Source: Microcaldota archaeon | GTDB taxonomy: Archaea > Micrarchaeota > Micrarchaeia > Micrarchaeales > Micrarchaeaceae | Length of the DNA stretch: 37,508 nucleotides | Direction: 5' to 3' | Assembly (NCBI GenBank): GCA_027317945.1 | Contig: DAHVQB010000008.1 | Location: 1-37,508, forward strand | Shown here: piece after piece, positions 1 to 37,508 of the stretch | Numbering within the stretch: the first letter of the stretch is position 1 | Layout of the letters: every line of letters starts with the position of its first letter | Made by a program: the position numbers and the translations under genes | The notes under the pieces: generated by a model | Databases searched by the model: none | Seen by the model: the letters and a program-made list of their open reading frames with translations, nothing else | What the model was told of the DNA's origin: nothing

Positions 1-207
1 TATCCCGTTGGTACCGTACGACGGATTCGTGCATGAGAATCCGGACTGCGGCACGCATCCGCTTGGCGTGCCGCTCCCACCGCTGAACAGACCGAGTGCA
101 AACAATAAAGAGACTATGATCGCAATGACCAATATGGCCCACCCGTAAGTCATCAGGTACTCCATCGCCGACTGGGCCCTGTTTGAAGATTTGATGTGGC
201 TTGTCAT
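1..207 (-). CDS. pilin-like protein with class III signal peptide (partial, N-terminus only)
   Basis: The first 69 residues of a gene that continues past the left edge. The N-terminus reads as a short basic leader followed by RAQSAMEYL and a hydrophobic segment (residues about 18-42), the arrangement of archaeal class III (Q+1, E+5) type IV pilin-like leaders. Cleavage is expected just before the Gln. After the membrane helix comes a C-x6-C-x-N-P-x-Y-x3-N-G pattern, which recurs in the large pilin-like protein at 4467, so the two belong to one family. The ATG at 207 lies 25 bp downstream of a TATA box (228-237), so the transcript is probably leaderless. It would be a surface filament or adhesin subunit; the exact structure is unknown. 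Confidence 0.85.
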   Translation of the reverse strand, partial: MTSHIKSSNRAQSAMEYLMTYGWAILVIAIIVSLLFALGLFSGGSGTPSGCVPQSGFSCTNPSYGTNGI

Positions 208-227
208 TATTAAAAATTTTTGAGAAA

Positions 228-237
228 TTATATAAAG
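228..237 (-). promoter_or_regulatory. TATA box of the pilin gene
   Basis: Reading on the minus strand, CTTTATATAA is centred 25 bp before the ATG at 207. That is the spacing expected if transcription starts at or next to the start codon, giving a leaderless mRNA. Confidence 0.55.
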
Positions 238-315
238 CTTGCCAATATGGAATGACAGTTCGATATATATTGCTAAAGCTAACAAAATGCAATTATTATA
301 ATAAAAAAAATAAGG

Positions 316-606
316 TTAGCGTCCGGAGAGGTTTGAAACTTCCTCGGCGTTTTCGTGCTTCTGGCCCTGGCCTTGTCCTACTGCAGAAACCAAAACTACG
401 TCCCCTATGTTCTTTATGTTCTTGAATAGTATGCTCTTCTGCTGGAGTATCCTCTTTACCTCCTCCTTGTCAGCGTTTTTCCATTCCTCCATAAGCAACC
501 TGCTAACCTCGCCCTTCTCTAGGTCGACTATCGCATCTCTGACCTCGCCCAAATACTGGCCAGCATCGCTGTATATGTCCATGTTATAAACTTCAGAGAC
601 TTTCAT
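316..606 (-). CDS. PRC-barrel domain protein
   Basis: A 96-residue protein beginning MKVSEVYNMDIYSDAGQYLG, typical of the small archaeal PRC-barrel proteins: a beta-barrel with a conserved 'G..LG.V.D..id' pattern and a following acidic region (DLEKGEVSRLL). Such proteins are linked to RNA metabolism or act as assembly adaptors, but this one's partner is unknown. The open frame extends further upstream, but family alignment, a GGGTG stretch before the ATG at 606 and a TTTAAAT TATA box at 637-644 favour this start. The C-terminal 20 residues (QGQGQKHENAEE...) are hydrophilic and probably disordered. It is divergent from the TPR-AAA+ gene. Confidence 0.8.
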   Translation of the reverse strand: MKVSEVYNMDIYSDAGQYLGEVRDAIVDLEKGEVSRLLMEEWKNADKEEVKRILQQKSILFKNIKNIGDVVLVSAVGQGQGQKHENAEEVSNLSGR

Positions 607-636
607 TGGTACACCCGCTAGTATATCCAGTATCAC

Positions 637-644
637 ATTTAAAT
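637..644 (-). promoter_or_regulatory. TATA box for the PRC-barrel gene
   Basis: ATTTAAAT, about 34 bp upstream of the ATG at 606. This predicts a transcript start near 615 and a leader of roughly 9 nt holding the GGGTG ribosome-binding motif. Confidence 0.45.
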
Positions 645-705
645 AACTTGTGTTGTAGCATTCGAAGATACGATGAAGGATACATGTGTTATGGCGCGAC
701 AATCA

Positions 706-714
706 CTTTAAATA
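706..714 (+). promoter_or_regulatory. TATA box for the TPR-AAA+ gene
   Basis: CTTTAAATA about 40 bp before the GTG start at 750. The predicted transcript start is near 736, followed by a GGATGTGAT Shine-Dalgarno-like stretch (737-745) four bases before the GTG. Confidence 0.45.
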
Positions 715-749
715 ACTTTAATGGAATTTATTAGAAGGATGTGATATAA

Positions 750-2282
750 GTGCCAGAGCACCAGGTTGACCCTGAAGCCAAAGAGCATTGGAAAAAAGGC
801 AATGAGCTATTCGAAGAAAGCAAGTTTGAGGAAGCGCTGAAGGAATACGGCAATGCAGTCCAGGTAGACAAGGAATACGGGGACGCATATTTCAATAGGG
901 CGTTGACTGAGAGGATTTTGCACGACTACGATGGAGCGCGCAGGGATCTTGAGACAGTCATAGAGCTACAACCGAACAGCTCTGACGCGCTGCTGCTTAT
1001 AGGAGATATAGCGGAGACCAACAATGACCTGCTTGGGGCAAAATTCTGGTACGAGAAATCGCTGGCATCCAATCCGGATTACACCGAAGCGAAGAATAGG
1101 CTCGAGCACATAGATTCCATGATGCATGCCGAGAAGGCGCCGCAGCAGCAGGCCCACGGCAATGCAAACAAGGCCGGCGGCAGCGCCAAGCAGCAAGCCG
1201 AGGTGCAGCTGCCCAAGTCGAAGGAGCAGGAGGAACAGAAGGAGGTCATAGAGGAAGGCCAGATAAAGAAGATCGCTTTTTACAAGTCGACAATGAAGTT
1301 CGACAAGGTCATAGGACTTGAAAAGGTAAAGAAATACCTTATGGACAACGTAGTGCTTGCGATACAACATCCGGAACTTTTTAAAAAGTACGGAAAGAAG
1401 ATGGGTATAGGACTTCTGCTATATGGCCCGCCAGGAGTGGGAAAGACGCATATAGTTAACGCGATAGCAGGCGAAGCAGGCGCTAATGTCATAATAGCCA
1501 GGATAAACCAGATAGTAGACATGTACACTGGAAACACGGAGAAGAACCTGCATGCGATATTCGAGCAGGCCAGGAAGAACACGCCATGCCTGATAATGTT
1601 CGACGAGGTGGACGCCTTAGGAGTTAAGAGGAGCGGAGGCGGCGAAGGCGGTGAGAGCTCAGCCATGAGGCTGGCGGTCAACCAGTTCCTAGTGGAGATG
1701 AACGGGGTAGAGGCCAATCCAGAAGGCATATTCGTAATAGGGACGACAAACCAGCCGTGGGATATGGACCCTGCGCTCAAGAGGAGCGGAAGATTCGGTG
1801 ACAGCCAGTACATGTCGCCCCCCAAGTTTGGCGACAGGAAGAAGCTTTTTGAGCTGTATACCAGGAACTCGCCAAGGGGAAGGCTGCACTATGGCAGGCT
1901 AGCCAGGACAACTGCAGGCTATAGCCCTGCGGATATAGAGCGCATATGCGACAAGGCGAAGATGAGGCCCCTGCTGCATGAGTACTCTGCAAAGGCTGGC
2001 AGGAAGCTAACCATGGGTGACATGCTAGCTGTGCTAAAGGACAAGGACTACAGCGGCAGCTCCCTGGATGAATGGTACCTTATGGTCAAGAAGGACGTCA
2101 TAAGCAAGACGGAAACTCAGATAGTGGACGGCAAGAAGCAGGAGATAGTCAAGGAGGGCAAGCTTGACGCGCAGGAAAAGATACTTTACAAGACAATGAT
2201 AAAAGACATAAAGAGGAACACCAACGGCATAAGGATAAGGATGAAGAAAGCCATGCGTTGGTTCGCCCTGCACGTATATTGA
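750..2282 (+). CDS. TPR-repeat / AAA+ ATPase fusion
   Basis: A 510-residue protein with two parts. Residues about 8-125 are tetratricopeptide-like helical repeats (KEHWKKGNELFEESKFEEAL, then DAYFNRALTERI). Residues 126-175 are a Gln/Glu/Ala-rich linker. Residues about 180-410 are an AAA+ ATPase module: Walker A GPPGVGKT at 226-233, Walker B LIMFDEVDAL at 281-290, sensor-1 GTTNQPWD at 331-338 and an arginine-finger-like KRSGRFGD at about 344-351. A roughly 100-residue C-terminal extension follows. The AAA module resembles the VPS4/proteasomal-ATPase group of unfoldases, so ATP-driven remodelling of a TPR-recruited partner is a reasonable inference. The substrate cannot be told from context. 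The GTG start is supported by GGATGTGAT just upstream. Confidence 0.85.
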   Translation: MPEHQVDPEAKEHWKKGNELFEESKFEEALKEYGNAVQVDKEYGDAYFNRALTERILHDYDGARRDLETVIELQPNSSDALLLIGDIAETNNDLLGAKFWYEKSLASNPDYTEAKNRLEHIDSMMHAEKAPQQQAHGNANKAGGSAKQQAEVQLPKSKEQEEQKEVIEEGQIKKIAFYKSTMKFDKVIGLEKVKKYLMDNVVLAIQHPELFKKYGKKMGIGLLLYGPPGVGKTHIVNAIAGEAGANVIIARINQIVDMYTGNTEKNLHAIFEQARKNTPCLIMFDEVDALGVKRSGGGEGGESSAMRLAVNQFLVEMNGVEANPEGIFVIGTTNQPWDMDPALKRSGRFGDSQYMSPPKFGDRKKLFELYTRNSPRGRLHYGRLARTTAGYSPADIERICDKAKMRPLLHEYSAKAGRKLTMGDMLAVLKDKDYSGSSLDEWYLMVKKDVISKTETQIVDGKKQEIVKEGKLDAQEKILYKTMIKDIKRNTNGIRIRMKKAMRWFALHVY

Positions 2283-2335
2283 GACCGCATTACACACCAG
2301 TACATACAAGTGCAATTACGCTCTTGATGGCATAG

Positions 2336-2352
2336 TTTCCATTTTTCATTTT
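2336..2352 (+). terminator. T-rich putative terminator
   Basis: Pyrimidine/T-rich run (TTTCCATTTTTCATTTT) about 55 bp after the stop of the TPR-AAA+ gene. T-rich tracts of this kind terminate transcription in archaea. Confidence 0.35.
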
Positions 2353-2422
2353 AGCGGACAGGCATGGATAGTAGGGAAGCAGCGGCTAATGTGTAGATAC
2401 ACTCTTAATGCATTTTGCCGGA

Positions 2423-2890
2423 TTATTGCTCTTCGACGCTTTCGTCGCTGCCTCTCTTCAGCTTGACAAGATCGAATGCCTTCTTTATTTCTGCAGGAGC
2501 GTATGAGTCGAAAACCGAATTCCCTAGCTCCTTGATGGCATTCTTGAGACCCGTCTCCGGATAAACGTGGCTCCCGTCCTCTTCTACGACCACTGCCCCC
2601 ACTCCAGCCCCATAAGCCGCCTGGGTGTCGGAGTTGTAGACTACCTTGATTGATAACATATCCCTTACTTCTTCCGGCAGAGCGGCGAAGCTCTTGGTGG
2701 CGCTGCTCATCGCAGCACCGAGATCATCTTTCATGACGGGGGTTATGAACCTGTACTTTTCGTCAGGAACGGATCCATACCAAATATCATTCACGAAACA
2801 TATTGCCCATTCGCCATGGCTTATCCTCTTTATCAGCTTCTCTGTGTCATTGCTCTTACTTGCCATAGTTTTGCTGTTATATGCTGCCAT
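2423..2890 (-). CDS. hypothetical protein (155 aa)
   Basis: Not recognised. It is a soluble protein without signal peptide or membrane segment. It has a central mixed alpha/beta region (WAICFVNDIWYGSVPDEKYR, then a Gly/Val strand GAGVGAVVVEED) and an acidic C-terminus. The ATG at 2890 has a GGTG motif 7 bases upstream and a TTTTAAAT box near 2929-2936. A second ATG at 2866 is possible if the closer TATATA at 2903-2911 is the promoter. Base composition and AGG/ATA-rich codon use match the neighbours, so it looks like a genuine resident gene, probably lineage-restricted. Confidence 0.65.
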   Translation of the reverse strand: MAAYNSKTMASKSNDTEKLIKRISHGEWAICFVNDIWYGSVPDEKYRFITPVMKDDLGAAMSSATKSFAALPEEVRDMLSIKVVYNSDTQAAYGAGVGAVVVEEDGSHVYPETGLKNAIKELGNSVFDSYAPAEIKKAFDLVKLKRGSDESVEEQ

Positions 2891-2952
2891 ACTAATGCAC
2901 CTTTATATATACTAGTCGCATACACAAAATTTAAAAATCATCGCGTATGTAG

Positions 2953-2968
2953 GTGTAATTAACTACAC
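2953..2968. repeat. 16-bp near-perfect inverted repeat
   Basis: GTGTAATTAACTACAC is a palindrome except for one mismatched pair. It lies about 60 bp upstream of the hypothetical gene at 2890 and about 95 bp from tRNA-Ile. It could be an operator for a dimeric regulator; nothing else supports that. Confidence 0.3.
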
Positions 2969-3062
2969 ATGCACGTAGCCGCGATGAATGCCATTGTTTT
3001 GCCTGCTTTGACATCGGGCCAGGTTTTGGATTTAGACTAAATGTCCTGCATCATTTCTCAAG

Positions 3063-3165
3063 TGGGCCCGGAGAGATTTGAACTCTCGGCCTCCCGATTT
3101 CTGCAGTAAAGCTTCATTGAAGCTTATATCAGTCGGGCGCTCCAACCAGGCTAAGCTACGAGCCC
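3063..3165 (-). tRNA. tRNA-Ile(GAU) with an intron
   Basis: The minus strand folds as a tRNA: acceptor GGGCTCG/CGGGCCC with one G-U pair, discriminator A, anticodon stem CCCGA/TCGGG and T-arm GAGAG-TTCAAAT-CTCTC. The mature anticodon loop CTGATAA carries GAU. A 28-nt intron (3099-3126) sits at the canonical 37/38 position and contains the hairpin AAGCTTC-AAT-GAAGCTT. The cut points fall after the second base of 3-nt bulges (TAT and AAA), as tRNA splicing endonuclease requires, although the central helix has only three Watson-Crick pairs. CCA is not encoded. The gene follows the AMMECR1 stop by 21 bp on the same strand. Confidence 0.93.
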
Positions 3166-3186
3166 ACGGATTAGATATTATAAGAC

Positions 3187-3837
3187 CTATTTATTAACTT
3201 TTTCTGGCTTGATGCCAGCCAAATCAACCTCTACTGCCTTGCCGCTCGGAGTCTCTTCCCGGAATACCTGGCTCTCGAATTTATAAAGCCTGGGATTGGG
3301 CAGCGTCCAGTAGTTTTCTGGCAGGCCGGCCTTGATGCATGTTTCCGCCAGGAATCTGGCCTCATCCCACCCTTGCTCAACAGGCACTATGGGCAGGAGT
3401 ATGCCAGAATAGGCGCTGTATTCTATTATCAATCCGTCCCTGCCTACCTTCACCGAGGCGGCCCTATCGCTAGGGTTGCCCTCTATCAGTGTTGGGCTGG
3501 ACAGTACGCTGATCTCTACGGTGATTGTGTCTAGCTCCTTTGCAGTTACGGGGGGGAATCTTGGATCTTCAAACGCGGCGCATAACGCGGCTTCCGGCAA
3601 TGATTCCCGAACCGGCGCAACCGCCCTGGGAAAACCTACGCAGCCCCTAAGCGCCTTTGACGGATACCGCTCTAATGTGACGAACAGGCCATTCATCTGA
3701 TCAAACCCATTTGAGAGTACCTGCCGGGCATTTGCACCTGGTTTGTCGGATATGAAGCGCTGTTTTATGACTTCCCTTGCTGCCTTGACCAACGTCTGGC
3801 CCTGCGATAGCGCGTATACTTTTATTGTATCACCCAT
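3187..3837 (-). CDS. AMMECR1 domain protein
   Basis: A 216-residue AMMECR1-family protein, a size normal for archaea. The diagnostic LRGCVGFP motif lies near residues 63-70, followed by the conserved 'AALCAAFEDPRFPPV' and 'EISVLSSP' stretches and the C-terminal 'GLPENYW' segment. The family is conserved from archaea to humans; the conserved surface suggests an enzymatic or RNA/protein-modifying role, but the reaction is not established. The ATG at 3837 is the first good start. It is divergently arranged from the RNase H gene, with about 70 bp between them. Confidence 0.92.
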   Translation of the reverse strand: MGDTIKVYALSQGQTLVKAAREVIKQRFISDKPGANARQVLSNGFDQMNGLFVTLERYPSKALRGCVGFPRAVAPVRESLPEAALCAAFEDPRFPPVTAKELDTITVEISVLSSPTLIEGNPSDRAASVKVGRDGLIIEYSAYSGILLPIVPVEQGWDEARFLAETCIKAGLPENYWTLPNPRLYKFESQVFREETPSGKAVEVDLAGIKPEKVNK

Positions 3838-3880
3838 ATGGACTGCGGATTTATTTACGCTGTTATTTGCGCGCGCCTAA

Positions 3881-3889
3881 TATAATATT
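3881..3889 (+). promoter_or_regulatory. TATA box for rnhA
   Basis: TATAATATT centred 22 bp upstream of the ATG at 3907. This suggests a leaderless transcript starting at 3907, or a short leader if the second ATG (3934) is used. Confidence 0.4.
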
Positions 3890-3906
3890 TTGTTGGTAAA
3901 TAAATC

Positions 3907-4362
3907 ATGGGTGGTAGGTTGCCCAAACTGGATATGGCAAACGCCAAGATTGATATTTACACTGATGGGGCTGCGCGCGGCAACCCCGGACCGAGCGCAT
4001 CCGGGTTCATGGTCCTGGCAGATGGTGCGATCATACATGAAGAATCTGCGTATAACGGGAGGGCCACCAACAACTATGCGGAGTACAATGCAGTCATATT
4101 GGCCCTGGAATGGTGCCTAGGGAACCTGAATGAAGCAGAGCGCATGGACATGGATCTTTACTCCGACAGCGAGCTTACAATAAAGCAGCTAAGTGGCCGC
4201 TACAAGGTCAAATCAAGCGCGCTGGCACCCATCAATGGCAAGGCCCTGGAACTAGTGCATAAATTCCATTCGGTAAAGCTCAACAACGTGCCGCGTGAAA
4301 ACCCGAACATAAGCAGGGTTGACATGAAACTGAACATCCTACTGGACAATTTGAAAGCCTGA
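3907..4362 (+). CDS. rnhA: ribonuclease HI (RNase H-like, RVT_3 family)
   Basis: A 151-residue RNase H-fold protein that would cut the RNA strand of RNA-DNA hybrids. The four catalytic acids are all visible: Asp in YTDGAARGNPGP (about residue 20), Glu in NNYAEYNAVILAL, Asp in LYSDSELTIKQL and Asp in ISRVDMKLN near the C-terminus. The 'SGRYKVKSS' loop is typical of the archaeal/plant-like type. Translation may begin at 3907 (leaderless with the TATA at 3881) or at 3934 (MANAKIDIYTD), which matches the usual family N-terminus. Confidence 0.92.
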   Translation: MGGRLPKLDMANAKIDIYTDGAARGNPGPSASGFMVLADGAIIHEESAYNGRATNNYAEYNAVILALEWCLGNLNEAERMDMDLYSDSELTIKQLSGRYKVKSSALAPINGKALELVHKFHSVKLNNVPRENPNISRVDMKLNILLDNLKA

Positions 4363-4430
4363 CTAAGAAGACAGCGCTTGATGCGGCTCTTGCAGGGCGA
4401 ATTCCCAAAAAGTGTCATTTAGTAACATTT

Positions 4431-4439
4431 TTATATATC
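4431..4439 (+). promoter_or_regulatory. TATA box for the surface cassette
   Basis: TTATATATC centred about 32 bp before the ATG at 4467. It is the only obvious promoter ahead of the two-gene surface cassette, and implies a leader of only a few bases. Confidence 0.5.
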
Positions 4440-4466
4440 TGAGATAATTATCATATTAGAGCGCCA

Positions 4467-6563
4467 ATGGTGATGCATACGATCATAGGTGGCAAGAGTA
4501 GCTTAGGCAGTTCCTACACCGGGAAAAGGTTCAGCGCGCAGGCCGTGACTGAGTACCTAGTCACATATAGCTGGGTCCTTGCCATAGTCGCAGTCATACT
4601 TGCAGCCCTTTTCGAGCTCGGTGTGTTCAGCACCCCTAACGCCCCGGGCGCATGCATAGCAACCGTAGGCTACATATGCTCAAATCCAGTTTATACCGGG
4701 AATGGGATAACGTTCACTTTTGGGCAGGTGGCCGGCCAGAACCAGTATTATTACAACGACCACATATTTGTAGCCACTGAAGGGCAACTGATAAACGGCT
4801 CGACAAACGTGCCAGTAGGCTTCAACGGTGGTGCGCAAAAAGTCGCAAGCGTACTAACCCCGGGCCAGACTGTCGATGTCAACTTTACTAATTTCGCGTC
4901 AGGCAACATACCGCAGAACCCTTCTGTAGGCACGTCGTTGTATGGTTATGTATGGCTTTCATACTGCACAACGCCTTGCAGCGGCACCACTTATACGCAT
5001 TTGGCCAAGGTAGCAACCATAACCGCGCAGGCCACGAAGAGCGGCACGGTCAGCCCGTATGGGAATCTATGCTCGGTCAGCGGCAATACGCTTACCTGCG
5101 ACCTGAACAACCAGACCATAACATGCAGCCTTAATTCCAATTCGCTTGTAACCGGCTGCAACGTCCCGCCCACTACCACCACCACAGCGACTACTACAAT
5201 TTACAACGGGCCGAGCACCAAGATTTATGTGAACTCCACAGGCCAGTCAGGCATACCTGTAACGCTAGATAAGACCCTGTACGTCACTAACACTACTGCT
5301 GATTTGCCATATCCTTCCAACTCAGTTCTATCGCTTAACTTCACTAAAACAGTATATGGCTACTTCGGTGGTTCCAGGGCGAATTACACCAACTCGACAG
5401 GCACAACGTGCACCATCAATAGCAATGGAACTGTGACCATAACCCCGGACTGCACCATAAAGCTCAATTACGCGCAGCAGTATGAATTCGAGATTCTGGA
5501 GCAGGTAGGATCGAGCGTACCGCAGAACACCACTGCTTATGGAGCCACATCCCTTCCAAGCGGCAAGAACATAGAATGGTTCGCGCCGCACACGAATGTC
5601 TCTTTTTCGGTGGGCGCCAACCCAGGATATGAATTCACGGGCTTCACCGTAGGATACGGCAATGGTTATACTGGAGCAGACTACCAGAACCCTTACAAAT
5701 ATTCTAACAGCGGATCATTCTCTGAAAGCAACTGTTACCCTGGTTGTACTTTCCAACAGTCATACTCGCCTTCGCAGGCCGTTTACGCCCCAGGTGCGTA
5801 TACCACAGAAGGTTGCGGAGGCTGCGGAGGCGCTGAAGCCTTATACTCAGTTTCCTATGTGCCTGCCCATGTCAACATGACGGGTGCCATAGTCGAGGTA
5901 GCGCAGTTCAGCCAGACAAGCGATTACGTGCCTGCCGAGTCAACATCTATTTCGGTATCTTATAATTATCAGAACTGCACTGATAACTATACTTCAAGCG
6001 TAAGTAGCAGCACCGGCTACTACAACGAGCAGGATCGTTATTACTTGTATTGCAACACCATAGGCAGTGGCACCGAATCAATTCCGGTAACAGTGTCATC
6101 GCCCGTAGCGAACTGGTCCAGCGGATTTGGAAGCGTCAGAATATACTACTACGGCAGCAATGAATGTTATTACTATAATAATTATTATGGCAGCGGCTAT
6201 GGCGGATGGAGCTTGTCTAACTGCTACAGCGCGAGCAATGTTTCGCTTGACAGCGTTTACCCGTTCAGCTTGAATTCCACGGAAAGCGCGGCTTATTCTT
6301 CTATAAACAGCCAGATAAACAATTATATAGCGAACAATGCACCCACTGGTCCTGCACCTAATTTTCACGGAGGGCATCAGACATGGTATTCGTATTCCTT
6401 CACTTATCTTGGCGTCACTACTACGCATTATTTCTCGATGCCAAGCAGTTCGTCGTATAGCTACTATGACTATGTCAGCAACAGCGGCAGCACCAGCGGA
6501 AGCTCGACTACCCAGATGGGCGCTACTTACTATGCAGGTTATATTTACGGCCTTGGTTCGTAA
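4467..6563 (+). CDS. large pilin-like surface protein with class III signal
   Basis: A 698-residue protein with a type IV pilin-like N-terminus and a very long exterior. The leader ends SA|QAVTEYLV (predicted Gln+1 at residue 25, Glu+5 at 29), followed by a hydrophobic helix (about 30-54). Residues 60-170 repeat the C-x6-C-x-N-P-x-Y pattern of the partial pilin at 1-207. A Thr-rich linker (TTTTTATTT, about residue 235) separates this module from a roughly 440-residue Tyr/Ser/Asn/Gly-rich region with many N-x-S/T sequons, several Cys pairs and a Cys-Gly-rich loop (EGCGGCGG). Classical pilins are 100-200 residues, so this is a pilin anchor fused to an adhesin-like domain. It is followed 10 bp later by a second surface gene. 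Exterior role is inferred. Confidence 0.88.
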   Translation: MVMHTIIGGKSSLGSSYTGKRFSAQAVTEYLVTYSWVLAIVAVILAALFELGVFSTPNAPGACIATVGYICSNPVYTGNGITFTFGQVAGQNQYYYNDHIFVATEGQLINGSTNVPVGFNGGAQKVASVLTPGQTVDVNFTNFASGNIPQNPSVGTSLYGYVWLSYCTTPCSGTTYTHLAKVATITAQATKSGTVSPYGNLCSVSGNTLTCDLNNQTITCSLNSNSLVTGCNVPPTTTTTATTTIYNGPSTKIYVNSTGQSGIPVTLDKTLYVTNTTADLPYPSNSVLSLNFTKTVYGYFGGSRANYTNSTGTTCTINSNGTVTITPDCTIKLNYAQQYEFEILEQVGSSVPQNTTAYGATSLPSGKNIEWFAPHTNVSFSVGANPGYEFTGFTVGYGNGYTGADYQNPYKYSNSGSFSESNCYPGCTFQQSYSPSQAVYAPGAYTTEGCGGCGGAEALYSVSYVPAHVNMTGAIVEVAQFSQTSDYVPAESTSISVSYNYQNCTDNYTSSVSSSTGYYNEQDRYYLYCNTIGSGTESIPVTVSSPVANWSSGFGSVRIYYYGSNECYYYNNYYGSGYGGWSLSNCYSASNVSLDSVYPFSLNSTESAAYSSINSQINNYIANNAPTGPAPNFHGGHQTWYSYSFTYLGVTTTHYFSMPSSSSYSYYDYVSNSGSTSGSSTTQMGATYYAGYIYGLGS

Positions 6564-6573
6564 GGTGTTTTAG

Positions 6574-7443
6574 ATGATATTTCGGCAGCATAGGCTACTT
6601 GCATTATTCTGTATGATCGCTGCGGCGCAGCTCTTTGCATGCGGATATGCCGCCAATAATACCCAGTATTCCGTTGCGGTTGCAACAAATGCATCGCAAT
6701 ATTCCGGGATAAAACAGGTATTGGTTACGGGCACAATATCGCCCACGCCGGCGCCATACTCACTGGTAAATTTTTCATTGATATCGCCGCAGGAAGCCAT
6801 AATTTACACGTTTCAGGCACAGACATTGGTCAACGGTTCATTCAGGGCGGCATTCTCAACAGGCACCTCGCCCAAATGGATGAATGGCACGTATGTATTG
6901 ACTGCGACATACATTGATGTATCTTCAAACACTACTTTTGGATGGGACGGCACCGCAACGGCAAACACTACATTCCCTAAGTACGCCATAACTGGGCCGA
7001 CCACGGCCAAGGGCGCTTACAACGGTACCGAAACAATCGCAATTAGAGGATCGGTAACCCCCGTATCGGGCATAGAAGCCAGCAGCACAGTTGTAGTCAG
7101 CGTAGCCGCGCCCGGGGGATCCCCTACGGACGTTTACACAGTTCCGGTAACCAGTGCTGGTTTATTCAACATTAGCTTCGCTGGAGACAATAATCCCAAG
7201 TGGGTGAATGGCACTTATACGGTCACTGCCAGGTACTATAATGTAACTAGCAATACGACATTCGAGTGGAAGCAGGTGCCGCAACAGACCAATATAATAA
7301 ACAACACAATTGTGGTTCCTTCGTCCACCGCCCAGAGCTCATCGCTGCTAAAGTATGTGGGCGCGGTAGCCATAATAGTTGTAGGGATAGCGATAGTTGT
7401 ATTTTTGAGAAGAAGGTTCTCTAGAACAACTTCATACGCATAG
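6574..7443 (+). CDS. membrane-anchored surface protein with two tandem repeats
   Basis: A 289-residue exported protein. Residues 1-26 form a Sec signal peptide (LLALFCMIAAAQLFACGYA). Two beta-rich repeats follow, recognisable by PKWMNGTYVLTA...SSNTTFGW (99-124) and PKWVNGTYTVTA...TSNTTFEW (207-232). A C-terminal membrane helix (about 257-278) ends in RRRFSR, so the protein is anchored with its repeats outside. There are many N-glycosylation sequons. The start is set by a clear AAGGTG ribosome site overlapping the end of the large pilin gene, 10 bp upstream, indicating an operon and a likely joint role at the cell surface. Confidence 0.85.
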   Translation: MIFRQHRLLALFCMIAAAQLFACGYAANNTQYSVAVATNASQYSGIKQVLVTGTISPTPAPYSLVNFSLISPQEAIIYTFQAQTLVNGSFRAAFSTGTSPKWMNGTYVLTATYIDVSSNTTFGWDGTATANTTFPKYAITGPTTAKGAYNGTETIAIRGSVTPVSGIEASSTVVVSVAAPGGSPTDVYTVPVTSAGLFNISFAGDNNPKWVNGTYTVTARYYNVTSNTTFEWKQVPQQTNIINNTIVVPSSTAQSSSLLKYVGAVAIIVVGIAIVVFLRRRFSRTTSYA

Positions 7444-7508
7444 ATGCCCATATGTATGCGATTTGGCATGACATATGAAGTCCGCATGGCTGTACATAAG
7501 GGTACAAG

Positions 7509-8081
7509 TCATACGTTCGGTTCCTTTTGCCCGAACGTCAGGTAAGCAGTATGCCATACCCCTTTTGTAGAAGGCCTTACGCCTTCCTGCCGCACCAGCA
7601 TGTCCCTGACTATCACTTCCATGGTCAGGATGTTGATGAATTTTAGCTTTTCCATCATGGAAACGAATGCCTTGACCTGCTCCATATGCGGCAGATATCC
7701 AACAACTATGCCTCCGGGCTTCAGCGCCTTGTATGCCGGCTTTAGGGCTTTGTCGGAATCAGGCATGTCAAGGGTTATCAGATCGACGTCCGTTTCCGTT
7801 ATGCCTTCGGTAACGTCTGCATTCTTTATTTTTAGGTTATCGAGATTTTCTATCTCCTTGTTCCTCTCAGCGATCTTTATGAAATCCTCCCTGATCTCAT
7901 AGCTTGTCACTTCCTTGCATATCTTCGCAAGCGAGACGGCTAACCATCCGCTCCCGGTGCCGGCGTCCACGCACACGCTGCCCTTACCCACCCCTGAATA
8001 CGCCAGTATGATCCCTATGTCTTTCGGTAGTATCACCTGCGGCCCCCTTTTGAGCTTCTTGTAAGAATAAGGCACTAACAT
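7509..8081 (-). CDS. trmI: TrmI-like tRNA (adenine-N1)-methyltransferase, short form
   Basis: A 190-residue class I SAM methyltransferase. Motif I is VDAGTGSGWLAVSLA (about 38-52), the acidic strand end is TSYEIRED, and LDMPDSDKALK (about 104-114) matches the LDLPDP motif of TrmI/Trm61 enzymes that make m1A57/58 in tRNA. Archaeal TrmI is usually about 250 residues with an N-terminal beta domain. Here the protein begins almost at the catalytic domain (RGPQVILPKD), so that domain is missing. The start ATG overlaps the topoisomerase stop by 7 bp, so the two are probably translationally coupled. Confidence 0.78.
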   Translation of the reverse strand: MLVPYSYKKLKRGPQVILPKDIGIILAYSGVGKGSVCVDAGTGSGWLAVSLAKICKEVTSYEIREDFIKIAERNKEIENLDNLKIKNADVTEGITETDVDLITLDMPDSDKALKPAYKALKPGGIVVGYLPHMEQVKAFVSMMEKLKFINILTMEVIVRDMLVRQEGVRPSTKGVWHTAYLTFGQKEPNV

Positions 8082-10327
8082 CGTACCACTTCGCTGGACT
8101 TGCCGCTTGCTTTCCTGCTTTTTTTGGTTTTTGGCTTCGCTGCTTTTATTGATTTGCGTTTGGCTTTCTTTGGCTTGGGCTTTTGGGCCTCGGCCGGTTT
8201 TGGTGCCTCCTCTGCCTGGACCGGCTTCTCAGGCGCAGCTACTGGTTTTTCCACCTTGACTTCCTCTTTTGCATTAGCCTTCGCCGCATTGGACCTTGTG
8301 CCCCAGTTCTTCTTTGTCACGCAGCCCGGATCCAAGTCCATCTCGAATACACCCTTGCCCCTGCGTATAACCTTGATTATCGGGGTGTGGCAGTGCTCGC
8401 AGACCTTGCCGGTGGCCACTATCTTTGCGTACTGGGGCAGCGAGTACGTCTGCGTGCATTTTGGATAGTTGGCGCATGCAACGAACTGCTTGCCGGCCCT
8501 GGAATGTTTTATTATGAGGTCGCCGCCATCTGTGGAGCAGCTGCCCAAAACGTTTTCGCTCTTCTTCATCCCTACGGTCATCGATTGGGCGATCTTATCC
8601 TTGTTCTTATCGAACTGTGTGATTGCATCGACCAGCATCCGCTTCCCCTCGTCTATGACTTCCTGCTCCGCCTTCTCGCCCTTGACTATCTTCTCCATAT
8701 CTTCTTCAAGCTGCCTCGTGGTGGACTCGTCTATTATCATTGTGGCATTGTCCTTCAGGGCCTGATACACGCTCATGCCGAAGCTCGTGACCGTTATACT
8801 GGATCCGTCTATATAGCCGCGCTTGAAGAGAGTGTCGACTATGGCGGCGCGGGTCGCCTTGGTGCCTAGGTTAAGCCTCTCCAGCTCCGCTATCAGGCTC
8901 GCCTTCATGTACCTTCTAGGCGGCTGGGTCTGCATCTCGGGCATCGACAGGTCCGTGAACGAAGCGCTGTCGCCCTTCTTAAGCTGCGGCAGCTCGTTCT
9001 GCTTCATAGTGGAATAAGTGTAAAAGTCCAGCCATCCCTGCTTAAGCACCTTCGCTCCGCTGGCGGAGTAGCGTTCCTCCCCGAAGGCAGCTACTATCTT
9101 GGTATTCTGCACTGTCGCCCACTCGGCGAAGCATGCCAGGAACCTGCGGGCTATGAGATCGTATATCTTGTCCTCTTCTGCCGTGAGCCCCTTCGGCGTC
9201 ACACCTGTCGGGAATATTGCAGGGTGCGCATCGTCTATCTTCCTGCCTTCATTCGGCTTGAACCGCCTTGCAGTCATGAGCGCTTTTGCAAGTGCGGCGT
9301 ACTTGTCATTCTTTGAAAGCTGCTCTATTATCCTGGGCAGACCTAGAGTATATGGCAGCTTCTGCGATGTCGTCCTAGGATATGATATGTAAGATCTTTC
9401 GTATAACGATTGCGCTACTGCCAGCGTCCTTGAAGGGTCTATGCGGAATACTCTGCTTGCTTCCAACTGCAGCGACGTAAGATCGAATGGCGGATAAGGA
9501 GGTACGTTCCTCTCTGCGCCATCCGCACTCTCTATCACGCCCGCATCTGACTTCGCATTGGTGGCATCCAAAGCCGCCTGGGCCGTATACTTTTCGAATA
9601 CGTCGCCCCTCACGTTCACGAACTGCGTGCCGCTTATCATGGCTATTATGCGCCAGAACGGCTTGGGGACGAAAATAGCTATTTCACGCTCCTTTCTCGC
9701 AAGGAGGGCAAGCGTAGGGCCCTGCACCCTGCCTATGCTCAGAGGGACCTTGAAGCCAGCAGACGACACCGCATGCATCAGCGCGCGGCTCAGGTTTATG
9801 CCCCAGATCCAATCCAGTATGTGCCTGGCCTCGCCCGCGCAGAAGTTGTTCATGTCCAGCGGCATAAGGCTTGCGTAGGCATCGAGCAGGTCTGGCTTAG
9901 TCGTCGTAGAGAACTTCATCCTCTTGGCGTTCACTTCCAGCGAGCCGTTATTCAGGAACTTTATTATGTTCGTGCCTATCACAGTGCCTTCAGTGTCGTA
10001 GTCGCACGCGTTTATGAATAGGTCGCACTTCGGGGCGAGAGCCCGAAGGACATCCAGGTAGTTCTTGGTGTAGCCGGCGAACTTGCTCACCTCATGCGAT
10101 GGTGCCCAGCTTACGTCCAGTATCGGATAGTCTCTTGATGTCCCATTCTGCCTCACTGTGAACAGATGGCCCACCGCAGCCGCTATGAATATCGTGCCGT
10201 CTTTCGTGTCTATCCTGTAATAGCTGACCCTGTGTACGTCGGCGATCTTCTTTTGGGTCCCATCGCCCAATGCCAATGCTAGCCTGAGTGCGACGCTGGG
10301 TTTTTCTGCTATTATGAGCGTGTTCAT
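8075..10327 (-). CDS. topA: DNA topoisomerase I (type IA)
   Basis: A 750-residue type IA topoisomerase that relaxes negatively supercoiled DNA by single-strand passage. The Toprim domain is at the N-terminus with Glu8 in IIAEKPS and the acidic pair in NACDYDTEG (about 107-114). The catalytic tyrosine is Tyr316 in SYISYPRTT, followed by the rest of the toroid. A C-terminal zinc-ribbon region (about 597-675) has Cys clusters (VACANYPKC, KVCEHCHTP). The last 70 residues are a Lys/Ala/Pro-rich tail, probably a nonspecific DNA-binding extension. The ATG at 10327 begins exactly at the conserved MNTLIIAEKPS. It is cotranscribed with the downstream trmI-like gene. Confidence 0.96.
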   Translation of the reverse strand: MNTLIIAEKPSVALRLALALGDGTQKKIADVHRVSYYRIDTKDGTIFIAAAVGHLFTVRQNGTSRDYPILDVSWAPSHEVSKFAGYTKNYLDVLRALAPKCDLFINACDYDTEGTVIGTNIIKFLNNGSLEVNAKRMKFSTTTKPDLLDAYASLMPLDMNNFCAGEARHILDWIWGINLSRALMHAVSSAGFKVPLSIGRVQGPTLALLARKEREIAIFVPKPFWRIIAMISGTQFVNVRGDVFEKYTAQAALDATNAKSDAGVIESADGAERNVPPYPPFDLTSLQLEASRVFRIDPSRTLAVAQSLYERSYISYPRTTSQKLPYTLGLPRIIEQLSKNDKYAALAKALMTARRFKPNEGRKIDDAHPAIFPTGVTPKGLTAEEDKIYDLIARRFLACFAEWATVQNTKIVAAFGEERYSASGAKVLKQGWLDFYTYSTMKQNELPQLKKGDSASFTDLSMPEMQTQPPRRYMKASLIAELERLNLGTKATRAAIVDTLFKRGYIDGSSITVTSFGMSVYQALKDNATMIIDESTTRQLEEDMEKIVKGEKAEQEVIDEGKRMLVDAITQFDKNKDKIAQSMTVGMKKSENVLGSCSTDGGDLIIKHSRAGKQFVACANYPKCTQTYSLPQYAKIVATGKVCEHCHTPIIKVIRRGKGVFEMDLDPGCVTKKNWGTRSNAAKANAKEEVKVEKPVAAPEKPVQAEEAPKPAEAQKPKPKKAKRKSIKAAKPKTKKSRKASGKSSEVVRC

Positions 10328-10344
10328 AAAAACAATGCATTTTT

Positions 10345-10611
10345 TTAGCTGGATTTTGCCTTTGACGCGCGCTTCCTGCGCGCGCTTGAAACTGTGCTGG
10401 AGGCAGGGTTGCTTTTTACCGAAGCCGCGGCCTCCCCATTGGCGACCTCCTTTGACAGCATATGGGCGTTTATCAGCCCTATTATTATGGTTATAGCGAC
10501 TAACGTGTAGAACACCATACCCGCTCCGTAATATATAAAAATGACTATTGCGAATATTGCAAATAGCACTGTTGCCAGAGACATCCCTAGCTGGATTGAA
10601 CGGTCATCCAT
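10345..10611 (-). CDS. small membrane protein (88 aa)
   Basis: Not assigned to a family. From the ATG at 10611 it has two adjacent hydrophobic helices (LATVLFAIFAIVIFIYYGAG and MVFYTLVAITIIIGLI, about 10-50) and a basic Ser/Ala/Lys-rich cytoplasmic tail. A longer frame exists upstream but overlaps the divergent transporter, and a GTATATAT box at 10635-10642 lies 28 bp before this ATG, arguing for a leaderless start here. It lies 17 bp upstream of topA on the same strand. Confidence 0.65.
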   Translation of the reverse strand: MDDRSIQLGMSLATVLFAIFAIVIFIYYGAGMVFYTLVAITIIIGLINAHMLSKEVANGEAAASVKSNPASSTVSSARRKRASKAKSS

Positions 10612-10630
10612 TTTGCTATCACGTGGTTCT

Positions 10631-10987
10631 TTGAGTATATATGTTGTTATATTTATAACACTTGTTGCGGCACTCGTCGCATCTGCGTCGCAACTACTAT
10701 ACAAGAAAGGGCTGAAAAAAGAGATCGGAGGTATGCATGACCTCCTTGCGCTTGCTAGGAACAAGACCGTAGTTGCAGGCGGGGTAGGATATATATCGAG
10801 CCTTGCGATATACCTTTACGCCATATCCCAGGCGCCCCTTTCAATAGTATACCCGACATTCGCCAGCTCGTTCATATTCGTCACGTTGATCTCGGTGGCC
10901 GTGCTAAAGGAAAAGGTCGGTGCAATGCGCATCGCTGGCGTTGCGCTCATATTCATAGGCATTGGGATAATAGCTATAACGGCGTGA
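10631..10987 (+). CDS. SMR/EamA-type small transporter, subunit 1
   Basis: About 118 residues with four predicted helices: a first helix ending ASASQLLYKKG, and a hallmark SMR/EamA pattern ISQAPLSIVYPTFASSFIFV followed by SVAVLKEKVGAMRIAGVALIFIGI. This is the four-helix half of the drug/metabolite transporter superfamily (EmrE, ArnE/F-like flippase subunits). The open frame could begin at an ATG at 10541, but that would overlap the divergent gene. TTG at 10631 (or 10613) places the start directly before the first helix. The next gene is a paralogous partner 3 bp downstream. Substrate unknown. Confidence 0.75.
   Translation: MSIYVVIFITLVAALVASASQLLYKKGLKKEIGGMHDLLALARNKTVVAGGVGYISSLAIYLYAISQAPLSIVYPTFASSFIFVTLISVAVLKEKVGAMRIAGVALIFIGIGIIAITA
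10635..10642 (-). promoter_or_regulatory. TATA box for the small membrane protein
   Basis: GTATATAT on the plus strand (ATATATAC on the minus strand), 28 bp before the ATG at 10611. It lies inside the start of the divergent transporter gene. Confidence 0.4.
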
Positions 10988-10990
10988 GAG

Positions 10991-11338
10991 ATGAACGACG
11001 CGAAAAGGAGGAATCTTGCCTTCATATCAATAGCCACGCTGCTCGGCGCCTTCGGGCAGCTCTTCTTCAAGCTATCTTTCATCCAGGGCAACACTGCAGT
11101 ATTCGGCTACTTCGGCCTGTACCTGTCGCTAGGGTTGGCGGCATACATCATATCAAGCGCGTTCTATTTTTACGTCCTTAGCAGGGTCCACCTGAGCTGG
11201 GCATACAGCATAGGCGGCATAGGATACGTGCTCGCCGTCATATTGGCCGCAGTGATAGTGCAAGAGAGCATACCTCCGCTCAGATGGATAGGCGTGATCG
11301 CGATAACTGCCGGGGTATTTTTGGTAGGATTAAGCTGA
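10991..11338 (+). CDS. SMR/EamA-type small transporter, subunit 2
   Basis: A 115-residue four-helix membrane protein, similar in plan to the preceding gene. A first helix carries LLGAFGQLFFKLSF, the middle has SRVHLSWAYSIGGIGYVLAVILAAVIVQESI and the last helix RWIGVIAITAGVFLVGLS. Glu in the QESIPPLRWIG segment matches the SMR 'E.' turn. Start ATG is 3 bp after the stop of subunit 1, so they are almost certainly cotranslated and may form a heterodimer, as in ArnE/ArnF or paired SMR systems. The stop lies 1 bp from the convergent threonine synthase stop. Confidence 0.82.
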   Translation: MNDAKRRNLAFISIATLLGAFGQLFFKLSFIQGNTAVFGYFGLYLSLGLAAYIISSAFYFYVLSRVHLSWAYSIGGIGYVLAVILAAVIVQESIPPLRWIGVIAITAGVFLVGLS

Positions 11339-11339
11339 A

Positions 11340-12404
11340 TCAGACGTTCGCTCCGCTTATTATTGCAACTGCCTTATTGCTGCGCCCCATGCCAAGCTTC
11401 TTTAGCGCCGCGATGCTGGCCGCTCCTCCGAGTTCAGCCACTATCCCGTATTCTTTGTATATCGCAGCTTTCGCAACTTCCATCTCCATGTCCGTTACCG
11501 CTATTGCAGACCCTTTCGTCTCCCTTATCGCTTCCAAAGTCTGCATGCCGAACTTGGGAAGGCCGACTGCGATCGCGTCCGCTTTCGTATGCGGATGCTT
11601 ATACTTTATGGTATCGCTGCCACTGTCGTAAGCCTCAACAACCGAATCGCTGCCCTTTGCCTGGACCGCTATAAGCCCGGGAATTTTCCTTGTTATTCCC
11701 GCAGAGCGCATCTCCTTCAGGGCCTTGAACATGCCGCTTATCAGGGTCGCGTTGCCCACCGGGACTATTATGGTAGTCACGCCATGTAACTGGCCAAGGA
11801 TCTCATACGCCATTGTCTTCTGCCCTTCCTCCCTGTAGCAGTAATCGCCAGCAAGGAAAGCCTTGTGCCTTTCGGAGTATTTCTTGGCCGCATCCTCTGC
11901 CTTGGTGAAATCCCCTTTTATTATCTGCACCGATGCGCTGCCCACGGCCTTTATCATGCGCACCTTGTGCATGTTTGCATGCTCGCCCATGAGTATCTTG
12001 GCGCGGATCCCTGCTATCTTGCAATAATATGCAAGGGAGTACGCCATGTTGCCCGTAGAGGCACAGACTATCTCATCGTAGCCGTATTCGAGGGCTTTAG
12101 CAATCTCTATCACGGAACCCCTGTCCTTGAACGACCTGGTAGGATTTTCCATCTCCAACTTCATGAAAAGCCGCCTGTCGGATTCGCCTTGGACAAGGCG
12201 TGTGCCCCCCACTATGTAGTGCTTGTAGTTTCCATCAGGCAGTACGCCGCTGAAATCCCAGAATGACTTGCCTGTTATGTCGAACTTTTTCGGGCGCGCG
12301 GCGTAGACCACTTCAAGTATGCCGTGGCATTTTGCACACATCTGGCTGTCGAAGTCGCTATCGTACTCCGCCCCGCATATCGTGCACTTAAGATGGTATC
12401 TCAT
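11340..12404 (-). CDS. thrC: threonine synthase
   Basis: A 354-residue PLP enzyme that converts O-phosphohomoserine to threonine. A zinc ribbon heads the protein (Cys7, Cys10, Cys23, Cys26), as in the archaeal/plant-like class. The PLP lysine is Lys93 in TRSFKDRGS. The phosphate-binding and Gly-rich loops follow (ASTGNMAYSLA, VPVGNATLISG) and the C-terminus has EYGIVAELGGAASIAAL. Length is close to the family norm. No other threonine-pathway gene is visible, so it stands alone. Alternative: a threonine dehydratase-like fold-type II enzyme, but the zinc ribbon favours ThrC. Confidence 0.93.
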   Translation of the reverse strand: MRYHLKCTICGAEYDSDFDSQMCAKCHGILEVVYAARPKKFDITGKSFWDFSGVLPDGNYKHYIVGGTRLVQGESDRRLFMKLEMENPTRSFKDRGSVIEIAKALEYGYDEIVCASTGNMAYSLAYYCKIAGIRAKILMGEHANMHKVRMIKAVGSASVQIIKGDFTKAEDAAKKYSERHKAFLAGDYCYREEGQKTMAYEILGQLHGVTTIIVPVGNATLISGMFKALKEMRSAGITRKIPGLIAVQAKGSDSVVEAYDSGSDTIKYKHPHTKADAIAVGLPKFGMQTLEAIRETKGSAIAVTDMEMEVAKAAIYKEYGIVAELGGAASIAALKKLGMGRSNKAVAIISGANV

Positions 12405-12488
12405 TCAAGCGGCCCCTTACGTATTTAGATGCGCTAGACATCTTATTAGATTTTGCGAATACTCAATAATAATAAGAGTATGATCTAG

Positions 12489-13577
12489 ATGACGGAGATT
12501 ATAAGGATAAATCCAATCAACCCCGAGATAAGGAGGGTGATGGAGGCGGCCAAGGTCATAAAGGATGGCGGCACCGTAGCATTCCCCACCGAGACCGTTT
12601 ACGGCTTGGGTGCCAACTGCTTTGACAAGGACGCATGCGGCAGGATATTCGAGATAAAAGGCAGGCCGGCGGACAACCCGTTGATATTGCATATACCTGG
12701 GCAGGGATGGCTGGGCAGGGTTGCCAGGGATGTCGACCAGCGAACGCTGGAGTTCGCTTCCAAGGCGTGGCCGGGGCCGATAACTTTGGTGCTGAAAAAG
12801 AACACCGATGTCCCGGACATAGCAACTGCAGGACTTGACACTGCGGCGGTAAGATGCCCTGCGCACAGGATAGCGCTTGAGCTAATTGAGTACAGCGGAG
12901 TGCCCATAGCGGCACCCAGCGCCAACATATCGACCAAGCCCAGCACAACTAGGTTCGAGCACGTGGTGGATGACCTTGACGGCAAGGTTGATGTGATAAT
13001 AGACGGAGGCGACGCGACTTTTGGCGTCGAATCCACCATAATAAACATGACCACAAATCCGCCTGTGCTGCTAAGGCCGGGCGCCTTCACGGTGGAGGAG
13101 CTGGAGAAGTACATAGGCAGGATATCCGTGCCGGATACGGTAAACAGAACGGCCGCGCCGGATGAGGTCGCCATAGCGCCAGGAATGAAATACAGGCATT
13201 ATGCGCCTGACAAAAAGCTCGTACTTGCGAGCGACGGCACCATACTGCGCGGGGCCGCAATGCTTTCTGGCGATATGGAAGAGCCCCTCGCGATACTCTG
13301 CAGCAGCGAAACCGCCAACACACTTAAGACCACGATGAAGCTGCGCAATATATCAATGATAATATTGGGAAGCGAGGACAATCTCTATGAGGTGGCGAAA
13401 AACCTTTTCGACGGCTTCAGGGCGCTCGACGAGACGCAGGCGAAGCTAGGGTTGATACAGAAGTTTGACGAACGAGGGATAGGATTGGCAATAATGAACA
13501 GGATATCAAAGGCCACAGGGAATATTACGATAGAAAAGTTCGGCGACCTTCAAAGCATGCTAAAGCAGGAGGCATGA
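12489..13577 (+). CDS. sua5: L-threonylcarbamoyladenylate synthase (Sua5/YrdC type)
   Basis: A 362-residue enzyme for the first step of tRNA t6A37 synthesis: threonine, bicarbonate and ATP to threonylcarbamoyl-AMP. The YrdC domain (about 10-200) shows GGTVAFPTETVYGLGA, KGRPADNPL, SKAWPGPITLVL and VPIAAPSANIS. It is followed by PGMKYRHYAPDK (about 231) and a C-terminal Sua5 domain, the two-domain form typical of archaea. The product would pass to the KEOPS complex to modify ANN-decoding tRNAs such as the tRNA-Ile here. Divergent from thrC, which could supply its threonine; that link is only suggestive. Confidence 0.95.
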   Translation: MTEIIRINPINPEIRRVMEAAKVIKDGGTVAFPTETVYGLGANCFDKDACGRIFEIKGRPADNPLILHIPGQGWLGRVARDVDQRTLEFASKAWPGPITLVLKKNTDVPDIATAGLDTAAVRCPAHRIALELIEYSGVPIAAPSANISTKPSTTRFEHVVDDLDGKVDVIIDGGDATFGVESTIINMTTNPPVLLRPGAFTVEELEKYIGRISVPDTVNRTAAPDEVAIAPGMKYRHYAPDKKLVLASDGTILRGAAMLSGDMEEPLAILCSSETANTLKTTMKLRNISMIILGSEDNLYEVAKNLFDGFRALDETQAKLGLIQKFDERGIGLAIMNRISKATGNITIEKFGDLQSMLKQEA

Positions 13578-13649
13578 CTGAAAGCTAGGTGCACCGGCAA
13601 ACATGCTGAACATTGACAGACTTGGCATTGACAGATTTATGATAGTCGA

Positions 13650-14219
13650 TTAGCCTGCTATCTCGAGCTTCCTTACTTCTACCTTGTTTATCTCCGTAAT
13701 GTGCTCTAGCTTGCTCTGCAGCTCGGCCTGAAGCTTGCCTTCTATAACAGCGCTCATGACCTCGTTTGCGGTATGTTCCTTCAGGAAGTTGACCGCAAGT
13801 TCGTTCATCTCCTTCCTTATGCCGACCAGCTTTACATGGGTGGTGCGGCCCTTTGTTATTGCGATTAGCTTAAGAACAACCGGAATGCTGTCCTTGGTGT
13901 TCATCGGGAGCACGGAATCTGATACGCTCTTGTACCTCCTTACAAGCGACCTCATGTAGCTGTACAACTGCTCTATTGAGACGACCTTGGTATGAGCTGC
14001 GTCTCCCTTAACATCAACAACCTTGAGCACCACGTTCGTATAAGCGTGAGCCGGATTCTTCGTAAGGATGTCCATGCTAACGACGACTTTCCTACCGGAT
14101 GCTGCCTTGTCATCATTCGCGGGCATCTCGCCTATGACTGCATCGTTGAATATCGACGGAGCGTATACCGAGAACCACTTCTTCATCTTCCACTTATCCA
14201 CTGATCTTTGTGAAGCCAT
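13650..14219 (-). CDS. rps3ae: ribosomal protein eS1 (S3Ae)
   Basis: A 189-residue archaeal/eukaryotic small-subunit protein, close to the usual archaeal length of about 200. Visible family features are DKWKMKKWFSVYAPSIFND at the N-terminus, VVSMDILTKNPAHAYTNVVLKV, and the basic MRSLVRRYKS segment. Its ribosome-binding site GGTGTGATTC overlaps the uS15 stop codon, so translation of the pair is coupled. Confidence 0.96.
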   Translation of the reverse strand: MASQRSVDKWKMKKWFSVYAPSIFNDAVIGEMPANDDKAASGRKVVVSMDILTKNPAHAYTNVVLKVVDVKGDAAHTKVVSIEQLYSYMRSLVRRYKSVSDSVLPMNTKDSIPVVLKLIAITKGRTTHVKLVGIRKEMNELAVNFLKEHTANEVMSAVIEGKLQAELQSKLEHITEINKVEVRKLEIAG

Positions 14220-14223
14220 TGAA

Positions 14224-14694
14224 TCACACCTTGCCCTTTATCAGGAGTGCTGCCTGCTGCGGATCGTACTTCCACGTTGATGGGAGCGTCCCGGACCTTA
14301 TGTAGTACTTTGAGAGGCGCCATATCTTTGACTCCGTCCTGCGCAGGTTCCTCTTATTGTGAACGTCCTGCCCATTCTTGGCAAGATGCTCGTTTATCTT
14401 TACTGCCTTCTTCATAAGATCCATGAGATCGGAAGGTATCTCGCTTCCCTGTCCATTCTCCTTCAATATGACTGAGAGCCTCTTCCCCATGACCTGCTTT
14501 ATGTATGGCACGCTGTGCTCCTTCTTCAGCCTTTCCCCTATCATCGCAGGGGTCAGACCTTGCTTTGAGTATGATATTATGGCATCGACTATCTGCTCCT
14601 TTGCCATGCCTTGGTTCTCCGGCACTGCGCTGGGTTCCAGCATAGGCTTCCTGGACTTTGACTTTCCACGCTTCTTTGAATGCATTCTAGCCAT
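14224..14694 (-). CDS. rps15: ribosomal protein uS15
   Basis: A 156-residue archaeal uS15, with the N-terminal extension normal for archaea and eukaryotes (MARMHSKKRGKSKSRKP). It also shows the GLTPAMIGERLKKEHSVPYIK segment and the helical RNA-binding core ending RRTESKIWRLSKYYIRSG. Translation starts at the ATG at 14694, nine bases after AGGTG; the longer frame begins at a GTG inside that ribosome site and is rejected. It is followed by eS1 in an operon. Confidence 0.96.
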   Translation of the reverse strand: MARMHSKKRGKSKSRKPMLEPSAVPENQGMAKEQIVDAIISYSKQGLTPAMIGERLKKEHSVPYIKQVMGKRLSVILKENGQGSEIPSDLMDLMKKAVKINEHLAKNGQDVHNKRNLRRTESKIWRLSKYYIRSGTLPSTWKYDPQQAALLIKGKV

Positions 14695-14795
14695 GTATTT
14701 TAGCACCTATAAAAACGTCGTAGCGGCGCGATTTTGCTTTTATGCCGGCTGAATTGCCAGCAGCGCCACACGGCAAAATATATTTGCACAGTAAG

Positions 14796-17219
14796 CTATA
14801 TATTAATAGCGACAGAATAGTCGCCACCCGCCTTTATGTTGACGCTCTTTATCTTGCATATATTGACCAGTTCCTTCTTGCAGTGCTCCACTGCCTTGGC
14901 GTACTGGGAAGGCACCACCACGTCGATAGAGCTTATCTCGTAATTCAGCGCAAGATGCTGCTTTGCCTTTGCCTTTCTGACCTCGCTTATTATCTGATTG
15001 AGGAGCGCGCCTGTGTCCCTGAAATCAACATCTATTATGTCGCTCTGGAATAGAACCCCGTTGATCGCATATCCTGCCTCGTGGGAGTCGTCCTTGTGCT
15101 CTGGGAAATGCGACTTGAACAGGTACTCGTTAGAGAACATCGAGTTTATCTCCTCGGCGGCATGCGGGATTATTGGGGCGATGAGCTTGAGCGAGTTCTC
15201 GAGGACGTACCTTAGGGTGAATGCTGCAGCATGCCTGCTGCGTTCCATTGAAGGCTCCTTCCCGTATATCCTGTACTTGACGTTCTCTATGTAGAAATCG
15301 CAGAACTCGTGCCAATAGAAGTTTATTATGGCATTGGACGCCTCGTACAGGTTGTATTCGTTGTACGCCTTTTCCACTGTTGCGACCAGCTCATTGAACC
15401 TGTGCATTATCCACATATCGAATATGCCCATGCTCTTGCTCGGCTCCGCCTTGGGTGCGCCGGCCTCGTCCAGCGCCTTCTTAACGAAAAGCGCCGAGTT
15501 GTACAGCTTGTTTATGAAATTCTTGGCGAAATCCATGTCCTTGTACGCGAATACCTTGTCCTTGCTTATGGCTCCGGACATTGAGACCCAGAGCCTCACG
15601 GCATCGGCAGTGTACTTCTGCAACAACTCTGAAGGATAAACGCCGTTGCCGAGACTTTTGTGCATCTCCTTGCCATCCGTCCCAAGTATCATTGAGTGGG
15701 CTATTATGGACTCCCATGGCTTGCCACCAGTGAGCGCCCATGTCCTGAATATCGTATAGAAAGCCCATGTCCTTATTATGTCAGTGCCCTGTATCCTTAC
15801 CGAGGATGGCATGCTCCTGCTCTCATCCTTATTTGGCCATCCGCATATGACAAGCGGGGTTATTGACGAGTCTATCCATCCATCGAGGGTGTTCGTCTCT
15901 CCGGCAAGCTGGCCGCCACACTTCTTGCATGCCTTTATCGGAGGCGCGCGTTTGAGCGTGTCGACCGGCAGCCATTCTTTCTGGGCTGCGACTATCTCGC
16001 CGCACTTTTCGCAGTGCCAGAACGGTATCGGAGTTCCGAAAACCCTGTTCCTTGATATGGCCCAATCCCACTCTATGAAGTTGCTCCAATCCTGGAGCCT
16101 CTGAAGCGCGAAGCCGGGGAACCAGTGAATCTCCCTAGCAATCTCGTTTATCTTTTCGGCCTTGTCCTTTATCTTTATGAACCATTGCAAAGATGAGATT
16201 AATTCTATCGGGGTGCCACACCTGTCATGTATCTTTATAGTATGTTTTATCTTCTCCTTCTTGACCAACGCACCAGAGTCCGCAAGCGCATCCACGATCT
16301 TCTTCCGCGCCTCCTTTATGCCCAGCCCGTTGAAATGCCCGGCGTTCTTTATGGCGCCGTTCTCGTCTATTGCGTCCACCATATCAAGCTTGTGCTTGTA
16401 GTACATCGTGACGTCTGCCTTGTCACCGAACGTACACACCATTTCTGCGCCAGTACCGAATTCCTTCTCCACGGTCTCATCGCCGAATATCTTGACTTCC
16501 TTGTCAAACAATGGCACTATGACGCTCTTGCCCAAGAATTTTGCGAACCTTTCATCCCCAGAATTTACTGCCACACCGACACAGGCGTGCAGCATCTCCG
16601 GCCTTGTGGTCGCTATGGTCATTACTGCGTCGGAGTCCTTCAGCTTGAAGTTGACATAGTTCAGGTATGTATCTGACTCCTTCTCCTCGGCCTGCTCTCT
16701 AGATATTGTAGTAGCGCAACTTACGCACCATTCCACCGGATGCGCTGCCCTGTAAACAAAGCCGTTGTCATGCATCTGCAGCAGCGACAACTGGACCTTC
16801 GTGATGTAATCGTCGGATATGGTCAGATACTCGTACCGCTCGTCAAAAGAGGCACCCAGCCTCAGCATCCCTTCCTTCATCTTTGATATGTTGGCGGTTG
16901 ATTCCTCCACGCACTTGTTGTAGAACTCCTCCCTGCCGAGCTTCTTGCCGTACTTCTGCTCCACCGCCAGCTCTGTGGGAAAGCCGTGGGCATCCCAGCC
17001 TTGCGGATATAGCACGTTGTAGCCCTGCATGCGCTTGTATCGCGCTATGGTGTCTATGTAACAAACCCAGAATACTTGCCCCATGTGAAGCGCGCCGTTT
17101 GTGAACGGCGGAGGGGTGTCTATAATGTAGGTGGGCTTGTCAGACTTTTCATCGAAAAGGAATGCCTTGTGCTCCCTCCAAATCCCATCCCACTTGATTT
17201 CAGTATTGGAATCGTACAT
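14796..17219 (-). CDS. valS: valyl-tRNA synthetase
   Basis: A class I synthetase of about 807 residues. The HIGH-like motif is ALHMGQ (about 44-49) within TPPPFTNGALHMGQ. The CP1 editing domain has ATTRPEMLHACVGVAV (about 204-219). A zinc-binding insertion shows CEKCGEIV and CKKCGGQL. LDGWIDSSITPLVICGW and DIIRTWAFYTIFRTWAL are typical of archaeal ValRS. The KMSKS-like motif is EMHKSLGN (about 519-526), a variant. ATG at 17219 is preferred over the adjacent TTG at 17222. A TATA-like ATATTT lies near 17261-17269. Identity as Val rather than Ile rests on the DGWIDSSITPL segment. Confidence 0.92.
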   Translation of the reverse strand: MYDSNTEIKWDGIWREHKAFLFDEKSDKPTYIIDTPPPFTNGALHMGQVFWVCYIDTIARYKRMQGYNVLYPQGWDAHGFPTELAVEQKYGKKLGREEFYNKCVEESTANISKMKEGMLRLGASFDERYEYLTISDDYITKVQLSLLQMHDNGFVYRAAHPVEWCVSCATTISREQAEEKESDTYLNYVNFKLKDSDAVMTIATTRPEMLHACVGVAVNSGDERFAKFLGKSVIVPLFDKEVKIFGDETVEKEFGTGAEMVCTFGDKADVTMYYKHKLDMVDAIDENGAIKNAGHFNGLGIKEARKKIVDALADSGALVKKEKIKHTIKIHDRCGTPIELISSLQWFIKIKDKAEKINEIAREIHWFPGFALQRLQDWSNFIEWDWAISRNRVFGTPIPFWHCEKCGEIVAAQKEWLPVDTLKRAPPIKACKKCGGQLAGETNTLDGWIDSSITPLVICGWPNKDESRSMPSSVRIQGTDIIRTWAFYTIFRTWALTGGKPWESIIAHSMILGTDGKEMHKSLGNGVYPSELLQKYTADAVRLWVSMSGAISKDKVFAYKDMDFAKNFINKLYNSALFVKKALDEAGAPKAEPSKSMGIFDMWIMHRFNELVATVEKAYNEYNLYEASNAIINFYWHEFCDFYIENVKYRIYGKEPSMERSRHAAAFTLRYVLENSLKLIAPIIPHAAEEINSMFSNEYLFKSHFPEHKDDSHEAGYAINGVLFQSDIIDVDFRDTGALLNQIISEVRKAKAKQHLALNYEISSIDVVVPSQYAKAVEHCKKELVNICKIKSVNIKAGGDYSVAINI

Positions 17220-17269
17220 CAAAAACGCCTATAAGCTCCGCTATAGTATTGAAAACACAGAAATATAAG

Positions 17270-17297
17270 ATTAAAGAAATAAAGTAAAAAATTAAAA
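17270..17297 (-). terminator. T-rich terminator after the TRAM gene
   Basis: On the minus strand this reads as several runs of T (GTTTTAATTTTTTACTTTATTTCTTT), just after the TRAM protein stop at 17305. Such tracts act as factor-independent terminators in archaea. Confidence 0.45.
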
Positions 17298-17304
17298 CTT
17301 AGGT

Positions 17305-17577
17305 TTATTGGATCAGCTCAGCGACCGCAGACTTTGCCTTTACGTCGACAATCCTAACCTTCACGTCGGCACCCTGCTGAGCACCCTTTATGAAGATAAC
17401 GAAACCGTCTTTCTTGGCTATCCCGTCTCCCTTAGCTCCGACCGCCTCGACCTTTACCTGAAGTTCGTCTCCGACCTTCACTGGCTTTGGCAGGAAGTAG
17501 CTTGGCTTTATCCTGTATCCCCCGTCTCTCCTTTCTTGATCCCCTCTCTCTCCGGAATCCATCTCTTCGTCATTCAT
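17305..17577 (-). CDS. TRAM domain protein
   Basis: A 90-residue protein: an acidic, Arg-rich N-terminal third and then a TRAM domain (about 30-90). The TRAM domain is a small RNA-binding beta barrel, visible as KVGDELQVKVEAVGAKGDGIAKKDGFVIFIKGA followed by VKVRIVDVKAKSAVAEL. Stand-alone archaeal TRAM proteins act as RNA chaperones similar to cold-shock proteins. Start is the ATG at 17577 with a purine-rich GAGATAGATAAA upstream. The gene is upstream of valS, separated by a T-rich tract. Confidence 0.9.
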   Translation of the reverse strand: MNDEEMDSGERGDQERRDGGYRIKPSYFLPKPVKVGDELQVKVEAVGAKGDGIAKKDGFVIFIKGAQQGADVKVRIVDVKAKSAVAELIQ

Positions 17578-17699
17578 TTTATCTATCTCATACGAAATTC
17601 TGACGCTTTATGCGCTTACTCCCGTATCTGTTTATATTACGTAGCAAAGGTTTTTAAAGTTTTGCAATATGCTCGACGGTTATAGAAAACTGACATCCT

Positions 17700-17720
17700 C
17701 TCCTATCTGAAGGATAGGAG
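17700..17720 (-). repeat. right-end subterminal hairpin of the IS605-type element
   Basis: CTCCTATC-TGAAG-GATAGGAG: 8-bp perfect stem and 5-nt loop, just beyond the tnpB stop. It has the same architecture as the left-end hairpin. In intact elements the same region also forms the 3' part of the tnpB-associated guide RNA. Confidence 0.75.
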
Positions 17721-17748
17721 GTTCCTATTTGGTTCGGTGTCTCTGCGT

Positions 17749-18583
17749 TCATAGAGTTGCACCTTGGGGCGTATCAGTGCTGCCCTTCAACACATCTCTG
17801 TCTGTGCTGAATTGACCTATGCCATCACGTTTCGCTATATTGAACGATGCATTTACATCGGCATTGTCAAAGTGCCCACACGACTGGCACACAAATTCTT
17901 TTCCTTGTCTTGTCCCTATGTTTCTGCACCTTGAACACTCTTGCGATGTGTATTTAGGCTCCACATAGGCAACTGATATTCCGCATGATTTTGCCTTATA
18001 TTCGATGAATTGCTGCAACTGGTAGAATGACCAACTATTTAGTGCAAAATTGAATGACTTTCTGTGTTTCCTGTTCTTCCTGATTCCTTCCAGTTTCTCA
18101 AGTTTGATGCCGTATTGATTCTCTTTTGCAGTTTCTACTATCTGGATTTCCAACAACTACGATATGTCCTGTTGTGTTTAAGTCTACACCTATGAAGCCT
18201 TTTGGTTTGAGTGCTTCTGGCTCTTCAATTGAAACAGAAACATAGGCATAAACAGAGTCAAATTCAATCTGGTTTATCTTCTTGAAGTTATCTGGGAATT
18301 GGTATGGCATCTCAAGTTTGAGGGATGAAACTCTGATTATATGTTCTTTGATAGATATTCCCTGACTTGGAACAATAAGATTCACATTTCCAACTCTCTT
18401 CAGTTTTCTGTTCCTTGCATACTCACGAAGTATTTGATTGGCGATAATTGACTTCAATCCGTATTGCTTCACGTCTGCGGTTGTCTGGGTTCTGGTTTTC
18501 ATTGCGACTTCTGCAATCTGCCGAGCCTTCTTTAGTTCTAATGAGAAGTCTTTGTTATGCTTGATTTTATAGGTTAGAATCAT
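17749..18583 (-). pseudogene. tnpB: tnpB, RNA-guided endonuclease remnant (frameshift plus internal deletion)
   Basis: Two overlapping frames make one broken TnpB. The first (18583 down to 18098) holds the N-terminus up to GVDLNTTGHIVVVGNP, the RuvC-I aspartate. The second (ending at 17749) resumes at IQIVETAKENQYGIKLEKLEGIR, with the RuvC-II glutamate, the zinc finger (CSRC...CQSC) and the RuvC-III aspartate in NADVNASF. Intact archaeal TnpBs have about 60 more residues between GNP and the ETAK helix. That bridging segment is missing here, and the join near 18140-18155 changes frame. All catalytic residues survive but not in one reading frame, so nuclease activity is unlikely. Confidence 0.85.
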
Positions 18584-18717
18584 ACCTTCGCCTTCTTTAT
18601 CAGCCTCCTTATCACATCAGAGTAGGTATCGCCAACTTTTTTCAATGATAGCAACTTATTTACAATGTCCTTATCGAGCTGCACTTTTACTTTATCCATA
18701 TTATCTTTATTATCCAT
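18580..18717 (-). CDS. 45-aa ribbon-helix-helix/VapB-like protein preceding tnpB
   Basis: A short frame, MDNKDNMDKVKVQLDKDIVN at the start and then KLLSLKKVGDTYSDVIRRLIKKAKV, whose TGA overlaps the tnpB ATG by 4 bp. A beta-strand with alternating residues (KVKVQLD), followed by two helices and the signature 'GDTYSDVIRRLI', matches the small antitoxin-like RHH proteins often found ahead of archaeal tnpB. It may be a DNA-binding regulator of the element. The frame is intact although tnpB is not. Confidence 0.75.
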   Translation of the reverse strand: MDNKDNMDKVKVQLDKDIVNKLLSLKKVGDTYSDVIRRLIKKAKV

Positions 18718-18746
18718 TGACATTTTTAAATACCTTTCGCATTCAT

Positions 18747-18767
18747 CCCTTATCTAAAGGATAAGGG
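18747..18767 (-). repeat. left-end subterminal hairpin of the IS605-type element
   Basis: CCCTTATC-TAAAG-GATAAGGG: a perfect 8-bp stem with a 5-nt loop, located about 30 bp upstream of the 45-aa gene. It shares its core (TATC...GATA) with the right-end hairpin. Confidence 0.75.
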
Positions 18768-18820
18768 CTTTCTGCTAAGCATTCTGTAAGGGAATTGGTA
18801 TGTATGCACATCAGTATGCT

Positions 18821-19495
18821 TCACAGCGCCTTCCTTAGCGACTCCATGCTGTTGTAAATGCGCCACGGCCTTACCTTGGAAAGCCTCTCATAGCTCTCGA
18901 CCCCGTTGGCCACCGCGCACGCCCTTACCCCTGCGTTTTTGGCGGCCAGCACATCGTCCACCATATCACATATGTATACTACCCTGTTCTTGTCCTTATG
19001 CAGATTTAGGGCGTAAAGCACAGTATCTATTCCGGCTGGATTCGGCTTGAGCGCCTTTATCTCCTGGCCGCTGACAACAACGTCGAAATAGTTCGATATG
19101 TGCTCCTCGGACAGCTCCCTAAGCGCACGGTATGGGTTGGCATCGGTAAGTAGTGCGATCTTTTTGTTGTCCTTGTACAGCGTGGTTATGACATCCTTCG
19201 CATAATCCTGGAGGTGTGGCTTAACGAACTTTAGGGATAGCTCTATCAGGCTTATGAGCATCTTGTTCTTGAACTCCATCGCACGCATCTCTACCGCGTA
19301 GCGCCTCTTTGTGTGTACTATGTTATACACTTCGGCGTCGCCTATCCTGAGCATCTGCCTAGTCCTTCGCTTCTTGTACCTCCAGCTAGGGTTGAGCATC
19401 TGGTTAAGCTTCCTAAGGAAGTGCATCTGGGTCAGCGTACCGTCCCAGTCGAATATGAAGACGTCGAATTGGCCAAGCAGACCTTTTTCCACCAT
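18821..19495 (-). CDS. HAD-superfamily hydrolase
   Basis: A 224-residue HAD phosphatase of the phosphoglycolate-phosphatase-like subgroup. Motif I is FDWDGTLT (nucleophile Asp16 and Asp18), motif II ALLTDANPYRAL (about 117-128), motif III Lys in EIKALKPNPAG and motif IV YICDMVDDVLAAKNAG with its acidic pair. The cap domain lies between motifs I and II. Substrate cannot be read from sequence. The ATG at 19495 (MVEKGLLGQFD) is chosen; a GTG at 19504 adds three residues. It lies downstream of leuS on the same strand, with about 115 bp between them. Confidence 0.87.
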   Translation of the reverse strand: MVEKGLLGQFDVFIFDWDGTLTQMHFLRKLNQMLNPSWRYKKRRTRQMLRIGDAEVYNIVHTKRRYAVEMRAMEFKNKMLISLIELSLKFVKPHLQDYAKDVITTLYKDNKKIALLTDANPYRALRELSEEHISNYFDVVVSGQEIKALKPNPAGIDTVLYALNLHKDKNRVVYICDMVDDVLAAKNAGVRACAVANGVESYERLSKVRPWRIYNSMESLRKAL

Positions 19496-19610
19496 TAGTA
19501 ACACGTCATTTGCACTACAGCCAAGGGGGGCAAATGCCGACTCTGGCGCACATAGGGAAGCTATGTGGTCACTACCATATTAAATGTATCTGTAGTAACG
19601 TGACAACTTA

Positions 19611-22493
19611 TCAGGCCCAAGAGATATCGATGCTGGGCTTGTCGGGCATGGCCCTTGTAGCGCGTGGGGACTGCGACTCGCTTTCGAGCTCTATGGAAAC
19701 ATCTGCTTTGAACTGTTTCGCTATGTAGTCCCTGCCCTGCCCGAACCCTTCCTTGACCAGCTTTGGGTCTATGTCCCGCACCTTGAGCAGCCCCCTTGCT
19801 TTCTTGGCCAACTGCGCCAGCACCTTTGCTACCTGCTCCTTGTTTTCCTTGGCGAACTCCGGCATGACCATTACCTTACCTATGTCCTTGCTGTCCACGA
19901 ACGCGTTTATGGCCTTGGTCTTCCACTCCGATGCGATTATTATCCGTATTGCCCTGGGCTTCTTTCCCTTGTTGGCGTCCATCTTTGATGTAAGCTCTAT
20001 GACGCTGGATATGTCGCTTATAACGCTGCCCATCAGCTCCTCCGTATACTCGGCATCGGCATTTATCATGCCCTCTTCCACGGCGGGCCAGCGCTCCTGC
20101 ACGACCAGCGAAGTCTTGCCCATTGCATGCCAAAGCTCCTCTGCAAAATGGGGCATCACAGGCGCCAGCATCAAGGCCACGCTCTCCATGTAGCTGCCTA
20201 TGGCTATCGCGCTGGAGCCACCCCTGGCGAAGTAGTACTTCAGTTCGGAAACAGAGTTGTAGAATATCTCGCCGTAGGCGCTCTTCAGGTTCAGGCCCTG
20301 CATTGATGCTGTTGCCGCCTTTATCTTCGAGTTCAGCTTGGAGTACAGCCAGTAGTCTATATGGCCCAGGCCCGCGGAGTTCATGTCGCCGAGGCCCAAA
20401 GCTGTCTTGTAAAGGAACTCGTTGCGATCCTTTATACCGTTTATCGCGCCGACCGAGAATTCTGTTACTGTGTCTAGGTCCGCGCCGGCTATCTCAACCA
20501 GCCGGAGGTTGTCTGCCCCGTACTCCTTTATGCCATCCAAGAGCGGTATTATGTTGCCAAGGCTCTTGCTCATCTTTTCGCCCTCGTAGTTGACCAGTGC
20601 ATTTGCCACTATCTGCTTGGGCCAGTTCTTCTCCTGCATTATCGCGACTTGATTGAACAAATACATGGTGAGGTGGCTGGGTATGAGATCCGTGGCGGAA
20701 TGCCTTGATGTGAACGCATACCAGTAATCGAAAAGGTCCCTGCACTTCTGCACTGCCATTATATCTATTCCAGTTGCGGATGAAACCGCTTGGACCGTGC
20801 CCTTAGCGTTTATCACGTAATCGAAGAACTCAGGCTTGAGCTGTTCTGGTGTTACCTTGTTGTTCCTGAGCACATGCACGAATGTGTAGAAGCTCATGTA
20901 TATCGTAGAGTCGGACAGCGATTCTATTATGTGCTTTGGATTGAACGGGAATGGCGTGCCAAGCCCCTGCGCGCGCTCCGCGGCGCGCTCCTCGATCCAG
21001 TCTATTGTGACTTCGTAGCTGCGCTTTGAGCCTTCAGGATATAGGTGCACCTTGGGCAGCAATGCTTTGACCTTGTCTTTCCAGCCCTTGTCGCCATAAT
21101 TTATGAACCACTGGTCAGTTACCAATTTTATAAGCACCTTACTGCCGCACCTGCATATGACGGGTTCCTCGTTTCCGAGAATATATATCTGGAATGCATC
21201 GCTAGAGCTTATGAGATCGGCTTTCAGCGCTTCCCTTGCCACAGGCTCCTTGGACCCTTTGTACTTGCCAACGACCATTACGCCCCAGTGCGCCTCTTCC
21301 CTGTAAACCAGTTTTGTGGCTACCTCTAGGGCGCTTTCATCTGACTGGTGATCCATCTTAAGTATTTCAAGATATGCCAATGCAGGTATCTCCGGGTGCA
21401 CTGCCTTGGCCGCGCCGGATGCTACTCCCTCTATTGATCTGCCTATGGTCACATTGTTGAGCGGCTCTATATCCAAAACTTTGGTGTATTCGAAATGCGG
21501 CAATGGATAACCACTGGCCTTGAGCCGCTCTAATGCGGCGTAATCGAATGGAGCATGAGAAGGCACACTCATCACTACCCCTGTCCCGGTATCGCCCTTG
21601 ACAAAGAAGCCGGGCAGTATAGGCACCAACTTTCCATCGATTGGATTTATGGCCTGCTTGCCTACCAACGATTTGCCGCTTACCTTAGATTTTATTTCCA
21701 CCTTTGCCTGCTGCGAAAGGATTCTTGCTGCCTCTTCTGCAAGGTATAAGTCTGTCCCATCCACCGACGCCACTACGTAGTCTATCGCATCGTTAACGAA
21801 TATGTTCGTAACTCCGTATATCGTCTCCGGCCGGTATGTCGCGCAGCCGAAATATGCGCCTGACCCGGCATCCTTGAACTTTATTACGACTATACTGTCT
21901 ATCTTCGGCTGAATGTCATGCTTGGTGTCATGCTGGCCCACGGCATTGCCTTCGTTCGTGCACCAGCCTACCGGATGCGCACCATGAGTAAGCAAGCCAA
22001 GTTCCTTGAGCCGCATGAACTGCCATTCCACCATCTTGCTGTATATGGGATCGATAGAAACGAAGGATCTCCTCCAGTCTATGCTGTAGCCGGCCGCTTT
22101 CATGCCAGTTTCCATGGCCTTGGCAAAATACTTCGTTATATAAAGCGGATCCTCCATGCTAGATAACTCGGAGTCCGGCACCTTGAACAGCTTAAGTGTT
22201 TCCAGTATCTCGGGATCCCTTGCCACTATTCGCTTCGCTATGGCGAGTACCGGCGTGCCAGTAGCATGGAAACCCATCGGGTAGAGCACGTTGTAGCCCT
22301 GCATACGCATGTATCTGGCGTACGTGTCGGCAGTACCATAAGTCCTTAGGTGGCCAATGTGCTGCGGCATGTCTAAGTATGGGAAGGCCGCGGTCACAAG
22401 TATGGATGGCTTGTCATTCGGCTCTGGTTCAAAGACTTTTGCGTTCTCCCACTCTTTCTGCCATTTAGCCTCTATAGCAGCGTAATCCACCAT
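19611..22493 (-). CDS. leuS: leucyl-tRNA synthetase (archaeal/eukaryotic type)
   Basis: A 960-residue class I synthetase, normal size for archaeal LeuRS. The HIGH motif is QHIGHLRTY (about residues 44-52) after AAFPYLDMP, and PMGFHATGTPVLAIAKRI is archaeal LeuRS-specific. The CP1 editing domain has TYRPETIYGVTNIFV. The KMSKS motif is GEKMSKSLGNIIPL (about 635). A long C-terminal domain follows and binds the tRNA elbow and long variable arm. It charges tRNA-Leu, one of which (GAG) is encoded in this window. The start is ATG at 22493. Confidence 0.96.
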   Translation of the reverse strand: MVDYAAIEAKWQKEWENAKVFEPEPNDKPSILVTAAFPYLDMPQHIGHLRTYGTADTYARYMRMQGYNVLYPMGFHATGTPVLAIAKRIVARDPEILETLKLFKVPDSELSSMEDPLYITKYFAKAMETGMKAAGYSIDWRRSFVSIDPIYSKMVEWQFMRLKELGLLTHGAHPVGWCTNEGNAVGQHDTKHDIQPKIDSIVVIKFKDAGSGAYFGCATYRPETIYGVTNIFVNDAIDYVVASVDGTDLYLAEEAARILSQQAKVEIKSKVSGKSLVGKQAINPIDGKLVPILPGFFVKGDTGTGVVMSVPSHAPFDYAALERLKASGYPLPHFEYTKVLDIEPLNNVTIGRSIEGVASGAAKAVHPEIPALAYLEILKMDHQSDESALEVATKLVYREEAHWGVMVVGKYKGSKEPVAREALKADLISSSDAFQIYILGNEEPVICRCGSKVLIKLVTDQWFINYGDKGWKDKVKALLPKVHLYPEGSKRSYEVTIDWIEERAAERAQGLGTPFPFNPKHIIESLSDSTIYMSFYTFVHVLRNNKVTPEQLKPEFFDYVINAKGTVQAVSSATGIDIMAVQKCRDLFDYWYAFTSRHSATDLIPSHLTMYLFNQVAIMQEKNWPKQIVANALVNYEGEKMSKSLGNIIPLLDGIKEYGADNLRLVEIAGADLDTVTEFSVGAINGIKDRNEFLYKTALGLGDMNSAGLGHIDYWLYSKLNSKIKAATASMQGLNLKSAYGEIFYNSVSELKYYFARGGSSAIAIGSYMESVALMLAPVMPHFAEELWHAMGKTSLVVQERWPAVEEGMINADAEYTEELMGSVISDISSVIELTSKMDANKGKKPRAIRIIIASEWKTKAINAFVDSKDIGKVMVMPEFAKENKEQVAKVLAQLAKKARGLLKVRDIDPKLVKEGFGQGRDYIAKQFKADVSIELESESQSPRATRAMPDKPSIDISWA

Positions 22494-22601
22494 TGCAACA
22501 CTCTCATCCGTTTTGGATAATTTAGATAATATTAGACTACATGATTATAATTCTTGGGTTTCAAGATAATCATTGCAGATGCATATTTGTTTGTAGAGTG
22601 A

Positions 22602-23474
22602 ATGTTGATGGACGTAACGGCATTTAGGACTGTGAGCGTCATCGTCATAGCACTAGTATACATGCTATTCGACGTCTTCAACAAGAGGTCCATACCAAAT
22701 GAAATCGTATATGCATCGGTTCTTTACGCTCTTTTCATTGCAGTTGTTTATTTCAATCCCGCCACTGTGACGAATCTGGCAATAGCCGCCGTAGTATTTA
22801 TCGCTGGCTATGCGATTTACAGGATAGGGCAGATAGGCGCGGCGGATGTCGCAGAATTCATAGTGATATCGCTACTCATACCCCTACAGCCTGTGGAGTA
22901 TGGCTTTGGGCCCGCAGTGCAGCTGCCTTTCATAATATCTGTTCTGATAGATGCCGGCATAGCGGCGCTCATACTGTTCCCGCTGTATTACATACCCAAG
23001 GGGTATGGCAGAGTCAAGGATCCCGTCTCAACCATACGCAGGAGGGACTTTTACAACGCTGTAATAATAGGGCTTACTTATGCTTTCTTTATGGTTTTCC
23101 TGGTGTTGGTGCTCAACATAGGGATGGGCAGGTTCCTACTGTTGGCATTGATAATGCTGTCTTCCATATCAATAGTGCTATTCCAAAGGCTTATGACGCA
23201 AGCCATGGTAAAGTACGTGCCTGCCACGGGATTCGAGAGCGGGGATATGATAGCTCTTAATCTGATGGACCATGATACCTTGACAAGGACCAAGACACGG
23301 GTTAAAAGCTTCGAAAGGCTCATTGACGATAAAATGATATCGGAGATGAGGAGGAAGGGGATAAAGACGCGCTTCCCTGTCTATAAGGAGGGAATGCCGT
23401 TCGCAGTTGCGATATTCGTAGGTACAATTATTTCCATATCCATAGGCAACTTACTGTTATTCATACTATTGTGA
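22602..23474 (+). CDS. A24-family prepilin peptidase (FlaK/EppA-like)
   Basis: A 290-residue polytopic membrane protein. The two catalytic aspartates of the A24 aspartyl proteases are visible: Asp24 in LFDVFNKRSIPNE and Asp82 in QIGAADVAEF, where the usual GxGD is GAAD. About seven hydrophobic helices are spaced as in archaeal preflagellin/prepilin peptidases, with a longer cytoplasmic stretch (about 205-265, FERLIDDKMISEMRRKGIK) and a final helix. It would cut class III or archaellin-like leaders, so the pilins at 1-207 and 4467 are candidate substrates. ATGs at 22602 and 22608 are both possible starts. Confidence 0.83.
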   Translation: MLMDVTAFRTVSVIVIALVYMLFDVFNKRSIPNEIVYASVLYALFIAVVYFNPATVTNLAIAAVVFIAGYAIYRIGQIGAADVAEFIVISLLIPLQPVEYGFGPAVQLPFIISVLIDAGIAALILFPLYYIPKGYGRVKDPVSTIRRRDFYNAVIIGLTYAFFMVFLVLVLNIGMGRFLLLALIMLSSISIVLFQRLMTQAMVKYVPATGFESGDMIALNLMDHDTLTRTKTRVKSFERLIDDKMISEMRRKGIKTRFPVYKEGMPFAVAIFVGTIISISIGNLLLFILL

Positions 23475-23639
23475 GCAAACTTAAAGCACTGCGACACTAT
23501 GCACCTCCTGCACAACACACGATAAGGAATATTATAAAAGGTTAAACTGTAAATTTGCTTTACGATTATGCCATAAAGATTAATAGCTCCAATTTTATTA
23601 GGCAACTGATTTATTTTGGACGTCCAGTAGGAGGATAAT

Positions 23640-24611
23640 TTGAACAAAACTGAAAGATTTGTGTGCAAGGTCTGCAATTGCAATGCATATTCTGAAATGA
23701 TAAAGACAAAGGAGATGTTAATTGGGCTGAGGGAAACATTTTATTACGCGAGATGTAGGGATTGCGGATCCCTGAATATGCTTAATGTCCCTAAAGATCT
23801 GTCCAAATATTATCCGGATGAATATTCGAGCGGGCATAAATTTTCTTCTTCTTTCATTGATTACGTAAACGCGTTGCTGTATAAGTTATATGTTTATTAT
23901 CATGCAAAAATAGCCGTAACAAAGACGGCTTTTGGCGAAACTTACAACCCCCATTCGAATTTAGAATCTGTATGTCTGATGCTAAGGATATCTGGGAGGT
24001 CTTCGTATAACGGGTTGGCACTTTTAGATATAGGCACAAGAACTGGAACATTTCTCAAAAAGTTGCAGTTCCTAGGTTTCGATTCCCTTGTAGGAATAGA
24101 TCCTTTTATAGACGAACCAACAAATCCCTCAAAGGATATAGAGATTCAAAAGAAGGACGTTTTTCACGTAAAACAGAAATTTGATTATATTGTTATGAAC
24201 CATAGCCTTGAGCATATGAAAAATCCGCTAAAGGTCATAAAAAAGGTGAGAGCGCTGATCAAGAATGGAGGCGTGTTTCTAGTAAGAATGCCAGTAGCCG
24301 ATTCTTATGCATTTGATAGATATAAACAGTTTTGGAATGGCTTGGATCCCTCTAGGCATTTGGTGATATTCACACGTAAAGCCATGGAGATTGCTGCAAA
24401 AAAATCCCATTTTAGTGTAGTGAAGATGGTTTCTGATAGTACGGGTGATAATATAAAAGTGAGCGAACTATACAAAATGGGCATACCGCTATGGCATGCA
24501 AGCAAAAATATTTTTACGAAGGAGCAGTTGGCATATTTCGATAGCATAGCAAAAAAGTATAATGATACGGGTAGGGGTGACAGCGTAGCATTTTATCTTA
24601 AGCCAGTATAA
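23640..24611 (+). CDS. zinc-ribbon class I SAM methyltransferase
   Basis: A 323-residue protein starting at TTG, with a strong AGGAGG (23629-23634) five bases upstream. The N-terminus is a zinc ribbon (Cys9, Cys12, Cys39, Cys42). The methyltransferase core shows motif I LLDIGTRTGTFLKKL (about 128-142), VGIDPF, and YIVMNHSLEHMKNPLKVIKK, typical of the Methyltransf_23 group. Such zinc-ribbon methyltransferases often sit in surface-sugar gene clusters, but none is beside it. The gene is clearly AT-richer than its neighbours and uses more AAA/TTT/ATT codons, which suggests later acquisition. Substrate unknown. Confidence 0.85.
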   Translation: MNKTERFVCKVCNCNAYSEMIKTKEMLIGLRETFYYARCRDCGSLNMLNVPKDLSKYYPDEYSSGHKFSSSFIDYVNALLYKLYVYYHAKIAVTKTAFGETYNPHSNLESVCLMLRISGRSSYNGLALLDIGTRTGTFLKKLQFLGFDSLVGIDPFIDEPTNPSKDIEIQKKDVFHVKQKFDYIVMNHSLEHMKNPLKVIKKVRALIKNGGVFLVRMPVADSYAFDRYKQFWNGLDPSRHLVIFTRKAMEIAAKKSHFSVVKMVSDSTGDNIKVSELYKMGIPLWHASKNIFTKEQLAYFDSIAKKYNDTGRGDSVAFYLKPV

Positions 24612-24612
24612 A

Positions 24613-24622
24613 CTTTATTTTT
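24613..24622 (+). terminator. T-rich putative terminator
   Basis: CTTTATTTTT immediately after the stop of the methyltransferase gene, between two convergent genes. Confidence 0.35.
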
Positions 24623-24661
24623 AGGAAGTATAGGATCTCAGTATATATGGTAAGGGTGCAT

Positions 24662-25561
24662 TTATGATCTCGAACTTATGATCGTTATCAGCTCATCCTC
24701 GTTCTGCACCGCCCCTAGCTCATCATTCGTAAGAATCGCTATGCCGTTTACGCTCCTGTGTCGGCCGTTAGTTGATATGAAGAATGGATAATCGTGTTCA
24801 AGCAGTTCTGCGATGCCTTTGTATAGCGAAGACAGTTTGTTAAGCGTCCTTGCATCTGCATATCTGCCTATCTCGTACCGATACGCGCGCTTGCCCAGCA
24901 TTTCGAACGGGGCTCCGCCGGAATCCATGAAGAGCACATCGAGCTTGTCGTTGAGCCTCTTGTACTCGGACGCGGAACCCTTGTTTTCTATCGGGCGCGG
25001 GCCATCGCTGTACCAAAGCTTGCTCTTGAAAAACGATTCGAGCCTCAGCATGTATTCGCTTGTCGCGTACGCCTCGCCCCTCTCGTACCTGTATATGCTG
25101 TCCTTTGAAACGCCAACTGCTTCTGCAAGCTGCTTCATGCTCATGCCGCACAGCTTCCTCATCCTCCTCAGTGCAGCGCCGTCTATCCTGTACTTGGCGC
25201 CCTTGAACCTGTCGCTTTTTGCGAGCATCTCGCCCCCGGTAAGCGTGTATTCTAGAGCGCCGCCGGATATGCACGGCAAGCCACGCCTATACAAGCTTGA
25301 TGTGTCGGACAACTTCTCGCCCTTGTGCATCGAGCCTATTATGAAAGTATCAGCTTCCAGGAACTTGCTGAGCTTTTTTAACGCTTCTATGGACTGGCCA
25401 TTTACCGAATCTATGTTCTTTACTATCTTGAGAAGGACTATCCTGCCGTTCCTTTCAGCCATTATATCGAAGCACGAATGCGTTTCGGTTACGTCTACCT
25501 GTGCAAAGCCGAGGCTGTCCAAAAGGGCGGAATTCTTTTTGACCATCGACTTCTTGTCCAT
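24662..25561 (-). CDS. archaeal HTH-type transcriptional regulator
   Basis: A 299-residue archaea-specific regulator. The N-terminal part (about 1-110, with FDIMAERNGRIVLLKIVKNID) resembles the nuclease-fold-like domain seen in the archaeal 'putative HTH-type transcriptional regulatory protein' family. A Xre-type helix-turn-helix follows at about 131-180 (LCGMSMKQLAEAVGVSKDSIYRYERGE), then a C-terminal domain of unknown function. The ATG at 25561 is 28 bp from a TATA-like element shared with the divergent reductase gene, supporting this start over the longer frame to 25606. Divergent placement suggests it may regulate the reductase or itself. Confidence 0.85.
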   Translation of the reverse strand: MDKKSMVKKNSALLDSLGFAQVDVTETHSCFDIMAERNGRIVLLKIVKNIDSVNGQSIEALKKLSKFLEADTFIIGSMHKGEKLSDTSSLYRRGLPCISGGALEYTLTGGEMLAKSDRFKGAKYRIDGAALRRMRKLCGMSMKQLAEAVGVSKDSIYRYERGEAYATSEYMLRLESFFKSKLWYSDGPRPIENKGSASEYKRLNDKLDVLFMDSGGAPFEMLGKRAYRYEIGRYADARTLNKLSSLYKGIAELLEHDYPFFISTNGRHRSVNGIAILTNDELGAVQNEDELITIISSRS

Positions 25562-25583
25562 GAATGTTATAACTTGACGAAAG

Positions 25584-25595
25584 TATTTATTAATA
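25584..25595. promoter_or_regulatory. shared, nearly symmetric TATA element between divergent genes
   Basis: TATTTATTAATA, centred 28 bp from the HTH regulator ATG (minus strand) and 23-29 bp from the first reductase ATGs (plus strand). One element could serve both directions, giving leaderless transcripts. Confidence 0.45.
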
Positions 25596-25611
25596 GCATG
25601 AATCATGTCAT

Positions 25612-28600
25612 ATGTTTATGGCGATGGGCATGCTGAAGAGCCTCAGGAAGCGCGATGGCAGGGTGGTCAGGTTTGATGTGTCCAAGATAGTCAATGCAGT
25701 GCATGGCGCAATGACGGACGTTGGCTTTGACGATAAAGATATGGAAAAGTCAACAGCGATAGCAAAGATAGTGGTGGACAGGCTCGGGAAGAAGTTCGGG
25801 AACTCCACGCCTGGCGTTGAGGACGTGCAGGACCTGGTTGAGGAGGCGCTTATGTCTGAGAAGCTTCCGCATGTTGCTAAGGACTACATACTTTATAGGA
25901 ATGCGCATAGGGAGCTTAGGCTATTAAAATCCATGATGGGCGTCTACAACGACGAGCTGAAGATGAGCCCGAACGCCATCAGTGTGCTAAACAGGCGATA
26001 CCTTATCAAGGACAAGAACGGCAATGTGGCAGAGACGCCCACCCAGATGTTTTCAAGGGTGGCAGTTTCCGTAGCCAAAGTTGATAAAACGTACAAGGAG
26101 AACCCGGACACGAGCAAGAAAGCGTTCTATGACATGATGAGCAACAAGCTGTTCATGCCAAATTCTCCGACGTTGATGAATGCCGGGACTGGATCGAACC
26201 AACTGAGCGCGTGCTTCGTCCTGCCAGTGGAGGATTCACTTGATGGCATATTTGATTCGATACACAAGATGGTCAAGATACAGCAGACAGGCGGGGGCAC
26301 GGGGTTCAGCTTTTCGCGGCTCAGACCGGAAGGGGACTTCGTCAAGACAACGCAGGGCGTCGCGTCAGGTCCGGTGTCTTTCATAAGGGTATTCAATGCA
26401 GCAACGGAGGCCATAAAGCAGGGAGGGAAGAGGCGCGGGGCCAACATGGGAATGCTGCGCTATGACCATCCGGACATAGAGAAATTCATATCGATAAAGC
26501 TCGACAAGAGCGAGCTTACGAACTTCAACATATCGGTGAGCTGCGATGACAAGTTCATGGACGCCGTAGCACACGACAGGGGCATAGAACTGATAAATCC
26601 CAGGACAAAAACGGCCGTGCGCAGCATAAATGGACGAATGCTTTTCAACACGATAGTGTCGAACGCGTGGAAAACTGGAGACCCGGGGTTGGTCTTTATA
26701 GATGAAATAAATAGACATAATCCACTGAGCAAAATAGAACATATAGAGGCCACAAATCCCTGCGTCACTGGTGATACGCTAATAAGCACATCGGAAGGGC
26801 TTTTCACAGCGAAAGCATTGTATGAGATGGCCCGACCAATTACAATAATAGTAGATGGCCGCTTTGGGGCAGGCACAAGGCAGATATCGTCACCAGTTAT
26901 TCTAACCGGCACGAAGCCCGTAGTAAGATTGACAATGAAAGAGGGATTTATGATAAGATTGACCATTGACCATAAGGTTTACAGCGAAGAAAGGGGGTGG
27001 GTCGCTGCGGGCGAACTCAGAGATGGCGAGAAAGTACGCATATCAAATAGTGTAGGAGCTTTTGGAAGAACCGGCACCGCGGCAGAGGGGAAAGTGCTTG
27101 GCTGGCTTGTCGGTGATGGCCATATAAACATGGGCGCAGGAAACGACTGCGCAGTCCTTTCGTTTTACGGCAATGATATGGAGCTTGCAGAAAGTTTCGC
27201 ATACGATGTCAATAGCGTTATAAGGCACACCAAGTCAAGTAATGGCATCAATAATGTTGGCATAGTTACAATTCAACAGCTAAAGCGGAAGACTATTGCT
27301 TCGGAAAGATTGAAGGAATTCGCTTTAAGATACGGGCTTGGCGAGCAGAAGCTCAAGGTACCTGAGGCTGTATTCAATGGTTCAGAGGAGATGCAAAGGG
27401 GCTTCATGCAGGCGCTCTTCGAAGCAGATGGCACTATTGGAAAACAAAGCAAGTCCAGGAATACTGTAAGGCTCACTTCGATAAGCGAGGAGTTACTTAG
27501 AGGTGTTCAACTCCTTTTACTCAACTTCGGCGTTAGTAGCCGAATATATAGAAATAGGAGGAACGCAGGCACAAGAATGATGCCGAGCGCAGACAGGATG
27601 ATCCTGAAAGGATATAAGACAAAAGCAGCCCATGAGATTTCAATCAGTGGCCCGAATATTTTTACTTTTGCAGCAAATATAGGATTCATTTCGAAAAGCA
27701 AAATGGCGAGGTTAGACGAAGTCATTGATAGTTATACAAAGGGGCCTTATACTGATAAAATTAAATCTGCTGTAACTGTCGAATCACTCGTAGAAGACGG
27801 AGTAGAGGATGTTTACGATCTGCAAGAGCCGGTAACGCACTCTTTCATCGGAAATGGAATAGTAATCCATAACTGCGGCGAACAGCCGCTCCTGCCTTAC
27901 GAATCGTGCAATCTTGGCTCCATAAACGTCTCCAGAATAGTGAAGAAGAACGAAATCGATTGGGCCCTGCTCGAGGATGTGGTCACAACGGCCGTGCACT
28001 TCCTGGATAACGTCATAGACGCCAACACCTACATATTCAAGGAGATAGACTACAAGACGAAGGCCAACAGGAAGATAGGCCTGGGCATAATGGGTTGGGC
28101 CGACATGCTCACTGAACTTGGCATTAGGTACGACAGCGCCCAAGCGCTTGGGATAGCTGACAAGCTCATGTCCTTTATACAGAAGACTGCCAAGGATGCA
28201 TCCATGAATATAGGTATCAGGAGGGGCTCGTTCCCAAACTTTGAGCAGAGCACGCTCAGGAAGGGTTACAACGCTATGAGGAATGCCACAGTGACCACAA
28301 TAGCGCCTACCGGCACCATAAGCATAATTGCGAATGCTTCCAGCGGGATAGAGCCTCTGTTCGCCATAAGTTACGTGAGGAACGTGATGGAAGGCACTGA
28401 GCTGCTCGAGGTAAACGACGTGTTCAGGAACTATGCGAAGAGGAACGGCTTCTACAGCGAAGAGCTGATGAACCGCATAGCCATGACAGGTTCAGTGCAG
28501 GGCATGGCCGGTGTACCTAACAAAGCCAAGGAGATATTCGTGAGCGCCCTGGATATCAGCCCTGAATGGCACGTCAAGATGCAGGCGGCCTTCCAGAAGC

Positions 28601-28830
28601 ACGTTGATAACGCCGTGTCCAAGACTGTGAACCTGCCGGCGGATGCGACTACGAAGGACGTGGCGGAAGTTTACATGCTCGCCCACAAGTTGAAGTGCAA
28701 GGGCGTAACTGTTTATAGGTATGGCAGCAAGGAGAACCAGGTGCTCAGCATACACCCCGGTACGAATGTGCCGGTTGTAGCGGGTTCTGAATATGCAGGC
28801 GGCTGCCTGTATCCGTATTGCGAGCGCTGA
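25612..28830 (+). CDS. nrdJ: adenosylcobalamin-dependent (class II) ribonucleotide reductase with an intein
   Basis: A 1072-residue precursor; 701 residues remain after removal of the 371-residue intein (residues 384-754). The enzyme reduces ribonucleotides to deoxyribonucleotides. An N-terminal ATP-cone (about 8-95) precedes the ten-stranded barrel. Cys201 (SACFVLPV) and Cys766 (ESCNLGS) would form the active-site disulfide. Cys755 and Glu757 in NPCGEQ are the thiyl-radical cysteine and its partner, and the 11-residue spacing of Cys755 and Cys766 matches class II enzymes. C-terminal Cys1065 and Cys1070 are the likely thioredoxin-shuttle pair. No small R2 subunit is present, and class II enzymes need none. 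Starts at 25612, 25618, 25624 or 25630 are all possible. Confidence 0.94.
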   Translation: MFMAMGMLKSLRKRDGRVVRFDVSKIVNAVHGAMTDVGFDDKDMEKSTAIAKIVVDRLGKKFGNSTPGVEDVQDLVEEALMSEKLPHVAKDYILYRNAHRELRLLKSMMGVYNDELKMSPNAISVLNRRYLIKDKNGNVAETPTQMFSRVAVSVAKVDKTYKENPDTSKKAFYDMMSNKLFMPNSPTLMNAGTGSNQLSACFVLPVEDSLDGIFDSIHKMVKIQQTGGGTGFSFSRLRPEGDFVKTTQGVASGPVSFIRVFNAATEAIKQGGKRRGANMGMLRYDHPDIEKFISIKLDKSELTNFNISVSCDDKFMDAVAHDRGIELINPRTKTAVRSINGRMLFNTIVSNAWKTGDPGLVFIDEINRHNPLSKIEHIEATNPCVTGDTLISTSEGLFTAKALYEMARPITIIVDGRFGAGTRQISSPVILTGTKPVVRLTMKEGFMIRLTIDHKVYSEERGWVAAGELRDGEKVRISNSVGAFGRTGTAAEGKVLGWLVGDGHINMGAGNDCAVLSFYGNDMELAESFAYDVNSVIRHTKSSNGINNVGIVTIQQLKRKTIASERLKEFALRYGLGEQKLKVPEAVFNGSEEMQRGFMQALFEADGTIGKQSKSRNTVRLTSISEELLRGVQLLLLNFGVSSRIYRNRRNAGTRMMPSADRMILKGYKTKAAHEISISGPNIFTFAANIGFISKSKMARLDEVIDSYTKGPYTDKIKSAVTVESLVEDGVEDVYDLQEPVTHSFIGNGIVIHNCGEQPLLPYESCNLGSINVSRIVKKNEIDWALLEDVVTTAVHFLDNVIDANTYIFKEIDYKTKANRKIGLGIMGWADMLTELGIRYDSAQALGIADKLMSFIQKTAKDASMNIGIRRGSFPNFEQSTLRKGYNAMRNATVTTIAPTGTISIIANASSGIEPLFAISYVRNVMEGTELLEVNDVFRNYAKRNGFYSEELMNRIAMTGSVQGMAGVPNKAKEIFVSALDISPEWHVKMQAAFQKHVDNAVSKTVNLPADATTKDVAEVYMLAHKLKCKGVTVYRYGSKENQVLSIHPGTNVPVVAGSEYAGGCLYPYCER
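26761..27873 (+). other. intein with LAGLIDADG homing endonuclease inside nrdJ
   Basis: An in-frame 371-residue intein. Block A is CVTGDTLI (Cys1). Block B carries LTIDHKVY (the T-x-x-H). The C-terminal blocks are VEDVYDLQEP and SFIGNGIVIHN, ending in His-Asn, and the next residue is Cys (+1). All residues needed for splicing are present. The two LAGLIDADG endonuclease helices are VLGWLVGDGHI (about residue 494) and FMQALFEADGTI (about 598), each with its acidic residue, so homing activity may persist. Insertion is exactly between Pro and Cys of NPCGEQ. Confidence 0.95.
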
Positions 28831-28907
28831 TCGGTGTGCATACCGTGCCCGTGTTCTTGCGAAGCGCTTAAAAGCGTGGATACAACAGATATTACAGCGA
28901 CGATCCC

Positions 28908-29828
28908 ATGAAAAACAGGTTTTCGTTTAATGACAGAGTGATGGGCCTTCTGAAGCTTACGCGCATAGAGCACAGCATAATGCTGGTGCTCGCGGTCATT
29001 GCCGCCGAGCTTGAGACCGTAGGCCTCGGCGGATTGCCCCAATTCGGCATCATAGCCCTCAGCATAATAACCCCGATATTCCTCAGCATGGCCTCGTTCG
29101 CGATAAACGACTACTTCGACGTGGAGACGGACCGCGCCAACAGGCGCTTCGACAGGCCCCTAGTGTCAGGCGCAGTGAGCAAGAAGGCCGCTCTTTATAC
29201 GGCCGGGGCAAGCTTCATCATAGGCGTAGCTGCAAGCTTCCCGATAAACTTCTACGCTTTCATGCTTGCCATAATGTTCGGCGTGATGGCTTTCCTTTAC
29301 AGCTACAGGCTGAAGGACACGCTGCTGCTGGGCAACGTCTACATAGCGCTGTCCATGGTTGTCGCTTTCATCTATGGGGACTTAGTGGTATCGGGCTATA
29401 TAGCGCAGAGCATCATAATAATATCCATAATAATATTCCTGAGCGGGCTGGCGCGAGAGATACACGGGATGATAAGGGATTATGATGGCGATGCAAAGGT
29501 CCGGAGGATGAGGGGGCTGGTCCATTACATAGGTGCGCCGAAGTCAGCCACTATAGCGCTGGTGCTCTACGCAGAGGCGGTTGCGATAAGCATATTCGCC
29601 TTCTTCTTCTACGAGCCGTTCCTTTATAATGCGCTTTACATGATACCGATACTCATAGCCGACGCTGCGCTCATGTACGTCGCAATAGGCTACTTCAAGC
29701 GCATCGAAGCTGGTGCCCTCAAGAGAAGCTCGCAGTTCTTCATCAGCGCAAGGAACATAAGCTTAGGCGCCATGGCCTTGGCGCTTGTGGCTTATCTTAT
29801 AGCGCCGCTGGGCGCATTGCTGCACTGA
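28908..29828 (+). CDS. UbiA-family prenyltransferase, likely digeranylgeranylglyceryl phosphate synthase
   Basis: A 306-residue membrane prenyltransferase with about nine hydrophobic helices. The two metal/diphosphate-binding aspartate motifs are NDYFDVETDRANRRFDRPL (about 67-85) and REIHGMIRDYDGD (about 183-195). FLYSYRLKD matches the conserved loop between them. In archaea the usual UbiA enzyme of this form attaches the second geranylgeranyl chain to glycerol phosphate in ether-lipid synthesis; heme or quinone prenylation is the alternative. Start ATG at 28908, 77 bp after the reductase stop, on the same strand. Confidence 0.87.
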   Translation: MKNRFSFNDRVMGLLKLTRIEHSIMLVLAVIAAELETVGLGGLPQFGIIALSIITPIFLSMASFAINDYFDVETDRANRRFDRPLVSGAVSKKAALYTAGASFIIGVAASFPINFYAFMLAIMFGVMAFLYSYRLKDTLLLGNVYIALSMVVAFIYGDLVVSGYIAQSIIIISIIIFLSGLAREIHGMIRDYDGDAKVRRMRGLVHYIGAPKSATIALVLYAEAVAISIFAFFFYEPFLYNALYMIPILIADAALMYVAIGYFKRIEAGALKRSSQFFISARNISLGAMALALVAYLIAPLGALLH

Positions 29829-29857
29829 ATCACATCCTAAGATGCGATATCGCAGGA

Positions 29858-30133
29858 TTAGCCTGAGGTTTCCTGTTGCTTCCTAGATGGAAGCATGGCC
29901 CATAGCAGGAGGTACAGCGCCACCAGAACCAGGATCACTGAAGATATCATAGGAGCCTGGGCCAAGAACGGCAGCACCAGGTATACTGATACGGCGAATA
30001 TTATGAGTAGCACGTATATGGCCCTGAGTATCAGGGGCTCTATACCAAGGTATTCGCCTATGCCGCCCAGCACTCCGCCCACTACCTTGTTTTTATGAGA
30101 ACGGTAAAGCCTCTTGGATTTGCTTTGCTCCAT
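29858..30133 (-). CDS. PspC domain membrane protein
   Basis: A 91-residue PspC-type protein. The signature is KNKVVGGVLGGIGEYLGIEPLILRAIYVLLII, followed by a second hydrophobic segment (SSVILVLVALYLLLWAML) and a basic end. PspC proteins act in envelope stress; their archaeal role is not established. The ATG at 30133 (MEQSKSKRLYRS) is chosen over a TTG three codons upstream. It lies just downstream of uS2 on the same strand. Confidence 0.85.
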   Translation of the reverse strand: MEQSKSKRLYRSHKNKVVGGVLGGIGEYLGIEPLILRAIYVLLIIFAVSVYLVLPFLAQAPMISSVILVLVALYLLLWAMLPSRKQQETSG

Positions 30134-30170
30134 AAGCAGCAACCGATTGCGAAATTAATATGAGACCAGG

Positions 30171-30791
30171 TTACTTTGGCGTCTCAAGCCTTGCTTCGAA
30201 GTCCTCCACCCTGTACTTGAACTCGTCGTCAGTCTTTATGGCCCCCTTGGCTTTCAGAACTTCCCTGGCCATGAGGTAGTATATGAACGCGAGCGACTTC
30301 CTGCCCCTGTTGTTGGACGGTATTATCAGGTCAAGGAACTTGGTCGAATTGTCGGTATCGCTCAGGGCTATTATCGGCATGTTGACCTTGCTGGCCTCCT
30401 TTATGGCCTGCTTCTCGTTCCTCGAGTCGCTTATCATGATCAGCTTGGGCTCTGTGAAGTCCTTCCTGTTCGGGTTTGTGAATATGCCAGGCGTGACTCT
30501 GCCCTTTATGAACTTGGCGCCTATTATCTCTGCGAACTTCTCGGCTGCCGCTATTGCGTAGACCCTAGATGCGGTCACTATTATGTCCTTGGGATCGTAT
30601 CTTGAAACCATTGTTGCAGCAGTTCGTATCCTGCCGTCTATCGTCTTCAGATCCAGCAGGTAAAGCCCGTCCTCCCTAGTCTTGTAGATGAACTTCTTCA
30701 TGCCCGGACTCTTCACCTTCGTCGCTATGTGTATGCCGGCCTCAAGGTAGAGGTTATGGTCCACAAGCAAATTCTCCTCGTTTTCTGACAT
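30171..30791 (-). CDS. rps2: ribosomal protein uS2
   Basis: A 206-residue archaeal uS2. Visible features are LYLEAGIHIATKVKSPGMKKFIYKTREDGLYLLDLKTID, TPGIFTNPNRKDFTEPKLIMISD and the IALSDTDNSTKFLDLIIPSNNRGRKS stretch. Start ATG at 30791 is only 13 bp from the mature 3' end of tRNA-Pro, inside the leader AAGAGTGTTTAGA. The longer GTG start at 30800 is rejected as it sits in that leader. It is the last gene of the rpo3-to-uS2 cluster. Confidence 0.96.
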   Translation of the reverse strand: MSENEENLLVDHNLYLEAGIHIATKVKSPGMKKFIYKTREDGLYLLDLKTIDGRIRTAATMVSRYDPKDIIVTASRVYAIAAAEKFAEIIGAKFIKGRVTPGIFTNPNRKDFTEPKLIMISDSRNEKQAIKEASKVNMPIIALSDTDNSTKFLDLIIPSNNRGRKSLAFIYYLMAREVLKAKGAIKTDDEFKYRVEDFEARLETPK

Positions 30792-30804
30792 TCTAAACAC
30801 TCTT

Positions 30805-30895
30805 TGGGGCCGCCGAGATTTTCAGCCTCGTTGGCATTTGAACTCGGGTCGCTACCACCCCAAGGTAGAAGCCTACCAAGCTAGCAGACGGCCCC
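30805..30895 (-). tRNA. tRNA-Pro(GGG) with an 18-nt intron in the T-loop
   Basis: On the minus strand: acceptor GGGGCCG/CGGCCCC, discriminator A, anticodon stem CTACC/GGTAG with loop TTGGGGT (anticodon GGG), and T-stem CCGAG/CTCGG. The T-loop is interrupted by 18 nt (30819-30836) between positions 59 and 60; removing them restores TTCAAAT. The flanks form a perfect bulge-helix-bulge: central helix TTCA/TGAA, two 3-nt AAT bulges, internal helix GCC/GGC with loop AACGA. The mature tRNA is 73 nt before CCA addition. It lies 28 bp after rpo10 and 13 bp before uS2. Confidence 0.94.
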
Positions 30896-30923
30896 CGCTC
30901 TTTATTTACCATAATACTATTAA

Positions 30924-31124
30924 TTACTTCCTCCCGAACTTTATGAATTCGTCTATGAGCTCCACATTGCTTATGAACATTCGCCTGCAGCAGTACCTTT
31001 TGATTTCGAGTTGGTCAAGAACATTCGCAGGCTCCTCATGCTCCTTGTTCACCTTTTTGTCATAATCGTCCCACTTGTCCGCTATCACGGCGCCGCATGT
31101 GAAACATCTGACAGGTATCATCAT
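30924..31124 (-). CDS. rpoN: DNA-directed RNA polymerase subunit N (Rpo10)
   Basis: A 66-residue zinc-binding subunit, equivalent to eukaryotic Rpb10. The zinc ligands are visible: Cys7 and Cys10 in RCFTCG and the adjacent Cys45-Cys46 in RYCCRRMF. Size matches the family. It helps anchor Rpo3 and Rpo11 to the catalytic core. Its start is preceded by GATGGTGTTTTGAT with uS9 ending 12 bp upstream, so it is part of the same operon. Confidence 0.96.
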   Translation of the reverse strand: MMIPVRCFTCGAVIADKWDDYDKKVNKEHEEPANVLDQLEIKRYCCRRMFISNVELIDEFIKFGRK

Positions 31125-31136
31125 ATCAAAACACCA

Positions 31137-31667
31137 TCATCTGTAGGACTTCTGGAACCTGGCCCTGGCCTTTGGTCCCTTGAACTTCTTTGGCTCGACC
31201 CTTCTCGTGTCGTCCACAAGCATGAACCTGTCGTATCTCAGGTACTCTTTCCTTATGGAATCTGTATCCGCGAAAGCCACCATGGCCTTGGCTATTGCGC
31301 CACGTGCAGCCTGGACCTGCGAACTAGCACCGCCGCCGTTGACATTCACGTCTATTGATAACCTGGATGCAAGTTCCCTGGTTATGCTAGAAACATTTAT
31401 CGGCTCGAGTATTGCGCTCCTGAACTCCTTGGGCTCTATCGTGTTTACGTTCATCCTGTTTATCCTTATTACGCCATTGCCTGCCTTGACTGACGCACGC
31501 GCGACCGCTTCCTTCCTCTTGCTCTTAAGCACTATCACCTTACTGTGCTTCTTTGTTGATTTCTTGGCCCGTGAGGCGCGCAGCCTCTTGGACGCAGTAG
31601 GCTGAGCCTCTGCCGGAGGTTGTGGCGCCGGTTGGGGCGCTGGTTCCTGCACTTTTTCTTCTGTCAT
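31137..31667 (-). CDS. rps9: ribosomal protein uS9
   Basis: A 176-residue uS9. The core (about 42-176) has SKRKEAVARASVKAGNGVIRINR and the C-terminal VEPKKFKGPKARARFQKSYR, whose last Arg reaches the P-site tRNA. The first 40 residues are an extra Pro/Ala/Gln- and then Lys/Arg-rich extension (PAPQPAPQPPAEAQPT), longer than most archaeal uS9 (about 130-140 residues). Start ATG at 31667 is preceded by AAGGGTTTTACG. Part of the uL13-uS9-rpo10 operon. Confidence 0.95.
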   Translation of the reverse strand: MTEEKVQEPAPQPAPQPPAEAQPTASKRLRASRAKKSTKKHSKVIVLKSKRKEAVARASVKAGNGVIRINRMNVNTIEPKEFRSAILEPINVSSITRELASRLSIDVNVNGGGASSQVQAARGAIAKAMVAFADTDSIRKEYLRYDRFMLVDDTRRVEPKKFKGPKARARFQKSYR

Positions 31668-31689
31668 CGTAAAACCCTTGTGAACATCA

Positions 31690-32145
31690 TTACTCGTTGT
31701 CGCCGTAGCCCAGAAGCCTGGACAACTCCGCTATGGTTATGTGGTTAACGTACATCTTGTTAGGATCCTTGCTTTCAATCTTGGCAATCTTTGCATCCTT
31801 GAATGCGGGCGGAACGCCGAGGAAGACGCGAAGCTTCCTGTATGCGGTCTTGCCCCTTGGCCGGTTGTATGGCAGCATGCCCCTTATGATCCTCTTGACA
31901 AGCATGTCGGACCTCCTTGGCCAGTAGGGGGAATGTTCTGGATTCTCCTTCTCCATCAGCCTGAGCCTTGTCTTGTATTTTGCCAATATTACCTTCTTGT
32001 TGCCGCTTATCACTGCCTTCTCTGCGTTTATCACTGCTACGTTCTTGCCGGACAGCAGGTTTTTCGCGACTACGCTGGAGAGCCTGCCCAGTATTTTGTT
32101 CTCCGCATCGAAGACTTCGAATTCATTAAGGTTTATCTCTGCCAT
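31690..32145 (-). CDS. rpl13: ribosomal protein uL13
   Basis: A 151-residue archaeal uL13: DAENKILGRLSSVVAKNLLSGK near the start, AVISGNKKVILAKYKTRL, the RRSDMLVKRIIRGMLPYNRPRG core, and RKLRVFLGVPPAF. The second ATG (32145, MAEINLNEFEV) fits the family and has GAGATG about 9 bases upstream. The first ATG at 32154 lies one base after the eL18 stop. Confidence 0.94.
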   Translation of the reverse strand: MAEINLNEFEVFDAENKILGRLSSVVAKNLLSGKNVAVINAEKAVISGNKKVILAKYKTRLRLMEKENPEHSPYWPRRSDMLVKRIIRGMLPYNRPRGKTAYRKLRVFLGVPPAFKDAKIAKIESKDPNKMYVNHITIAELSRLLGYGDNE

Positions 32146-32155
32146 GCTAAGCATC

Positions 32156-32506
32156 TCATATTATAAGATTTATCTTATTCATCTTCACCATGTCCTTTAT
32201 TTCCACTATGTTGCACTTGGCATCCATTAGGGCGCTGCGTGCCGCGATTGAGTATGATATGGCTGATATGTTGACTTTATGGTCCATTGAGCCCACAGAA
32301 AGCACCTTTCCAGGCACTATCACGTTGTCGCCGTCCTTGGTCAGCTTGTTTATCTTGTAAAGGTTGACAGTAGAGCGTATCCTTGATGGTATGGCGACTT
32401 CGTAATGCACCTTCTTCCAAAGACCTGCATAATGCTTCTCCTTAGCCGCTAGGCTCAACACATCCAGCCATTCCTTGACATCCCTGTTTTCAACGTTCAG
32501 TTTCAT
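32156..32506 (-). CDS. rpl18e: ribosomal protein eL18
   Basis: A 116-residue archaeal eL18. Recognisable features are WLDVLSLAAKEKHYAGLWKKVHYEVA at the N-terminus and GDNVIVPGKVLSVGSMDHKVNISAISYSIAARSALMDAKC in the middle. The ATG is 11 bp from the mature 3' end of tRNA-Leu, and its ribosome site GGTGATTGA fills that gap. Confidence 0.94.
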   Translation of the reverse strand: MKLNVENRDVKEWLDVLSLAAKEKHYAGLWKKVHYEVAIPSRIRSTVNLYKINKLTKDGDNVIVPGKVLSVGSMDHKVNISAISYSIAARSALMDAKCNIVEIKDMVKMNKINLII

Positions 32507-32517
32507 TCAATCACCAA

Positions 32518-32604
32518 TGCAGGGGGTGAGATTTGAACTCACGCAAGCTCTAAAGCTACTGACCCCTCAAGCCAGCGCATTTGGCCAAGCTCTGCCACCC
32601 CTGC
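32518..32604 (-). tRNA. tRNA-Leu(GAG)
   Basis: An 87-nt class II tRNA on the minus strand. Acceptor GCAGGGG/CCCCTGC, discriminator A, anticodon stem CTGGC/GTCAG with loop TTGAGGG (anticodon GAG), a long variable arm (TAGCTTTAGAGCTTGC region) and T-arm GTGAG-TTCAAAT-CTCAC. No intron and no encoded CCA. It sits 7 bp after the rpo3 stop and 11 bp before the eL18 start, so it must be cut out of a shared transcript. Confidence 0.95.
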
Positions 32605-32611
32605 ACAATTA

Positions 32612-33187
32612 TCAAAGCTTTTTGACTTCATTGCCTACCTCTTTTATTTCCCCTCTTATTGCGTCGAAAGCCTTATTAATTATTTCTCTGGGTGGCATTT
32701 GACCAAATGATTCAACATAAACCTCATATGAGCCGTCTTTTGCATCGTTGTAAGTCACCAGACCAGGCTGGAACTTTGCATGCCTCAGACCAACGCCCAT
32801 AACGGCCTTGCCTTCCAGGCGTATCCTCTGGTCGGCTGCGAGCTTTATCAGCGGTATGTTCCCGTTTGCGACCTTGACCTCTTTGTCCGCGCTTTCCAGC
32901 TCCTTGGAGTACACAGTCTTAGGACCCGAAACTTCTAGGGTGAACAGTATCTCATCCTCGTTGTTGTAGCCTTTTAGCGGCGTATGGATCGGAACAAGAC
33001 CTATCCTGTGCGCGATATATTCATCGAACATGGCGCCGGTATTTTCATAGAATGTGACCTTGTCTATGGCGAATGTCTTTACGTTATTTATTGCCATGCG
33101 CCTTAGCGTATTCACGTACCAGTTACTGGCTCCGGTAAGCTTAAACCTGAAGACCTTGTCCGTATTTTCAACAACCTCTATTTTCAT
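32612..33187 (-). CDS. rpoD: DNA-directed RNA polymerase subunit D (Rpo3)
   Basis: A 191-residue Rpo3, the archaeal counterpart of RpoA/Rpb3 that nucleates polymerase assembly. Typical segments are VNTLRRMAINNVKTFAIDKVTFYENTGAMFDEYIAHRIGLVPI and GVGLRHAKFQPGLVTY. The ferredoxin-like Cys insertion that carries an Fe-S cluster in some archaea is absent, which accounts for the short length. The promoter is probably the AATAATAAATATC region near 33228-33242. It is the first gene of the cluster that runs to uS2. Confidence 0.95.
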   Translation of the reverse strand: MKIEVVENTDKVFRFKLTGASNWYVNTLRRMAINNVKTFAIDKVTFYENTGAMFDEYIAHRIGLVPIHTPLKGYNNEDEILFTLEVSGPKTVYSKELESADKEVKVANGNIPLIKLAADQRIRLEGKAVMGVGLRHAKFQPGLVTYNDAKDGSYEVYVESFGQMPPREIINKAFDAIRGEIKEVGNEVKKL

Positions 33188-33343
33188 GCATTCACTTCAT
33201 CAAGCACAATACTCTGGGCGACAGCTTAGATATTTATTATTAATTCGCCATAATATCTTAGTCGCAACAGTAATAGCCTTACTTTATGGCAGAAATATGC
33301 GAGCCAAGTATTATGTGACGGCAACATTTAAATAGATATTTAT

Positions 33344-33988
33344 ATGGGTGTAAAAGTGAGCTTCGAATTGGCGCTTAGCGCAGACATGAAGAAACCGGAA
33401 TTCAATTCAAAGGCATACGTACTCACATTCAAGAACTTCCTGGCAGTTACCAGAAACAACATATCCAGGGAGAAGGTTGACAGGTATGGTGCGGCAGTTT
33501 ACAACAAGCAGAATGAGTGCCACATGACGTTATACAAAAGCGAACTTGCAGTAAGGTATATAGCGCAGACAGATATAACGGATGAGTTGCTAATCAGCCT
33601 TTACGAGGTAAGCACAATGTCACTTTGCGTGGCAAGATTCTCCGCTTGGGATATGAAACTAAGCGCCACATTGGATAAGTTCATGGCCCAGTTCAAGAAC
33701 CCGAAAGAGAGGAATTTTGAAGCACGCATTATAGGATTGCAAAACGGCCAGAGATATGATACTCTGCATGACGTATTGCGCTTCGTTGCATCTAAGAAGC
33801 TCCCACTGGTTGAAGTCGACCTTTTTGGTAGCAACATGAGGCACATTGCCTTCGATGCTAAGACAGGGATGAGTTATAACATGCTGCTTGAGAACAGGCT
33901 CTACAGGCCTGGGGAGCTTGCAAACAAGGCATTGATACAAGTGCAACAACCGGCGCCTCAGCAGCAACAAGCAGGGGCGGCGCAGTGA
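33344..33988 (+). CDS. hypothetical protein (214 aa)
   Basis: Not recognised. A soluble protein with mixed alpha/beta content and no signal peptide or membrane helix (MSLCVARFSAWDMKLSATLDK in the middle), ending in a Pro/Gln/Ala-rich tail (VQQPAPQQQQAGAAQ). Start is uncertain: ATG at 33344 is only about 14 bp from the TTTAAATA box at 33327-33334. A GTG at codon 5 (33356) lies at the expected leaderless distance. Its stop overlaps a possible 34-aa frame. Confidence 0.6.
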   Translation: MGVKVSFELALSADMKKPEFNSKAYVLTFKNFLAVTRNNISREKVDRYGAAVYNKQNECHMTLYKSELAVRYIAQTDITDELLISLYEVSTMSLCVARFSAWDMKLSATLDKFMAQFKNPKERNFEARIIGLQNGQRYDTLHDVLRFVASKKLPLVEVDLFGSNMRHIAFDAKTGMSYNMLLENRLYRPGELANKALIQVQQPAPQQQQAGAAQ

Positions 33989-34089
33989 ACGGAGAACGTG
34001 CCATAGGAAGTTTGGATAGGTACACCAAGTCAAAAGACATAAGACTACTTATTATAGACCAGGTGGGCCATTCCATGAGCATGTCTTGA
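33985..34089 (+). CDS. possible 34-aa coupled reading frame
   Basis: A GTG overlapping the stop of the preceding gene (GTGA) opens a 34-residue frame, MNGERAIGSLDRYTKSKDIR then LLIIDQVGHSMSMS. The 4-bp overlap is the classic arrangement of translational coupling, but there is no other evidence, and it could be noise or the remnant of a longer gene. Confidence 0.25.
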   Translation: MNGERAIGSLDRYTKSKDIRLLIIDQVGHSMSMS

Positions 34090-34153
34090 TCAGATAAATA
34101 CGCGGCCAATTACATGCATGGATTTATATTCGGGTTAAAGAAACGTCTGCATT

Positions 34154-34606
34154 GTGCAACAATTCTGGGTAGCACAGATTGACCATGACTATAAGGCTAC
34201 AAGCGGAACTGGCAGCGTAAAACGTACTATAAGGAGATTAGTTAAACAAGGCGGCGCATATGATGAGATTGTATTCAACAAGTTTGATTCAATAAGGCGT
34301 TTTACGAGCGGTATGATGGCTCTTATGAAGCATAGGAAGCATGCGAGCGGCACGGTCGCAGTTGCAAACGGCACAGTAGCAGTAAGGAAGCACGTGGCAA
34401 CTGGCATAACAATTCGAAATTACGAATTCAGTATAGAGATAGGGAGGAGCGTAGTCGTAAAGCCAGACGGGAAATGGGCTCAGATATGTATAATTGCGAC
34501 GAATATGCTGATGCAGAATTGCTTAATACGCAATATTGATTCATCGTGTAGAAACTCCGTGGATGCCACGCCTATAATGGTCAATTGGATAAATCTGAAG
34601 AATTAA
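34154..34606 (+). CDS. hypothetical protein (150 aa)
   Basis: Not recognised. A basic protein with GTG start at 34154. A TTTATATTC box at 34121-34129 lies about 29 bp upstream, consistent with a leaderless start. The middle has a strand-rich stretch (GTVAVANGTVAVRKHVATG). Codon use (AGG, ATA) matches the genome, so it is probably real. Its 3' end overlaps the convergent ThpR gene by 26 bp. Confidence 0.5.
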   Translation: MQQFWVAQIDHDYKATSGTGSVKRTIRRLVKQGGAYDEIVFNKFDSIRRFTSGMMALMKHRKHASGTVAVANGTVAVRKHVATGITIRNYEFSIEIGRSVVVKPDGKWAQICIIATNMLMQNCLIRNIDSSCRNSVDATPIMVNWINLKN

Positions 34607-35174
34607 ATGTGCGCAAATCAGTATAGACTGGACCGAAATTAGTAAGCACACTTCTTTTCAGGACGAAAGAACTTACATGCACTGTGCCGATGTTAATCTC
34701 TTTATTTTCCTCTAGGAATGCACTGACTTTATGCACTGCACTTTCATCCGGATGCCTGAGCCTTGCTACGGTCAAATGTGGCGAAAACTTCTCTGTGCCA
34801 ATAGGAAGCAAAGCGTCACCAAAGACCGAAATTCTTTCTGTGATGTCCAAGTGCAGCCTTTCCAGCATTTCGCTGCCGTTTTCTACCTTCGCGAAAATGA
34901 CTCTTGGATCATTTACGGAGAATGTGCTAAACCCTTGTATTGTTATATCAAAGCCGATAAATTTGATTTGATGTAGGGCGGACGTGAGCGATTGGATTGC
35001 ATCGGGTTTTATGCTACCCAAGAAAAGCAGCGTTATGTGCATGTTCTGTAGTAAAACAGGGCTTATGCCACTACTATTCAAGGGCCTTGAAGCAGCAGCT
35101 ATCTTCTCTTTTATATGCTCGGGCAGGTCTATGGCGATGAAAAGGCGCTGAGAGCCATTCAGTTGACGTCCCAT
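34581..35174 (-). CDS. thpR: RNA 2',3'-cyclic phosphodiesterase (2H family)
   Basis: A 197-residue 2H phosphoesterase, formerly called 2'-5' RNA ligase. The two catalytic His-x-Thr motifs are HITLLFLG (His46) and HLTVARLR (His133), in the right order and spacing. The N-terminus RLFIAIDLPEHIKEKI is typical. It opens 2',3'-cyclic phosphates at RNA ends and can act in reverse on tRNA halves; tRNA splicing by BHB endonuclease leaves such ends, so a link with the intron-containing tRNAs here is plausible. It lies 32 bp downstream of the large surface protein gene. Confidence 0.92.
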   Translation of the reverse strand: MGRQLNGSQRLFIAIDLPEHIKEKIAAASRPLNSSGISPVLLQNMHITLLFLGSIKPDAIQSLTSALHQIKFIGFDITIQGFSTFSVNDPRVIFAKVENGSEMLERLHLDITERISVFGDALLPIGTEKFSPHLTVARLRHPDESAVHKVSAFLEENKEINIGTVHVSSFVLKRSVLTNFGPVYTDLRTFNSSDLSN

Positions 35175-35206
35175 AGTGTGGTTTCAGTGCATAATGTATT
35201 TAGGAG

Positions 35207-37508
35207 CTACAGCCGGTCTAACAGGGCTTTTATGTGCTTTAGTATTATTCGCTCCTCCTTTTTCAGCAATGGATGGGAGTTCTCCTTCTTGCTTTTTGCC
35301 CAGAGCACGACGCCTATGTCATCATGCAACTTCAGTATGCTGCCCTGCGTGCTTTCCGGATCAACAAGGAATATGCGGACCTTCTTTTTCCTGGCGAATT
35401 TAAGTGCGGCATTTATTTTGGAATCCTCGAGTGCGGAATCAGAAATTGCGACAACCCCTTCTGCGTTATTCCTCGATATGGCGTATCTCACTTTGCCCAC
35501 ACCAGAAAGTGACCATCCGTTTGACAAGCCCCACAAGAAGCGGCCGACCACATCCGCCTTCCTTCTAGTATGCAAGATAACCAGTGAAGGCGGCGTCAAG
35601 GCCACGGCCAGTATTATGAGTATTAGGTAGTCTTCTATTGCGTCAAGCAGCCTTGACGAATCTGAGAATATCAGCCCAAGAACAGAAACGCCTACATTTT
35701 GAGGGAGTATTTTGTATGAGTAGCTGATTGAATTCGCGGTATAGTTCGCGTTTCCTGCAGTGCTGAATACATAGGTATAGTTTCCGACTGTCTGTTGAGT
35801 CGAACTTATTTGATAGAAAGTGCTGCCCACGGAGCCATTGTTAACTGACAGTGTAGCGTTAAGCTGATTGCCACCTGTTAGGATTTCGGCTTTGGTCACA
35901 CATGCGGTGCCGTTATAGGGATAATTACTGCACTCTTTTATAAACTCAAGCTTGGGCACCAGCTTGGCTCTAGATACGTATATTGTAGAATAGCTGCCTG
36001 ACACTTCATCCTTTCCTATTATAGTATAATTGCCTGGCAGCAGCCTTGTGATGTTGTACTCTGCGATGCCAATGCCGGTTGACAGAATCGTATTTCCATG
36101 GATTAGTTCGACTGTATTGTTGTGGTTTGAGCTAATTGCTGTTATGGTGCCGTTCTGTGCAGTAAGAGCGATTGTAGTATTCGCTGCAACGGGAACAGTA
36201 ATGGCAGGTTCACAAACTTCCAAGGAAATCGTATGCAGGGCAGGCACATAAGTGATGTTGGTCAGCCTCAATATAAAGTTAGAATCATTTATACGACCTA
36301 TTGTAACATTGGCATTCAGATACGTGTTAATCGTGGTATTGCCGTTTATTATCTCTGTTGAGTAATTTGTGCTTATTACTGACTGATAGATGAAGAAAGA
36401 TCGCGAAAGACCAGGGAAGTATATAGTAACGTGATTGAATGTGGCAAAGTCGCTCACTGTATAACATAGTGGACCGCTTGCGGCAACCGTAGGGCCGCTA
36501 GGACCGCTTGATCCTTGGCTCGTCGTCGAAGACGTGGTGCTGCCGCCGCCTCCTCCCCCTCCGCCGCCTGATGATGGGGCTAATGGAGGTATTACTTTGA
36601 CTTTTGTGGTTGACATGTTGAATGTATAGGGCGGCGATGTACCTGAATCCGTAATCGCAGTTACCAAAGTGATAGAACCTCCAGTATTGAAAGTAAGGTC
36701 AAAATTGTGTGAGCCGCCCCCTACTGGTATTGTGGCGGACGCTATAACTGTTGGATCAAGCTGGTATATGTCGACCGTGAATGGGCCTATGCCGCTGTTA
36801 GCACCTATAGATACGTTTAGTGAGACTTTTGAGCCTTGGGCTACGGTTATGTTTACTGTTGAATTCTTTGTTGCATTGATACTGCTTGTTTCGTTTATGA
36901 CGTCCATTGACGCAGTGAAACTGTAGACGCGCACATGGTTGGAAGGCTGTGAAATTGCGCTTTCTGGGAAAGAGGCCCCGTCCGTCACATTTAATTCAAA
37001 AATGTAGTTGCCTGTTGTGGTTAAGGAGTTTGTAAGGAACTGACAGAAGATGGTGTTGCCGGAGTTTTGGTTGTAGCCGCTAGGAGTTTGGCACAATACG
37101 GAATTAGCCGCAGTGAAGCTATCTGTATTTGGCGCTTCGACGAGCCAATTATAACTGAATGGGGGTGACCCGGTAGAGGGCATTGTGCCTATTATTGTGG
37201 AGAGAGCGCCTTGATCAATTGTTGTGTTGTCAATAGTTGGCGCGCTAGGTGGAGTAAGCTTTGAGTTAACTTTTATGGTGTTTGAGTTTAGTGATGATAG
37301 AGTCTCAGACGTGGACGCAGAATCAACTATCTGAAGCTTCAGATTATATGAGTCTCCTGCAGTAAGGGTGTTGCCGGATATGCTGCATGTCACGGTGTTG
37401 CCTGAGTTTTGGTTGGAGCCGGTGTTAGCGGTACATTGTGTGGCAGTCGAATACGTGCCGCCGTTGGCGGATACCAACCACGTGTACGAATACGGAGGTG
37501 TGCCAGTC
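35207..37508 (-). CDS. large Ig-repeat surface protein with cytoplasmic domain (partial, N-terminus missing)
   Basis: At least 767 residues; it begins outside the right edge. The exterior has tandem Ig/PKD-like repeats: GTPPYSYTWLVSANGGTY and TGSPPFSYNWLVEAPNTD are equivalent positions about 100 residues apart, each followed by Q-N-S-G-N-T and a Cys pair. A Gly9/Ser/Thr linker (about 36520-36570) divides these from another beta-rich, N-sequon-rich region. A transmembrane helix (YLILIILAVALTPPSLVIL) comes about 130 residues before the end. The remaining tail is a cytoplasmic alpha/beta-like domain (EGVVAISDSALEDSKINAAL, KKKVRIFLVDPE), not recognised. An adhesin or surface-sensor role is inferred. 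Confidence 0.85.
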   Translation of the reverse strand, partial: TGTPPYSYTWLVSANGGTYSTATQCTANTGSNQNSGNTVTCSISGNTLTAGDSYNLKLQIVDSASTSETLSSLNSNTIKVNSKLTPPSAPTIDNTTIDQGALSTIIGTMPSTGSPPFSYNWLVEAPNTDSFTAANSVLCQTPSGYNQNSGNTIFCQFLTNSLTTTGNYIFELNVTDGASFPESAISQPSNHVRVYSFTASMDVINETSSINATKNSTVNITVAQGSKVSLNVSIGANSGIGPFTVDIYQLDPTVIASATIPVGGGSHNFDLTFNTGGSITLVTAITDSGTSPPYTFNMSTTKVKVIPPLAPSSGGGGGGGGGSTTSSTTSQGSSGPSGPTVAASGPLCYTVSDFATFNHVTIYFPGLSRSFFIYQSVISTNYSTEIINGNTTINTYLNANVTIGRINDSNFILRLTNITYVPALHTISLEVCEPAITVPVAANTTIALTAQNGTITAISSNHNNTVELIHGNTILSTGIGIAEYNITRLLPGNYTIIGKDEVSGSYSTIYVSRAKLVPKLEFIKECSNYPYNGTACVTKAEILTGGNQLNATLSVNNGSVGSTFYQISSTQQTVGNYTYVFSTAGNANYTANSISYSYKILPQNVGVSVLGLIFSDSSRLLDAIEDYLILIILAVALTPPSLVILHTRRKADVVGRFLWGLSNGWSLSGVGKVRYAISRNNAEGVVAISDSALEDSKINAALKFARKKKVRIFLVDPESTQGSILKLHDDIGVVLWAKSKKENSHPLLKKEERIILKHIKALLDRL

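Follow-up and report, generated by a model that had tools for sequence, protein, structure and literature searches.

A putative modular type IV pilin and its exported membrane companion in a genus of Micrarchaeota

P0001, the first gene of a two-gene unit in a Micrarchaeota genome, is best read as encoding an archaeal modular type IV pilin with a predicted leader cleavage, and its neighbor P0002 encodes an exported membrane companion. Such companion pairing recurs beyond P0001/P0002, yet is not general among long pilins. The explanation favored here, held at slightly better than even confidence, is a modular pilin with a displayed exterior and a co-transcribed membrane companion that would act on this exterior. 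The analyzed stretch of 37,508 nucleotides (the window) is contig C16 of a genome with 678,297 bases and 72% completeness; its habitat is presumably acid mine drainage, judging from sample names and from related cultures in papers. Comparisons within the genus covered five genomes, the window's own (G000) and G001, G002, G003 and G004. G003 and the window come from one population (12,075 bp aligned, 0 mismatches), and G003 was dropped as independent support; for this reason it was omitted from the pairing test, and the pair has three rather than four independent occurrences. The features are listed in Table 1.

Table 1 Features of the P0001/P0002 locus and of a prepilin peptidase gene in the window
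Feature	Coordinates	Strand	Basis or remark
TATA-type element AGTAACATTTTTATAT (4421-4436) plus TATCATATTAG (4449-4459)	4421..4459	+	both kept in G002; putative function
P0001, 698-aa predicted modular pilin	4467..6563	+	ORF; orthologues 70% identical; same locus in G002, G003, G004
P0001 class III leader, residues 1-24	4467..4538	+	predicted cut before Gln25; Glu29 = +5
P0001 pilin domain, residues 25-190	4539..5036	+	helix about 25-50 plus Cys-containing domain
P0001 Thr-rich linker, residues 235-245	5169..5201	+	paralogues with Thr/Ser-rich linkers at equivalent place
P0001 exterior, residues 246-698	5202..6560	+	confined to one genus, 4/301 phylum genomes
P0001 possible divergent InlB B-repeat, residues 354-482	5526..5912	+	split by ~60-residue insertion; sub-threshold matches
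P0002, 289-aa exported membrane companion	6574..7443	+	ORF; orthologues 35-45% identical
P0002 beta-sandwich domain 1, residues 30-124	6661..6945	+	AF2, block pLDDT 80-92 over most of 31-120
P0002 beta-sandwich domain 2, residues 138-233, MG2-like	6985..7272	+	Pfam MG2, AF2, Foldseek
P0002 C-terminal membrane helix plus Arg-rich tail	7342..7443	+	model helix 257-287; hydropathy
Prepilin peptidase, likely processing enzyme	22602..23474	+	PF01478 Peptidase_A24, 30.8 bits vs cut-off 26.5

An earlier note, made from the window's letters, had described a 698-residue protein with a class III leader, a helix and a large exterior, and the reading frame, the sequence and the alignment all confirmed it. 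The leader ends in ...GKRFSA|QAVTEYLVTYSW, where the predicted cut is followed by Glu at position +5 and then by a hydrophobic helix. In an alignment of nine pilin domains (P0001 and eight others of the genus) the Glu and a Tyr were invariant, and both the alignment and the genome searches extended the homology to pilins of the lineage across the domain after the helix. A search of its own genome with P0001 returned 24 matching places at E <= 10, itself included, and the nine-sequence pilin profile returned 26; the pilin domain was matched in 60 of the 60 genomes searched. No pilin model of Pfam or NCBIfam matched the leader region, PDB sequence searches with the pilin profile and with the exterior yielded no meaningful relative, and none at E <= 10 for the pilin fold, and an AF2 model of P0001 built with three sequences had a mean pLDDT of 28.8 and speaks neither for nor against the earlier reading. 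The genome also carries assembly genes besides the peptidase: an operon on contig C4 encodes a T2SSE ATPase (PF00437, 113.2 bits) and two T2SSF (PF00482) membrane proteins, and T2SSF pairs were found in four of the five genus genomes, the exception being G003, which is 60% complete.

The exterior (residues 248-698, 451 aa) is composed of 16.0% Ser, 12.2% Tyr, 10.6% Thr and 8.2% Asn. P0001 contains 18 Cys in total, and eight of the ten in the exterior were invariant across three orthologues. Cys 567 and Cys 586 were both absent from the two relatives, as expected of a disulfide pair. The Tyr/Asn/Ser-rich, Cys-paired exterior of the earlier note was thus borne out by its composition, its invariant Cys and the co-lost pair. 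The genes are real, the exteriors of two other species being 69-70% identical to that of P0001; in the same species comparison nearby genes showed 69% (RNase H), 67% (AMMECR1) and 78-85% (topoisomerase I), and P0002 showed 38-45%. A profile of the exterior matched 4 of 301 phylum genomes, all of P0001's genus. Three exterior loci were found in genome_contigs, all in Micrarchaeota MAGs (isolates YP3.bin112, MAS5.bin21 and FK3.bin83), with that of YP3.bin112 matching the window's at 100%. A search of viral_contigs for the exterior gave no relatives, and a viral origin was rejected on this ground.

Pfam and NCBIfam searches with the whole of P0001 gave nothing useful, leaving the exterior without an accepted domain. 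Residues 354-482 may tentatively be regarded as a split, degenerate InlB-type repeat. When the segment 341-399 was cut out, Flg_new_2 was matched in all three orthologues below its cut-off (E 0.009-0.033; 14.6-16.4 bits vs 23.6), and a 24-column tail aligned with the end of InlB-type repeats at an hhalign E of 3e-4 for one pairwise comparison, with a probability of 40%. The InlB-type matches of this extra module were all sub-threshold. Among the paralogues, exteriors exceeded the Pfam cut-offs for known display domains, namely LamG (74.7 bits), DUF2341 (45.0 bits) and, as a set of three, InlB-type repeats (Flg_new_2, 64.8 bits). These paralogues combine a pilin module with one that is not peculiar to T4P, as a modular pilin does.

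The pilin domain was widespread in the genus, with 25-43 matches in each of the five genomes. The census listed 126 of the 159 genus matches, and 88 of those listed, G003 included, met the rule for a complete domain. Among these, 69 of 88 complete domains lay in frames of at least 400 aa (median 558) and 16 in frames of at least 698 aa. For other genera, the best 24 of 112 matches from seven genomes of the family and order contained 18 complete domains, only three of which lay in frames of at least 400 aa (median 194.5), a length figure that is biased toward the strongest matches. One of these 18 sits in a frame of 5127 aa. The contrast between 69/88 and 3/18 marks the long exterior as a trait of the genus, whose pilin frames normally span 400-1000 aa. 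The earlier statement that typical pilins are far shorter therefore holds for the other genera and fails for this one. P0001 as a giant, singular pilin was likewise rejected, as long pilins are normal in its own genome and genus.

P0002 had been described as a membrane-anchored protein with a signal peptide and a double repeat, and the N-terminal signal, the internal repeats and the C-terminal helix agreed with this. The repeats were 31% identical in P0002 and 45% and 37% identical in the two relatives. Its AF2 model (pLDDT 72.9) showed tandem beta-sandwich domains at moderate confidence. Foldseek matched the model to complement/alpha-2-macroglobulin and other Ig-like proteins, and Pfam MG2 matched domain 2 below its cut-off (E 0.00018). 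A VPXXXP-CTERM sorting signal was rejected, since it scored 14.9 bits against a cut-off of 30 and the orthologues do not retain the motif. A companion profile gave strong, full-length matches exclusively in the four phylum genomes (of 301) that also have the exterior; partial matches occurred in 11 further genomes, the best at E 3.3e-17 (G030) and most near 1e-3. Anchoring is only one possible role for P0002, given that a membrane or filament helix is already part of the pilin itself.

P0002 starts 10 bp past the stop codon of P0001, exactly as first noted, and the gap measures 9-11 bp in all three species, a spacing too short to hold a second promoter. The pair had been proposed to be transcribed as one unit from one TATA box. 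The TATA-type element withstood comparison, being kept in G002, and co-transcription is what we infer from the short gap and the single promoter; the contig of G004 starts inside P0001. Contigs assembled from short reads break within pilin genes. TATA-like words before other long pilins in G000, G002 and G004 stood at varied distances in some cases and were absent in others, and a shared promoter pattern for long pilins is not claimed, given this inconsistency in position and presence. A scan for bacterial-type terminators after position 7443 found none and is not informative for an archaeon. In G002, G003 and G004 the pair was flanked by RNase H on one side and by tRNA methyltransferase and topoisomerase on the other. 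The expectation of a conserved pairing in relatives held, with both genes at the same locus in three independent genomes of the genus, and with the exterior and strong, full-length companion matches confined to the same four phylum genomes. The earlier note had suggested a dedicated filament tip or adhesin with its anchor, plausibly for host contact; of this, the pilin-type protein with a grafted exterior and the conserved pair found support, and tip position, adhesin function and host contact are proposals rather than observations. G001 contained neither gene and no match to the exterior anywhere in its genome, and its topoisomerase-methyltransferase locus carried a different exported ORF of 396 aa instead; the pair is thus dispensable in the genus.

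The pairing test covered most long pilins of G001, G002 and G004 and those of the window's own genome, together with their downstream DNA. A uniform simple gene caller and a hydropathy rule were applied, with long pilins defined as at least 300 aa and neighbors as lying on the same strand within 120 bp. The background consisted of 20 stretches of 20 kb plus the window; the pilin loci had been picked because they bear pilins. For 15 of the 55 long pilins with downstream room, the next gene within 120 bp encoded an exported, anchored non-pilin protein. The remaining ones were followed by another pilin (8), by another co-directional gene (3), by a gene lying apart or on the opposite strand (26) or by no called neighbor (3). 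Among 370 other genes, 179 had a co-directional non-pilin neighbor, 15 of which were exported and anchored. Exported anchored proteins therefore made up 15 of 18 co-directional non-pilin neighbors of long pilins versus 15 of 179 in the background (p = 8.6e-12), or 13 of 16 with the two orthologous pairs counted once (p = 2.6e-10); homology between some of the companions means that not all of these cases are independent. When compared with exported background genes (3 of 20 co-directional neighbors), the p values were 2.9e-5 and, with orthologous pairs counted once, 9.1e-5. Over all long pilins the enrichment relative to the exported-gene control was weak (15/55 vs 3/34, p = 0.03; 0.056 with orthologous pairs counted once), and gap limits of 30-60 bp gave p values of 0.13-0.5.

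The companions belonged to several families. Besides the P0002 family, a signal-to-TM family (41% identical between G000 and G004) followed a tandem of two giant pilins in these genomes, an N-anchored family occurred in G001 and G004 (27-34%), a fourth pair was 31% identical, and two companions were beta-propeller-like proteins. In the pair formed by L109 of G001 and L124 of G004, the exteriors shared 58-60% identity across 335-354 residues and the companions shared 31%; the pilin domains shared only 51%, and both had a closer relative among the paralogues of their respective genomes (75% and 85%). The tandem units of G000 and G004 had exteriors with 59-65% identity and companions with 41%. 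In G004 the tandem's first pilin domain was 57% identical to own-genome paralogues versus 49% to its counterpart. The pilin domain of P0001 was no more homogenized than its exterior (74% vs 69%). Homogenization of the pilin domain, as far as these alignments indicate, is confined to some units.

A working scheme can be drawn from these data. The prepilin peptidase, judging from its family, would cut the leader of P0001, and the T2SSE ATPase with the paired T2SSF proteins may then draw the helix from the membrane into a pilus or a short pseudopilus. The Thr-rich linker would keep the disulfide-braced exterior (~450 residues) pointing outward, where it would do the work of the filament or cell surface. 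P0002, probably made from the P0001 transcript in view of the 9-11 bp gap and the single promoter, would reside in the membrane with its two Ig/MG2-like domains outside, where it most likely binds, steadies or positions the exterior of P0001 before or after assembly. The functional unit would then be the exterior with its companion, and the pilin domain a display platform shared by dozens of paralogues that bear other exteriors. The recurrence of this arrangement with different exteriors suggests a modular cell-surface display kit. The likeliest use, putatively, is adhesion, with an archaeal host among the possible targets. In this lineage host contact is a plausible function: imaging has shown filaments between a Micrarchaeon and its host, with the filament attributed to the host in the relevant part of that report (PMC8975820). 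A more specific version, which we hold only tentatively and consider rather doubtful, takes the pilin domain as an interchangeable platform that is partly homogenized in each genome and bears large exteriors by the dozen, some exteriors being inherited with a cognate companion as a two-gene cassette, with P0001/P0002 as the most widely kept cassette of a reconfigurable surface by which a cell with a very small genome would grip its archaeal host.

The same genes might instead form a diverse surface coat, in which P0001 and the long paralogues stay unpolymerized, their leader and helix serve as a membrane anchor, and P0002 is one more component. The number of matches per genome is large for minor pilins, most long paralogues are solitary and stand away from the C4 assembly operon, and archaeal class III leaders are also known from proteins that are not filament subunits. 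Nevertheless, conservation covers the whole pilin domain rather than only the leader and helix, and the peptidase, ATPase and T2SSF genes have been retained in a reduced genome, so that such a coat seems unlikely, though well worth keeping in view. P0002 bears on a further possibility, a mere operon of two unrelated surface genes without contact between the products. Its faster divergence (35-45% vs 70% identity for P0001) is not predicted by tight contact over its whole surface, and an MG2/Ig-like domain is also present in an unrelated 564-aa frame of G030, which belongs to another genus. On the other hand, long pilins are repeatedly associated with exported companions of several families, and three units show matching exteriors and companions in different genomes; an operon of this kind is accordingly judged improbable, if by no means far-fetched.

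A two-gene unit in which a large exterior is accompanied by a C-terminally anchored protein bearing beta-sandwich repeats would also suit an S-layer-like set, with P0001 as the lattice protein and P0002 as its membrane stalk, and the anchoring of the S-layer of Micrarchaeum harzensis is given as unknown in the pertinent part of the source (PMC8975820). We consider this very improbable, because P0001 lacks a cleaved Sec signal and instead carries a class III leader with a helix of its own, and because exterior and pair are absent from G001 and from outside the genus (4/301), unlike a basic envelope component. Measured against all of these, a modular pilin with a dedicated companion remains the preferred reading.

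Several known systems resemble this one in part. In the Sulfolobales, SlaA and SlaB form the S-layer lattice protein and its membrane stalk; a lattice protein of that type has a cleaved Sec signal, whereas P0001 has a class III leader and a retained helix. The Sulfolobus bindosome uses large class III substrate-binding proteins. Like P0001, it is archaeal and, in the accounts consulted, tied to T4P-type machinery, but Pfam detected no substrate-binding domain in P0001. The tip adhesin PilY1/PilC is likewise presented as a large effector on type IV pili, but is a non-pilin protein, whereas P0001 possesses its own pilin domain; no PilY1 beta-propeller or DUF2341 was matched in P0001 by Pfam. Among archaeal T4P loci, the relevant section of Makarova et al. 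2016 (PMC4858521) predicts adhesins of two sorts: one comprises large proteins that are secreted or bear class III leaders, in some cases with DUF2341, and the other S-layer-like proteins with a C-terminal anchor. These candidates lie in T4P operons, whereas P0001/P0002 and most paralogues are scattered, and P0001 lacks the DUF2341 of some of them. For Mia14, an ARMAN-2-related member of the Micrarchaeota, T4P loci, a single FlaK-like peptidase and an expansion of LamG proteins, some of them linked to T4P loci, have been described (PMC5498576); the section of that paper concerned makes no mention of modular pilins, long pilin exteriors or pilin-companion pairs. A limited literature search found no account of archaeal modular pilins.

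A defined set of large pilins, with their exteriors and companions, provides concrete, expressible candidates for the means by which DPANN archaea recognize and grip their hosts. The closest model for P0001 is provided by the bacterial modular pilins, in which a bulky module sits on a pilin and a partner stabilizes it. As set out in the relevant parts of two reports (PMC8179133, PMC9934059), PilB and PilC of Streptococcus sanguinis have a class III leader and a pilin module with a grafted bulky module, for which display on the filament has been proposed, and PilC is stabilized by its partner PilA. The modular pilins of S. sanguinis are bacterial and are described there as carrying the motif IPR012902, whereas the exterior of P0001 has no accepted domain. 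In the window's genus paralogues occur by the dozen in each genome, with a membrane protein as partner where S. sanguinis has a pilin. If the proposed reading is true, cassettes of exterior and companion that share one pilin platform would carry the bacterial modular-pilin idea over to archaea and add a non-pilin partner to it. The recurring companion genes make this putative modular pilin more interesting.

The truncated pilin gene at the start of the window is not an isolated case, as the pilin-profile search also listed pilin genes at the ends of several contigs of the same genome. The termination of several contigs within pilin genes indicates that the assembly was broken by the repeated pilin domains, and the pilin counts are therefore minimum values. 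Among the loci L109, L111, L123, L124 and L128, several paralogous pilin domains of the same genome were closer to each other than to their exterior-matched counterparts across genomes, a sequence pattern that suggests gene conversion among the same-genome domains.

In the congeneric genome G001, an exported 396-aa ORF occupies the site held in other species by the pair of P0001 (the proposed modular pilin) and P0002 (its exported membrane companion). Ankyrin-like repeat proteins, judged by eye only, adjoin pilin clusters in both G001 and G003, the latter from the window's population. The large surface protein at the far end of the window has beta-type repeats and a Gly/Ser linker, together with a membrane helix and a tail on the cytoplasmic side, and a Pfam search with it returned zero matches above the cut-off.

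Features in the window and in related genomes
Feature	Location	Strand or remark
Truncated pilin gene, 5' start only, interrupted by contig end	window 1-285	-
Surface protein, at least 766 aa, frame open at contig end	window 35207-37507	-
Exported 396-aa ORF, C-terminal membrane helix	G001, L070 4616-5806	opposite orientation
Repeat protein, ankyrin-like by eye	G001, L071 9001-9999	
Repeat proteins, ankyrin-like by eye	G003, L043 3122-3583 and 4552-4920	
Pilin-domain match inside 5127-aa open frame	G034:C1:256375-256812	another genus
P0002-type beta-sandwich domain protein	G030, L083 469-2148	

Related domains also occurred in Micrarchaeota of other genera; the G030 protein is Pro-rich in its N-terminal part and has several membrane helices in addition to its P0002-type beta-sandwich domain.

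Follow-up and report, generated by a model that had tools for sequence, protein, structure and literature searches.

Introns folded as bulge-helix-bulge (BHB) motifs have already been listed at T-loop and T-arm positions of archaeal tRNAs (PMC12397907, PMC6379350, PMC8450103), and Thermoproteales are rich in noncanonical BHB tRNA introns, which Thaumarchaeota also have (PMC8450103). On the multiple-intron tRNAs of Thermoproteales, PMC8450103 cites Sugahara 2008 and Fujishima 2010. ARMAN-1 and ARMAN-2 contain intron-bearing tRNAs and broad cleavage by their epsilon2 splicing endonuclease (EndA) has been established (PMC4033280), in agreement with the broad specificity shown for the epsilon2 type (PMC12397907, PMC6379350). 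In a 2025 study the assay substrates shown were pre-tRNA-Cys(GCA) and pre-tRNA-Ile(UAU) (PMC12397907), and the literature examined, as far as its text was accessible, contains no report that an ARMAN epsilon2 EndA cleaves a T-loop intron of tRNA-Pro. A family-wide hot spot at tRNA position 59/60 is likewise not described in the literature searched, the scope of which excluded Fujishima 2011 (ARMAN EndA).

The gene reported here lies in a 37,508-nt stretch of DNA (the window), which is contig 16 of a Micrarchaeota metagenome-assembled genome of 678 kb and 72% completeness. Since T-arm introns of BHB type are already known from archaea, as is an epsilon2 enzyme of broad specificity, its tRNA-Pro(GGG) gene is one more case. 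In common with other noncanonical archaeal BHB introns are the short insert, the BHB at the junctions, the predicted cuts within 3-nt bulges and the predicted removal by a dedicated endonuclease; in contrast to them, position 59/60 is reused throughout a DPANN family, in the same small set of isotypes (Pro GGG, Arg, Ala GGC). As in the multiple-intron tRNAs of Thermoproteales, relatives of the same genus have two close introns in one arm of tRNA-Pro (53/54 and 59/60), whereas the window's own gene has the 59/60 intron only. We consider it very probable (about 95%) that the insert, at position 59/60 of the T-loop, is an authentic archaeal tRNA intron folded as a BHB, which would be cut by the epsilon2 EndA and joined by RtcB.

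Anatomy of the interrupted tRNA-Pro(GGG) gene

Read on the minus strand, positions 30895 to 30805 give GGGGCCGTCTGCTAGCTTGGTAGGCTTCTACCTTGGGGTGGTAGCGACCCGAGTTCAAATGCCAACGAGGCTGAAAATCTCGGCGGCCCCA (nucleotide 1 at 30895; nucleotide 91, A73, at 30805), a cloverleaf tRNA with anticodon GGG and a T-loop that is 18 nt too long. The gene, its parts and its immediate neighbours are as follows.

30805..30895, minus strand: unspliced tRNA-Pro(GGG) gene, 91 nt, from direct reading; called by ARAGORN as tRNA-Pro(ggg) only after in-silico splicing
30837..30895, minus strand: 5' exon, tRNA nucleotides 1-59, anticodon GGG at 30859-30861; near-identical in the family's other genera
30819..30836, minus strand: predicted intron, 18 nt, UGCCAACGAGGCUGAAAA, at T-loop 59/60; missing from five intronless syntenic orthologues
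30805..30818, minus strand: 3' exon, tRNA nucleotides 60-73 (T60, 3' strand of the T-stem, 3' strand of the acceptor, A73)
30813..30847, minus strand: BHB motif, from the RNAfold centroid of the arm and inner-helix pairing across relatives
CCGAG 30843-30847, TTCA 30839-30842, bulge AAT 30836-30838, GCC 30833-30835, minus strand: first half of the BHB
AACGA 30828-30832, minus strand: loop of the BHB
GGC 30825-30827, TGAA 30821-30824, bulge AAT 30818-30820, CTCGG 30813-30817, minus strand: second half of the BHB
30924..31124, minus strand: rpb10 (RNA polymerase subunit N), upstream in the tRNA-Pro operon; order kept in 26/26 relative loci checked
30171..30800, minus strand: uS2 gene, downstream in the tRNA-Pro operon, from Pfam PF00318 and synteny

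The order of the T-arm, CCGAG-TTCA-AAT-GCC-AACGA-GGC-TGAA-AAT-CTCGG, is that of a strict bulge-helix-bulge (hBHBh'): at the junctions a central helix of 4 bp lies between two bulges of 3 nt. An earlier note had placed an 18-nt insert at 59/60 in the T-loop of this tRNA and had described its flanks as an ideal hBHBh' (CCGAG/CTCGG, AAT, TTCA/TGAA, AAT, GCC/GGC); the insert is confirmed base for base and each element of the motif is found where the note had put it. Cuts two bases into each bulge take out the 18 nt and leave a 73-nt tRNA with the T-loop TTCAAAT. The sequence itself would let the junction move by -3 to +1 nt without a change in the product, and 59/60 is the choice of the BHB rule among these equivalent junctions. 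In the scan of the window ARAGORN makes no call for the unspliced gene, and a search of the genome gives no Rfam tRNA match to it even at E up to 10. Removal of the insert at the bulges yields a standard 73-nt tRNA that ARAGORN calls as tRNA-Pro(GGG). The BHB is exactly the RNAfold centroid of the isolated T-arm. The minimum of the whole 91-mer is a non-cloverleaf structure of -42.2 kcal/mol, against -33.8 for cloverleaf plus BHB; because the minimum of the spliced 73-mer is likewise non-cloverleaf, folding energy alone proves nothing. A group I intron was rejected, as its structured catalytic core takes up some 100 nt at least and the insert has only 18 nt.

The surrounding operon is of typical archaeal type, in the order Rpb3-like RNA polymerase subunit, tRNA-Leu(GAG), a small ORF (32156-32506), uL13, uS9, Rpb10, tRNA-Pro(GGG) and uS2. 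The small ORF has no Pfam match and its sequence is probably that of eL18, while the product of 30924..31124 is what we take to be Rpb10. The segment uS9-Rpb10-tRNA-Pro-uS2 is found on one strand in all 26 loci checked.

Conservation of the insert and alternatives to splicing

An exon-only pattern allowing 0-30 extra T-loop bases was searched in the 85 family genomes. It recognises a Pro(GGG) gene in 35 of these, with an insert of 12-21 nt in 30 and no insert in five. TGAA stands opposite TTCA in 28 of the 30 inserts, TGGA (which still pairs with TTCA through G-U) in one and TGTG in one; the central helix is retained in 29/30 though the pattern did not require TGAA. The inner helix is conserved by covariation: in 21 distinct Pro introns 37 of 42 pairs form, compared to a mean of 28.4 with shuffled partners (1/5000 as high), and for all isotypes 167 of 190 pairs form, compared to a shuffled mean of 86.3 (0/5000 as high). 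Judged from this comparison with relatives, a chance origin of the insert is excluded, because 30/35 genes carry it at this point, the pairing exceeds that of shuffled partners and reversed patterns give 2 matches in 85 genomes and 0 in 301.

The same comparison bears on whether the 18 nt leave the transcript. A tRNA that retains them and works, unspliced, with an enlarged T-loop is very improbable, since the exons are nearly invariant while the insert is free to vary except at paired bases, and intronless orthologues equal the spliced form exactly: the tRNA-Pro(GGG) of G042 (L260), in the same operon position, is identical to the spliced product at 73/73 positions. An enlarged T-loop would also lose the contacts between D-loop and T-loop that belong to established tRNA structure. 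Equally hard to sustain is a decaying pseudogene whose work is done by another Pro(GGG) tRNA. Such a tRNA might lie outside an assembly that is only 72% complete, and truncated tRNA copies do occur in these genomes. Against this, the mature sequence is intact and retained inside a ribosomal-protein operon, and its anticodon GGG is the one expected to read CCC/CCU in archaea. Moreover, only one Pro(GGG) was found here, as in all 34 other genomes that matched; a second intact Pro(GGG), which the earlier note had named as counter-evidence if this copy were untranscribed, was not found in the assembly. An assembly or sequencing artefact, conceivable for a metagenome-assembled genome, is scarcely credible at all and already refuted by relatives, with an identical intron in G053 and introns at the same point in 28 further genomes.

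With splicing of a genuine intron as the preferred reading, its history can be considered. The five intronless genes all belong to genus g15 and are nested among intron-bearing ones in a tree of uS2, Rpb10 and uS9, on which, with its midpoint root and several weak forks, presence and absence of the intron need 2-4 changes. This suggests from the sequences an old Pro intron that was lost more than once, and losses in g15 would be the simplest reading, though an unproven one. In three genomes of the window's genus (G052, G051 and G054; L279, L280 and L281, respectively) tRNA-Pro(GGG) has T-arm introns at both 53/54 (20-23 nt) and 59/60 (13-14 nt), and ARAGORN calls the tRNA only with both removed. 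The last bases of the 53/54 intron in G051 and G052, CTCGGGAA, copy the 3' strand of the T-stem, and this intron therefore probably must leave first; splicing of these two genes would thus probably be ordered.

Splicing enzymes and a proposed pathway

A search of the genome for the endonuclease architecture, as the earlier note had advised, found a single EndA of 392 aa, of which residues 7-392 align to 4-387 of the ARMAN-2 EndA 4fz2 (559 bits against ARMAN-2 EndA, 4fz2 and 9w2k). It contains two PF01974 and two N-domain stretches. Y236, H251 and K282, which serve catalysis, and Y160 and K161 of the ARMAN-specific loop (ASL) have been described for the ARMAN enzyme, in which alanine changes at Y160 and K161 left no detectable cleavage (PMC12397907); all five are aligned and identical between the ARMAN-2 protein and the present one. 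By its chain of about 390 aa, its full-length similarity (three-unit architecture) and its catalytic and ASL residues, the genome's EndA is of the epsilon2 type, and thus the window's genome shares with ARMAN-1 and ARMAN-2 (PDB 4fz2, 9w2k) both the enzyme type and its catalytic and substrate-loop residues. The protein has a 100% identical counterpart in Candidatus Micrarchaeota archaeon YP3.bin112; its identity over full length to the EndA of many other Micrarchaeota is about 54-80%. The genomes sharing this EndA, the identical copy included, are Micrarchaeota, which bears out the note's view of a T-loop intron in a DPANN genome. A gene for the ligase RtcB is also present. A relative of the EndA is matched in 278/301 genomes of the phylum, and therefore its presence alone does not predict T-loop introns.

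The note had further argued that such an intron implies an endonuclease of broad specificity. An epsilon2-type EndA is indeed present, but the perfect BHB does not by itself imply breadth, because narrow enzymes also cut canonical BHBs. Within this genome, breadth is better hinted at by tRNA-Leu(CAA) (L030), whose relaxed T-loop insert is 14 nt long, lacks a clean second bulge and gives a tRNA only on removal.

What is shown is the anatomy of the gene and its conservation, the covariation, the orthologues without an intron and the presence of the two enzyme genes; from these we infer cutting, joining and the order of elbow formation. The T-arm of the precursor would fold as a BHB in which the TGAA at the intron's end pairs with the conserved exon bases TTCA of the T-loop. 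A homodimeric epsilon2 EndA would then cut two bases into each 3-nt bulge, at 30837|30836 and 30819|30818, and RtcB would join the exons into a 73-nt tRNA-Pro(GGG) with the standard T-loop TTCAAAT. Because T54-A57 would be paired in the precursor, the elbow between D-loop and T-loop may form only after splicing, with elbow-dependent steps coming later.

Because TTCRAAT is common in archaeal tRNAs, an intron with TGAAAA as its last bases would bring its own BHB into nearly any tRNA, which may explain the reuse of 59/60. It is a speculative and rather unlikely extension that the 59/60 introns are a lineage-specific, portable population in Micrarchaeota which spreads between tRNA genes and, by blocking the elbow, forces early splicing, ordered in the double-intron genes of the window's genus. 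If true, portable introns would block the elbow and splicing would precede elbow-dependent maturation.

T-loop introns as a lineage trait

The family was also searched with the T-loop-intron pattern GTTCAAAN{3,33}TGAAAATC, the reversed pattern serving as control. Matches are present in 73 of the 85 family genomes, compared to two matches for the control. Among 109 pattern loci examined, ARAGORN calls a tRNA in 99 once spliced and in 3 unspliced; the remaining 10 appear to be chance hits that lie outside tRNA genes. The isotypes concerned are Arg(TCG, CCT, TCT), Pro(GGG), Ala(GGC) and a few Lys and Ser, although ARAGORN may have misassigned a few of these labels in cases where it invoked a second intron. 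The Arg(CCT) type is present in G075, for example. With a stricter pattern 128/301 genomes of the phylum are matched (reversed control 0/301), distributed by row count as 58/85 in this family, 42/79 in the sister family and 28/137 elsewhere. Beyond these two families few matches were checked, with one clean tRNA (Arg TCT, L238); the others need a second, possibly spurious, intron or give no tRNA call.

The window's genome itself has four T-loop introns, with Arg(TCT) (L026), Arg(TCG) (L027) and Leu(CAA) interrupted at the same position as Pro(GGG). T-loop introns are the norm in this Micrarchaeota family, not an oddity. The earlier note had given T-arm introns as known mainly from Thermoproteales and some DPANN archaea; the position is unusual, but rarity was overstated for this lineage. 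Introns of different isotypes within a genome have a mean distance of 0.583, compared to 0.623 when shuffled (4/1000 as low), a difference confounded by composition, which gives a weak sequence hint that introns might spread between tRNA genes within a genome. In this DPANN family, which has an epsilon2 endonuclease, T-loop introns belong to the standard, conserved make-up of tRNA genes. ARAGORN and Rfam miss such genes, so that the tRNA sets of these genomes look incomplete. The natural pairs with and without intron, their tRNAs otherwise identical, offer a test of what a T-loop intron costs or does.

Two candidate split tRNAs were rejected. For tRNA-Glu(CTC) (L028, without about the first 11 nt) the expected 5' piece is missing from the genome, and relatives carry both intact Glu(CTC) genes and copies with a similar truncation; the 3' fragment of a tRNA-Leu (L034) lies within a short ORF with a perfect inverted repeat. 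Both seem to be incomplete tRNA copies, perhaps scars of integration, and not split genes. Copies without 5' ends occur in relatives too (L256, L257), stretches starting ATGGCTAGA are found near L034 and L257, and the 5'-less copies are possibly integration scars of a mobile element.

Further observations concern other genes. In the window's genome a tRNA-Ser(GCT) (L029) has an apparent intron of ~30 nt between D-arm and anticodon stem (near 25/26). In the window, a tRNA at 3063-3165 (minus strand) is interrupted by an intron at the canonical 37/38 site; in intron mode ARAGORN calls it Ser(GGA), but the anticodon stem CCCGA/TCGGG with loop CTGATA.. reads as tRNA-Ile(GAT). A ribonucleotide-reductase-like ORF of 1072 aa at 25612-28830 (plus strand) has an apparent intein (CVTGDTLISTSEG ... 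VIHNC). Two overlapping ORFs at 17749-18583 (minus strand) look like a broken TnpB-like gene, the second having a Pfam Cas12f1-like TNB match.
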